Below are positions 1 through 47,699 of a DNA stretch of 47,699 nucleotides, piece after piece (the first letter of the stretch is position 1; every line of letters starts with the position of its first letter). The stretch spans positions 1 to 47,699 of the forward strand of contig JAJDCS010000035.1 of NCBI GenBank assembly GCA_029260715.1. Reading direction: 5' to 3'. A program made the translations under genes and the position numbers. A model generated the notes under the pieces. That model was not told the origin of the DNA and did no database searches. It worked only from the letters and a program-made list of their open reading frames with translations. The stretch comes from Phycisphaeraceae bacterium. GTDB taxonomy: Bacteria; Planctomycetota; Phycisphaerae; Phycisphaerales; Phycisphaeraceae.

Positions 1-28
1 CATTATAATCATGACCGTCCACACAGTG

Positions 29-205
29 CCTTGGGCAACCTGGCCCCCAAGGAATTCGCTGCTTCATCCGGCCAGGCTAGCCTGGCCGGATGAAGCCCAA
101 AGCCTCAACCTCCAAATGGCTCAGCTTAGGGGACAAGCGCATGAAATGCGGCTCCGCCATGATAACTGGCACCGAATAGGGGGGCGGATAATCACGCCAG
201 TTGCC
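29..205. repeat. partial or rearranged copy of the MITE-like element
   Basis: The right half (about 136-205) matches the right half of the complete element at 1509-1634: the same AATGCGGCTCCGCCATGA core, then ACCGAATAGG, then an end resembling ATAATCACGCCAGTTGCC. The left half is different and instead carries a 36-bp perfect palindrome at 61-96. The left end (CTTGGGCAACCTGGC, from about 30) is roughly inverted to the right end. The full extent is uncertain because the left half has no second copy in the window. Confidence 0.55.
61..96. repeat. 36-bp perfect palindrome
   Basis: The first 18 bases (GCTTCATCCGGCCAGGCT) are followed at once by their exact reverse complement, with no loop. It lies inside the MITE-like copy at 29-205. 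No U-tract follows on either strand, so a simple terminator is not supported. Confidence 0.85.
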
Positions 206-536
206 TAGCCGACACACACCGCCCCTGGCGTCGAGCGTGGGCGAGACGTGGGCCGGTGGCTGGGTGAAACCGGGCCAGTTGGGAGTAGGCCCTCAGGGGG
301 GATTCGCACCGGTTGGCCTGAATCCTTAGGGGGTTGTTTTATATTGGGGGTGTGGGATAATAAATCTTCCAAGGGATGGTTGGTTCTGAAGCGTGTATGG
401 CTTAGCCCCAAGCATCCGTCGTCGGCCGTGTGGCTGGCGGTTTTTTTAGCGGCCGTTAAAAGCCGCTTGTCCGAGCGCCCGAGAAGCCCCTAACCAACAG
501 CCTATCGCGTGTCTCACAGTTTTAGGAGCTATCGTT
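206..536. other. intergenic leader of the RRM gene
   Basis: No convincing gene is seen here; short frames lack family features and ribosome sites. The stretch holds a possible promoter (334-361) and then about 170 bases of leader before the RRM start. In the leader, a run of seven T at 441-447 follows a GC-rich inverted segment (about 423-440), and a hairpin AGCGGC/GCCGCT follows at about 448-467. This resembles an attenuator or structured cold-shock leader, but that is an inference. Confidence 0.4.
334..361 (+). promoter_or_regulatory. possible sigma70-type promoter for the RRM gene
   Basis: TTGTTT at 334-339 and GATAAT at 356-361 are separated by 16 bases. If used, the transcript has an unusually long leader of about 170 bases before the RRM gene. 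Prediction from sequence only. Confidence 0.4.
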
Positions 537-881
<345 letters not shown>

Positions 882-948
882 TTGACGCATTGGGGTTGGG
901 CGCTTGTTAAAGGCGTTCGGCTCCGACTAAAAATTTAGATCAATGATT

Positions 949-985
949 CACCCCCGCAGCCTCATAGGCGGCGGGGGTGTTTTGT
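949..985 (+). terminator. rho-independent terminator after the RRM gene
   Basis: A stem of CACCCCCGC-A-GCC pairs with GGC-G-GCGGGGGTG around a TCATA loop and is followed by TTTTGTTGTT. Confidence 0.8.
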
Positions 986-987
986 TG

Positions 988-998
988 TTGGGTATAAT
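988..998 (+). promoter_or_regulatory. possible -10 element for the small membrane protein
   Basis: A perfect TATAAT (993-998) preceded by TGGG lies about 100 bases before the next gene. No good -35 box is present at the right distance. Confidence 0.35.
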
Positions 999-1096
999 AC
1001 TGATAGTAAGACAAAAACTTACGCGCGGCGGCAGGCGTTGCTAGCCACATTTCGTGCCACCCGCTGCGGGTGCGTTAACCAGAGAGGAAAGAAGCG

Positions 1097-1339
1097 ATGA
1101 GCATCGAAGGCCTTCAAGAGTTTCTATTTTGGTGCATGTTGATCAATTTTGGGGTCTATGTATTCAGTGTCATCGCGGTATTGGTCTTTCGTGGCGCCAT
1201 GTGCAACATGCACAGCAAGATGTTTGGGCTAGATGAAGCAGCCGTTAAGAAGGCTATATACGCCTATCTAGCTAACTACAAGCTGCTGATCATTGTCTTC
1301 AACTTGGTGCCCTGGCTGGCGACCCTGATAATCAAGTAA
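1097..1339 (+). CDS. small two-helix membrane protein, DUF6868-like
   Basis: The 80-residue protein has two hydrophobic segments, about residues 9-31 and 61-79, joined by a polar stretch that includes CNMHSKMFGLDE. This is the size and pattern of the DUF6868 family of small bacterial inner-membrane proteins, for which no function is known. AGAGGAAAG lies just upstream of the ATG and supports the start. It stands alone between the RRM terminator and a repeat-rich gap. The family name comes from memory of the pattern; the two-helix topology is visible directly. Confidence 0.75.
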   Translation: MSIEGLQEFLFWCMLINFGVYVFSVIAVLVFRGAMCNMHSKMFGLDEAAVKKAIYAYLANYKLLIIVFNLVPWLATLIIK

Positions 1340-1684
1340 GTGGTTGGCCTAGAGCGGCGGAGGACGCCGCGACCACCAATCGTGGGGAAGGTCAGGTCAT
1401 TCAACACCTTGCCGCTCGGGACAAGGTGAGGCACCCGACGGTGTGGCGTCCGTCACCCTCGGTGTTCCTCTGGATTTTTTTCGGGGGTCCCCCCGCGGAG
1501 CCGGGGGCTAGAGCAAATAGCGTCATTAATCGCCATTCGCCGGGTGGCACGGCTTGCTTGCAAGCCGTGGAATGCGGCTCCGCCATGACAACTGTTACCG
1601 AATAGGATGGCAGATAATGACGTCAGTTGCTCTAAGGGAGGTGTCTATTTGTGCGCACAGGGGCGGGGGTTTGTCTTTTTATAG
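1340..1684. other. intergenic region holding a MITE
   Basis: No gene is seen. The stretch has a CACCTTG/CAAGGTG inverted repeat at about 1406-1429, GC-rich palindromic runs at about 1483-1507 (possible 3' structure of the preceding gene), and a complete MITE-like element at 1509-1634. Confidence 0.6.
1509..1634. repeat. complete MITE-like element with terminal inverted repeats
   Basis: The left end reads TAGAGCAAATAGCGTCATTA. The reverse complement of the right end reads TAGAGCAACTGACGTCATTA, matching at 17 of 20 positions. Near the centre is a perfect hairpin with arms CACGGCTTGC/GCAAGCCGTG and a TT loop (1548-1569), preceded by GGGTGG. There is no coding capacity. The ends start and finish with TA, as expected for elements that duplicate a TA target (IS630/Tc1-mariner class). 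Related copies lie at 29-205, 12282-12405, 44597-44721 and, diverged, at about 39966-40085. Confidence 0.8.
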
Positions 1685-2539
1685 ATGGATGAGATTGATC
1701 GGCGGTTGTTGGTGGCGTGGGCGCGGCGGCGTAGTGAGGGGGGCGGGGCGCGTGTAGGGAAGCTCAAAACGTATGAGCGGGGGTTGCGGTCTTTGAGCTT
1801 GGTGTTGCGTGCGGACGATAAGCGGATCGACGGGTTAGGCGAGGGTGTGGTGGGGTTTGGGGGTTGGATGGAGGGTGTGGAGGGTGTGCAACAGGGTGTG
1901 TGGGAGGTGCGGGTGGATCGTGGGGTGGTGGGGCGTTTGTGCGGGCCTGTTCGGATCGATTGGCCTGGTGTGGGCGTGGCGGAGGCGGCGGGTTTGTTTG
2001 GTGTGAACGCGACGACGGTTCGTCGTTGGGCGAAGGCGGGGCGGGTGGTGATGGAGCGGGAAGAGAACCGTGCGGATCGTAAGCGGTCGGGGTGGCGGGT
2101 GTGGACGCGGGGCGGTGTGGACGTTGGTGGTGCGGTGTGGCGTGGGGATTGGTGGGGTGACGCGGGGGCGGGGCTTGAGCGGTTGGTCGGGGAAGGTTTT
2201 GAGCAACGACTGCTTCGGACGCACCGGTGCATTGGTTCGCGGTCGGTGGTTTGGCGGTGGTTGTGCGAGGGTTGCGGCGGCTGGGTGGCGAAGGTCTACA
2301 GGCCTAGGCGGGTGCTCACGGTTGGGGCGTGGCTGGGCGAGGCGGCGGCGGGTGAGCGGTGGACCGGGGGTGGTTTTCAGTGTCGGGCGTGCGCGGGTTT
2401 GGTGTATGAATCGAGCGAGCGTGGGAGTCGGCCTGGCAAAGGGCGGCGGGTGGATGTGTGGGACCGGTTTGTGAAGCGTGTGTCGGGGGGCGTGCTGGGT
2501 GGCGGGGACGTGGAGCGCCGCGGAGGGGGCGCGTGTTAA
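1685..2539 (+). CDS. hypothetical HTH and zinc-ribbon protein
   Basis: The 284-residue protein is not a family I recognise. Around residues 97-120 the segment VAEAAGLFGVNATTVRRWAK has the pattern of a helix-turn-helix of the MerR/excisionase type. Near residues 196-200 and 232-235 two CxxC pairs (CEGC, CRAC) are spaced like a zinc ribbon. This suggests a DNA-binding protein. Codon use is extremely G-biased, even for this genome. No clear ribosome site precedes the ATG, and a TAG lies directly in front of it. It begins 50 bases after a MITE and is followed by another Cys-rich stretch in a different frame (about 2530-2610), so a frameshifted C-terminus is possible. Confidence 0.6.
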   Translation: MDEIDRRLLVAWARRRSEGGGARVGKLKTYERGLRSLSLVLRADDKRIDGLGEGVVGFGGWMEGVEGVQQGVWEVRVDRGVVGRLCGPVRIDWPGVGVAEAAGLFGVNATTVRRWAKAGRVVMEREENRADRKRSGWRVWTRGGVDVGGAVWRGDWWGDAGAGLERLVGEGFEQRLLRTHRCIGSRSVVWRWLCEGCGGWVAKVYRPRRVLTVGAWLGEAAAGERWTGGGFQCRACAGLVYESSERGSRPGKGRRVDVWDRFVKRVSGGVLGGGDVERRGGGAC

Positions 2540-2669
2540 CGTTCCGAGAGTGTTGCAGGCGTTGTAAGCCGAGTGAGGCGTGCGGTGCGACGCGAGGACG
2601 GTGTCGCCCTTTGTTGCAAGTTAATGAATGCCACGGATCGATTATGCGTGTAGAATCTTATGAAGTCGT

Positions 2670-4133
2670 ATGGACTTCAAAAGTTATCAGCCTGATGCCT
2701 TTTACGATGAGTTGTTCCAGGGGCCGGGTCAACCCCGGGCGGGTGCGGGGCTGCTGGTTGATCGGATCGAGGCGTTGCCCGATGGTGAGCTGACGCGCCG
2801 TCAGCAAGCGGCGGAAGCGGCGTTGATGAATCTTGGGATCACGTTCGCGGTTTACGGCGATCAGCAGGGGACGGAGAAAATCTTCCCGTTCGACATCATC
2901 CCAAGGATCGTTGAGCCCCACGACTGGCGGCAGATCGAAAGCGGGCTCAAGCAGCGTATCCAAGCGCTGAACCTCTTTCTCGATGATGTCTACCACGACC
3001 AGAAAATCCTACGCGATAAGGTGATCCCCGAAGAGGTGATCCGTTCGGCGAGCAGCTTCCGCAAGCAATGCGTGGGGCTTAAGCCGCCGAAAGGGGTCTG
3101 GTGTCACATCACGGGGACCGACCTGGTTCGCGATAATGACGGTCAGTTTTACGTGCTTGAGGACAACCTGCGTTGCCCGTCGGGGGTGAGCTATGTGCTT
3201 GAGAACCGCCAACTGATGAAGCGGACTTTCCCGCAGGTGTTTGAGGCGTCGCGCGTGCGTCCGGTGGACGACTACGCGAGCCGCCTGGGGCAGACGCTTG
3301 GGCACCTGGCGCCGAAGAACCTTAGCGACCCCACGGTGGTGGTGCTTACGCCGGGGGTTTACAACTCGGCTTATTTTGAGCATTCGTTTTTGGCCCAGCA
3401 GATGGGTGTGGAGCTGGTCGAGGGCAGGGACCTGGTTGTTTCAGACGGGTTTGTGATGATGCGTACGACGCGGGGGCTTGCGCGTGTGGACGTGATCTAC
3501 CGGCGTATCGACGACGACTTCATCGACCCGCTGGCGTTTCGTGACGACTCCGTGCTGGGCGTTCCGGGTCTGATGGAGGTGTACCGGGCGGGTCGCGTCG
3601 CGTTAGCCAACGCCCCGGGAACGGGCGTGGCGGATGATAAGGTGGTGTACGCTTACGTCCCGGACATGATCAAGTATTACCTGAACGAGGATGCGATCCT
3701 GCCCAACGTGCCGACGTACCTTTGCTGGCGAGACAAGGACCGTGCGCACGTGTTGGGGCACCTCAATGAACTGGTGGTCAAGGCGGCTAACGAATCCGGC
3801 GGGTATGGGATGCTGATCGGTCCCGCGGCGTCGAAACAAGAGCAAGACGCTTTTGCCGAGAAGATCCAGGCGTCGCCGCGGAACTACATTGCCCAGCCGG
3901 TGGTGTCGCTGTCGCGCGCGCCGGTGATTGTAGGCGATCATTTTGAAGGCAGGCACGTGGACCTACGGCCTTATATTTTGTACGGGGAGGATATCTACGT
4001 TGTGCCGGGCGGCCTGACGCGCGTGGCGTTGCGCAAGGGGTCGCTGGTGGTTAATTCGTCGCAGGGCGGTGGCAGCAAGGACACCTGGGTGATCGACGAC
4101 GCCCCCGGCGCGGCGGGGACGCGGCAGCAGTAA
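2670..4133 (+). CDS. circularly permuted type 2 ATP-grasp protein
   Basis: The 487-residue protein has the full length and hallmarks of the DUF404/DUF407 circularly permuted ATP-grasp family, including GIIFAVYG-like [17 protein letters not shown], the ED-N-R-PSG-SY segment (about residues 168-180), [13 protein letters not shown] and HVDLRPY. These enzymes are predicted to form peptide bonds in the cytoplasm using ATP; substrates are unknown. It is followed after 12 bases by an alpha-E gene, its usual partner, so the two are an operon. The usual transglutaminase and proteasome-like partners are absent here. The start codon has only a weak ribosome site. Confidence 0.93.
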
Positions 4134-4145
4134 AGAAAGAAGGGC

Positions 4146-5102
4146 ATGCTTAGCAGGGTCGCGAATTCGATTTACTGGATGAACCGCTACATCGAGCGGG
4201 CTGAGAACATCGCCCGTTTTGTGGACGTGGTGCGGCATTTGGTTTTGGACCTGCCGGATCAGGTCAGCAACCAGTGGGAATCGCTGGTCGAGGCGACGGG
4301 CGACAGCGAGGCTTTTAAAAAACGGCACGGCGAGGCGACCGAAGCGAGCGTGATCCAGTTCTTGACGTTCGACCGGGAAAACCCCAATTCGATCTGCTCG
4401 TGCTTGTGGTCGGCGAGAGAGAACGCACGGTCGGTGCGTGAGGTGATTTCATCGGAGATGTGGGAGCAGGTCAACCGCTCGTATTTGATGGTTAAGAGTC
4501 CTCAGGCGTGCGACCGTGTCGACGACGAGCCGTCCGAGTTTTTCAGTCACTTCAAAAAGGCGTGCCACCTGTTTGTCGGGATCACCGACGCGACGATGAC
4601 ACACGGCGAAGGCTGGCACTTCGGGCGGGTGGGCAGGTTGATCGAGCGGGCGGACAAGACCTCTCGCATGATCGACGTGAAGTACTTCGTGCTGCTGCCG
4701 CGGATTGATTACGTGGGTTCGCCTTACGACAGCCTGCAGTGGGCGGCGTTGCTCAAGTCGCTGAGCGCTTTCGAGATGTACCGCAAGCAGTTCCACCACA
4801 TCTCCCCGAAACACGTCGCGGAGTTTTTGATCCTCGACCGGCAGTTCCCCAGGTCGATGCGGTACTGCCTGATCAAGGCGGAGGAGTCGCTGCACGTCAT
4901 CACGGGGTCGCCCCCGACTACGTTCAGCAACCACGCCGAGCGGTGCGTGGGGCGGCTGCGCGCGGAGCTGGATTACGCGGACATACAAGAGACCCTCGAC
5001 GCGGGTTTGCACGAATACCTCGATGAGTTTCAGATCAAACTCAACGGCTTCGGCGACGCGGTGTATGAGACCTTTTTCGCCTTGTTGCCGGTCCCGGCCT
5101 AG
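4146..5102 (+). CDS. alpha-E domain protein
   Basis: The 318-residue protein starts with MLSRVANSIYWMNRYIERAE, the signature of the alpha-E (DUF403) family, and is predicted all-helical. Family members nearly always accompany circularly permuted ATP-grasp genes and are thought to act with them in making or attaching a peptide. It lies 12 bases after the ATP-grasp stop and has AGAAGGG before its ATG. Its tail overlaps by four bases the tail of the convergent metallopeptidase gene. Length and motifs are normal for the family; no biochemical role is established. Confidence 0.93.
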   Translation: MLSRVANSIYWMNRYIERAENIARFVDVVRHLVLDLPDQVSNQWESLVEATGDSEAFKKRHGEATEASVIQFLTFDRENPNSICSCLWSARENARSVREVISSEMWEQVNRSYLMVKSPQACDRVDDEPSEFFSHFKKACHLFVGITDATMTHGEGWHFGRVGRLIERADKTSRMIDVKYFVLLPRIDYVGSPYDSLQWAALLKSLSAFEMYRKQFHHISPKHVAEFLILDRQFPRSMRYCLIKAEESLHVITGSPPTTFSNHAERCVGRLRAELDYADIQETLDAGLHEYLDEFQIKLNGFGDAVYETFFALLPVPA

Positions 5103-6184
5103 TTGATGCTCGAGCTAGTCGACCCCGGCACATGGACGTTGCGGACGAGTTGGTGGATATACCTCAGTTTTTTGATTACCGACGCGACGAGTGGTCTTGT
5201 CATGAGGTCTTTGAGTCCCATTGTGCGGTTCATTTCATTCATCGCCATGCCGAGTCGCTTATAGGCGGCGACCATCTCATCAAAATTCACATACACCCCG
5301 GGCCCGCCAAGGCCTAGATGGAACGCGGTGTCGAGCGCGGCGACCATTTCCAGATAGGCGGTGAAGGTTTCGGCGAAGTCTTCCCAGGGGTGCATCGACG
5401 CGTAGGCGCTGGTGTACCGCGTGCCCCAGTCATTCGGGGGGCCTTGCTGGTAGTGCCGCCGCATCGCATCGGCGTAGGGCGGGTTATTGTGGTCACCAAA
5501 AACGGCTTTGAAGGCTTCTTCTCGCTTTCCTTTGATGAGCAGGTCCCAGTAATAATGAGACATTTCGTGTCGGAAGTGGCCGATCAACGAACGGTGCTGC
5601 TCACCGAAATGGACGCGCAGTCGCTCGCGTTCAACGGAGTCGGCCTCCTGGATGTTGATCGTGATTTTCCCGTTGAGGTGTCCGGTCATGACCGTCTCAT
5701 ACTCGCCGAAGTCTCCCATGGGCTGTGGGTTTTCTAAAGACGAAAAGTCTTCCTTAAACTCAAAGGAAAGCGGCGGCACAAAGCCGTCCGATGCCTTGCC
5801 GTGTGGCAGCCCTAACAAATCAAGGTGGTAAAAGACCCTGCGCTTGGCGGCCTCGATCCGACGCCACTTCTCGCGGTTGTCGTCGTTGGTCAGGTTGGGG
5901 ATGACCGTGTTGTACCGGCAGCAGCTACAGAATATTTCCGTGGGCTGACCGCTTGGCGGCAAAGCGATGCACCGGTTGCACACCTGCTCGATTTGATAAT
6001 TGTGACACTTCGTCAAGCCAGCGCCGCACGCCGGGTTGCTGCAGCGGTACCCGCTTTCGGCGTTGCCCTGAAGGTCAACCAGCATGCGACACACCGGGCA
6101 AAACCCGGCATCGCTTCCGCAGGTTACGCATTGGGTGTTGTCGAAGAAGAGTATCTCACCACACGAACAATGAAATGTACGCAT
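5099..6184 (-). CDS. zinc-ribbon metallopeptidase, Peptidase_Mx type
   Basis: The 361-residue protein opens with a zinc-ribbon region: cysteine pairs CSC, CVTC, CPVC and CSNPAC in the first 60 residues, then CNRC and CSCC. The second half holds HEMSHYYW, an HxxxH zinc-protease motif, and further on HPWEDFAETFTAYL, which supplies the third acidic ligand. This is the pattern of the putative zinc-binding peptidase family (Peptidase_Mx). It is transcribed towards the alpha-E gene and overlaps it by four bases. Such peptidases occur beside ATP-grasp/alpha-E genes in other bacteria (from memory), so a shared pathway is plausible. Substrate unknown; no signal peptide is seen. Confidence 0.85.
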   Translation of the reverse strand: MRTFHCSCGEILFFDNTQCVTCGSDAGFCPVCRMLVDLQGNAESGYRCSNPACGAGLTKCHNYQIEQVCNRCIALPPSGQPTEIFCSCCRYNTVIPNLTNDDNREKWRRIEAAKRRVFYHLDLLGLPHGKASDGFVPPLSFEFKEDFSSLENPQPMGDFGEYETVMTGHLNGKITINIQEADSVERERLRVHFGEQHRSLIGHFRHEMSHYYWDLLIKGKREEAFKAVFGDHNNPPYADAMRRHYQQGPPNDWGTRYTSAYASMHPWEDFAETFTAYLEMVAALDTAFHLGLGGPGVYVNFDEMVAAYKRLGMAMNEMNRTMGLKDLMTRPLVASVIKKLRYIHQLVRNVHVPGSTSSSIN

Positions 6185-6554
6185 AAACGCCTCAGCCTAA
6201 CCGTGACCCGCCGCCCAGCTTCTGGGCCCGCCGCCACACACAACACTATCTTACGCGACCTAACCCATCACGGCTTGACGCACTGTCGCTATCGGGTCGG
6301 CCTGGGGTTGCGCTTTAGCAGAGAGTCTTGAAGCGGTTAGGTGGGGCTATGGTACTGGTTTTAGGTGGTTGCGGGGGGCGGCACGGCCAACTTGGTTTGG
6401 TCGCTGGGGGTGGCGCCTGGCTGGTACGTTGATCGTTTGCAGATCGCACTGGCGGCGAGCCGCCAGCGGCACCCCGGTGCGAAAGTGGTGGGCGGGGTGC
6501 CCCCCCGTGCGAAACTGGGGTTTGGGGGCGACCTTCCCCACGCTTGGTGGGGGG
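6185..6554. other. intergenic region with REP-like hairpin downstream of atpA
   Basis: No gene is seen between the peptidase start and the atpA stop. On the minus strand the stretch after atpA has a repeated TTTCGCAC-GGGG pattern (about 6478-6510). It also has a hairpin with arms CTGGCGGC/GCCGCCAG (6450-6467) behind a GGTGCC head, which resembles the palindromes at 47002-47024. No U-tract terminator was found. Confidence 0.55.
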
Positions 6555-8120
6555 TTATGTCGTGGCGGCGGTTTCAGGTTTCCAGGTGCTCTTGAACTCG
6601 CGCATGGCTTGTAGCATTTTGTCGCGTAGTTCGTCACTGAGGGCTTGCTTTTCGACGAGTTCGTCGCGCATGGCTTTGGCGGCGCCGCCGAAGTAGTCGA
6701 CGAGCTTCTTGGAAAACGCGTCGACGTCTTTAAGCGGGACGTCGTCGAGGATGCCGCGTGTGCCTGCGAGGATCTGGACGACCTGGTCGATCGCGTCCAT
6801 GGGGGCGTACTGGGGCTGCTTGAGCAGTTCCACCATGCGTGCGCCGCGGTCGAGCTGGCGCTGGGTGGCTTTGTCCAACTCAGTGCCCAGTTGTGCGAAC
6901 GCTTCTAGCTCGCGGTATGCGGCCAAGTCCAGGCGCAGTGACCCTGCGACTTGTTTCATGGCTTTGATCTGCGCGTTGCCGCCGACACGCGAAACGCTGA
7001 TGCCCACGTTGATGGCCGGGCGGACGCCCGCGAAAAACAGCTCCGGCTCAAGATATATCTGCCCGTCGGTGATCGAGATGACGTTCGTGGGGATGTACGC
7101 GGAGACGTCGCCCTCTTGGGTTTCGATGATGGGTAGCGCGGTGAGCGAGCCGCCGCCGTTGTCGTCGCTGAGCTTGGTGGCGCGCTCGAGCAGTCGGCTG
7201 TGCAGGTAGAACACGTCGCCGGGGTAGGCTTCGCGCCCGGGCGGGCGACGCAGCAGCAGCGAAAGCTGGCGGTACGAGGCGGCTTGTTTGGATAAGTCGT
7301 CGTACACGCACAGGACGTGCTTGCCCTTCCACATGAAGTATTCGCCCATGGCGCAGCCGGAGTAGGGGGCGATGTACTGCATGGGCGCGGGGTCGGCGGC
7401 GGAGGCGACGATGACGGTGGTGTAGTCCATGGCCCCGTGCTCGGTGAGGATCTGCACAACGGAAGCGACGCTGGACTCCTTGGCGCCGACGGCGACGTAG
7501 ATGCAATAAACGGGGTCGTCGGTCTTGTGGGTGTCGCGTTGGTTGATGATGGCGTCGATGACGACGGCGGTCTTGCCGGTCTTGCGGTCGCCGATGATCA
7601 ACTCGCGCTGCCCCCGGCCGATGGGGATCATCGAGTCGATAGCCTTGATGCCGGTTTGGAGGGGCTGCTTGACGGGCTGGCGCTCGGCGATGCCGGGAGC
7701 GATGATGTCAACTTTTCGTGTTTCGGCCGCCTGGATCGGGCCTTTGCCGTCAACCGGCTCGCCCAACGCGTTGATCACGCGGCCAAGCATCGCTTCGCCA
7801 ACCGGGACGGACAGCAGTTGGCCCGTGGAACGGACGGTCATGCCCTCTTTGATGCGTAGGTAGTCGCCGAAGATGACGGCGCCGACGACGTCGTTTTCAA
7901 GGTTGAACACCTGCCCGCGCACGGGGGCTTGATCGCCGTCAGTGTCGTCGGTTTGAAACTCGAGCATCTCGCCGGCCATCGCGTCGGACAGGCCGTAGAT
8001 ACGCGCGATGCCGTCGCCAACCTCGATGACCTGGCCCACTTGTGACACGTCCAGGCGGGTGGCGTATCGCTGTACTTCTTGCTTGATGACGCTGGTGATT
8101 TCGTCGGTGTTGATCTTCAT
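6555..8120 (-). CDS. atpA: F1F0 ATP synthase subunit alpha
   Basis: The 521-residue protein is the alpha subunit of the F1 head, the non-catalytic nucleotide-binding partner of beta. The P-loop GDRKTGKTA is at residues 177-185, followed by the conserved [13 protein letters not shown] and [21 protein letters not shown] regions. An insert of about nine acidic residues (DDTDGDQ, near 58-64) sits in the N-terminal barrel compared with E. coli. It is the last gene of this ATPase operon; no gamma, beta or epsilon gene follows, which is unusual. The ATG is preceded by AAGG. Confidence 0.98.
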
Positions 8121-8177
8121 CGTGGCAGCCTTGCGGTGTTGAATGGTTGGTGTTGTTTGGTCGTGTTTTGCTTTACG

Positions 8178-8780
8178 TTATTCGTGGATGAGGCTTTCGA
8201 ATTTAGTTCTGGCGTTTTCGTGGCCGGCTTCGGCTAGCGCGTGGCGGATCAGGCGTAGCTGCGTCGCGACGGAGCCGTCGATAAGCCGGTCACCCACGCG
8301 GACTTTTAGCCCGCCGATGAGGTTGGGGTCGACGTGCTGGCGGAGAACGACGTTGCGGTCGATGGCCTGGCTGATGCGGCCGGCGATCGACTGTGTTTCG
8401 CTGTCCGAGAGCGGGGCGGCGACGTGGACATCGGCTTCGACCACGCCGGATTGCTCGTCGAGCAGTTGCTTGTAGCCGTGGACGATGCCGGGCAGCGAGT
8501 CGAGGCGGTGTTTGTTGTTGACGACGAGCAGGAAGCGGTAGAGCAGGTCGCTGACGCGGCCTTTGAATACTTTTTCCAGGGTAGACGCGCGTTCAGCCAC
8601 GGAGAGCAGACGGTTGGCCAACACGGCGAGTAGCTGCGGCTGCTGGTTGATCAGGTCGCCCAGTTGTTCGAGCTCGTCGGCGATGTCACTGGTTTGTTTC
8701 GCTTGTTGGGCGAGGTCCAGCAGGGCCTGTGCGTAGACGCGTTCGAGCGAGTTGACCGTGTTGTTGGTGTGTTGAGACAC
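8178..8780 (-). CDS. atpH: F1F0 ATP synthase subunit delta
   Basis: The 200-residue protein matches the OSCP/delta family in length, in the N-terminal six-helix region (ERVYAQALLDLAQ) and in the C-terminal GGLKVRVGDRLIDGSVATQL motif. It links the F1 head to the b-subunit stalk. It begins at a GTG with AAAGG about eight bases upstream and lies between atpF and atpA, the standard order. Nothing unusual is visible. Confidence 0.96.
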   Translation of the reverse strand: MSQHTNNTVNSLERVYAQALLDLAQQAKQTSDIADELEQLGDLINQQPQLLAVLANRLLSVAERASTLEKVFKGRVSDLLYRFLLVVNNKHRLDSLPGIVHGYKQLLDEQSGVVEADVHVAAPLSDSETQSIAGRISQAIDRNVVLRQHVDPNLIGGLKVRVGDRLIDGSVATQLRLIRHALAEAGHENARTKFESLIHE

Positions 8781-8837
8781 GTTTGTGGCCTTTGGCGGCG
8801 GGGCGCGTCGCGTCGCGGGTGCGCCCGGCGATGCTTC

Positions 8838-9407
8838 TTAGTTCTTCATAGCGTTGAGTGATTCGTTGATAAGCTGCTGGTGGTCGTCGGGCTTGATCTC
8901 TTTTTTGAGTATCTGCCCCGCCACGGTGGTGGCAAGGTTGGCGGCCTGGGCGTAGATGTCGCTGATGGCGTTCTGCTTGGCGGCGGCGATGTCGGCCTGG
9001 AGGCGCTTGCGGGTCTGGTCGGCGTCGGCCTGGGCTTGGTCTTTGAGTTCGGCGGCAATCTTCTGGGCGTCGGCTTTGCCCTGGTCGATGACGCGCTGGG
9101 CTTCGACTTTGGCTTGGGCGAGCTGCTGCTGGTACTGCTCAAGCGTGGCTTTGGCTTCGCGTGCGGCGGCTTGGGCTTGGCCTAGGTCGTCGGCGATTTT
9201 CTTCTCGCGGTCTTGTAGGCCCTGGAGGATCGGCCCCCAGGCGTACTTATAGAGAATCGCGAAAAGGGCCAGGAAAACGATCACCGCCGCGATCGACTGG
9301 GCGAAGGTGCCGGCGAAGAGCGACTCCTGCGCGGCGTGCGCGTCGTCGACGGCCATGGCGATCCCAGGCGTGACTAGCGTGAGCAAAGCTGACAGTTTCA
9401 GGTTCAT
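8838..9407 (-). CDS. atpF: F1F0 ATP synthase subunit b
   Basis: The ATG at 9407 (189 residues) is preferred over an upstream frame extension because AGAGGA precedes it and the extension is low-quality. The protein has an N-terminal hydrophobic stretch ending in GIAMA, like a signal peptide. The membrane helix of subunit b (about 39-57) follows, ending in the conserved YKYAWGPI, and then a long Ala/Gln-rich coiled coil that forms the peripheral stalk. E. coli b has no such extra N-terminal segment. It lies between atpE and atpH. Confidence 0.95.
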   Translation of the reverse strand: MNLKLSALLTLVTPGIAMAVDDAHAAQESLFAGTFAQSIAAVIVFLALFAILYKYAWGPILQGLQDREKKIADDLGQAQAAAREAKATLEQYQQQLAQAKVEAQRVIDQGKADAQKIAAELKDQAQADADQTRKRLQADIAAAKQNAISDIYAQAANLATTVAGQILKKEIKPDDHQQLINESLNAMKN

Positions 9408-9524
9408 GGTTCGGTCCTCTTGGGGTCGGCTGCGTGCTCCGGGGCCCGGGTGTGTAGCCTGCGGTTTTTTTCCGGGGGCCGCGGAGCACACAGCCGTGGC
9501 TGTGTGCTTGTACGTTTGATCCGC

Positions 9525-9854
9525 TTACGGTTTTGATAAGAAGGGGATCAGCAGCGCGAAGAAGGTAAACCCTTCGATCAGCGCGGCGGCCAGCAGCATG
9601 GACGTAAAGATGCGTCCGCCCGCTTCGGGTTGGCGCGCGATGGACTGCACCGCATTGCCGCCGATGTTGCCGATGCCCTTAGCCGCGCCGATAACAATCA
9701 GCCCGGCGCCGATGCTCACACCCAAAGCCTTGCCCGCGTCGCCGGTGGGGAACACCCACGAGCCGCCTGGGGCGTCGCCCGTGTCAGCGGCTTTGGTTGG
9801 CGCGGCGATGAGCATGGTGGCCGCGATCGCTCCTAAGATCATCCAATTCTTCAT
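9525..9854 (-). CDS. atpE: F1F0 ATP synthase subunit c
   Basis: The 109-residue form starting at the ATG 9854 is chosen because AGGGAG lies eight bases upstream; a GTG at 9863 is possible. After a signal-peptide-like N-terminus ending in PTKA, the two ring helices follow. The polar loop is ARQPE and the ion-binding glutamate lies in ALIEG. At positions that are Gln and Ser in sodium-binding c-rings this protein has Ile and Gly, which suggests proton coupling. Typical c subunits are about 80 residues, so the N-terminal extension is distinctive. Confidence 0.96.
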   Translation of the reverse strand: MKNWMILGAIAATMLIAAPTKAADTGDAPGGSWVFPTGDAGKALGVSIGAGLIVIGAAKGIGNIGGNAVQSIARQPEAGGRIFTSMLLAAALIEGFTFFALLIPFLSKP

Positions 9855-9990
9855 TACAAACACTCCCTGCGTTCGACACGGTGAGGTCGCGTCGGTGGTT
9901 GACCCGGCCCTTTAAGGAACGCCGACCGCCTCACTTGGCCGGCACCGGGGTATGACTTGTCATTAAAGCGAATCAATCTCCTGCACGGTA

Positions 9991-10902
9991 TCAATGCGCG
10001 TGTGCCGCGGCGGGTTGGCCGTGGTGAGCGCCTTCTTCTTCATGGTGTTCGTCGTGCTCGTGGACAACCAGTTGGCCCAAGAACAGACACGTCAGGAACG
10101 TAAAAATATACGCCTGGATAAACGCGACGAGGACTTCAAGAAACATAATCCCCAACGCCCCCAGAATAGAAATCGCCGCGACCGAGTAACCCGCACCCCC
10201 CAGCGCCTTGATCACCAACGGCACGAACGACAGCAGCACGGCGATGACCAGGTGCCCGCCCGTCATATTCGCAAACAAACGGATGGCCAACGCGAAGGGC
10301 TTGATCAGCATACCCATGATCTCGACGGGGATCATGATCGGCCACATGAAAATCGGCGCGCCGCCGGTCAGGTGTTTCAAGAAACCGATCGGGTCTTTAA
10401 AGAACGCGATGAGGTTGTAGAACGCGAACGCCAGGACTGCCAAGCCGCCGGTAACCCAGATAGACTGTGTGGCCGTGCCGCCGATGCCGTGGCCGTGGTG
10501 CCCCAGGCCCATCATGGCGGTAATGTCCAGGATCGGGATCAGCCCCAACAAGTTGCAGACAAGGATGAACCAGAAAAACGTCCAGAGCATGGGCGTGTAT
10601 TTGTCGGTCTGGTCTTGGAGCACGTCGTGGAAGACCTCGTCGCGGAGGTACACGCACACGTACTCGACAAGGTTGGCCAGTGTGCCTTGGGCGCGGAAGT
10701 CGTCGAGGGTGCGCTGCTGACCGGTGGCAATGCGCTTGGCGGCGGGGATAACCAGCAGGCAGGTGACCAGGGCGCTGAACACGAGCATGACCGTGACGTT
10801 AGAGAGTATCCACAGGTCCATACCGCCGATGTTCATCTCCAGCAGCGGCTTGTCCGTGACGTGCGCCACGGGGCTGGCGGCCAGTGTTGTTAATAGGTTC
10901 AT
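9991..10902 (-). CDS. atpB: F1F0 ATP synthase subunit a
   Basis: The 303-residue membrane protein contains the essential arginine segment FALAIRLFANMTGGHL and the usual multiple membrane helices, forming the proton half-channels beside the c-ring. The C-terminus (about 279-303) is a soluble tail with eight His and several Glu/Asp, which is not part of the conserved fold. Its ATG overlaps the stop of the upstream atpI-like gene in an ATGA, pointing to translational coupling. Confidence 0.97.
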   Translation of the reverse strand: MNLLTTLAASPVAHVTDKPLLEMNIGGMDLWILSNVTVMLVFSALVTCLLVIPAAKRIATGQQRTLDDFRAQGTLANLVEYVCVYLRDEVFHDVLQDQTDKYTPMLWTFFWFILVCNLLGLIPILDITAMMGLGHHGHGIGGTATQSIWVTGGLAVLAFAFYNLIAFFKDPIGFLKHLTGGAPIFMWPIMIPVEIMGMLIKPFALAIRLFANMTGGHLVIAVLLSFVPLVIKALGGAGYSVAAISILGALGIMFLEVLVAFIQAYIFTFLTCLFLGQLVVHEHDEHHEEEGAHHGQPAAAHAH

Positions 10903-11384
10903 GCCACCGCCCCTTGTGTGTGTAGATTGGTGGGTTGGGGTTGGCTTTGGGGCGGGAGGAAGTCTTTAGCCCAGAGGTATCGCCCGACAATGGCCGCCTC
11001 GACAAACAGCAGCGGGACGTAGACCATCGCCAGCGCAACAGCCAGCGGCACGGTCGGCGTGTTGCCTTGCGTGGCGACCAACATATAAACCCCCAGGCAA
11101 GCGGCCAGTCGCAGCGCGGCGCCGGCGAAATACGCCCAGACGGTGGGCATGACGCCAAGCGGCCCCAGCGCGGCGACGGGCAGCAAGCCGACGACCGCCG
11201 AGCCCCAGGCCACGACGCCGGCGAGGTAGACCGCGTTTAGCGCGGTGGCGTGGTCGTGGGCCATGCCGAAGCGCAGCAGGCCGAACGCGGCGACGCAGGC
11301 GGCGGCGGCGGTCGCGGTGAGGCACAGCGCTGCGGTGAGCAGTGGGAAGCGTGGTTGCGGTTGTGCGTGGGTCGTGGGTGTCAT
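10899..11384 (-). CDS. AtpI-like membrane protein
   Basis: The 161-residue form starting at ATG 11384 (MTPTTHAQPQ) is hydrophobic with about four membrane helices and little sequence conservation. Position and topology match the atpI/subunit I genes that precede atpB and help assemble the c-ring. It overlaps atpB by four bases. Sequence alone would not identify it; the call rests on its place in the operon. Confidence 0.75.
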   Translation of the reverse strand: MTPTTHAQPQPRFPLLTAALCLTATAAAACVAAFGLLRFGMAHDHATALNAVYLAGVVAWGSAVVGLLPVAALGPLGVMPTVWAYFAGAALRLAACLGVYMLVATQGNTPTVPLAVALAMVYVPLLFVEAAIVGRYLWAKDFLPPQSQPQPTNLHTQGAVA

Positions 11385-11401
11385 GCCTGGTAACGCGTGC
11401 T

Positions 11402-11659
11402 TTAATCGCCGAAGTATTTGCGGCTCATTTTCCAGATGTTGTACGTCCCGCCGATCAGGCCCATGGCAAGGCCGGTCATCATCAGCCAGGGCGTGGTGGT
11501 GAACTTGCTGTCTAGCCACCACCCTACGAGCGCCAGCCCCGCGATGGCGATACCCAATTCCATGGCGGCGCCCGCCATGGCCAGCGGGTTGGCCTGGGCC
11601 TTGCGGGGCGGCTTGTCGCTGGCGGGTTTGGGAGACACAACCGTATTTATTTCAAGCAA
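11402..11659 (-). CDS. AtpZ-like protein
   Basis: The 85-residue protein has two membrane helices with the pattern GAAMELGIAIAGLALVGWWLD...PWLMMTGLAMGLIGGTYNIWKM, typical of the AtpZ/F0F1-ATPase subunit family at the head of ATPase operons. These proteins are thought to form an ion or magnesium channel or to assist assembly. The start is a TTG with a weak ACGGA site, so a shorter start is possible. It is the first gene of the operon, and its promoter must lie in 11660-11930. Confidence 0.85.
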   Translation of the reverse strand: MLEINTVVSPKPASDKPPRKAQANPLAMAGAAMELGIAIAGLALVGWWLDSKFTTTPWLMMTGLAMGLIGGTYNIWKMSRKYFGD

Positions 11660-11930
11660 TTCCGTCTAGCCGACGGGGTGGTTGCCCCGCGACTCGCGCG
11701 CGAGCCGTCACAGGCTCACCCCGATATCCGTTCCCAATGCCCACCGCCACCTGCGAACCCGCAGTGGCAGGCCAAAGGTAGCGGAGGGGCCTAGGGGTGT
11801 CAAAGGTCTGTGCGGGGCAGCGGGCGGGTGTTTGTCCGTTGCTAAGTGCCTTGAACCACGGGCTATTCGCGGGGTTGTATACTCACGGCGTTGACGCGGT
11901 AAGCGTTGATTGAGCCAAGGGGTATTGCTG
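11660..11930. other. divergent promoter region between the ATPase operon and the ArsC-family gene
   Basis: The two transcription units point away from each other. No gene and no perfect promoter hexamers are seen. The ArsC-family ATG is preceded by AAGGGG. Confidence 0.5.
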
Positions 11931-12299
11931 ATGTCAGGCGTGACCATCTACCACAACCCACGCTGCTCCAAGAGCCGCCAGACGCTGGCCCTGCTACGCG
12001 ACAGAGGCGTTGAGCCTAACGTTGTGGAGTACCTCAACGAGGCGCCCGACGCTGCGACGCTTGAGAAGATCATCAACATGTTGGGGATCGAGCCGATCGA
12101 TCTGATCCGCAAGAAAGAGAAGCTTTACAAGGAACTGGGCCTGGACAAAAAGCAGGGCGATCGGCGGGCGCTGATCAAGGCGATGGCGGCGCACCCGGCC
12201 CTGATCGAGCGGCCGATCGTGGTGAAGGGCAAGCGGGCACGCCTGGGGCGTCCGCCGGAAAAGGTGCTGGAGATTCTTTATAGCACGTTGCATTTATAA
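11931..12299 (+). CDS. ArsC-family arsenate reductase-like protein
   Basis: The 122-residue cytoplasmic protein has the ArsC fold motif YHNPRCSKSRQTL with the active cysteine, and later RPIVVKGKRARLGRPPEKVLEIL. Together these give the cysteine and arginines of glutaredoxin-dependent arsenate reductases (ArsC/YfgD group). The ATG at 11931 follows AAGGGG; an earlier TTG is less likely. Relatives end close to PPEKVLEIL, whereas this one continues with YSTLHL. Those six codons and the stop come from a MITE inserted at 12282: removing the element restores CTT TAA. No arsenic genes lie nearby, so the substrate could be something else, as for YfgD. Confidence 0.9.
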   Translation: MSGVTIYHNPRCSKSRQTLALLRDRGVEPNVVEYLNEAPDAATLEKIINMLGIEPIDLIRKKEKLYKELGLDKKQGDRRALIKAMAAHPALIERPIVVKGKRARLGRPPEKVLEILYSTLHL

Positions 12300-12405
12300 A
12301 TTTGATTGACTGGGTGGCACGGCTTGCTTGCAAGCCGTGAAATGCGGGTTCGCCATGTCAACGACCACCGAACATCCATCAAAGATAATCACGACAGGTG
12401 CTCTA
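12282..12405. repeat. MITE-like element inserted in the arsC-family stop codon
   Basis: The element runs from TAGCAC to GCTCTA and has the central CACGGCTTGC/GCAAGCCGTG hairpin. It is nearly identical to the copy at 44597-44721 (one base indel, one substitution). TA is present on both sides (12280-12281 and 12404-12405). Deleting one TA plus the element restores a TAA stop directly after the conserved ArsC end. Confidence 0.85.
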
Positions 12406-12594
12406 AATGTGCTTGTTTGGGCGGGGCTGGGCTTATACGCCTGACGCTGGAGCATCCGCCTAAGGCGTTCCCAATCCGTTTGTATCGTCCAATACGAGCC
12501 CCGACCGTCAGGGAGGGGGCTTTCTTCTTGTTTCATGCAATACGCTTGGACTGGGAACGCTCTAAGGCGGACTTAGCTCCAGCCGCCTGCCGTA
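12406..12594. other. intergenic region, no gene seen
   Basis: The stretch between the MITE and the murD stop has no supported gene. A GCTGGAGC-like inverted segment and a run GGGAGGGGGCTTTCTTCTTG are the only notable structures. Confidence 0.5.
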
Positions 12595-13959
12595 TTACAG
12601 GGTTTTTTGAGGTTGTTGGGTGGTCGGCTGTGGCGGGTTGGTGTGCAGGTTGCTTACGGCTTGGGTGAATGCCGCGCCGCGGTGCTCGAAGTGGTCGAAC
12701 TGGTCCCACGCGGCGCAGCCTGGCGATAGCAGCACGGTGTCGCCAGGTTGTGCGTTGCGTTGGGCTTGCTCGACAGCCCGGTCAAGCGTTTCGCAGCGGT
12801 GGACTGTCCCGCCCGCTTGCTGGGCGGCGGCGGCGATGGCGTCGCCGGTGGCGCCGATGGTGTAGACGGCTCGGCAGTGTTTTGACGCGGTCCGTGCGAG
12901 CGGTGTCAGGTCGCTGCGTTTGTCGTACCCGCCGAGGATGGCGTGCAGCCGGCCGCGAGGGCTGGTGGGCGAATCCATGGTAAAGCTTGCGATCGCGAGC
13001 ATGGCCGCTTCGGGTGTGGTGGCTTTGGAGTCGTTGAAGTAACGCACGCCGCGGTGCTCCCCGACGGCTTGTAGGCGGTGGGGCAGGCCTGGAAAGTCGG
13101 CGAGGCTGATTGGCGAAGTCCCGTCATCAACACCGATGGCTTTGACCACGGCGCGTGCGCAGCCGGCGTTGAATTGGTTGTGTCGGCCGGGGATGGCCAG
13201 CGGTATGGCGTGGCTGGGGGGGGGGACGAGGGTGCGTGTCACGCCGGGGTTGGTCGCCCAATCGGCGGCGGTCTGCCCCAGCAGAGCGAGGTCGTTGGGG
13301 CGCTGGTGTCGGAGTATGGCTTGCTTGGCGTGGGTGTAGGCGTGGGTGTCGCCGTGTCGGTCAAGGTGGTTGGGGGCGATGTTGGTCACGACCGCCACGC
13401 CGGGCGACCACCGATCGGCGTCCAGCCCTTCAAGCATAAAACTCGACAGCTCCAGCACGACCCAGTCGGTGGGTTGGATCGCGGTGAGTTGATCGAGCAG
13501 CGAGCCGCCGATGTTGCCGCCTACGTATGCGCGGCTGTGTTTGAGTTGTTTGCTTAACAGATGCCCGATCATGGCGGTGGTGGTGGATTTCCCCGCGGTG
13601 CCGGTAACGCCGATCACCCGGCTGCGGTCGGGCAGTGCGGCGGTGAGCAGCCGTATCTCGCTGGTGAATGGGACGCTTGCCGCCCGTGCGGCTTCCAGGA
13701 ACGGGTTGGCGCGTGGGTCGACCGCGGGGTTGACCACGACCAAGTCCGCGGAGGTGAAGTCTTGCATGAGGTGCCCGCCGAGTCGGTATTGGATGGGCAG
13801 GCCGGCGAGCTGGTCGACGCTGGGGCTGAGCGTGGCGGCCGGCAGGAGGTCGGTGACGAGAACGTCGGCGCCCTGTTGAGCGAGGTATTTAGCCACGCCG
13901 ACCCCGCCGCCGAACCGGCCAAGCCCCATGACGAGCACGCGTTTTCCTTTTAGCGGCAT
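12595..13959 (-). CDS. murD: UDP-N-acetylmuramoylalanine-D-glutamate ligase
   Basis: The 454-residue enzyme adds D-glutamate to UDP-MurNAc-L-alanine in the cytoplasmic phase of peptidoglycan synthesis. The N-terminal Rossmann segment is VLVMGLGRFGGG (9-20). The ATP loop is GTAGKST (120-126), where most Mur ligases have GTNGKST. The later motifs ELSSFMLEG, NIAPNHLDRHG and NDSKATTPEA are intact. It is the last gene of the hisF operon, 20 bases after the CvpA-like gene. No other mur genes are nearby, so murD is separated from the usual dcw cluster. The C-terminal tail is Pro/Gln/Thr-rich. Confidence 0.96.
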   Translation of the reverse strand: MPLKGKRVLVMGLGRFGGGVGVAKYLAQQGADVLVTDLLPAATLSPSVDQLAGLPIQYRLGGHLMQDFTSADLVVVNPAVDPRANPFLEAARAASVPFTSEIRLLTAALPDRSRVIGVTGTAGKSTTTAMIGHLLSKQLKHSRAYVGGNIGGSLLDQLTAIQPTDWVVLELSSFMLEGLDADRWSPGVAVVTNIAPNHLDRHGDTHAYTHAKQAILRHQRPNDLALLGQTAADWATNPGVTRTLVPPPSHAIPLAIPGRHNQFNAGCARAVVKAIGVDDGTSPISLADFPGLPHRLQAVGEHRGVRYFNDSKATTPEAAMLAIASFTMDSPTSPRGRLHAILGGYDKRSDLTPLARTASKHCRAVYTIGATGDAIAAAAQQAGGTVHRCETLDRAVEQAQRNAQPGDTVLLSPGCAAWDQFDHFEHRGAAFTQAVSNLHTNPPQPTTQQPQKTL

Positions 13960-13979
13960 GAGGTGTTCCGTGGGGTTGT

Positions 13980-15098
13980 TTAAGGGCTTGCGGGGTCTGG
14001 TTGCGGTGGTGCGTGTTTTTTAACAGGAAGCCCCAGCGCGGCGATCAGCGCGTCTGCGTCGGCCTGTCTGCCGGACAGGCCCAGCCTGAGGTTCCGCTCT
14101 AACAAAAATGCCGCTTGCTCAGCGATCGGGATGACGAACACCCAGGTGAGCGGTTCGTGGCGGTTTAGCACGGGCAGCAGGTCGGGCGGATCGGCGAACG
14201 AATTGAACCGCTGTTGGCCTGTCGCGGGGTCGTGTTGTGCCCACCCGGTTGGGGGGTGTAGGTGCGCGACGATGCGACGGTCTTTGCTCATGATGCCTGC
14301 CAAGCGGGTTTGGGTCTGCTGGGGGCGTTGCGATCTGACCGTGTCGGTGGATTCCCAGAGTGTCACAACGGCGACCAGCTGCATGCCCGGCTGTAAGGCG
14401 TTTGGTCCGAGCTGGCTGTGAAAAGCGGTGTCGAGGCCTTCGATCGGCATGGGCCAGGAATAGACGGCTGTGACTTTTGTAGACCACGGCGCCACGAGCA
14501 CCGACTCTTGACGCTGACAACTGTGTCGGAACAGGGCCGCCTGGGTCGCCAAGTCCGGCTGATATTTTGACATTGTGTGGTAGGCGTTGAACACGCCGTC
14601 GGACAGTGCCGACAGGGCGTGTTCCACGATGCGATCGACGGGCACCCAGAGTCGGCCCTGCGGGTTTGGCTCGATGCTGCCGTCCTGTTCGGCTATACGT
14701 GGGCTGTACCACCGCCACCCGACCTGTGTGGGCAAGAAGCCGATCGCGATCATGAACATACCCGAGACCGCCACACCCGTGAGCAGGCCCAAAACGCCGC
14801 CGCCGACCACATCCGCCGAGCGCGTGACCGGGAGCGGGTCGGGGACAAAATACAGCGTCAGCAGCCTCAGCAAGACGAGCCACGCGACAAACGGCGAGAT
14901 CAGGCCCAAACACCACGCGTAACGCGGCAGCGGGTCGATGAGGATGCCCCGCACGGTGTGCTCCCACGTGGCTACGGCGAGGCTGGCGGCGGCGACGGTG
15001 ACAATGAAATAAATCAACCCCCGGAACAGCCCGACGCGCAGCGCGCCCCAGCCAACCATGGCGATCAGGAACAGAATAATAAGAACGTTCGCGAGCAT
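13980..15098 (-). CDS. CvpA-like membrane protein with soluble C-terminal domain
   Basis: The first about 160 residues have four hydrophobic helices and the pattern of the CvpA/colicin V production family (MLANVLIILFLIAMVGWGALRVGLFRGLIYF as two blocks, then DVVGGGVLGLLTGVAVSGM). The remaining 210 residues are soluble, are not recognised, and have no Cys or catalytic pattern. CvpA proteins are about 165 residues, so this is a long version. It sits between a GspE-like gene and murD in one operon (gaps 47 and 20 bases), which suggests an envelope role. CvpA proteins are important for envelope stress resistance in other bacteria, but the mechanism is unknown. Confidence 0.75.
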   Translation of the reverse strand: MLANVLIILFLIAMVGWGALRVGLFRGLIYFIVTVAAASLAVATWEHTVRGILIDPLPRYAWCLGLISPFVAWLVLLRLLTLYFVPDPLPVTRSADVVGGGVLGLLTGVAVSGMFMIAIGFLPTQVGWRWYSPRIAEQDGSIEPNPQGRLWVPVDRIVEHALSALSDGVFNAYHTMSKYQPDLATQAALFRHSCQRQESVLVAPWSTKVTAVYSWPMPIEGLDTAFHSQLGPNALQPGMQLVAVVTLWESTDTVRSQRPQQTQTRLAGIMSKDRRIVAHLHPPTGWAQHDPATGQQRFNSFADPPDLLPVLNRHEPLTWVFVIPIAEQAAFLLERNLRLGLSGRQADADALIAALGLPVKKHAPPQPDPASP

Positions 15099-15145
15099 GG
15101 GTGTTGGTCTTTAGCTTTTGTTAGCCGGTCCTTATTAAAACGCCC

Positions 15146-16798
15146 CTACGCCGACCCGCCCTTCGCGGGCGGTTGGGCATTGGTGGCGGGTGTGGGGCTT
15201 AAGACACGGGTGATTTCGCTGATGGTTGTCGTGCCGTCGACGATCAGCGTCATCGCCGCCTCCGACAGCCAGACCATGTTGTGTTTTCGCAGGTAGAGAC
15301 GCAGCGGCTCGAGCTGGTCGCTGAGGATCAGCCTCTTGGTTTCGTCGTCGAACGTCATGACCTCAAAGACGCCGACGCGGCCTTTGTAGCCGATGCCGTT
15401 GCAATCGGGACACGGCTTTGTGTTGTTGTGTGCGGCGTCTTTGTAGAAATGCCCGGCGCCCGCGGCGGAGAGGTTGAGCTTTTTAAGCACGTCGGCCGGC
15501 GGCTGGTAGGGGACACGGCAGGTGTGACAGAGCCGCCGGACAAGGTGCCCGGCCACGATGACGCGCAGCGGTTCGATGGCTTTGGGCAGGTCGCCGACCT
15601 GCTGTGCCCAGTGTCGCAGCGCCGTGAAGGTGTCGGGCTGTCGCATGCCTAGGTAGACGCGCGCACCGCGTGCGGTGTCGGCAAGGAGCTTCGCCACTTG
15701 GTGGTCGAAGGCGTCGGTGAGCATTAACACGTGCGGCTCTTGGCGGATGAGGCTTTCTGCTTGGCTAAGGAACGGCGGCGAGCCGGGCACGGTTTGGATG
15801 TGGCTGTGGCAGATGCCTTCGATCTCGGTGGCGATGCGGTCTTCGAGGGTCAGCACGCTTTGCGTGTAAGGGTCGTGCTGTTTGACGAGGCCGTACAGGA
15901 CGGTGGTTTGGCCGTGCCCTGGTGGGCACGAGACGAGCGCGACGCCGTGTTCTTGCGTGAGGGCTTGTTCTAGCTGCCGCTGCTGGTCGGGGAGCATGCC
16001 CAGCGTGTTGAGGTCGGGGTTCGCGGCGAGCTGTGGGTCGATTTCGATCACGAGCTCCAGGCCACGCATGGTGCCCATGGTGGTGACGACCAAGGCTCGT
16101 TTTTTTGAGTCCGCGTTGATCCACATGCGTCCCGTGAGCCTGCGTCGTTTCTCCGCGGGGTCGATCCTCGCGTGGTGCTTGACGTAGTTCATGATCTGCG
16201 CGGCGGTCGTGGGGTGGATCGGTGGTTGTGGGTATGCGATGCCGTCGATCTGCAGGAAAAGCTGAGTTTCATTGGCGTTGGCTTGTATGACGACGCGTTG
16301 GGCCTGCTTTGTGATCGCGTACCCCATCAGCCGCTCGAACACGCGGTTGACCCATGCGTTGGTGTCTTGCGCGGTTGGCGCGGGCATGGCGACGCCGTCG
16401 GGGCGTGCGACCCAGACGGGCATCGGGCTTTTGAGCCAGGTGGGGATGAGCGGGTTGAGCCCTTGGAACGTCAGCAGCTTGTGCCAGCTCCACCTGGCCT
16501 CAGGTGACACGCGTTGGTTGCGGTAGTAGGTGTAAGAGACGATGCCGGTTCCGCAGATCAGCGCCATGGCGGGCAGGCCGATCAGGAAGTCCGGCATGAC
16601 AAGCCACACACCGAACGCGCAGGCGCCCGCGAGCGTCTGTGCGGCGTTCCACCGCCGGTACTGGCCGCCGATGGTGTGCAGGTCGCTGTTGAGGAAGAGC
16701 ACAACCCTTGCCCAGCCGAAAAGGATGGCGGTCATGGCGATCGGCTTCAGAACGCTGATCAGGATCACGGGTTGTGCGTGTGCCGCGAGGGTTGTCAT
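15146..16798 (-). CDS. membrane-anchored, degenerate GspE/PilB-like ATPase
   Basis: The 550-residue protein aligns by eye with type II secretion/type IV pilus ATPases from about residue 150 onwards. Three N-terminal hydrophobic segments (about 11-36, 53-69, 71-92) are not found in normal GspE. The ATP loop reads CPPGHGQTT (291-299), with Gln in place of the essential Lys. The Walker B region is EPHVLMLTDAFD (354-365), where GspE has DPDVIMVGEIRD. The His box is RQPD instead of HTN. The C4 zinc motif (Cys424, 427, 463, 466) is intact. It probably does not hydrolyse ATP and may act as a membrane scaffold. Operon: hisF, this gene, CvpA-like, murD. Confidence 0.85.
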   Translation of the reverse strand: MTTLAAHAQPVILISVLKPIAMTAILFGWARVVLFLNSDLHTIGGQYRRWNAAQTLAGACAFGVWLVMPDFLIGLPAMALICGTGIVSYTYYRNQRVSPEARWSWHKLLTFQGLNPLIPTWLKSPMPVWVARPDGVAMPAPTAQDTNAWVNRVFERLMGYAITKQAQRVVIQANANETQLFLQIDGIAYPQPPIHPTTAAQIMNYVKHHARIDPAEKRRRLTGRMWINADSKKRALVVTTMGTMRGLELVIEIDPQLAANPDLNTLGMLPDQQRQLEQALTQEHGVALVSCPPGHGQTTVLYGLVKQHDPYTQSVLTLEDRIATEIEGICHSHIQTVPGSPPFLSQAESLIRQEPHVLMLTDAFDHQVAKLLADTARGARVYLGMRQPDTFTALRHWAQQVGDLPKAIEPLRVIVAGHLVRRLCHTCRVPYQPPADVLKKLNLSAAGAGHFYKDAAHNNTKPCPDCNGIGYKGRVGVFEVMTFDDETKRLILSDQLEPLRLYLRKHNMVWLSEAAMTLIVDGTTTISEITRVLSPTPATNAQPPAKGGSA

Positions 16799-16822
16799 GC
16801 TTCCAAGCCCGTTCTCTTGGCG

Positions 16823-17596
16823 CTAAGCAGCGAATCGCACGGGCACGCCGTGCTGACGCAGGTATTGCTTGGTCTGCTCGATGGTGTACTGGTCATAATG
16901 GAAGATGCTCGCCGCGAGCGCAGCGTCCGCGCGGGTCTGCGTGAGCACTTGCCGGATGTGCTCCGGGCTGCCGCACCCGCCCGACGCCACCACCGGCACG
17001 CCAACCGCGGCGGCGACCGCGGCGGTGATTTCCAGGTCGTACCCCGCTTGTGTGCCGTCGGCGTCCATGCTCGTGACGATGATCTCGCCGGCGCCGCGAT
17101 CAACCACTTCCTTGGCCCATTGGACGGCTTGCAGACCGGTGGGCTTGCGACCGCCGTGGGTGTGGATTTCAAATATTGTTTTGTTGTCGCGGGTGACGCG
17201 TTTGGGGTCGATGTTGACAACGGTGGCGCAGCGCCCGAAGCGGTTGGCGGTTTGGGTGATGATGTCGGGGTTGAGGACGGCCGCGGTGTTGATGCTCACC
17301 TTCTCGGCGCCGGCTTGTATGAGCCGTGTCACGTCGTCGATCGTGCGGATGCCACCGCCGACGGTGAAGGGCATGAAACACTGCTCGGCGACCTGGCGGA
17401 CCACGCTGAGCATGATGTCCCGGTCCTCGTGGCTGGCGGTGATGTCCAGAAACACGAGTTCATCGGCTCCCGCCCGCTCGTATCGGCGGGCGGTCTCGAC
17501 GGGGTCGCCGGCGTCTTGTAGGCCCACGAAGTGCACGCCCTTAACCACACGCCCTGCTTTGACGTCCAAACACGGGATGATCCGGTGGGTGAGCAT
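16823..17596 (-). CDS. hisF: imidazole glycerol phosphate synthase subunit HisF
   Basis: The 257-residue (beta-alpha)8 barrel starts with [20 protein letters not shown], the HisF signature containing the catalytic Asp. The second catalytic Asp is in NIDPKR. Phosphate-binding loops VGGGIRT and VVASGGCGS are intact. It makes IGP and AICAR in histidine biosynthesis together with HisH. The ATG at 17596 matches family starts; an upstream frame extension is discarded. It is the first gene of an operon with GspE-like, CvpA-like and murD genes, and no other his genes are present. Confidence 0.97.
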
Positions 17597-17754
17597 GTGT
17601 TGCTGACGGTGTTGAGTGCGAACGATTGAAGGGGCGGCGGGGCCTCCCCGATCAGCCGTCAATCATAGGGGCGTGTGCGGGCGGCGGTCCAGCGGCGGTG
17701 TGCCTTGGGGGCGATTCGCTTTGCTCCAGCCCTCCAATTGTTTGGGTCGGGTCT

Positions 17755-18312
17755 TTAAATCTCAGCGGGGTTCCACTTGACATCCGCCACGCCCTCTAGC
17801 TGGTTGGCCCGCCTGGCCATGACGAACAGCAAGTCGCTTAAGCGATTGATATACACGATCGCCTGTGGGCTGACGGGCTCTTGGCCGGCGAGCGTGACGC
17901 ACCGTCTCTCGGCGCGTCTGCAGACGGACCGCGCCACGTGCAGCCGTGCGGCCAGCTCGCAGCCGCCCGGCAAGATGAATTGTTCCAGCGGCGGAACCTG
18001 CTCGCTGAGCGTGTCGATGTGTTGCTCGGCTTGGGCGATGTGCTTGGGCCCGATGCGTGGGGGCGGGGGTTGGGCGGGGGCGGTGGCCGCGGGTGTGGCC
18101 AGTTCAGCGCCTAAATCGAATAGGTGGTGCTGGATCTCTTGGAGCATGGCGGTGATCGACTCGTGCCGGCACACCACCGCGGCCAGGCCCGCGTGGCTGT
18201 TGAACTCGTCGACCGCGCCGCACGCCTCGATGCGCAACGCGTCTTTTGAGACCCGCCGTTTACCGAGTAGCCCCGTTGAGCCGTCGTCACCGGTTTTCGT
18301 GTACAGTTTCAT
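17755..18312 (-). CDS. PduO-type cob(I)alamin adenosyltransferase
   Basis: The 185-residue enzyme transfers the adenosyl group of ATP to cob(I)alamin to make coenzyme B12. The N-terminal motif MKLYTKTGDDGSTGLLGKRRVSKD carries the ATP-binding loop in two parts. It is followed by RIEACGAVDEFNS and the C-terminal RSVCRRAERR...INRLSDLLFVMAR. An internal Pro/Ala-rich loop near residues 82-95 replaces a shorter loop. The ATG at 18312 gives the standard start. It lies 158 bases upstream of hisF on the same strand, and no other cobalamin genes are in the window. Confidence 0.94.
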   Translation of the reverse strand: MKLYTKTGDDGSTGLLGKRRVSKDALRIEACGAVDEFNSHAGLAAVVCRHESITAMLQEIQHHLFDLGAELATPAATAPAQPPPPRIGPKHIAQAEQHIDTLSEQVPPLEQFILPGGCELAARLHVARSVCRRAERRCVTLAGQEPVSPQAIVYINRLSDLLFVMARRANQLEGVADVKWNPAEI

Positions 18313-18434
18313 GCCGTTACCGCCTATGGATTGTAGCGGCCCGCGACCCGCCCGCACCGGCCGGTTGACGGGCAGCCCAGCGGGGCGAAGAATATCACAC
18401 GGGCGGGTAAAATGACGATACTCAGCTAGACGCC

Positions 18435-18980
18435 ATGGCTATCCAGGAACAGGACATCCTCTTAATTGAACCGGCCCCGCTGAGCGTGGCTGATTCGTTC
18501 TTTCTACCCGAGGTCTTCAAGGGGCTGGGCACCACGCTCAAGCACATGGCCGGCTCCATCGGCCGGGGCAAGCGCAACAAGGTGATGAGCTACCCCGAGG
18601 AGCGCCGCGAAGACCTACCCGTCGAGGAAGGCGGCCTGTACCACGCCAACTTCCGGGGTGTGCACCGGCTCAACCGCGACGAAGACGGGCGCGTCAAGTG
18701 TGTGGCGTGCTTCATGTGCGCCACGGCCTGCCCCGCCAACTGTATCCACATCGTCGGAGAAGAATCGCCGTGGGACGACCGCGAGAAATACCCCGCGCAG
18801 TTCGACCTTGACGAGCTGCGGTGCATCTACTGCGGCATGTGCGAAGAGGCCTGCCCGGTTGACGCGATCGAGCTGACCCACACCTACGACATCGTCGGCC
18901 AAACGCGCCAGGAGATGGTGTTCGACAAAGAGAAGCTGCTGGCTATCTACGACCAGACGATCGACAAGAAGCCGATGTAG
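18435..18980 (+). CDS. nuoI: NADH-quinone oxidoreductase subunit I
   Basis: The 181-residue protein has two 4Fe-4S ferredoxin motifs, at Cys89/92/95/99 (CVACFMCATACP) and Cys130/133/136/140 (CIYCGMCEEACP), in the spacing of complex I subunit I. This subunit carries clusters N6a and N6b in the peripheral arm. The N-terminal GLGTTLKHM and YPEERRE segments are also typical. No other nuo gene is present here; neighbours are an adenosyltransferase and a membrane relic, and both are transcribed in the other direction. It is therefore an isolated nuoI. Confidence 0.93.
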   Translation: MAIQEQDILLIEPAPLSVADSFFLPEVFKGLGTTLKHMAGSIGRGKRNKVMSYPEERREDLPVEEGGLYHANFRGVHRLNRDEDGRVKCVACFMCATACPANCIHIVGEESPWDDREKYPAQFDLDELRCIYCGMCEEACPVDAIELTHTYDIVGQTRQEMVFDKEKLLAIYDQTIDKKPM

Positions 18981-18984
18981 GCGG

Positions 18985-20040
18985 CTATTGTTTGTGGAGT
19001 CGCCGCCACCCCGCATTAAAAAAGAGCGTCATGATCAGCGCGAACCCGGCGGCGGTTTCGGTCTGCACGCTTTCCAATGACACACGCATCGCCCCCGGGC
19101 CCAATAGGAACACCACCGAAAACGCCGCCACCGGTAGCACCGCCGACCAACCGGGGCTCCAAGGGTTGATCGCGCCCAGCGACGCCAGAGGCGGCAGCAA
19201 CAAACCAAACGCCAAACCCCAGTGCCACCCCATCAGAAACGCGACCACGGCGCTCGCCGCGATCCATAACACAATCAGCCGCCCAAACCGAAGCAGCATG
19301 ACGTTGGCTTTGCCCGACAGGTTGGCGATCACGCGGTAAGCCAGCCACCGCCCCAGCACCGCAAGCGCGATCGCCACGCCCGCCGCGTGGAACGCGGGGC
19401 CGTCCCCAGGAACCCCCGACCCCGAAGCACCCAGCCACGTCCGACCCGTCGCGATCAGCGTCACCACGCCCAACGCCGACGGCACAAACGCCGCCACAAC
19501 AATCAGCGAAGTCAGCAAATCGCCCGTGCCCCGCCGGTTGACCAACGACAGCACCCCCTGCCAGAGGATCGGCCACCCCGCGGCGATGCACGCCCACCCA
19601 ACGAGCAATAGCTCGAACAGCCAGGGGTAGAGCATGTCGCGGGCGCCCGTCGCCCCGCCTGCCAGCCAAGGCCCAGCGTAGTGCATCGCTAACGCGGGCA
19701 AGACGAACACCACGGCCGTGGCGAAGCGGGACTTATACTCATAGGCCATCCGTTCATGCAGCGAGGCCAGGTCGTTGTCAGGCTGAAACGTTTTGCCCGC
19801 TCGGTCGCGGATCTCCAGGCCGAACCGGCGCGCGATCGCCGCGGCGCGGTCCACGTCCCCCTCCGTCAACACGCCACCCTCGTCGTTTTCATTTAAAGCG
19901 CCGCCCCCCGGCGCCAACCACGCGCACTGCCCAGCCACGTCCACCACATTATGAAACCCCGCCCCTGCCCACGCCGCCGACAGCGCCTGCCCGGCGAGCG
20001 GGTCTTGCAGGCCGTCTAAGATAATGTGCGTACGACGCAT
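18985..20040 (-). CDS. P1B-type ATPase-like membrane protein without catalytic domains
   Basis: The 351-residue protein resembles the front of heavy-metal P-type ATPases: a degenerate HMA-like N-terminus (about 1-65, no CxxC), then helices with GWACIAAGWPILWQGVLSLVNRRGTGDLLTSLIVVAA and AIALAVLGRWLAYRV, matching helices M1-M4 of CopA-type pumps. It then runs to the C-terminus through more helices, with neither a phosphorylation motif (DKTGT) nor an actuator (TGE) domain. A segment FLLGPGAM sits where the CPC metal site would be, without cysteines. It cannot be an ATP-driven pump. Its tail is four bases from the convergent nuoI stop. Confidence 0.65.
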   Translation of the reverse strand: MRRTHIILDGLQDPLAGQALSAAWAGAGFHNVVDVAGQCAWLAPGGGALNENDEGGVLTEGDVDRAAAIARRFGLEIRDRAGKTFQPDNDLASLHERMAYEYKSRFATAVVFVLPALAMHYAGPWLAGGATGARDMLYPWLFELLLVGWACIAAGWPILWQGVLSLVNRRGTGDLLTSLIVVAAFVPSALGVVTLIATGRTWLGASGSGVPGDGPAFHAAGVAIALAVLGRWLAYRVIANLSGKANVMLLRFGRLIVLWIAASAVVAFLMGWHWGLAFGLLLPPLASLGAINPWSPGWSAVLPVAAFSVVFLLGPGAMRVSLESVQTETAAGFALIMTLFFNAGWRRLHKQ

Positions 20041-20330
20041 GCGGCTCCAAGCGTTTAAACGATCGTGGATCGGATCACGAGTGTAGAATATTCACGCCGA
20101 GGGGTCGCCGACCAACCGGACCCTCTATTGGGCGCTCGCCTAAAACTCCTAATCACGATCAGCCGATCGCAAGACGATTTCCTCAATAAGATCACAACAA
20201 ATTCATACTCTCGCCGGCTGTAGTGGATATGATCGAGTGATTAAACCGCCGTCGTTGGTTTGTTGGGGTGTGAGGCATTCGATCTTTTCGTTTCTTCCGG
20301 GTGTTAGATTAAATCATATTGGAGGCTGCC
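20041..20330. other. divergent promoter region before the aminotransferase
   Basis: No gene is seen. The stretch is relatively AT-rich and includes TAGTGGATATGATCGAGTGA (20221-20240). A near-copy of this 20-mer with one difference occurs at 31601-31620. The aminotransferase ribosome site GGAGG is at 20321-20325. Confidence 0.5.
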
Positions 20331-21608
20331 ATGGGTATGGCTACGACGACACGCGCGATCAAGCCACAAGCTGTTATTGACCTGCACGACCGGTGCATGT
20401 CGCTGAACTACCCGCGTTACCCGGTGGTAATGGAGCGGGGTCAGGGCAGCCGGCTGTACGACTCGAACGGTAAGGAATACTTGGACCTATTCGCCGGTTT
20501 CGGCGCGGGGCTGCTGGGGCACTGCCACCCGGACTTGGTCAATGCGGTGACGGATCAAGCCAAAAAGCTCTGGCACGCGGGCAACCTGCTGCACACGGAC
20601 CCTCAAACGCGGCTGGCCGAAGCAATCTCACGCCACGGGTTCGGCGGGCGGTCGTTCTTCTGCCACAGCGGCGCCGACGCGAACGAGGCAGCCTTCAAGC
20701 TGGCACGGCTGTACGGACAGACGCTGCCCGGACCCGCCGGGCCGCGGTACAAGATCATCAGCACCACCGGCAGCTTCCACGGCCGATCGTTCGGCACCAT
20801 GGTCGCCACGGGGCAGACGACCGTGCGCAAGGGGTTTGAGCCGCTGCTGACGGGGTTTGAGCAGGTGCCTTACAACGACCTGGATGCGATGGCCGAAGCG
20901 ATCGACGACGAGACAGTGGCTGTGATTGTCGAGCCGATCCAGGGCGAGGGGGGCGTGAACATACCCAGCGCCGGGTACCTACCGGGCCTGCGAACCCTCT
21001 GCGACGAGCACGACATGCTGCTGATCTGCGACGAGGTCTGGACCGGGTGCGGACGCACGGGCAAGTATTTCGCGTATCAACACTGGGCAATCGAGCCGGA
21101 CATCATGACGCTGGCAAAGGGCGTGGGCGGCGGGCTGCCCGTAGGGGTGATGTGTGCCAGCCCGCGCGTGGCTGAGCTTTACGACTGCCGGAAGCAGGGT
21201 GTCGTGAAACACGCCACCACACTAGGCGGCAACTGCCTCTCAATGGCCGCGGCGGCAAAACTATTCGACGTCCTCGAACGCGACGACCTAGTGGCCCATG
21301 CCCTGGAGATGGGCGCACGGGCGGTGGAGCGGCTGCGGGAGTCCGCCCGGCAGACACCGGCAATTAAGCGGGTGCGCGGGGTCGGGCTGTTCATCGGCAT
21401 TGAGCTAGCCCCGGGCACGGAGGGCTCGACCTTGGAACCCGCGTGGTTTGAGAACGCCAAGGAAGTGGTGGACCGCTGCATGGAGCGGGGCGTGTTGATC
21501 AACAGCACACAGGGCGATGTGCTGCGCTTAGCACCGCCCCTGACGATCAGCCAAGACGACCTGGATCAAGGGATTGACGTGATCGAGCAGGTCATCACCG
21601 GTCAGTAA
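20331..21608 (+). CDS. class III PLP aminotransferase, acetylornithine/4-aminobutyrate type
   Basis: The 425-residue PLP enzyme has the class III features: GLLGHCHPDLVNAV, SGADANEAAFKLAR, the ICDEVWTGCGRTGKYFA aspartate region, and the lysine in TLAKGVGGGLPVG (about residue 263). The closest pattern is ArgD (acetylornithine or succinyldiaminopimelate aminotransferase), but related omega-aminotransferases look alike, so the substrate is not fixed. The ATG at 20331 follows GGAGG by five bases; a TTG at 20319 would place the ribosome site inside the gene. A lipoprotein gene begins eight bases after its stop. No arg genes are nearby. Confidence 0.9.
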   Translation: MGMATTTRAIKPQAVIDLHDRCMSLNYPRYPVVMERGQGSRLYDSNGKEYLDLFAGFGAGLLGHCHPDLVNAVTDQAKKLWHAGNLLHTDPQTRLAEAISRHGFGGRSFFCHSGADANEAAFKLARLYGQTLPGPAGPRYKIISTTGSFHGRSFGTMVATGQTTVRKGFEPLLTGFEQVPYNDLDAMAEAIDDETVAVIVEPIQGEGGVNIPSAGYLPGLRTLCDEHDMLLICDEVWTGCGRTGKYFAYQHWAIEPDIMTLAKGVGGGLPVGVMCASPRVAELYDCRKQGVVKHATTLGGNCLSMAAAAKLFDVLERDDLVAHALEMGARAVERLRESARQTPAIKRVRGVGLFIGIELAPGTEGSTLEPAWFENAKEVVDRCMERGVLINSTQGDVLRLAPPLTISQDDLDQGIDVIEQVITGQ

Positions 21609-21616
21609 GGCGGGCT

Positions 21617-22597
21617 GTGCGGATGATCCAACCGAAGCGTGTGTGGGCGGGGACGCTAGCGGTCTGCACGGTGGTGGTGGTGTCGTGCAGCGGTCCGGGC
21701 GGCGAAGGCGACACCAAGCAGCTGCCGAGTATTAAAGACATCCGATCTCGCCTCGAATCTGACCGCGAGCTAAACCCCGACCAACCCGGCGTGTTCGCGG
21801 TCTTGCGGGTTGTTGAAGTCAGCCTGCCGTTGGAGGCGCCCACTGAGCGGGCGTGGGACCAAACAACACCGGTGGGTCTCAACCCGTCGGCGGTCCAGGC
21901 GTGGAACGCCAACGGCATGCGCCTGGGCGTGCTCAAAGCAGACGGCTGGGCCGCATTTTCACAAGCCCTGCAAGACGCCACCGGCCGGCGACAGACGCGA
22001 ATTAAAGTTTCACAGCAGCGCGTTCGCCTGCTGGCTTCGCCCGTGTACGCGGGTGTGGCCGAGTTCGAAGTCGTGGGTGCGGATGGCGCTGCCCAAACAC
22101 ACCGCTTTGCCAAAGGCCGTTGCCAGTTGCTGGGGCGGGTCGTTGAACAGCCGGACGGCGGCGCGACGCTGGAGCTGGTGCCCCATTACTTTCAGTCTCG
22201 CGTGTCGCTGGAGGTGCGACCGCCACAAGAAAGAGCGATGGACGGCGTTCTGTTCGACGCCATGAGTGTGGGGGTGACCCTGCCTACGCAGGGGGTGCTC
22301 GTCATGGGCTTGGACCCACGGACAGCCTGGGCCGAAGTGTGGCAACCGGCCGAACAAATCAACACGCCCGCGGAGGACAGCCCCCCCGCGACGACGCCCG
22401 AAACACCGCCCAACGAAGAAGAACAACCTCAAAAATCGCCCGAACCGCGGCGCGTGTTGCGGGACAACCTGGGGGCCAGGCTGTTAACCGTCTCGCGATT
22501 GGGAAAGCCGACGCAGACCGTTGTGGCCATCACCGCGGATTGGCCCGACGCGGGGCGCGGTGTTGATGCGCGCGGCGACGGAGGAAATCAGCGGTGA
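21617..22597 (+). CDS. hypothetical lipoprotein
   Basis: The 326-residue protein has a basic N-terminus, a short hydrophobic stretch and a lipobox VVVSC at about residues 20-24, so it is probably lipid-anchored outside the inner membrane. The rest is unrecognised, with a Pro/Glu/Thr-rich low-complexity stretch at about 247-280. It begins at a GTG (AAGG upstream) or the ATG six bases later, only eight bases after the aminotransferase stop, so the two are co-transcribed. It resembles planctomycete lipoproteins of unknown function only in general layout. Confidence 0.7.
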   Translation: MRMIQPKRVWAGTLAVCTVVVVSCSGPGGEGDTKQLPSIKDIRSRLESDRELNPDQPGVFAVLRVVEVSLPLEAPTERAWDQTTPVGLNPSAVQAWNANGMRLGVLKADGWAAFSQALQDATGRRQTRIKVSQQRVRLLASPVYAGVAEFEVVGADGAAQTHRFAKGRCQLLGRVVEQPDGGATLELVPHYFQSRVSLEVRPPQERAMDGVLFDAMSVGVTLPTQGVLVMGLDPRTAWAEVWQPAEQINTPAEDSPPATTPETPPNEEEQPQKSPEPRRVLRDNLGARLLTVSRLGKPTQTVVAITADWPDAGRGVDARGDGGNQR

Positions 22598-22622
22598 CGC
22601 GCCGCCCCCGCGTGTGCAGCCG

Positions 22623-23828
22623 TTACTGAGCAGCGGGCGGCGGGGTGTTGCCGGGCGGCTGTTGATCGCCACGGTCTCTGTTCCGCCGCCGCCTGCGCCG
22701 CCGCCGCTTTTTATCCGGGTTGGCTTGGTCGGGTGCCCCGTCTTTGGCTTGGGCGGTCGGAGGCTGGTCGGGGCTTGAGGGTTTGTCAGGCTTGCCCGGC
22801 GATCTTCTCGCGGGCGGTGCGGAGCGACGCCACTTCGATTGCGCGTTCTGCGCGGCCAGGGCTTGGGCTTCGCGGATCTGGGCGTCTTCTTCCTTGCTTA
22901 AAATTTGGATGTTCTCGACGGGGTAGGCGGCGTTGGTGTCGTTGCTGTCGAGGCGGACCAGCACGAGCTGCGTGAGGATCTGCGAGTCGAGCACGGTGCC
23001 TGGGCCGTCGTCGGTCTTGACGCGTGATTTCCTGTGCGGCAGTTTCTTTCGCAGCGACTCGTAGGTTTCGTCTTCGTACCGCAAACAGCACATCAGCCGC
23101 CCGCACCGCCCGGATATCTTGCTAGGGTCGAGCGTGGCTTTCTGGACTTTGGCTGACCGCATGGAGATCGGCTTGAGCACCTTCAGAAACTGCTTGCAGC
23201 AGCAGTGCTGCCCGCATTTTTCATAGTCGGCGACCAGCCTCGCCTCGTCGCGCGCGTTCACCTGGTGCATCTCGATGCGAGTCTGGTACTCCGACGCCAG
23301 CCGACGCACCAGCTCGCGAAAATCAACCCACTGCTCAGCCGTGTAGTGGAAGATGATTCGCTCGCCGCCCAGGAGTGGCTCCACGTCGACCAGGCGCATG
23401 GCCAGGTCCATCTCCTTCATCATGCCCTTGGTGAAGCGGATCATCTCCTGCTTGCGCGCGTCGATCCTGGCTTGCTCGTTGATATCTTCAGTCACGGCGA
23501 TCCGCAGAACCTTGCCCTGCGTGGTAAACGGGTAGTCCCTGCCGCCCGAAGAGTCGATGTAGGAGAGCATCTGCTTCCGCGTCACGCTCGACCCGCAGCC
23601 GGCGTTCGGGCACGTGGTGGTGAGCATCTCAGCCAGCTCGATACCCCGGTTGGTGCGGATCACCAGCTTCGTACCGCAGCCCGGCTTCGAGCCGCCGTTG
23701 TAGGGCAGCTCGGCGATCTGCTTCATGTACCCGTAGCTGCAGACGATCGTCTTGGGCGGCAGGGGTATTTGCTTGGGCTGCTTGGCTTCCTCTTCCATCA
23801 CCGGCAGTGGTGTGATTGATCCAGGCAT
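22623..23828 (-). CDS. PSP1 domain protein, RicT-like
   Basis: The 401-residue form starting at ATG 23828 carries a PSP1 domain (about residues 40-290) with the cysteine clusters CGQHCCCKQF and GRCGRLMCCLRYE. These cysteines bind iron-sulfur clusters in Bacillus RicT (YaaT), which helps RNase Y maturation. The EKCGQHCCC...SGRCGRLMCC spacing is conserved. The C-terminal about 110 residues are a Pro/Lys/Arg-rich low-complexity tail, with a run of basic residues that may bind RNA. A GGAG lies about nine bases upstream. It follows metF on the same strand with a 336-base gap. Confidence 0.9.
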   Translation of the reverse strand: MPGSITPLPVMEEEAKQPKQIPLPPKTIVCSYGYMKQIAELPYNGGSKPGCGTKLVIRTNRGIELAEMLTTTCPNAGCGSSVTRKQMLSYIDSSGGRDYPFTTQGKVLRIAVTEDINEQARIDARKQEMIRFTKGMMKEMDLAMRLVDVEPLLGGERIIFHYTAEQWVDFRELVRRLASEYQTRIEMHQVNARDEARLVADYEKCGQHCCCKQFLKVLKPISMRSAKVQKATLDPSKISGRCGRLMCCLRYEDETYESLRKKLPHRKSRVKTDDGPGTVLDSQILTQLVLVRLDSNDTNAAYPVENIQILSKEEDAQIREAQALAAQNAQSKWRRSAPPARRSPGKPDKPSSPDQPPTAQAKDGAPDQANPDKKRRRRRRRRNRDRGDQQPPGNTPPPAAQ

Positions 23829-24164
23829 GAAGTGAGGCTCCGTGTCGTGTGCGCGAAGGCGGGCCGGTGGTGGGGCGTGAAAGAGTTTGTAGGCCTTCAC
23901 CGCGCGGGGAAGCGAAAAACCGCTCCCCGGTCCGCCTAAGGCGGGCGGCTCGTGTGGGCCTGTTTCTTATCACGCACACCGTTACGGCGTCCGCCGTGGT
24001 GCGTTGGTTGTCACCGGGCATCACTGGTTTTTACATCCCGCCAGCCGCCCGATTTGCCGGCGAGGTCCAGACACGGAGTTAGAAGTAGCACATTGATTAT
24101 ACACTCGATCCCGCGGAGCAACGGGCGTCGGCCACAAAGTGGCGTCTGAACCGCGTCACGGCCC
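23829..24164. other. intergenic region between metF and the PSP1 gene
   Basis: No gene is supported. A GC inverted repeat CCGCCTAAGGCGG (about 23931-23943) is the only clear structure. Confidence 0.45.
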
Positions 24165-25061
24165 TTACCCCAGGCCCAAGCTCGCGTAGATCTGCCGCGT
24201 CGCGCCGGAGCGATTGAGCGTATAAAAATGGATGCCCCGCACGCTGTTGGCCAGCAACCCCCTGCACTGCTCAGTGGCCCAATCGATGCCCACCCGCTCG
24301 ACGGCTTGGGGGTTGTCTTGGCACTCGTGAACCGCTTGCAGCAACGCCGCGGGGTAGCGCGCCCCGCCTGCCAACTCGGCCATACGCTTCATCCCCGGCA
24401 GCGATGTCACCGGCATAATCCCCGCGATGATCGGCACGTTGATCCCCGCCAGCTCGCACCGGTCGCGGAAGTCAAAAAAATCACGGTTGTCGAAAAACAA
24501 CTGCGTACAAATATAGTCCGCCCCCGCGTCTACTTTTGCTTTGAGGTAATCCATTTCGAGCAATCGGTTGGGCGTGGCGGGGTGCCCCTCGGGGAAGCCG
24601 GCGACGCCCACGCCGAACCCGCGGTTGTCCTTGTGCAGACCGGTGTGGTTGAACCGCTGGATGAAGGCGACCAGGTCGCTGGCGTGCTGGAAGGCGTCTT
24701 TGTCGCGTTCGTAGCCGGTCAGGTCGCGTGGCGGGTCGCCGCCCAGGGCGAGAATGTTCGACACCCCCTCTTGGGCGTAGCGGTCGAGGATTTCTTGGAT
24801 GTCTTTCTCGCTGTGGCAGACGCAGGTCAGGTGCGGGATGGGGTCTAAGCTGGTGGCCTGCTTGATCCGCACGACCAAATCATGGGTGCGTTGCCGGGTC
24901 GAGCCGCCCGCTCCGTATGTCACCGAGACGAACGCGGGGCCCAGGGGCTCGAGCTCCCGGATCGTGGCGTAGAGGTTTTGGGCCGCCTCATCGGTCTTCG
25001 GCGGGAAGAACTCGAACGAGAACGTGGTTGAGTATTTATCGAAGATATCTCGGATATGCAT
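24165..25061 (-). CDS. metF: methylenetetrahydrofolate reductase
   Basis: The 298-residue flavoprotein barrel reduces 5,10-methylene-THF to 5-methyl-THF for methionine synthesis. Diagnostic segments are FSFEFFPPKTDEA, VTYGAGGSTRQRT, HLTCVCHS, NILALGGDPPRD, DYICTQLFFDN and PIIAGIMPVTS. The ATG at 25061 follows a weak AGG; a TTG two codons upstream is less likely. It is transcribed away from the glycosyltransferase, and the 125-base divergent gap contains an exceptional C7G9 tract. No metH or folate genes are in the window. Confidence 0.97.
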   Translation of the reverse strand: MHIRDIFDKYSTTFSFEFFPPKTDEAAQNLYATIRELEPLGPAFVSVTYGAGGSTRQRTHDLVVRIKQATSLDPIPHLTCVCHSEKDIQEILDRYAQEGVSNILALGGDPPRDLTGYERDKDAFQHASDLVAFIQRFNHTGLHKDNRGFGVGVAGFPEGHPATPNRLLEMDYLKAKVDAGADYICTQLFFDNRDFFDFRDRCELAGINVPIIAGIMPVTSLPGMKRMAELAGGARYPAALLQAVHECQDNPQAVERVGIDWATEQCRGLLANSVRGIHFYTLNRSGATRQIYASLGLG

Positions 25062-25164
25062 AGACAAGCCTAAATTAACAGTAACAGCGATCGAAAAAAA
25101 CCATCATGACACTTATCGGATCATACCGGGATATTTCCATACCCCCTCGCGTCCGCGATACCGG

Positions 25165-25180
25165 CCCCCCCGGGGGGGGG
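25165..25180. repeat. C7G9 homopolymer palindrome
   Basis: Seven C are followed directly by nine G, giving a 14-bp perfect palindrome in the short divergent gap between metF and a glycosyltransferase. It may be prone to slippage. Confidence 0.8.
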
Positions 25181-25196
25181 TTGTAAACTGCCCGTG

Positions 25197-25964
25197 ATGG
25201 CTGAGCCTTCCCCGATGACTGTAGACCTGGTCATTCCAGCTCGCAACGAAGAGGATAACATCCCCGCGCTGCTGGGGGCGTTGCCGTGGGACTTTGTGCG
25301 CTACGTGGTGGTGGCGGACAACGGTTCGACGGACCGGACAGCGGAGCTGGCCCGGGACGGAGGGGCGGTGGTGGTCCACGAAGCCCAGCGTGGGTACGGG
25401 GCGGCGTGCCTGGCGTGCCTGGCGTGGCTAGACGGGCGGGAGACGCCCCCGGACGTGGTGGCGTTTATCGACGCGGACCTGGCGGACGACCCGGCGTGCC
25501 TGGCGGGGCTGTGCGGCCCGATCCTCGACGGCCGGGCGGACTTGGTGATCGGCTCGCGTGTGCGTTTGGCTCAGAAGGGGGCGCTGACGCCGCCACAGCG
25601 CATAGGCAGCCTGATTGCGTCTGGGTTGATCCGGCTAATCACTGGCAGGCGGTTTACGGACCTGGGACCGATGCGGGCGATCCGCTGGTCGAGCTTGCAA
25701 TCGCTGAAAATGGCTGACCGGACGTGGGGTTGGACGGTTGAGATGCAGTTCAAAGCCGCGGCCCACGGGCTACGGACCGCGGAACTAGACGTGCCCTACC
25801 GCCCACGACGCGCGGGGGTTAGCAAAATATCGGGGTCGGTCATCGGCTCGCTGCGCGCGGGGTGGAAAATTATTGTCACGCTTGCGGTGCTGGCGTGGCG
25901 CAGCCGGGGGGTTCGCGGCAGGCAAACCCGGCGTGCGGCGCATCGACCGTCTTCATCCATCTGA
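25197..25964 (+). CDS. family 2 glycosyltransferase
   Basis: The 255-residue enzyme has the GT-A fold of dolichol/polyprenyl-phosphate sugar transferases: the N-terminal VDLVIPARNEEDNIP, ADNGSTDRT, RGYGAAC, the metal-binding DADLADDP, and the GSR...GSLIASGLIRLITGR segment. It has no C-terminal membrane helices beyond one short stretch (about 222-236). It probably transfers a sugar from a nucleotide to a lipid or protein acceptor. The ATG at 25197 follows a GTG at 25194. No other glycan genes are adjacent. Confidence 0.88.
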   Translation: MAEPSPMTVDLVIPARNEEDNIPALLGALPWDFVRYVVVADNGSTDRTAELARDGGAVVVHEAQRGYGAACLACLAWLDGRETPPDVVAFIDADLADDPACLAGLCGPILDGRADLVIGSRVRLAQKGALTPPQRIGSLIASGLIRLITGRRFTDLGPMRAIRWSSLQSLKMADRTWGWTVEMQFKAAAHGLRTAELDVPYRPRRAGVSKISGSVIGSLRAGWKIIVTLAVLAWRSRGVRGRQTRRAAHRPSSSI

Positions 25965-26008
25965 TAGCGGAAAATAACACCGACGCCCGTTGGTGAGACA
26001 GGCGTGGG

Positions 26009-26440
26009 TCATTCAGGCTCGAGCATTGAGACGTCTTGACGCCCGGCGAAGCCCGCGTCTGTCTCGTGCCAGGCGTGGACACACTGCTCCCCGTGGTGCC
26101 AGCACAGGCAGATCTCCCGGCCCTGGTGGACGGCGGGGAAGTCGATCAGCCCTTTTTCCCAGTCCTTGAGCTCGACACCGACTTGGTGCAGCTCATCGAG
26201 CAGGTCGTTGAGCTTGTCGGTGAGACGTTCGTAACCGGTGAACAACTGGTCGCGGTCTTTCTCGTCTTGGCAGCGGTCGATCTCGTGCCCCATCTCTTTG
26301 CGTTCGGCGTGGCCCTCGATGACCTCACGCACGATCTTTGAGACGTACGGCAAGGCCCGGTTGGCCTCGGAGACGCTGAAGTATTTCTTCCCCTTCTTCG
26401 GGGCGCCGGAGACCGTCAGGGATGCGTTTTCAGTGTTCAT
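26009..26440 (-). CDS. DUF2203 family protein
   Basis: The 143-residue form starting at ATG 26440 has the DUF2203 signature: YFSVSEANRALPYVSKIVREV at the start, a charged helical middle, and GVELKDWEKGLIDFPAVHQGREICLCWHHGE...AWHETDAGFAGRQ near the end. Function is unknown; the family is common in planctomycetes and other deep-branching bacteria. It is convergent with the glycosyltransferase upstream and is followed by the 393-base gap before the RND operon. Confidence 0.92.
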   Translation of the reverse strand: MNTENASLTVSGAPKKGKKYFSVSEANRALPYVSKIVREVIEGHAERKEMGHEIDRCQDEKDRDQLFTGYERLTDKLNDLLDELHQVGVELKDWEKGLIDFPAVHQGREICLCWHHGEQCVHAWHETDAGFAGRQDVSMLEPE

Positions 26441-26833
26441 GGGCTTGGCCCTCATTTTGTGTTCGCTTCAATAGTGATTATTAGGTGGTCACGCCGCAAG
26501 TCAAATTTTTTCCCGTCAAGAAAACAACTTTTTCTAATACGGCGGGCCGGCGGTGCGTGCCACGGTCGAACGCGGCCAAGCCGCCGGCGCGTCTTGTTGA
26601 CAAGTACTGTATCGGCTGGTGAAAGCCAACAGTTTGAAATTCAAAAAAATGATTTCTATTGAACCGCCCATAACGCCTTGGCCGCACGGGGCGTGCCGCG
26701 AAGTGGGTTGTTTATACCGGTTATGGATACCGGGCAAAAAAAAAATTGAGAAATTTTTATTGCCCCGGCGGCTTCATTAAAGTCGCTAGTGAGCGGGGGT
26801 GCGGATCGAGACGATATAAAAAAAACAGAAGGG
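26441..26833. other. AT-richer intergenic region with the RND operon terminator
   Basis: No gene is supported. It has several A/T runs (26500-26545, 26736-26765). A probable minus-strand terminator lies at the left end of the RND permease. The base composition contrasts with the GC-rich genes on both sides. Confidence 0.5.
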
Positions 26834-26852
26834 CTACGCGAGCCTTTCGCCC
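26815..26852 (-). terminator. possible rho-independent terminator of the RND operon
   Basis: On the minus strand AAGGCT-CGCGT-AGCCCTT spans the last codons and stop of the permease and is followed by TTCTG and a run of eight T (26818-26825). The stem is short with one bulge. Confidence 0.45.
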
Positions 26853-29800
26853 TGCCCCAATTCCGGCACCGGCCACTTGAGCCGGCTGTAAAGCCAGGTC
26901 TTGATATCCAGCGTCAGGCTAAAAACCAGAGGCACCAGCAGCAGCGTAAACACCGCCGAGCAGACAAGCCCGCCCAGCACAACCCCGCCCAGGCCTTTGT
27001 ACAGCTCGCTGCCCGAACCGGGCATCAACACCAGCGGCAGCATACCAAAGACACTGGTCAGGGTGGTCATGAAGATGGGGCGTATGCGCGTGCGCACGGA
27101 TTCTCGGATGGCTTGACGCGGCGGCATTGGCTCGATCTTGTCGCTGTCGGATTGCCCGATGCCCTTCATGAAGTTTAACGCCTGGTGGACGATCAGGATC
27201 GCGTTGTTCACCACCACGCCGATCAGGATGACAAAGCCCAGCATGGTCAGCACGTCCAGTTGCTGGGTGTGGTCGAAAAGGTTGACCACCGCCAACCCCA
27301 GCACACCCCCCACCGCCGCCAGGGGCACGCTGAACATGATCACGAACGGGTACAAGAAACTCTCGAACAACGCGGCCATGAGCAGGAACGTGATCAACAA
27401 CGCGATGAACATACGGCTGCTGAGCAGGCTGGTGTAGCTGTCGAGGCTGAACCACCCGTGCCACTTGCCCAGCAACGCCGTACGCACCTGGACGAGCTTG
27501 TCCGCGGTGCCGGCCAGGCCCACGCCCACGTCGGAGGGGATATGGTTTTCGTCGCGTAGCTGGTTGGTCAAGGCTTCGACTTGGCTGATGGCCTGCTCAA
27601 GCGGGATTTCGTCGGGCGGTGTGACGGAGAAGGTGATCGACCGCAACTGCTCGACGTGGTTGATCTGCTGCGGCGCGTTGGTGAAGGAGAGGCGCGTCAC
27701 AGCTGAAAGGGGGATGATCGTTGTGGTGTTGTCGTTGTCGCGCACGGCAATGGGAACCTGCCCCAGCGCGTCGGGCGTGAGCGGGATATCCGGCGAGCGG
27801 ACGAGCAGCAGGTCGATGGATTCTCCCTTGAGGCGGTAGTCGCCGACGGTGGCGCCGTCGATAAGCGTCTGCACGCCCAGGCCCAGGCCGGCCACGTCCA
27901 GGTTCAGGTCTTTGGCGCGTACTTGGTCAATCTCCACGCGCAGCTCCGGCCCCGAGAGGTTGAAGTTCAGCGGGTCGGGCTGGACAGCCATAAACCCGAA
28001 CTTGCCTGTGAGCGCGTTGTAGACGGCGTCGGCGCTGCTTTGGAGCTTGTCCATTTCAGTGCTCATGACTTCGACGTCGATGGAGTTGCTCCCGCCGATG
28101 CCCCTGCCGAAGATCGACCGCTGCATGGCGAAGCCGAAGCTGCCGGGGATGCTCGACATCGCGTTGCCAAGTACCGACTCCAACGGCTTGATCAGCCCCT
28201 TGTCCTGGCTCGAAGCACCCATGAAAATCGTGCCGCTCCAAGAAACAAAAAAGTAATTCTCGATCGCCGGCACCGCCGGGTAGGGCTGGCCGTTTTCAAA
28301 ATTAATGACCGGGCCGATGGCGGTGGCTTGCTCGGTGGACGTGGCTTCCCAGTAAGGCCGCACGCCTTTTTCGATGCGCTCGCCGATGGTCTGGTTGTGG
28401 TCGATGTTGTAGCCCGGCGGCGTGAGCATCACACCGAAGACCAGGTTCATATTGCCGTTGGGCAGGTACGAAGCGTCGGGCGTCATCACCATCGCCCCGA
28501 TGATCGACGCGAACGTCAGCAGCGCGATCACCCCGACACGCGCCAATTTTTTACCCGGATCGGACAAGCTGTAGATCAGGTCGGAAAAACGGCCGGTCAG
28601 CGAATTGAGCTTCGCCGTCATGCCCCACAGCGTCGTAAAGCGGTCTCGCGATTGCGTCGTCGCTTTGCCCGGACGCAACCACCGCGCCGACGCCGTGGGG
28701 ATCACCGTCACCGACACAATCAACGACAGCGACACCGCGGCGCAGATCGCCAGCGAAATGTCGCGGAACAGTTGGCCCGCCTCTTCCTGGATCGTCAGCA
28801 CCGGCACGAACACCGCCAGCGTCGTCAGCGTTGACGCCAGCACCGCGCCCCATACTTCTTTGGTCGCGTCGTAGCTGGCTTTCATCGGCGACTTGCCCAG
28901 GCCCAGGTGACGGTCGATGTTCTCAAGCACGACGATGGCGTTGTCGACCACCATACCCACGGCAAAGGCAAGACCGGCCAGGCTGATCACATTAATGTTC
29001 CGCCCGAACGCGGTCATGACCACAAACGTGCCGATGACAGACGTGGGGATCGCAAGCCCCACGATCAGCGTCGGCCGAACCTTCCGCAGGAACAGCAACA
29101 AAACAATCACCGCCAGCGTCCCGCCGATCCACAGGTTGTTCGTCACCAGGTCCAACGCGTCGTAGATGTACACGGTTTCGTCATAGACCTGCTTGAGACT
29201 CAAACCCATCCCGTACGCGGGCAGCATGTCGCGGTTGACCTCGTCGATCCGCTGCTGCAAACCACGCATGACCTGGATGACATTCGACCCCGACTCACGC
29301 GTGGCGCTGAGCGCCAACCCCGGCTGACCACGCGACCGCACGAAGCTCCGCCGCTTCTCCAAGCCCAGCTCCACGTCGGCAAAATCGGCGATGCGCACGG
29401 GCCCGCCGTCGGTGTACCGCACGATCGTTTGGCGGATGCCGTCGAGCGTGTCGTACTGCCCCACCATGCGCACGCGCATGTCCAGCCGCCCTTCGGGCAG
29501 ATCGCCTGCCGACACGTTCATGTTTTCCTGTCGCAGCGCGTTCCGCAGGTCTTCGAACGTGATGCCGCGTTGGGCCATGCGCTTCGGGTCCACGTAGATC
29601 AACGCCTGCCGCTCGCGCCCGCCGTAGATGTTGATCCTGCTCAAGCCCGAAACACGCTCGAGGTATGGCTTGATCCGCTTGTCGGCCATGTCGTACAGGC
29701 TTTGGATGTCCACCTCGGGGTCGGTGCTCTGGAGGATGGTCCAGGCGATGGCGTTTTCGCTGTTGGAGTCCGCCGCGGTGATGACGGGCTCGTCGGCGTC

Positions 29801-30160
29801 GGGCGGGTACTCGGGCACCTCTCGCAGCTTGTCGGAAACCTCCTGCAGCGCCCGGTCCATGTTCGTGCCGATGAAAAACTCCAGCTCGATCTTGCCTTGC
29901 CCGACGCTGGCGGAGGCGGTCATCTTCTTCAGGTTCGAGACCGCTTTGAGTTTGTCTTCCTGCTCTTCGACGATCTCCTGCTCGACCTCTTCGGGGCTTC
30001 GCCCGGTCCAGCTTGTCTCGACGGTGATGAGCGGCTGGTCGACGTTGGGGACCATCTGGATGGGGATGGTGACCACCGATATCACGCCGAACAGCAGCAA
30101 AATGAGCACGGCGACGGTGACCTTCACAGGGTTCGAGATGGCAAACCGGATGTAGTCCAT
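26834..30160 (-). CDS. RND efflux transporter permease
   Basis: The 1108-residue protein is a full-length HAE-type RND inner-membrane pump: an N-terminal helix with NPVKVTVAVLILLLFG, a large periplasmic loop, helices IV-VI, and a second half of the same layout. The helix IV proton-relay region is GMVVDNAIVVLEN, with Asp406 and Asn407 where AcrB has Asp-Asp, and helix X has GVVVNNAILIV where AcrB has Lys940. Such D-N types are common outside Proteobacteria and probably work with a simpler relay. It lies 57 bases after the adaptor gene. No TolC gene is seen. Substrate cannot be predicted. Confidence 0.95.
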   Translation of the reverse strand: MDYIRFAISNPVKVTVAVLILLLFGVISVVTIPIQMVPNVDQPLITVETSWTGRSPEEVEQEIVEEQEDKLKAVSNLKKMTASASVGQGKIELEFFIGTNMDRALQEVSDKLREVPEYPPDADEPVITAADSNSENAIAWTILQSTDPEVDIQSLYDMADKRIKPYLERVSGLSRINIYGGRERQALIYVDPKRMAQRGITFEDLRNALRQENMNVSAGDLPEGRLDMRVRMVGQYDTLDGIRQTIVRYTDGGPVRIADFADVELGLEKRRSFVRSRGQPGLALSATRESGSNVIQVMRGLQQRIDEVNRDMLPAYGMGLSLKQVYDETVYIYDALDLVTNNLWIGGTLAVIVLLLFLRKVRPTLIVGLAIPTSVIGTFVVMTAFGRNINVISLAGLAFAVGMVVDNAIVVLENIDRHLGLGKSPMKASYDATKEVWGAVLASTLTTLAVFVPVLTIQEEAGQLFRDISLAICAAVSLSLIVSVTVIPTASARWLRPGKATTQSRDRFTTLWGMTAKLNSLTGRFSDLIYSLSDPGKKLARVGVIALLTFASIIGAMVMTPDASYLPNGNMNLVFGVMLTPPGYNIDHNQTIGERIEKGVRPYWEATSTEQATAIGPVINFENGQPYPAVPAIENYFFVSWSGTIFMGASSQDKGLIKPLESVLGNAMSSIPGSFGFAMQRSIFGRGIGGSNSIDVEVMSTEMDKLQSSADAVYNALTGKFGFMAVQPDPLNFNLSGPELRVEIDQVRAKDLNLDVAGLGLGVQTLIDGATVGDYRLKGESIDLLLVRSPDIPLTPDALGQVPIAVRDNDNTTTIIPLSAVTRLSFTNAPQQINHVEQLRSITFSVTPPDEIPLEQAISQVEALTNQLRDENHIPSDVGVGLAGTADKLVQVRTALLGKWHGWFSLDSYTSLLSSRMFIALLITFLLMAALFESFLYPFVIMFSVPLAAVGGVLGLAVVNLFDHTQQLDVLTMLGFVILIGVVVNNAILIVHQALNFMKGIGQSDSDKIEPMPPRQAIRESVRTRIRPIFMTTLTSVFGMLPLVLMPGSGSELYKGLGGVVLGGLVCSAVFTLLLVPLVFSLTLDIKTWLYSRLKWPVPELGQGERLA

Positions 30161-30217
30161 ATTGGCTTTGTTTACGTCGTGTGGAAGAGCGGCCTTGCGG
30201 CGGGGCCGCGGCGTGTC

Positions 30218-31384
30218 TTACTCCGTGCGCGACTCGATAATGCTAAGCGGCCGTCCGGGGAACAGACGCTCGCTGCCCTCGGTCACCACGCGCAGGTCCC
30301 CGGCGAGCGCGCCCGCGGGCGGTTGGGCGGTGGGCTGCACCGCGTACCGGTCGCCTTGGCTAAACAGAACCTTGACCGGGATGGGCGTGGCGAGGCTGTT
30401 GACGTCGGCCCATATCTCAGTGCCGTTGGCTGTGCGGTAAACCGCGTCGCGCGGCACGGTGAGCACCTCGACGCTCTTACCCGTCGGCACTTTGGCGATC
30501 ACGCTCATCCCCGGCTTGAGCCGACTCTCCGGGTCATCGAGCCGGATTTTCACACGGTAGGTTCTCGCCGCGTTCGAGCCCATCGGGTTAATCGCCACCA
30601 CGCGCCCGATCAGTTCAAGCGACAGCGGCTCGACGATAACCTCGACCTCGTGTCCAGCGTCGATCTGGTTCACCACCGCTTCGGGCGCATCGATCACAGC
30701 GTCGATCCGCCCGCTTGAGATCACTTCCATCACGGGGTCGCCCTGCTTGACCCACTGGCCGACTTCGACGTTTTTCTTCACTACCACGCCGTCAAACGGG
30801 GCGAGCACCGATAGCCTGGCCAACTGTACCTCGCGCAGGTCGAGGTCCGCTTGCGCGATGAGCAGGTCCGCCTTGGCGCGGTCGAGGCGCGCTTTTGCGG
30901 CTTCTTCTTCGTTGCGCGCGTCGGCGACTTCTTTGGGTTTTGCGGACGAGGCTTTAAGCAGCTCTTCCAAGGAGTGCCTGTTGCGTTCCGCCAGGTCGAA
31001 CTGCGCCTTGGTTTCCGCCACGATCGCGTGCCCCTGGGTGACGTGTGCCTCCGCCGCCGCCACCGCGAGCTTCGCCCACACGTCGTCGATCTTCGCCAGC
31101 ACGGTTTGCCCCGCGGTGACGCCGTCGCCCTCGTCGACGGGGACTTGCATTACCCGTCCCGGCTGCTCGGCGGCGACGACGGCGTATTGGACTTGGCTTA
31201 GCCTGCCCACCGCGTCCCACCTGGCTTGGAGCGTCTCATGCCGCGCCACCCCCACGCGCACCAGCGCCGGCGGCGGACCCTGACCCTCCGGCGGGCCGTC
31301 GGCGCCGCGGGTGAACCCGGCAACGCCCAGCAACACCCACAAACCGATCAGCGTTGACACAAACGCCTTCTTTAATTCGACCAT
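30218..31384 (-). CDS. RND periplasmic adaptor subunit
   Basis: The 388-residue protein has a signal peptide (LKKAFVSTLIGLWVLLGVAG, then processing near TRGA). It then has the adaptor domains: a lipoyl half GRVMQVPVDEGDGVTAGQTVLAKID, a coiled-coil hairpin (about 100-175), the second lipoyl half LSVLAPFDGVVVKKNVEVGQWVKQGDPVM, a beta-barrel and a membrane-proximal region. It bridges the permease to the outer-membrane channel. It is the first gene of the pair. The ATG at 31384 or a GTG two codons before it may start translation. Confidence 0.92.
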   Translation of the reverse strand: MVELKKAFVSTLIGLWVLLGVAGFTRGADGPPEGQGPPPALVRVGVARHETLQARWDAVGRLSQVQYAVVAAEQPGRVMQVPVDEGDGVTAGQTVLAKIDDVWAKLAVAAAEAHVTQGHAIVAETKAQFDLAERNRHSLEELLKASSAKPKEVADARNEEEAAKARLDRAKADLLIAQADLDLREVQLARLSVLAPFDGVVVKKNVEVGQWVKQGDPVMEVISSGRIDAVIDAPEAVVNQIDAGHEVEVIVEPLSLELIGRVVAINPMGSNAARTYRVKIRLDDPESRLKPGMSVIAKVPTGKSVEVLTVPRDAVYRTANGTEIWADVNSLATPIPVKVLFSQGDRYAVQPTAQPPAGALAGDLRVVTEGSERLFPGRPLSIIESRTE

Positions 31385-31600
31385 TTGCACGATCACTCCA
31401 GTCTAAGTCGTAAGCACAATAGATTACCACGACGCGCGTGATTCAGTTGTGAATGAACACGACAATCTTATCGCTCACGACACAAGAGTGGCGCCGCGGC
31501 AACAAGTTTCTTCTTTTTTTTGATGGCGGGTTTACGACGCGGGATGACCGTGGTGATCAACGCCATACCCTGATGGGTGTAGCGCGTACGGAAACCTACT

Positions 31601-31620
31601 TAGTGGATATGTTCGAGTGA
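31601..31620. repeat. second copy of a 20-base motif
   Basis: TAGTGGATATGTTCGAGTGA matches 19 of 20 bases of the motif at 20221-20240, which lies upstream of the aminotransferase. Here it lies in the gap between the adaptor start and the small protein stop. Function unknown. Confidence 0.6.
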
Positions 31621-31631
31621 GGGCCTTTGTC

Positions 31632-31892
31632 TTACCCCTTGCCCGCCGTCTGTGCCTCGGGCTTTTTCTTGCGGCGCGACGCCGACAGCCACAGCGTCTG
31701 GTCCGCCGCGTGCCACACGCCTCGGCCGTGCGACTGGTGCAGCGGACGCACACGCACGAAAAGAACCTTCGAATCTTCGCAGATATCGCAGACCCTGCCG
31801 GTCATGTCCCCAGCCAGTGTGGTGACGGTGTCGCCGACTTCCAGTGTCTTGCCCCCAACATCCTGAGCTTGTTCAAGCTTCTGCATAACCAT
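31632..31892 (-). CDS. small hypothetical protein, KOW/SH3-like pattern
   Basis: The 86-residue form starts at ATG 31892, which follows GAGGAAGGGTTGT. The sequence KTLEVGDTVTTLAGDMTGRVCDICEDSKVLFVRV has the GD-V-x-G-x-V pattern of small beta-barrels (KOW or SH3-like). It ends with a basic tail, so nucleic-acid or protein binding is possible. It is not recognised as a named family. It stands alone, upstream of and on the same strand as the RND pair. Confidence 0.6.
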   Translation of the reverse strand: MVMQKLEQAQDVGGKTLEVGDTVTTLAGDMTGRVCDICEDSKVLFVRVRPLHQSHGRGVWHAADQTLWLSASRRKKKPEAQTAGKG

Positions 31893-32103
31893 ACAACCCT
31901 TCCTCTTCGATGTGTATAATTTCCGTGATTGCAAGCATTTATGCCGCGCCACGCCCTGCGACTCGTCCGCGCGGGGCAGTTCGGTGTAACGCCTGATCAG
32001 CGACTTGGCATAACTAATATTAGCGCCGCCGGGGCGGTATTTCTAACAACAGCCGCGATTTTTATCCGTCGGCAGGCGTGATTGACCCGTAAAGGTCGCC
32101 ACA

Positions 32104-32634
32104 TCAAGTACATCCGGCCTGCCCCTTTTGCCAGTTGCACGGGCAGGGTTGGCCGGATTGGATCGCGCCCAGCAGCCGCAAGACCTCATCGACGCTGCGC
32201 CCGATGGGCAAGTCGTTGACGCTGGTGTGACGGATCACAGCGTCGGGGTCGATCAAAAATGTGCCCCGCAGAGCCAAGCCCTTCTCAGGCAGCAGCAGCC
32301 CGTAGTCCATGGTGATCCGCTTGGTCATGTCCGACAGCAGCGGGTACTTCAACGCGGCCAATTCGGCGTTGGACTGGCACCAAGCCTTATGCACCAAGTA
32401 GCTATCGCACGAGCAGGCAAGCAACTCGCAGCCGCGCTTCTTAAATTCGTCGCAAGCACGGTCAAACCCGACAACCTCCGTGGGGCACACCGACGAAAAC
32501 GCCATGGGGAAAAACCAGAAACACAACCACTTGCCTTTGTAGTCCTCAAGCCCGACCTGCTTGAAGCTGTCGTCTTGGGAAAAGTAGGCTTGTGCCTTGA
32601 ACGCCGGGGCCGGTGAGCCGACTTGGGTGGGCAT
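32104..32634 (-). CDS. 2-Cys peroxiredoxin
   Basis: The 176-residue protein is an AhpC/Prx1-like peroxidase. The peroxidatic cysteine lies in FPMAFSSVCPTEVVGF, with Ser in place of the usual Thr of the PxxxTxxC site. The C-terminal QPCPCNW contains the resolving cysteine and the WQK region. It reduces hydrogen peroxide or organic peroxides, using thioredoxin or a similar donor. The start ATG follows AAGGAG. It is 86 bases after an aquaporin gene on the same strand, a pairing that would fit peroxide handling. Confidence 0.95.
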   Translation of the reverse strand: MPTQVGSPAPAFKAQAYFSQDDSFKQVGLEDYKGKWLCFWFFPMAFSSVCPTEVVGFDRACDEFKKRGCELLACSCDSYLVHKAWCQSNAELAALKYPLLSDMTKRITMDYGLLLPEKGLALRGTFLIDPDAVIRHTSVNDLPIGRSVDEVLRLLGAIQSGQPCPCNWQKGQAGCT

Positions 32635-32720
32635 GACAAAATCGCTCCTTGGGTCGGGTTTTTAAAGATCGATTGTAGCCGTCTCGCCACACGCGGCGAG
32701 CGGTTCGGCGGGGGTATTTG

Positions 32721-33407
32721 TCAGTCTTTGTAGAGCAGCCTGTATAGCCCAAGCCCCAGGGCCCCCCCGGCGATCGGTGAAGCGATAAAGACCCATACGA
32801 TTGACATGGCGTCGCCGCCCTGGATGATCGCCGGCCCCAAGCTGCGAGCCGGGTTGAGCGACGCGTCACCCAACGGCGCCCCCACCAGGTGCGCCACGAA
32901 CAGAAACCCGCCGATCGCCAGCCCCGCGAAACCTGGGGGCGACTCCTTGCGCGTGACGGAAAAAATGGTCAACAGGAACAGCGCCGTCATGATCAGCTCC
33001 CACCCGAACAGCGTGGCAATAGACATCTGCTGTGGGTTGCCGTTTGCGGCGACACCGTGTTTGGCCAGTTCGTAACCCGGCAGCCCTTTCATCAGAGCCA
33101 AGAGCAGTGCGCTCGCCGCCAACGCGCCTAGGAACTGAGCAATGATGTACCCCGGCACCAGGCTCCAGCTGAGCCTGCCAGCCGCCGCCATGGGCAGCGT
33201 CACCGCCGGGTTCACGTGGCACCCTGAAACCGGGCCCACCGCCCAGACCAAGCCCATCAGCGTGAACCCGAACGCGAACGAGATCCCCAGCCAACCCGTG
33301 CTGCCATAATCCAAAAAACCCTGGAGCGTCGCCACCGCGGTGCCCATGAACACGAGTGCGAAAGTCCCGATGAACTCGGCTGCGTAGCTTTTAAATGGGT
33401 GGTTCAT
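32721..33407 (-). CDS. aquaporin, AqpZ/MIP family
   Basis: The 228-residue protein has six membrane helices and the two half-helix motifs HVNPAVT and SLNPARS. The N-terminal AAEFIGTFALVFMGTA is the MIP signature. The residues before the second motif (GAPLGDASLNPAR) favour a water channel over a glycerol facilitator, but selectivity cannot be fixed by eye. It may share transcription with the downstream peroxiredoxin. Confidence 0.94.
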   Translation of the reverse strand: MNHPFKSYAAEFIGTFALVFMGTAVATLQGFLDYGSTGWLGISFAFGFTLMGLVWAVGPVSGCHVNPAVTLPMAAAGRLSWSLVPGYIIAQFLGALAASALLLALMKGLPGYELAKHGVAANGNPQQMSIATLFGWELIMTALFLLTIFSVTRKESPPGFAGLAIGGFLFVAHLVGAPLGDASLNPARSLGPAIIQGGDAMSIVWVFIASPIAGGALGLGLYRLLYKD

Positions 33408-33450
33408 GGTGTTGCGTTTTGATGGCGAATGGGTTGTCTCGCTGACATGC

Positions 33451-33474
33451 AGCGGCCCTCGCCGTTGGGCCGCT
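33451..33474. other. hairpin between the AMMECR1-MEMO gene and the aquaporin gene
   Basis: AGCGGCCC and GGGCCGCT form a perfect eight-base stem around an eight-base loop. No U-tract follows on the minus strand, so it may be a terminator-like or stabilising hairpin only. Confidence 0.4.
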
Positions 33475-33567
33475 AAAAAGCATAGGCAATCTAGGCGGTG
33501 GGTATCGGCGGGTCAAACACCGCGACGCTTGCGTGAATTGCGTGAAACAAACACCGTTTGCAGCGGC

Positions 33568-35655
33568 TTACCCGATGGTGACCCCCGCGTAGCCCACCAC
33601 GCGAGACGCGTCGCCGCTGGCTTTGGCGCTGTTGCTGTAGTGGATGAGCTTGATCTTCATGGCCTGGCTGTCGGCGGCAAGGGTTTGCATGACGGCCACG
33701 GCTGGCAACACGCCGCACATGCTGATCTGGTGGCGCTGGCAGGTCTCATAAAGCCTGACGGGGTCGCCCGAGAGCATCGCGTCGATCGCCATCCTGTCGA
33801 GACGGCTGCCTTCCATCTCGGGCGCGAAGTGGTTCATGTCGCTTGAGATCACCAGCAGGGGCGGCTCTTCGCCGCGAGATTGGGCTTCTTCAATCAGCGT
33901 GGCCAGGGCTTGGGCTACGGCCTGGGTGTCTTCGTAAGTGGTTTGCCCCATCACCACCGGCAGCACGCGCAAGCCCGGCTGAACGCGCTGCAAAAACGGC
34001 AACAGCACCTCGCAGCCGTGCTCGTGTTGGTGGGCGTCCGGCTCCGCTTGTATTCCCGGCGCCAGTTCAACGAGGCGTTGGGCCAAGTCGGTGGCGATCG
34101 GCACGGCTGCGCCGGGTATCTGCCACTGCTGGTGCGGCGCGACGCTCATCACCGCGCCGTGGGGCGTGTGCTTGGGGCCGATCACGATCACTGTTTGGGG
34201 CACGCGCACGCGTGCAAGCGTTTTGCCGAGGGTCTCGCCGCAGAACCGCCAACCCGCGTGGGGCAGCATGACCGCTCGGAAGGGCTCTTTCTCAACACCC
34301 GCGGCATTCGCAGCCGCGTCACCCATCGCCAGATACTTGTCCACCTCTTGTTGCATCGCCTCGGCTTGCGCGGGGTAGAAACGACCGGCTTGGGCGGGTT
34401 TGCGCACCGCGTGGTTCTGCGGCGCTTCGCGCGCGTCGAAGCGAAGGGCGGTGAAGGCGGTGACCTCCGCTTCGCCGCGTTGCTCAAGCTCGTGCCACCG
34501 CGAGGGGTGCATCCGGATCGCGCGTAGCGCCCCGGCGACCTGATCCGTGCGCCCCTGTGGGCCCGGAAGCGCCAACTGCCACTGACCCGCTCGCCGCGCC
34601 CGAACCACACTGTTGCCCAGGTATTGGTGTCTCGCGGGGTAGTCCTGGGCGCGTAGCCGGATCGGCTGCCACAGAAGTGTGACGTGTTTCACGGGGTCGC
34701 CCGCCGGTTCGTCGGACGAGTCGAGGTTCTTCAGCGACCGCACCGCTGCCATGACCAAATCCAACAGGCTGCGGCTGCTCGCCGCCGCCACCGTGGTCGC
34801 GCCGGATTCCGTTTCCAGGTGTACGCCCATTTCCTGCTCATACGCCGTGGTGAGCGCTTCGGTCAGGCAATCCTCGAACGGCTGATCGGTCAGGACCAGG
34901 TTCGTGAGCGTTAAGAGTTGGTTGAGACCCTTGAACCGCAGGCCCTGGACGTCCATCTCAACGCGCGGCGATTCGCTAGTCATCAGCCTAGTCTTGAACG
35001 TCATGAGCTTGGCGCCCGGGTCGCGTCGCCACGTGTCGCTGGGCAGACCCGCCTTTGTGGCCAGGTGGTCCAGGAATGTCTTGGCGTCCCAGCCGGACTC
35101 CGTCGCCACGTGCGGCAGCAGCAGGCCTCGGCCCTGCGGGTGGTCGATGACTAAGCCGTGCGTGCCGACCTCGATCGCGTCGATCCGGTCTTCGCCCTGA
35201 GCCTCGACCATCGCCGGGTCGTGCATGAGAGAGACATCAACCCCTAGAAAGTCGAGTTCGTGGGCGGTGATCGCGGGGAACCGCGTGTCAAGCGTGGCCG
35301 TATCACGCGTCACCATCGCCAGCAACTGACCCAGCGAGTTGCCGTGTGCGCCCCCCCAACGCCCGCGGCAAGCGCGCAACTGCGTGGCCCGACGCAGCGT
35401 GACGAACACGCCGAACGCGGGGGCGCGGTCGATATCGGCGTCGAGCACCGCGTCGAAGGGGTCGCCCTTGACCGCCGCTTCCGTGGCTTTGCGGACATAG
35501 GCCAGGATTGTTTCGGCTTGCGCTTCGGTGAAGTCCGTTTTCGGTGTGGGCGGTTCGTTTGGGTCGTAGTCGGTTAAGACCGACTTCGCGTCCGCGTCGC
35601 CGGGGGGCGACGGCGCGCCTCGTTGCGTGCCCAAGCTGTAATCCGTATTCGCCAT
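33568..35655 (-). CDS. AmmeMemoRadiSam system fusion of AMMECR1 and MEMO domains
   Basis: The 695-residue protein fuses an AMMECR1-type domain (about 20-210, with LRACRGRWGG, LDFLGVDVSLM, HGLVIDHPQGRGLLLP) to a C-terminal MEMO domain (about 400-695). The MEMO metal site is complete by eye: LPHAGWRFCG, GPKHTPHG, SSDMNHFAP and the CGVLPAV cysteine. Between them is a stretch of about 190 residues with no recognised domain. It lies 119 bases after the radical SAM gene and belongs to the same operon. The three-part system modifies an unknown target. Most relatives encode A and B parts separately or in the order MEMO-AMMECR1. Confidence 0.9.
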   Translation of the reverse strand: MANTDYSLGTQRGAPSPPGDADAKSVLTDYDPNEPPTPKTDFTEAQAETILAYVRKATEAAVKGDPFDAVLDADIDRAPAFGVFVTLRRATQLRACRGRWGGAHGNSLGQLLAMVTRDTATLDTRFPAITAHELDFLGVDVSLMHDPAMVEAQGEDRIDAIEVGTHGLVIDHPQGRGLLLPHVATESGWDAKTFLDHLATKAGLPSDTWRRDPGAKLMTFKTRLMTSESPRVEMDVQGLRFKGLNQLLTLTNLVLTDQPFEDCLTEALTTAYEQEMGVHLETESGATTVAAASSRSLLDLVMAAVRSLKNLDSSDEPAGDPVKHVTLLWQPIRLRAQDYPARHQYLGNSVVRARRAGQWQLALPGPQGRTDQVAGALRAIRMHPSRWHELEQRGEAEVTAFTALRFDAREAPQNHAVRKPAQAGRFYPAQAEAMQQEVDKYLAMGDAAANAAGVEKEPFRAVMLPHAGWRFCGETLGKTLARVRVPQTVIVIGPKHTPHGAVMSVAPHQQWQIPGAAVPIATDLAQRLVELAPGIQAEPDAHQHEHGCEVLLPFLQRVQPGLRVLPVVMGQTTYEDTQAVAQALATLIEEAQSRGEEPPLLVISSDMNHFAPEMEGSRLDRMAIDAMLSGDPVRLYETCQRHQISMCGVLPAVAVMQTLAADSQAMKIKLIHYSNSAKASGDASRVVGYAGVTIG

Positions 35656-35774
35656 GACGTACCCGCCGTCCAATCTATTGTAAGCAAATTGACACCCCCC
35701 GAAACCTTAAGCCCGTGGGGCCCCGCTCTTTGGGCTTGGGCGACGCGAAACGCACACCCCCCCGCCGGTCCCCG

Positions 35775-36848
35775 CTACACGCGATTGCCGATCATCACCG
35801 GCACGCGTTTGCGCCCCCACCGCCCCGGGCTGTGCTCGAACACGCCGGGGATCGTCACGCCGCACCCGCCGCACCGGTTGTCGTTCATCAGGTACACGCC
35901 CAGCTCGTGCCAGTCGCGCTCGATCAGTGTCATGCCGCAGCTTGGGCAGTACGTCGTCTGCGCTTGCATGTCATGGACGTTGCCGACGTAAGCGAACTTG
36001 ATGCCGGCGTCCAGCGCCTGCTGCCGCGCGCGCAGGAGCGTCTCGTGCGGCGTGGGCGCGTGGCCCATCATCTTGAAATCCGGGTGAAACGCCGTGAAGT
36101 GCACCGGCACGTCAGGCCCAACATTCGTCACGATCCAGTCGCACATCTCTTGCGTTTCTTCGGGCGAGTCGTTCTCGCCGGGGATCATCAGGTTGGTAAT
36201 CTCAAACCATACGTCTGTCTCGTGTTTGAGGTATCGCAGGGTGTCGAGCACGGGCTCAAGGTGGGTCTGCGTGAGCTTGCGGTAGAACGTCTCGGTGAAC
36301 GCCTTAAGATCGACATTCGCCGCGTCGATCCATTGGTAGAACTCTTTGCGAGCCTCCGGGCTGATATACCCCGCCGTCACCGCCACGGTTTTGACGCCCT
36401 CTTGTCGCGCGACTTTCGCAATGTCGATCGCGTACTCCGCCCAGATCACCGGGTCGTTGTAGGTGAACGCCACGCTGCGGCAGCCCGTCTGCTTCGCCGC
36501 CGCGATGATCGCCTCGGGCCCCGCTTCTTGGGCCAGGCTGTCCATCTCGCGGCTCTTGGAGATGTCCCAGTTCTGGCAGAACTTGCACCCGAGGTTGCAC
36601 CCCGCTGTGCCGAAGCTCATCACCGCCGTGCCCGGCAAAAAATGGTTCAACGGCTTCTTCTCCATCGGGTCGATGCAGAAGCCCGAGCTGCGCCCGTAGG
36701 TGGTCAGCTCAAGTTCGCCGCCTATGTTGGCGCGGACAAAGCAAAACCCCCGCTGCCCCTCAGGGATGTGACACTCGCGCGGGCACAGCGTGCAAACCAC
36801 TTTCTCGCCCTCACGGTGCCACCAGCGCGTTTGAACGGGCATGCCCAT
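35775..36848 (-). CDS. AmmeMemoRadiSam system radical SAM enzyme
   Basis: The 357-residue protein has the radical SAM cluster motif CNLGCKFC (84-91). An N-terminal cysteine group (Cys19, 22, 26, 36) fits the family's extra metal or Fe-S site, and a C-terminal pair of CxxC motifs (CPSCGM, CGGCGV) adds a zinc ribbon. It is the first gene of the operon with the AMMECR1-MEMO fusion. Pyruvate formate-lyase-activating-enzyme-like chemistry is implied, but the substrate is not known. Confidence 0.94.
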   Translation of the reverse strand: MGMPVQTRWWHREGEKVVCTLCPRECHIPEGQRGFCFVRANIGGELELTTYGRSSGFCIDPMEKKPLNHFLPGTAVMSFGTAGCNLGCKFCQNWDISKSREMDSLAQEAGPEAIIAAAKQTGCRSVAFTYNDPVIWAEYAIDIAKVARQEGVKTVAVTAGYISPEARKEFYQWIDAANVDLKAFTETFYRKLTQTHLEPVLDTLRYLKHETDVWFEITNLMIPGENDSPEETQEMCDWIVTNVGPDVPVHFTAFHPDFKMMGHAPTPHETLLRARQQALDAGIKFAYVGNVHDMQAQTTYCPSCGMTLIERDWHELGVYLMNDNRCGGCGVTIPGVFEHSPGRWGRKRVPVMIGNRV

Positions 36849-37150
36849 AGCGTCTCGCCGTTACATTTAACATCGGTCGGCTTGTTCAAACCCCGTACCC
36901 CTTGAGCGGGCTACGGCTTTTGCCCCTGCAAACCTTCCGGCACACAAAGGCCAGCCAACGGTTATTGATACCACCGTTACAGTTTATCCTTGTTAACGCA
37001 TCTGTCTGGTTTTTTCCGGGTCGTGACCCCCAAAATACTTTTTTCGATGACAACCCGCGTGGACATCACGCCCAGAGCCTGCTATCGTTACATGATTGTT
37101 ATTGTTTGGCCTAAGGCCATTGTCAATTCGGATTTAGAGGGAGTTTTATT

Positions 37151-37567
37151 GTGGCGGAAAAACCAAAAAGCGACGGCACAGCACAGCACGACGAAAAAAT
37201 CGAGACCATCAGCACGCCCGCCGGCGATCAGCAGCAGAACGTGCAGATCCAGGTTGACGACGCCCAAACGCCCGTGACCTACAGTTCCACGGTGCGAGTC
37301 TGGGGATCAGCCGAGGAGATCAACCTCGACTTCGCCGGCCCGCTGCGCCCCACAGGGCCCAAGTCGGCCAGGCTCAAGATCGACCAACGCATGGTCCTGA
37401 ACCCTTGGGCTGCCAAACGCCTGTGCCTAGCCATGAACCAGGCGATCGCACGGTACGAAAAAGCTTACGGCACTTTGGAGATCGACCCACGCAAGCGCCT
37501 GGCCAACCCCGCGGCCGCAGCAGCAGCGCAGCAGCAGGTCGCACCACCAGCCGGTAAGCTTTCATAA
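37151..37567 (+). CDS. DUF3467 family protein
   Basis: The 138-residue protein starts at a GTG preceded by AGGGAG. Its core (about 35-110) has the DUF3467 pattern: YSSTVRVWGSAEEINLDFAG, then RLKIDQRMVLNPWAAKRLCLAMNQAIARYE. The N-terminus is polar and charged, and the C-terminus is Ala/Gln-rich. Function is unknown; the family is widely distributed. It is monocistronic. Confidence 0.9.
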   Translation: MAEKPKSDGTAQHDEKIETISTPAGDQQQNVQIQVDDAQTPVTYSSTVRVWGSAEEINLDFAGPLRPTGPKSARLKIDQRMVLNPWAAKRLCLAMNQAIARYEKAYGTLEIDPRKRLANPAAAAAAQQQVAPPAGKLS

Positions 37568-37708
37568 CAACGCCGTTTGACCGGCACCCTCTGTTCTTTT
37601 AATCAGTGGAGTTTCCGGCCGGGGCTACAAGCCGCTCTCCATCAGGCAGCGGGCTTCTTCATGCGTGGACTGCGTATCCATTATTCAGAACCCGTGTAGG
37701 AGGGCCGC

Positions 37709-38524
37709 ATGCGAACGCTAATCGCGATCCCTGTTTACAACGAGCAGCAACACGTCACAGGCGTGCTCGAAGAGGTCCGCCGCTTCGCCAGCGACATCCT
37801 CGTCATCGACGACGGCTCAACCGACGACACGCCCCTGCTGATCGCCAAGCAGCCCGTCGAGGTCATCCGCCACGCCCGCAACCGCGGCTACGGCTGCTCC
37901 ATGATCGACGCCTTCCGATGGGGCATGTGCTACCGCTACGACTGGGTCATCACCATGGACTGCGACCGCCAGCACGAGCCCGCCAGCCTGCCCGTGTTCC
38001 ACGACGCCATCCGCCAAGACCACGCCGACGTCATCAGCGGCAGCCGCTACCTCAACGAGCAATACACCCAGGACCGCCCACCCGCCGACCGGAGACAGAT
38101 CAACGCAACCTTCACCTCACTCGTCAACGACCGCCTGTCGCTGAACATCACCGACGCCTTTTGCGGATTCAAAGCCTACCGCACCAAAGCCGTGGAAAAA
38201 CTCGCCCTCAGCGAGCAGGGCTACGCCTTCCCGTTGCAGTTCTGGGTTCAGGCCGCCGCGCACTGCCTGCGCATCACCGAAGTGCCCATCCGCCTGATCT
38301 ACAACGACCCCAACCGCAGCTTCGGAGGCCCGCTCGACAACGCCGACCTTCGCCTCAAGCACTACCGCCAAGTCTTCGACGCCGAACTAGCCAAGCTCAC
38401 CGACCGGTTCGGCCAACCCTGCGCTTGCGCATCGGGCACGGCGGAGGCGGATGTCTCCGAACAGCCGACCAACGCGCCGACCGCCCACCACGCGCCGTCT
38501 CCGTCTGCAAAGGGCCACGCCTAA
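37709..38524 (+). CDS. family 2 glycosyltransferase
   Basis: The 271-residue protein has the GT-A core LIAIPVYNEQQHVTGVLEE, IDDGSTDDT, NRGYGCSM, the metal-binding MDCDRQHEPA, and GSRYLN, in the pattern of polyprenyl-phosphate mannosyl- or glucosyltransferases. No membrane helices are seen. AGGAGG five bases before the ATG fixes the start. The C-terminal about 35 residues are Ala/Pro-rich and likely disordered. A BshC-like gene begins 21 bases after its stop, so both are probably transcribed together. Confidence 0.9.
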   Translation: MRTLIAIPVYNEQQHVTGVLEEVRRFASDILVIDDGSTDDTPLLIAKQPVEVIRHARNRGYGCSMIDAFRWGMCYRYDWVITMDCDRQHEPASLPVFHDAIRQDHADVISGSRYLNEQYTQDRPPADRRQINATFTSLVNDRLSLNITDAFCGFKAYRTKAVEKLALSEQGYAFPLQFWVQAAAHCLRITEVPIRLIYNDPNRSFGGPLDNADLRLKHYRQVFDAELAKLTDRFGQPCACASGTAEADVSEQPTNAPTAHHAPSPSAKGHA

Positions 38525-38545
38525 CCCGCTTCCCACGCCCCGACC

Positions 38546-39967
38546 ATGCACTGGCTGATCGAACCACCCATCGACCGCTGGCAACTCCAACCCAGCGCGC
38601 CCGACCCCACCACCCGAGCACCGCTTGCCCAACGCAGCGCCCACCACGCCTCGCGACTGAACACCGGCCAACCACCACACCCCGCCACGCCCATCATCGC
38701 CACCGGCCACCAGGCCTGGCTGTGGCACCCCGGCATCCTCGCCAAAGACGTCGCCATGATCCACGCCGCATCACGCCTCAACGCCGGTGCCTTACACCTC
38801 GTCGTCGATCAAGACACGCACCCCGCATTACGCTTGGAGCTCCCCGTTATCCACGACCGACGCATTGCGGTTGAAACCATCGAACTAGCGACCACCGCAC
38901 AAGACGTACCCACCGGTTGTCAACCGCCCGCAGACGCAAGCGCGATCGCCAAAACACTCGCCGACACCCGCCAACGCCTCGGCGCCACGCTAGCGGTCGA
39001 CTTGACCCCGATCGAAGCCGCGTTCACCGACCTACCCCCAAGCCAAACCCTCGCCCAGCAGATCACCGCCGCCATAACACGCCTCCGCCGCCCGTTCATC
39101 GACACACCCATCCCCGTGCTGTTCGCCACCGATTTACCGACGCTGCCGCCGTTTCAATCATTATTGGATCGCCTGTTAAATGACGCACGCGCGTGCGCAC
39201 AAGCCTACAACACCGCCGCCGCCCAACGCCCCAACGCCCACGTCGCAACCCTACGCGTCGAACCCGACCGCGTCGAAGCGCCACTCTGGGCACTGCAATG
39301 GAACAAACCGCGTCAACGTGTCTTCATCGACCTAGCCGACAGCCCGCCGATTTTCACACTCGACAACGGACAACCCATCAACCCCAACCCCCAAACCCCA
39401 TCACCGGACCACCCCGACCGCTACACCCCCGCGCCCAAGGCACTGCTCATGACCGCCGTGCTCCGCCGCTACCACTGCGACCTCTTCATCCATGGCCGAG
39501 GCGGCGACGCATACGACCGCGTCACCGAAGACTGGTGGCAACACTGGCTCGGTGAAACCCTCGCACCCATGGCCGCCGTCAGCGCCGACCTGACCCTGAA
39601 CTTCAATGCGCCCGTCAACAACGAGCAAAAACTCCGCCACGCCCAGTGGCACCGCCACCACCTGCCCCACAACATCGACCGCCAAGCCCCCGCGGGCGCT
39701 GCTGAGATTGCGTTGGTCAAAGAAAAGCGAGACTTGCTTGGGCACATGGACGACGACCGCGACCGCGACCGCCGGGCGGCGGCTTTTAAGCGGGTGCGCC
39801 AGATCAACCTCGCTTTGGCGCGGTCCCACCCTCGGCTATTGGCTGAGGCGCAGGAGCGGGTTGAGCGGGCGAGGGTCGGTTTGGCTAACCGGCGCACCGC
39901 GTTGAAGCGGGATTGGTGTTTTGCGTTTTATGAGCCTGCGGGGATTAATACGGATCATAATAAGTGA
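38546..39967 (+). CDS. BshC-like protein (bacillithiol synthase fold), tentative
   Basis: The 473-residue protein is not a clear member of a named family, but its order of motifs resembles bacillithiol synthase BshC: IIATGHQAWLWHPGI at residues 50-64 (BshC VTGQQAGL), then LHLVVDQDTHPALRLELPV (BshC VFWVAGEDHD), and later RYTPAPKALLMTAVLRRY...LFIHGRGGDAYDRVTE (BshC end of the catalytic part). The C-terminus is helical and charged. No BshA or BshB gene is nearby. No ribosome site is visible before the ATG, so the start is uncertain. Function should be read as low-molecular-weight thiol synthesis only as a hypothesis. Confidence 0.5.
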   Translation: MHWLIEPPIDRWQLQPSAPDPTTRAPLAQRSAHHASRLNTGQPPHPATPIIATGHQAWLWHPGILAKDVAMIHAASRLNAGALHLVVDQDTHPALRLELPVIHDRRIAVETIELATTAQDVPTGCQPPADASAIAKTLADTRQRLGATLAVDLTPIEAAFTDLPPSQTLAQQITAAITRLRRPFIDTPIPVLFATDLPTLPPFQSLLDRLLNDARACAQAYNTAAAQRPNAHVATLRVEPDRVEAPLWALQWNKPRQRVFIDLADSPPIFTLDNGQPINPNPQTPSPDHPDRYTPAPKALLMTAVLRRYHCDLFIHGRGGDAYDRVTEDWWQHWLGETLAPMAAVSADLTLNFNAPVNNEQKLRHAQWHRHHLPHNIDRQAPAGAAEIALVKEKRDLLGHMDDDRDRDRRAAAFKRVRQINLALARSHPRLLAEAQERVERARVGLANRRTALKRDWCFAFYEPAGINTDHNK

Positions 39968-40085
39968 TGTCGCAACAGGTGTGCCACGGGTTGCTTGCAA
40001 CCCGTGTTGTATTTTGTGTCCTTTACACAGCTTGCAAGCAAGCCGTGCCACCCGGCAAATGGCGATTCATCACACCACTTGCGCT
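39966..40085 (-). repeat. diverged MITE-like copy with two hairpins, inverted orientation
   Basis: Read on the minus strand it starts TAGCGCAAG, then AATCGCCATT and GGGTGGCACGGCTTGC, matching the left half of the element at 1509-1634. It holds two hairpins: CACGGGTTGC/GCAACCCGTG (39985-40006) and a near-perfect CACAGCTTGC/GCAAGCCGTG (40026-40047). It lies between two convergent genes. Confidence 0.6.
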
Positions 40086-40103
40086 AATAGAGAATGATCC
40101 GTT

Positions 40104-41423
40104 TTACGCCGACACAATATGCTCACGCTTACCCGTCACGCCTTTCATCGCGTTGCGCGTGTCCACAATAAGCGTCGCGTGGTCAGCCACCATCTGCCAG
40201 TCGTAAGCCGCGTGGTTCGTCGCGATCAGCACACAGTCGTACCCGCCAAGCGCCTCGGGAGACAGCCCCACGCTCTGCATCTCCAAGTCGTAGTTTCGCA
40301 TCTTGTGCGTCGCAGGCACGTGCGGGTCGTTGTAATCCACCTCCGCGCCGCGGTGGCGCAGCTTCTCGATCAACTCAAAGCTGGGGCTCTCACGCACGTC
40401 GTCGACGTCCGGCTTGTACGCCAACCCCAGCACCAAGATGCGCGACCCACGCACCGCCTTCGACCGCAGGTTCAGCGCGTCAGCCGTGCGCTGAACCACA
40501 TAATCGGGCATCGCGTGATTAACCTGCCCAGCCAACTCGATGAACCGCGTGGGCATGCCCACCTCGCGCGCCTTCCACGTCAGGTAAAACGGATCGATCG
40601 GGATGCAGTGCCCCCCCAGCCCCGGACCGGGGTAGAACGCCTGATACCCAAACGGCTTCGTCGACGCCGCGTTGACCACCTCCCAGATATCGATGTCCAT
40701 CGCCGACAGCACGACCTTCATCTCATTCACCAACGCGATGTTCACCGCCCGGTAGATGTTCTCCAGCAGCTTCGCCGCCTCAGCCACCTCCGCGCTGGAC
40801 ACCCGCACCACCTCGCGCACCGCCTTGCGGTACAACGCCGCCGCCACCCGCCCCGACGCCTCGTCGATCCCACCCACCAGCTTCGGGATCGTCTGCGTCG
40901 AGTGGCTCTTGCGACCCGGGTCTTCCCGCTCGGGCGAGTACCCCAAGAAAAAATCTTTCCCGCACTTAAGCCCACGCGCCTCAAACCGTGGCAGCATGAT
41001 CTCCCGCGTCGTGCGCGGGTACGTCGTCGATTCAAGCACCACCAACTGCCCCGGGCGTAGCGTCGCCGCGATCGCGTCGGCCGTCTGCTCGACGTAGCTC
41101 AAGTCCGGCTCCAGGTGCGTCCCCAACGGCGTGGGCACACACACCAAAATCGCGTCCGCCTCGCCGAGACGTGCGAAGTCAGCCGTCGCCTCGAACCGCT
41201 CCGTCTCGGACATCTCACGCACAAACGACTCGCCGAAGTGTTTCAGGTAGTTCCCGCCACGGTTGAGGGTCTCGATTTTCGTGGGGTCCACGTCGAAACC
41301 CAGCACCCCGAACGCGCCAGGCTTCGCCTCCCAGAACGCACGCATCAGCGGCAGCCCGACGTAGCCCAGACCCACCACGCCGATTACCGCTGTGCCGTTC
41401 TCGATTTTTGATTCAAGGTCCAT
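40104..41423 (-). CDS. nucleotide-sugar dehydrogenase, UDP-N-acetylglucosamine type
   Basis: The 439-residue enzyme has the NAD-binding GVVGLGYVGLPL at its N-terminus, a middle domain with VLESTTYPRTTREI and FFLGYSPEREDPG, and the catalytic cysteine in GPGLGGHCIPIDPFYL. It oxidises the C6 alcohol of a UDP-hexose to the acid; the RL and helix pattern is closest to WbpA/TviB-type UDP-N-acetyl sugar dehydrogenases used in surface polysaccharides. It stands alone on the minus strand. Confidence 0.93.
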   Translation of the reverse strand: MDLESKIENGTAVIGVVGLGYVGLPLMRAFWEAKPGAFGVLGFDVDPTKIETLNRGGNYLKHFGESFVREMSETERFEATADFARLGEADAILVCVPTPLGTHLEPDLSYVEQTADAIAATLRPGQLVVLESTTYPRTTREIMLPRFEARGLKCGKDFFLGYSPEREDPGRKSHSTQTIPKLVGGIDEASGRVAAALYRKAVREVVRVSSAEVAEAAKLLENIYRAVNIALVNEMKVVLSAMDIDIWEVVNAASTKPFGYQAFYPGPGLGGHCIPIDPFYLTWKAREVGMPTRFIELAGQVNHAMPDYVVQRTADALNLRSKAVRGSRILVLGLAYKPDVDDVRESPSFELIEKLRHRGAEVDYNDPHVPATHKMRNYDLEMQSVGLSPEALGGYDCVLIATNHAAYDWQMVADHATLIVDTRNAMKGVTGKREHIVSA

Positions 41424-41523
41424 CGCGTCGCGGCCTCCACATAAAGTTAATCAGCGGGCATCTTACCGGACTGTCTCCGCCCCATCCGCCGCACCTGTAC
41501 AATCGGCCCGTCACGGCGAGCGG

Positions 41524-41552
41524 TTGATACCGCCAACCCCAGTGCCTAGAAT
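41524..41552 (+). promoter_or_regulatory. sigma70-type promoter for thioredoxin
   Basis: TTGATA (41524-41529) and TAGAAT (41547-41552) are 17 bases apart, giving a leader of about 55 bases to the thioredoxin ATG. Confidence 0.6.
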
Positions 41553-41614
41553 CGCCCCAACGTCAACACCCGTCTATTGACCGTAGACGCTACCCACTTT
41601 CAGGAGCCCCGGCT

Positions 41615-41947
41615 ATGGCCAGCAACGCCGTCAAAGAGTTTACAGACAGCAATTTCGACCAGGAAGTGCTCAAATCCGACAAGCCCGTCCTCGTCGATTT
41701 CTGGGCCGAGTGGTGCATGCCCTGCCGCATGCTCGCGCCCACCATCGACGACCTGGCCAAGCAATACGACGGCAAGGTCAAGATCGGCAAGGTCGACACC
41801 GATGCCAACCGCGACACAGCCGTCAAGTTCGACATCCAGTCGATACCCACGATCATCCTCTTCAAAGGCGGGGAAGTCGTCCACAAGTTCGTCGGGGTCA
41901 CGCCCAAGCCCGACTTCGAAGCAGAGCTAAACAAAGTAGCCGGCTAA
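41615..41947 (+). CDS. trxA: thioredoxin
   Basis: The 110-residue protein has the thioredoxin fold and all its landmarks (VLVDFWAEWC, SIPTIILFKGGE with the cis-Pro). The active site is WCMPC (Cys34, Cys37), where most thioredoxins have WCGPC. It is a cytoplasmic dithiol donor, for example to the peroxiredoxin elsewhere in the window. AGGAG precedes the ATG. The Met in the active site should alter redox potential, but the direction is not predictable by eye. Confidence 0.96.
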   Translation: MASNAVKEFTDSNFDQEVLKSDKPVLVDFWAEWCMPCRMLAPTIDDLAKQYDGKVKIGKVDTDANRDTAVKFDIQSIPTIILFKGGEVVHKFVGVTPKPDFEAELNKVAG

Positions 41948-42034
41948 GGCCCGCCGTTACGATTCTTCGATGCAGCCGACCGGCGACCGCAGGCCAAGCG
42001 GCGCGGGGGCTGTCACGATCCACGGAGATTTCAC

Positions 42035-43252
42035 TTGCCAGTCGTCTTTCACCAGCACCGCCTGCCCAACGGCTTGAACATTATCGCCGAGACCAACCCC
42101 GACGCGCACACCGCCGCCGTCGGGTTCTTCGTCAAAACCGGCACGCGCGACGAAGAGGGCCCCGTCATGGGCGTCAGCCACTACCTCGAACACATGATGT
42201 TCAAGGGCACCGCACGACGAACCGCCGACGACGTCAACCGCGAGTTCGACGAAATCGGCGCCAACTACAACGCCTTCACCAGCCACGAAAACACCGTCTA
42301 CTACGCAAAGGTTCTCCCAGAGTACCTCCCGCGGGTCGTGGACCTACTGGGCGACATGCTCCGCCCCGCCCTGCGCGACGACGATTTCAACATGGAGAAA
42401 AACGTCATCCTCGAAGAGATCAGCATGTACGAAGACCGCCCCCAGTGGCGGCTACAAGACACCCTGATCGAAAAACACTTCCAGGGCCTGCCACTGGGCT
42501 ACCGCGTCCTGGGCACCAACGACACCATCAAAGCCCTCACCGCCGGGCAGATGAAAGCATACTTCGACCACCGCTACAGCCCCGACAACATCACCGTCGC
42601 CGCCGCCGGTCGCATCGAGTTTGAAAAACTCGTCGAAGACATCGCCAAAATCGCCGGCCACTGGCACCCCACCGGCGCCAAACGAGACTACCAACAACCC
42701 GGCTACGCCCCAAAGCAATCCACCATCCGCGACGAGAAGCTCAACCGGTTCTACATGGCCATGATGTGCCCCGCGCCCACCAGCCAGGACGACGGACGAT
42801 ACACCGCCAAAGTCCTGGGAGACGTCCTGGGCGACAGCGAAGGATCTCGACTCTACTGGGCGCTGGTCGACCCCGGCCTGGCCGACGAAGCCGACTTCTC
42901 CTTCTACCCCCAAGACCACGTGGGCAGCTTCATCGCCTTCGCCTCCTGCGACCCCGACCGCGCTGAGGAAGTTGAATCGCTCCTTTTCAAAACGCTCGAT
43001 CAATACAAAGACAGCGTCGACCCCGACGAGATCGAACGCGCCAAGAACAAGCTCGCCACACAAGCAACACTCCAAGAAGAAAACCCCGGCGGGCGCATGC
43101 GAAGCCTAGGCGGGCAGTGGACCTACCTGGGCGAATACACACCGCTCGAAGAAGAGCTGCGCCGCATCATGGCCGTCAAGGCCGACGACGTACGCGCACT
43201 GCTCGACAAGTGGCCGTTCCAGCCACGCACAATCCTACGCCTCGGACCGTAA
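42035..43252 (+). CDS. M16 family zinc metallopeptidase
   Basis: The 405-residue protein has the inverted zinc motif HxxEH in SHYLEHMMFKGT near residue 49, plus the downstream glutamate in EKNVILEEISMY, as in processing peptidase/PqqL-type M16 proteins. It has two similar halves, the second inactive, as usual. The start is a TTG with CGGAG seven bases upstream. No signal peptide is visible, so it probably works in the cytoplasm. It is 41 bases upstream of ribBA. Confidence 0.93.
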   Translation: MPVVFHQHRLPNGLNIIAETNPDAHTAAVGFFVKTGTRDEEGPVMGVSHYLEHMMFKGTARRTADDVNREFDEIGANYNAFTSHENTVYYAKVLPEYLPRVVDLLGDMLRPALRDDDFNMEKNVILEEISMYEDRPQWRLQDTLIEKHFQGLPLGYRVLGTNDTIKALTAGQMKAYFDHRYSPDNITVAAAGRIEFEKLVEDIAKIAGHWHPTGAKRDYQQPGYAPKQSTIRDEKLNRFYMAMMCPAPTSQDDGRYTAKVLGDVLGDSEGSRLYWALVDPGLADEADFSFYPQDHVGSFIAFASCDPDRAEEVESLLFKTLDQYKDSVDPDEIERAKNKLATQATLQEENPGGRMRSLGGQWTYLGEYTPLEEELRRIMAVKADDVRALLDKWPFQPRTILRLGP

Positions 43253-43292
43253 GCAACGAGCCCCGAACATCTCGCCATTCCACAAAAAAAAT

Positions 43293-44471
43293 ATGCACCC
43301 CATCGCCGACATCCTCGAAGACCTACGCGCCGGCAAGATGATCGTCCTCATCGACGACGAAACACGAGAGAACGAGGGAGACCTCGTCTGCGCCGCACAG
43401 TCCATCACACCCCAAGCCGTCAACTTCATGGTACAGCAAGCCCGCGGCGTCTTGTGCCTCGCAATGGACGGCCACACCTGCGACCGCCTGGAACTATCCC
43501 CCCAGAGCCTGGTCAACACCGCCGTCCACGGAACCGCCTTCACCGTCAGCATCGACGCCGACCCACGCTTCGGTGTCACCACCGGCGTCAGCGCCTCCGA
43601 CCGCGCCGCCACCATACGCATCGCCATCGACGCCAACACCAGACCCACCGACCTAAAACGACCAGGACACATCAACCCCCTCCGCGCCCGCGACGGCGGC
43701 GTGCTCGTCAGAGCCGGGCAGACCGAAGGCTCCGTCGACCTCTGCCGCTTAGCCGGGCTCAAACCCGCCGCCGCCATTATCGAAGTCATGAACGACGACG
43801 GCTCCATGGCCAGACTGCCCGACCTCGAAACGCTCTGCGCCAAACACAAACTAAAAATGTGCTCCGTCGCCGATATCATCCACTACCGCCTCGAACGAGA
43901 GCACCTCGTCCAACGCGTCGACACCGTCCCGTTCCAAACTGAGCTGGGCGACTTCACGCTTATCGCCTACCGCAGCGCCGTGGATGCGCTGCCACATGTG
44001 GCGTTGGTTTGTGGTGACGCCGGCCGACTCGGCGACACCAACCAACCCATCCCCATCGCAGCCCCCGTGCTCGTGCGCATGCACAGCCAAAACCTCCTGG
44101 GCGACGTGTTCCAAGACGCCCAAGACCCCTCCGGCAAAACACTCCAAGCAGCCATGCGAATGATCCAGAAAGCCGGGCACGGCGCCATCGTCTACCTCCG
44201 TCACGAGGGCATGGGCTCCGGGCTGCTGCGTCGGCTACAAACCCTCCACCTGCCCCACGACCAAACCGGGCCCGGCGACCGACCCATGATCGCCGCTGCA
44301 GACCCAAGCTCGTCCACTCCCGCCCCAAAACGCGACTACGGCATCGGCTCGCAGATCCTACGCGACCTGGGCATCGCCAAGCTGCGACTGATCACCAACC
44401 ACCCCGTCCACCCCACCGGCCTAGCGGGCTTCGGCCTGGAGATTACAGAGTTTGTGCCTGTTGAGCTTTAA
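43293..44471 (+). CDS. RibBA-like protein with degenerate GTP cyclohydrolase II domain
   Basis: The 392-residue protein has an N-terminal DHBP synthase domain (about 1-200) with RENEGD (25-30) and RPGH (123-126). The second metal-ligand position is GQTE (142-145), where many DHBP synthases have GHTE. The C-terminal GTP cyclohydrolase II-like domain (about 210-392) has lost all three zinc cysteines: Asn267, Asp278 and Ser280 stand where SECL and RCDCG supply them. GCH II catalysis is therefore unlikely. This is the layout of the RibBX-type variants known in Proteobacteria. The first domain probably still makes DHBP for riboflavin. No other rib genes are here. An A-rich stretch precedes the ATG. 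Confidence 0.9.
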   Translation: MHPIADILEDLRAGKMIVLIDDETRENEGDLVCAAQSITPQAVNFMVQQARGVLCLAMDGHTCDRLELSPQSLVNTAVHGTAFTVSIDADPRFGVTTGVSASDRAATIRIAIDANTRPTDLKRPGHINPLRARDGGVLVRAGQTEGSVDLCRLAGLKPAAAIIEVMNDDGSMARLPDLETLCAKHKLKMCSVADIIHYRLEREHLVQRVDTVPFQTELGDFTLIAYRSAVDALPHVALVCGDAGRLGDTNQPIPIAAPVLVRMHSQNLLGDVFQDAQDPSGKTLQAAMRMIQKAGHGAIVYLRHEGMGSGLLRRLQTLHLPHDQTGPGDRPMIAAADPSSSTPAPKRDYGIGSQILRDLGIAKLRLITNHPVHPTGLAGFGLEITEFVPVEL

Positions 44472-44596
44472 AGGGTGTGGGTAAAAGGAAGGGGCTTAGG
44501 AAGCTAAGCGTTACCACGACGAGCCGTCCGCCTCAGGCGGATAAGAGAGCGGTGACCTTCCGCAATCCCCCCAACAAAACAACCCCGCCGCCTTTA
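44472..44596. other. intergenic end of ribBA and left arm of the old rRNA terminator
   Basis: No gene is seen. A hairpin TCCGCC-TCA-GGCGGA lies at about 44525-44541. AACAAAACAACCCCGCCGCC (44573-44592) is the left half of a terminator whose right half is at 44722-44736. Confidence 0.6.
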
Positions 44597-44737
44597 TAGC
44601 ACGTTGCATTTATAAATTTGATTGACTGGGTGGCACGGCTTGCTTGCAAGCCGTGAAATGCGGGTTCGCCATGTCAACGACCACCGAACATCCATCAAAG
44701 ATAATCACGCCAGGTGCTCTAGGTGCTACGGGGTTGA
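44573..44737 (-). terminator. rRNA-type terminator disrupted by a MITE
   Basis: The left arm (44580-44592) and right arm (44724-44735) match the arms of the intact terminator next to the real 5S. Between them is the MITE. Probably no longer effective, unless the element forms its own structure. Confidence 0.7.
44597..44721. repeat. MITE-like element inserted in a terminator loop
   Basis: The element runs from TAGCAC to GCTCTA and differs from the arsC copy at 12282-12405 by only one indel and one substitution. TA precedes it and also ends it. Removing one TA and the element joins CCTTTA to GGTGCTACGGGG, giving the loop and right arm of a hairpin that is otherwise the same as the intact rRNA terminator at 46751-46789. 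Confidence 0.88.
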
Positions 44738-44740
44738 AAA

Positions 44741-44857
44741 GCCGGCAATGATTTACTTTCCCACTGTCGCAGTATCATCGGCGCAGTGGGGCTTAACGGC
44801 CCAATTCAGGATGGGATCAGGTTTTCCGGGGGTGGCCCTACCGCTATGGTCACCGGC
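44741..44857 (-). pseudogene. degenerate 5S rRNA copy
   Basis: On the minus strand the sequence begins GCCGGTGACCATAGCGG and ends in AAATCATTGCCGGC, matching the whole length of the real 5S at 46794-46901. It has a nine-base insert (CCCCGGAAA), and the conserved CCCATCCCGAAC loop has become CCCATCCTGAATT; helix III is broken. It is therefore likely non-functional. It sits just before the MITE-split terminator. The real 5S is about 2 kb upstream in transcription order, with a RAYT gene and an orphan gene between. Confidence 0.85.
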
Positions 44858-44863
44858 GGGTGC

Positions 44864-44886
44864 CACTGACAACCCCGTTGTCAGTG
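44864..44886. repeat. REP palindrome downstream of the RAYT gene
   Basis: CACTGACAA pairs with TTGTCAGTG around a five-base loop, preceded by the head GGGTGC. It lies 18 bases past the RAYT stop and belongs to the same family as the other CACTGAC hairpins. Confidence 0.85.
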
Positions 44887-44904
44887 TCTTACCGGAATAA
44901 ACCA

Positions 44905-45447
44905 TCAAACCAACACTTGATCCATAACGATCGGAACGTCCCGCATCCCCGCGTACCAACCCGCACTGGACCACCGCCAATCAGTAGGCTTACCAACCAA
45001 CCCGCGCCGCACAGGGTTGGCATGGATGTACTCAACCATCGCGTACAGCGTTCCAGGCTCTGTGACGTTACGGTCGTACCCACCGCCAGGCTGCCAGAAA
45101 TGGTGCCGCCGCTTGCCCCCACTCAACGCACCTTCAAGCTTTCCCAAAAATGGTGACCCATCTTTTCTTAGCCGGTACAGAGCCTTACGCGCCACAGGCT
45201 GCTTCAGTGATTTGAGAATGCGAGCCATGTCATAATCACGATCCTTAGGCAGCAACAGAACGTGAACATGCTCGGGCATCACCACATATGCCAGCAGAGC
45301 CACGCTATGCGTTTCACGAACGTGACTTAACGCATCTATCAGCCATTGCCTCGTGCGGTCACGGCTCAATAGCGGCAGCCGCCTGTAACAGGAAAAAGTC
45401 AACTCATGCGCATGCCCCGGCGCATTAATCGCTCGGCGTGTCTTCAC
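44905..45447 (-). CDS. REP-associated tyrosine transposase (RAYT, Y1_Tnp family)
   Basis: The 180-residue protein has the HUH motif in MPEHVHVLLLP (His60, His62). The YIHANPVRRGLV segment (140-151), in which the YxxxN-P type residues include the catalytic tyrosine region, and the flanking WRWSS match RAYTs. These are domesticated IS200-like transposases that cut and move REP hairpins. The start is GTG. REP hairpins of one family lie on both sides (44864-44886, 45551-45574 and 45594-45617), giving a REPtron. It sits between two 5S copies inside an rRNA operon end, probably co-transcribed with it. Confidence 0.93.
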   Translation of the reverse strand: MKTRRAINAPGHAHELTFSCYRRLPLLSRDRTRQWLIDALSHVRETHSVALLAYVVMPEHVHVLLLPKDRDYDMARILKSLKQPVARKALYRLRKDGSPFLGKLEGALSGGKRRHHFWQPGGGYDRNVTEPGTLYAMVEYIHANPVRRGLVGKPTDWRWSSAGWYAGMRDVPIVMDQVLV

Positions 45448-45550
45448 AATAGCCCAACATCATACCGAATCCAGGCAATCAGCCACAAAATCAACGGAAA
45501 TCTCTGGAATAGAAGGGCCTATGCAAACAAAGCAGCAAGTCTACGTGTGC

Positions 45551-45574
45551 CACTGACAAACTCGTTTGTCAGTG
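45551..45574. repeat. REP palindrome, plus orientation
   Basis: Perfect ten-base arms CACTGACAAA/TTTGTCAGTG with loop CTCG, head GTGC. It is paired with an inverted copy 20 bases on. Confidence 0.9.
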
Positions 45575-45593
45575 AAGAAAGGCGACCACACCA

Positions 45594-45617
45594 CACTGAC
45601 AAGAAGACTTGTCAGTG
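45594..45617. repeat. REP palindrome, minus orientation
   Basis: Perfect ten-base arms CACTGACAAG/CTTGTCAGTG with loop AAGA; on the minus strand its head is GTGGCAC. It is inverted relative to the copy at 45551-45574, as in bacterial BIME pairs. Confidence 0.9.
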
Positions 45618-45632
45618 CCACACGCCGCCGTT

Positions 45633-46622
45633 TCATAATTGAGAGGACAAGTCATTCAGGAAGGAAGCATGCGATCGACAATCTTCAATATTTCTTAGGT
45701 TACTAGATGCATCGGATAAGAAACTTCGCGTACAGGACTTTCCAACCTTTACTCTTGCTAATGCCAATGCCAACAGGAACGAAAAGAGGGCCGTTGTGGA
45801 AAGTGACCGCAGGAAGTCAACTTCTTTGTGAAGCGGAACAGAACCATAGGATAGATATACAGAGTCTCTATAGTTCGCCTTTCCGCGGTATCGAAAGGCG
45901 CAATGCATCATGTTAAATTCGACACCTTGCATTCGCTTGTCTCTAACAGCCTTAGCTTCTGCTGACTTAAAGTCTAAAATGGTCTTGTTTTTTGACTTGA
46001 TATCGGATTTGATTATCTCTAGCTCTCTTTTTGCTGTGCCCTTGAGGTATCCAATTAGCATCTCTCTGGCAGTGATTCGTTCACCATCAAACTCTTTAAT
46101 AAGGAGTCTTGATGAGGTTCCTGGATAGTCGGGTAGTTCTACATCAAAATCCCCATTCTTGATCCAACGGGCCTTCATGTTGTACGGATGAGGGAGTCTG
46201 TTTCGGAGACAACTTCCGAACGAGCGGATCGACTTAGCGTGATACTCTTCCACTAGGACGTTCGAGGCAGCGAGCATTGACCTCAGGGCACCATAGTGAG
46301 CGTAGTACCACGCTATAACAGCCGAAGGCAGCGACCATGTTGGGCATCCGTCAGCAGCCCTTGAGCATAGATCAAGGGCAAACGTCAACGAAGAAAATAG
46401 CGGGCCAAAAACCTCTCCTGCTCCTAGGTGTTGCTGCGCACCCCGCATATTCTTCTTCAAAAGAGAGAGGCATGAATCAAACTGCTTCGTTGCGCTCTCA
46501 CCATTCTCCGCTTGCACTTCACAAGCAAGGGATAATGCCCAATGGACCGTGCTTGTTTGAGCATGCCTCGGACTCCAATCATTGTCATTCTTTTTGATCT
46601 CGTCGTATAGCCAGTGTGCCAT
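45633..46622 (-). CDS. orphan hypothetical protein, AT-richer than surroundings
   Basis: The 329-residue protein is not recognised. It is rich in Ser, Lys, Leu and aromatics and has no Cys-pair, signal peptide or clear membrane helix. A helical stretch TWSLPSAVIAWYYAHYGAL (about 95-113) and charged segments with KRELEIIKSDIKSKNK suggest an all-alpha soluble protein. Base composition is clearly lower in GC than the rest of the window, which is a sign of transfer. It lies between the rRNA terminator and the RAYT gene, with REPs before and after it. A defence or cargo role is possible but is only an inference from location. Confidence 0.65.
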   Translation of the reverse strand: MAHWLYDEIKKNDNDWSPRHAQTSTVHWALSLACEVQAENGESATKQFDSCLSLLKKNMRGAQQHLGAGEVFGPLFSSLTFALDLCSRAADGCPTWSLPSAVIAWYYAHYGALRSMLAASNVLVEEYHAKSIRSFGSCLRNRLPHPYNMKARWIKNGDFDVELPDYPGTSSRLLIKEFDGERITAREMLIGYLKGTAKRELEIIKSDIKSKNKTILDFKSAEAKAVRDKRMQGVEFNMMHCAFRYRGKANYRDSVYLSYGSVPLHKEVDFLRSLSTTALFSFLLALALARVKVGKSCTRSFLSDASSNLRNIEDCRSHASFLNDLSSQL

Positions 46623-46651
46623 GACAATTGCCCATCACCGACGCCGGGTGG

Positions 46652-46675
46652 CACTGACAAACTTGTTTGTCAGTG
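46652..46675. repeat. REP palindrome upstream of the orphan gene
   Basis: Perfect ten-base arms CACTGACAAA/TTTGTCAGTG with loop CTTG, head GGGTGG. It lies 30 bases before the orphan gene start. Confidence 0.9.
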
Positions 46676-46750
46676 TAGAACCATCACTGATCTACCTGCG
46701 CCAACAGGGTTACCGATTCTAACTTTTTATTCAAATCATACCCCCCTCAT

Positions 46751-46789
46751 AAACAAAACAACCCCGCAGCCTTTAGGGCTACGGGGTTG
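46751..46789 (-). terminator. rRNA operon terminator after the 5S gene
   Basis: On the minus strand AACCCCGTAGCC pairs with GGCTGCGGGGTT (one mismatch) around a CTAAA loop, followed by GTTTTGTTT. Confidence 0.88.
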
Positions 46790-46793
46790 AAAA

Positions 46794-46901
46794 GCCGGCG
46801 ATGACCTACTTTCCCACTGTTGCAGTATCATCGGCGCGACGGGCTTAACTGCTGAGTTCGGGATGGGATCAGGTGTGGCCCCGCCGCTATATTCACCGGC
46901 A
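46794..46901 (-). rRNA. rrf: 5S ribosomal RNA
   Basis: About 108 bases on the minus strand. The conserved core CCCATCCCGAACTCAGCAG and GTTAAGCCC, the GCGCCGATGATACTG segment and the pairing ends GCCGGTG/CGCCGGC are all intact. It is placed after the 23S in the usual order, with a long 390-base spacer. Ends are approximate by a base or two. Confidence 0.95.
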
Positions 46902-47001
46902 AGTACAGGCCCCGGCGTCAACCGGGCCCTGCCAAATATTCACTTGTACGTCCAGCGGACAAAAACCGCCAAACATGAATAACCAGGTAGCATTGGGGTG
47001 C

Positions 47002-47024
47002 CACTGGCGGCTCGTCCACCAGTG
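47002..47024. repeat. REP-like palindrome in the 23S-5S spacer
   Basis: Arms CACTGGCGG and CCACCAGTG (one mismatch), preceded by GGGGTGC; the arms resemble the hairpin at 6450-6467. Confidence 0.65.
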
Positions 47025-47162
47025 CCTACGCCGCAGGGTGAGCACCACCCTCTATCTTTTCTCTCCTCTCCCTTCTAGGGAGAGGACAAAGGTGAGGGTT
47101 AGACACTCGACGCTCACCGATTCATTTATATACGGCTGCTTCAGCACACCACAAACGGGTGC

Positions 47163-47187
47163 CACTACACGGCATAGCCGTGTAGTG
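47163..47187. repeat. REP-like palindrome in the 23S-5S spacer
   Basis: Perfect eleven-base arms CACTACACGGC/GCCGTGTAGTG with a three-base loop, head GGGTGC. Confidence 0.8.
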
Positions 47188-47289
47188 CGAATGACCCACA
47201 AATTCCATATGTAACACCAAAAATCAGAAGCCCTTGAAGAGCCTAAAACCACCAACCAAATCCCAAAGGATCGGCCGATGGTCGGTACG

Positions 47290-47699
<410 letters not shown>

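Follow-up and report, generated by a model that had tools for sequence, protein, structure and literature searches.

The stretch of DNA analysed here (the window) is 47,699 nucleotides long and is the entire contig C29 of a Phycisphaeraceae genome of 3.32 Mb in 44 contigs. Near the high-coordinate end of the window, reading on the minus strand, the 3' end of a 23S rRNA gene is followed by a 5S rRNA gene with its terminator, a REP hairpin, a gene for a 329-aa protein, an inverted pair of REPs, a gene for a RAYT (TnpAREP), a further REP, a decayed 5S copy and a terminator split in two. This is the order that had been read from the letters of the sequence, and all of its parts were found at about the predicted coordinates. 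The features, from high to low coordinates, are the following:

47286 to 47699, minus strand: 3' end of the 23S rRNA (Rfam RF02541, 424.7 bits); the contig ends inside the 23S
47158 to 47187, plus strand: REP-type hairpin with a GGTGC tail and the stem CACTACACGGC, in the 23S-5S spacer (hairpin scan)
46997 to 47024, plus strand: weaker REP-type hairpin of 8 pairs, in the 23S-5S spacer (hairpin scan)
46793 to 46900, minus strand: 5S rRNA copy A, intact (Rfam RF00001, 84.6 bits)
46759 to 46789, minus strand: intrinsic terminator 3' of 5S A, intact (13-pair stem and T-tract; -25.8 kcal/mol, z -3.7)
46647 to 46675, plus strand: REP singlet, tail towards low coordinates (exact palindrome and hairpin scan)
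45633 to 46622, minus strand: 329-aa gene of an uncharacterised accessory family (ORF, relatives, composition)
45547 to 45630, no strand: REPIN, two inverted REPs with tails outward (inverted pair; one long hairpin, -45.4 kcal/mol, z -4.9)
44905 to 45447, minus strand: RAYT / TnpAREP of 180 aa (NF047646, 1.3e-28; PF01797, 4.8e-6; alignment)
44859 to 44886, plus strand: REP singlet adjoining 5S B, tail away from the RAYT (exact palindrome and hairpin scan)
44740 to 44857, minus strand: 5S copy B, decayed (37.8 bits; comparison with relatives)
44722 to 44739, minus strand: 5' half of terminator B (direct repeat with terminator A)
44597 to 44719, plus strand: MITE of 123 bp, TA on both sides, with a REP of another stem family inside (six copies read)
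44573 to 44596, minus strand: 3' half of terminator B (96% identity with terminator A across 24 nt); the TA adjoining the MITE forms its upper end
43293 to 44471, plus strand: ribBA (DHBP synthase / GTP cyclohydrolase II; PF00926, PF00925), the convergent neighbour

The REP-type hairpins at 47158 and 46997, in the 23S-5S spacer, and at 44629, inside the MITE, lie beyond the block as it was originally delimited. Contig C13 carries another 23S end, which shares only 93% identity with this one across 292 nt; together with the contig end inside the 23S, this indicates either that the assembly is imperfect in its rRNA part or that the genome holds two divergent 23S genes. The single 16S match in the genome is on contig C28, where no 23S end was found, and the 23S start on C13 has no 16S in the 5.6 kb that were read in front of it. 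The rRNA genes thus appear to be unlinked, an arrangement that is reportedly widespread. Misbinning of the window contig was rejected, because its REP families and MITE are common to other contigs and its tetranucleotide profile fits the genome (r 0.992).

RAYTs are HUH single-strand nucleases, kin of the IS200/IS605 transposases. The window RAYT scores 99.7 bits against the curated model NF047646 (cut-off 80, E 1.3e-28), and its HVH and YIHANP motifs, aligned with the same stretches of 16 relatives, are intact; the roles of these motifs in the window protein, including which tyrosine is catalytic, are presumed. RAYT matches are present in 29 of 61 genomes, the own genome included. Among these 61 genomes, the closest full-length RAYTs are those of G063 (59%, another family) and G004 (56%). 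The G063 gene lies at a different genomic place and has the CACTGACAA stem on both its sides, with tails outward. Around the nearest RAYT of G004 the stem is another one, CATGGGCAA; two imperfect hairpins of CACTGACAA type are found 2-3 kb away on the same contig (L105), and G004 has two additional RAYT matches, of 42% and 33%. The closest RAYT of a further genome, G010, is split into two fragments (43% and 51%), of which the second contains a stop; beside this split gene the genome has another RAYT, on a different contig, at 31%. In the tree, the window RAYT clusters with those of G063 and G004 with moderate support (92/89), a grouping that is not decisive. GGTGS hairpins are present at 10 of the 29 fetched RAYT loci, where their stems mostly differ from CACTGACAA; at 8 of these 10 loci the RAYT is bracketed by the outermost hairpins, tails outward. 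The scan found none at the other 19, many of which are weak or partial RAYT matches.

In this genome, the REP hairpins consist of a GGTG(G/C) tail directly before a CAC...GTG stem, and several stem families are present. The window contains four exact CACTGACAA..TTGTCAGTG palindromes, at 44864, 45551, 45594 and 46652 (mean expected by chance 0.00 in 100 shuffles); genome-wide there are six in 3.32 Mb, four of them within the 2-kb block. The REPIN at 45547-45630, made of inverted REPs with outward tails, folds into a single hairpin. The scan for GGTG(G/C) hairpins returned 26 in 383.6 kb, of which the window holds 8; 20 base-shuffled windows gave 0.05 on average. An additional 149 kb of the genome yielded 11 more. 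Unselected stretches (20 stretches, L106-L118 and L122-L128; five picked for a RAYT or REP hit and one for 23S are excluded, and some lie on contigs with a hit) hold 17 hairpins in 380.9 kb, about 0.045 per kb. The 2.6 kb between 44.6 and 47.2 kb carry five scanned hairpins and the two REPIN members with a variant tail, a density that is a description and not a test, since the stretch was chosen for looking rich.

The GGTGS-tagged CACTGACAA stem was found in four of the 61 genomes: the own genome (G000, 4), G004 (25), G063 (18, including three pairs about 90 bp apart) and G010 (7). Both other genomes whose full-length RAYT reaches 55% identity have it, and RAYT type and REP stem co-occur across genera and families. 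Passages of PMC6006769 describe GT[AG]G feet and one specific REP family for each tnpAREP. The original prediction of a REPtron holds: the gene matches the RAYT model, tagged REPs of one stem flank it and occur elsewhere in the genome, and a REPIN is present. Both genes of the block are foreign in composition: G+C3 is 0.60 in the RAYT and 0.47 in the 329-aa gene, compared with 0.79-0.86 in four other window genes, and the overall G+C of the 329-aa gene is 46.7% against 61.7% for the window.

The terminator behind the decayed 5S was correctly predicted to be split, but the insert is a 123-bp TA-flanked MITE and not a part of the block. The MITE is short, non-coding and present in multiple near-identical copies at other places; the six copies read, the window copy included, are 98.5-100% identical and all have TA on both sides. 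It is a putative TA-target MITE of the IS630/Tc1-mariner type. Terminator A has a single TA at the site matching the insertion in terminator B, and the distinction between TA as a duplicated target and TA as an element end rests on this one uninterrupted site. Misassembly at the join is unlikely, since the two halves of terminator B fit each other; this fit and the single TA in terminator A indicate that the join is real.

The two 5S copies and their terminators form direct repeats about 2.05 kb apart. The homology extends through the terminator, and the hairpin preceding 5S A is absent before 5S B. Copy B scores 37.8 bits, just below the Rfam gathering cut-off of 38, compared with 84.6 bits for copy A, and only one 5S in the genome is above this cut-off. 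Copy B has 10 inserted nt; it is altered at four sites that are invariant in 23 of 23 same-family rows (six other-family rows were left out of the comparison), and at positions 9-10 it keeps the family-consensus CC where A has AT. Folding alone does not mark B as broken (fold energy z of -2.06 for B and -1.29 for A). Its identity is 85.2% to A and 86.1% to the 5S of two other genera (L013 and L025); being no closer to A than to these, the copy is old, fast-decaying or foreign, and we take it to be a pseudogene with one of these origins.

The original prediction was that an ancestral tandem 5S duplication had been opened by insertion of about 2 kb. The most economical history would be a duplicated 5S-terminator unit whose two copies came to lie about 2 kb apart later on; however, the empty tandem 5S-5S that relatives might have kept was found neither in the 61 genomes nor at 29 fetched loci. 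A 5S match is present in 48 of the 61 genomes, with two matches in three: the own genome, G034 and G072, the latter two having them far apart or on different contigs. The other 47 genomes that have such a match, none of them of the same genus, gave no close pair; the filters were sensitive enough to detect the decayed copy B in the own genome. Likewise, none of the 29 fetched relative loci had a second 5S within up to 1.5 kb, save 12-nt chance matches. The first base of 5S B is at most 1 nt from the REP tail, a junction that would not be expected if a tandem duplication had been opened by chance insertion. A general attraction of REPs to rRNA ends was rejected as a rule, because the 29 relative 5S loci (79.4 kb) contain one GGTGS hairpin, at L011.

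The locus is probably a low-copy REPtron, likely horizontally acquired, which settled beside an old 5S-terminator duplication, in company with a foreign accessory gene and, later, a MITE. The sequence of events would have begun with an old duplication of the 5S-terminator unit at the rRNA end, beside which the low-copy REPtron landed, probably via horizontal transfer. The RAYT would recognise the GTGS-tagged CACTGACAA hairpins, nicking and rejoining them as single strands, so that REPs and REPINs spread; parts of PMC6006769 and PMC8266576 report REP cleavage and rejoining for RAYT relatives. It may have spread the hairpins chiefly in its own vicinity, in the form of singlets and one REPIN. The foreign 329-aa gene would have ended up between a REP and the REPIN, and the TA-flanked MITE would later have broken terminator B. 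The CATGGGCAA stem, in place of CACTGACAA, around the nearest RAYT of G004 counts against this explanation, as do the 19 of 29 RAYT loci at which the scan gave no GGTGS hairpin.

The second 5S might instead derive from recombination with a divergent second rRNA unit, or have been imported with the block from another genus. This origin is rather unlikely, although it is consistent with the identities of copy B (85.2% to A, 86.1% to L013 and L025), with its consensus CC where A has AT, and with the 93% identical 23S end on contig C13. Against it, a single 16S match and a single 5S above the cut-off were found in the genome, the overlap with C13 may be an assembly fault, and the changes in B fall at sites invariant in relatives, as expected of a decaying pseudogene.

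Nothing observed points to a function of the rRNA position. Strong expression by read-through from the rRNA operon had been suggested, but it is doubtful because terminator A has kept its 13-pair stem (-25.8 kcal/mol, z -3.7) and its T-tract and, from its sequence, would end the rRNA transcript before the block. The one positive sign of read-through is the absence of a recognisable promoter: a crude scan of 44450-47290 found no sigma-70-like promoter, with 2.1 expected by chance. The original prediction named, as an observation against it, a relative with the same block elsewhere, with its own promoter and no 5S; this was seen in part, as related RAYT-REP units lie at 5S-free sites in other genomes, and the rRNA position is therefore probably incidental. 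That the position was selected, with 23S-5S read-through driving the 329-aa gene and the RAYT, is quite improbable: the two genes are on the same strand as the rRNA and the promoter scan was empty, but the strong terminator behind 5S A and the occurrence of related units elsewhere argue against it. We infer no functional link of the block to the rRNA.

The 329-aa gene had been described as an orphan, a label that does not stand, since relatives were found in one genome of the phylum, on plasmids and contigs of a viral collection, and in a cassette-like array of Vibrio. The protein itself has no match in Pfam, NCBIfam, PHROGs or PADLOC, or in the PDB by sequence. Its gene has no relative in 100 relative genomes and a single clear one (47%, G436) among 392 phylum genomes, the own genome not counted. 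Four weak phylum-genome matches (E 0.002-0.01; L070, L071, L072 and L073) were set aside, three of them (L070, L072 and L073) falling inside unrelated-looking reading frames; a profile search matched 3 of the 392 genomes, and its match to G069 (8.5e-4) was likewise set aside. Distant relatives occur on 35 plasmid records, with coverage of the query below 80% in each, and at 15 viral-collection loci, several of them near-duplicates; none was found in phage records. The family is thus patchy in its spread.

The motif RYRGKANYR is invariant in a seven-row alignment of the family and has one F for Y in a twelve-row alignment. None of seven family members matches PADLOC, and one of the seven matches Pfam, with an E of 0.19. 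Known defence genes were found near family members at 6 of the 12 loci scanned: Pycsar genes (L082), SIR2 (L085), SoFic (L090), a BstA-like KilA-N protein with the annotated anti-phage protein Hhe (L076), an ATPase that looks restriction-like (L078) and a DUF4365 protein with a match to a PADLOC "Aga" nuclease (L079). Some of these neighbours lie 2-4 kb from the family gene. The sample comprises 20 proteins from the 12 loci, and is biased in that the first ten were mostly chosen for a defence-like look: 8 of these match PADLOC at E <= 0.001, one of the 8 weakly, while 3 of the ten less selected ones match, two being methyltransferases. Most likely, the gene belongs to the anti-phage or accessory gene pool of its host. 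A HEPN ribonuclease was considered and rejected: its Rx4-6H motif is not kept, RNRLPH in the window protein and RTKMPH in G436 being absent across the other rows. Structure prediction gave a largely helical model with a modest pLDDT of 66.9; with this model, Foldseek gave no match at E <= 0.001 (best E 0.43), and VIA aligned it to unrelated helical proteins with Z no higher than 6.2.

Hairpins lie close to both ends of the 329-aa gene, one 29 nt before the start codon (46652-46675) and one 15 nt after the stop, and the gene could for this reason be a cargo. A composite element, with this gene mobilised by the action of the RAYT on the outer REPs, would turn the two 5S-terminator copies into direct repeats of integration, either att-like or formed by homologous crossover of a circle carrying a 5S-terminator piece. 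REPs of the RAYT's own family at 29 and 15 nt, the situation of the block between the two repeats, the foreign composition of both genes and the resemblance of 5S B to the 5S of two other genera as much as to A all fit such an element; it is nonetheless very improbable, since a GGTGS hairpin is absent from all 23 loci of the family that were scanned (at 22 distinct places, with some near-duplicates), no locus was seen with the family gene beside another RAYT, and the REP orientations are mixed. Least probable of all, and unproven, is that the RAYT moved the gene, as a member of an unrecognised single-gene anti-phage family, by REP-bracketing, with the 5S-terminator unit as its landing site.

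A low-copy REPtron with an accessory gene beside it would still be of interest in several respects. The locus presents a new RAYT-REP pair in planctomycetes, whose REP stem tracks the RAYT type across genera and families, and it may illustrate, as a natural example, how REPs multiply locally once they have arrived. The 329-aa family is uncharacterised and lies partly beside known defence genes, and phage resistance is directly testable. If a RAYT can move a passenger gene, this bears on the open question of why RAYTs are kept. Among the papers listed for RAYTs with cargo, for RAYTs with rRNA operons and for TnpAREP with defence islands, none seemed pertinent by title, and one of them, PMC3390384, does contain both terms.

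Among known systems, the MITE resembles the TA-target elements of IS630/Tc1-mariner type in its 123 bp, its TA on both sides and its near-identical copies, and differs from them by its internal REP. The 329-aa family, patchy, foreign here and with defence genes at 6 of 12 loci, is similar to the accessory genes of plasmids, prophages and cassettes or to defence-island genes, although the window protein differs in having no sequence match in Pfam, NCBIfam, PHROGs, PADLOC or PDB. As in REPtrons with GT[AG]G-tagged REPs, a Y1 HUH gene is flanked by tagged palindromes and a REPIN, and the same stem occurs elsewhere in the genome; unlike them, the window unit has few REPs of its stem (6 exact), a GTGG or GTGC tag and a position between two 5S copies. 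In the Marinomonas REPtrons Ma and Mb, as portrayed in sections of PMC8266576, REPs are concentrated by their own tnpAREP, which is read there as recent arrival and local multiplication; the REPs of the window are likewise clustered near their own tnpAREP, the differences being the planctomycete host and the accessory gene between REPs. We read the locus as an ordinary REPtron, of a known kind, in an odd place; its transposase part is ordinary, and the 329-aa gene is the part worth following.

The rRNA genes of G000, the genome to which the window belongs, appear to be unlinked: its sole 16S match (C28:79898-81410) lies on a contig different from those carrying the two 23S fragments, one of which is in the window and the other at the end of contig C13. 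The 3′ part of the latter shows only 93% identity with the window 23S over 292 nt.

L121 5663-9180: 23S gene, end of contig C13

This gene exceeds by about 700 nt the part of the model that it covers, and it contains a 156-aa ORF (L121 7684-8154), which, judging by a motif, resembles a LAGLIDADG homing endonuclease.

In the window, the 23S-5S spacer measures 404 nt, counted from the last 23S motif; in the relatives in which it was measurable (10 of 21) it ranges from 213 to 442 nt. Two REP-type hairpins are located inside the window spacer (46900-47286), six are found in the 19 kb around the C28 16S (L102), and in G032, which belongs to another genus, the 5S is followed after about 146 nt by a REP from the CACGGCTTGC family (L011 1536-1562).

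Window 44597-44719 and 12276-12405; also in stretches L102, L109 and L116: MITE, 123 bp, TA-flanked, with an internal REP

These copies are 98.5-100% identical, thus the element was probably active recently.

G000 also contains a RAYT fragment (C6:113941-114093; L100 ~8942) close to a REP whose stem is of a different family (CACACAGCA..); this pair may be what is left of a second REPtron. A second RAYT-like stretch (C38:79538-80060), reading as two pieces with 58% and 44% identity, is probably broken.

As for the 329-aa gene, a relative occurs on the Vibrio europaeus plasmid pVEu (L076), within a cassette-like array with DUF3265 ORFs; Hhe is encoded nearby, as is a KilA-N protein that resembles BstA.
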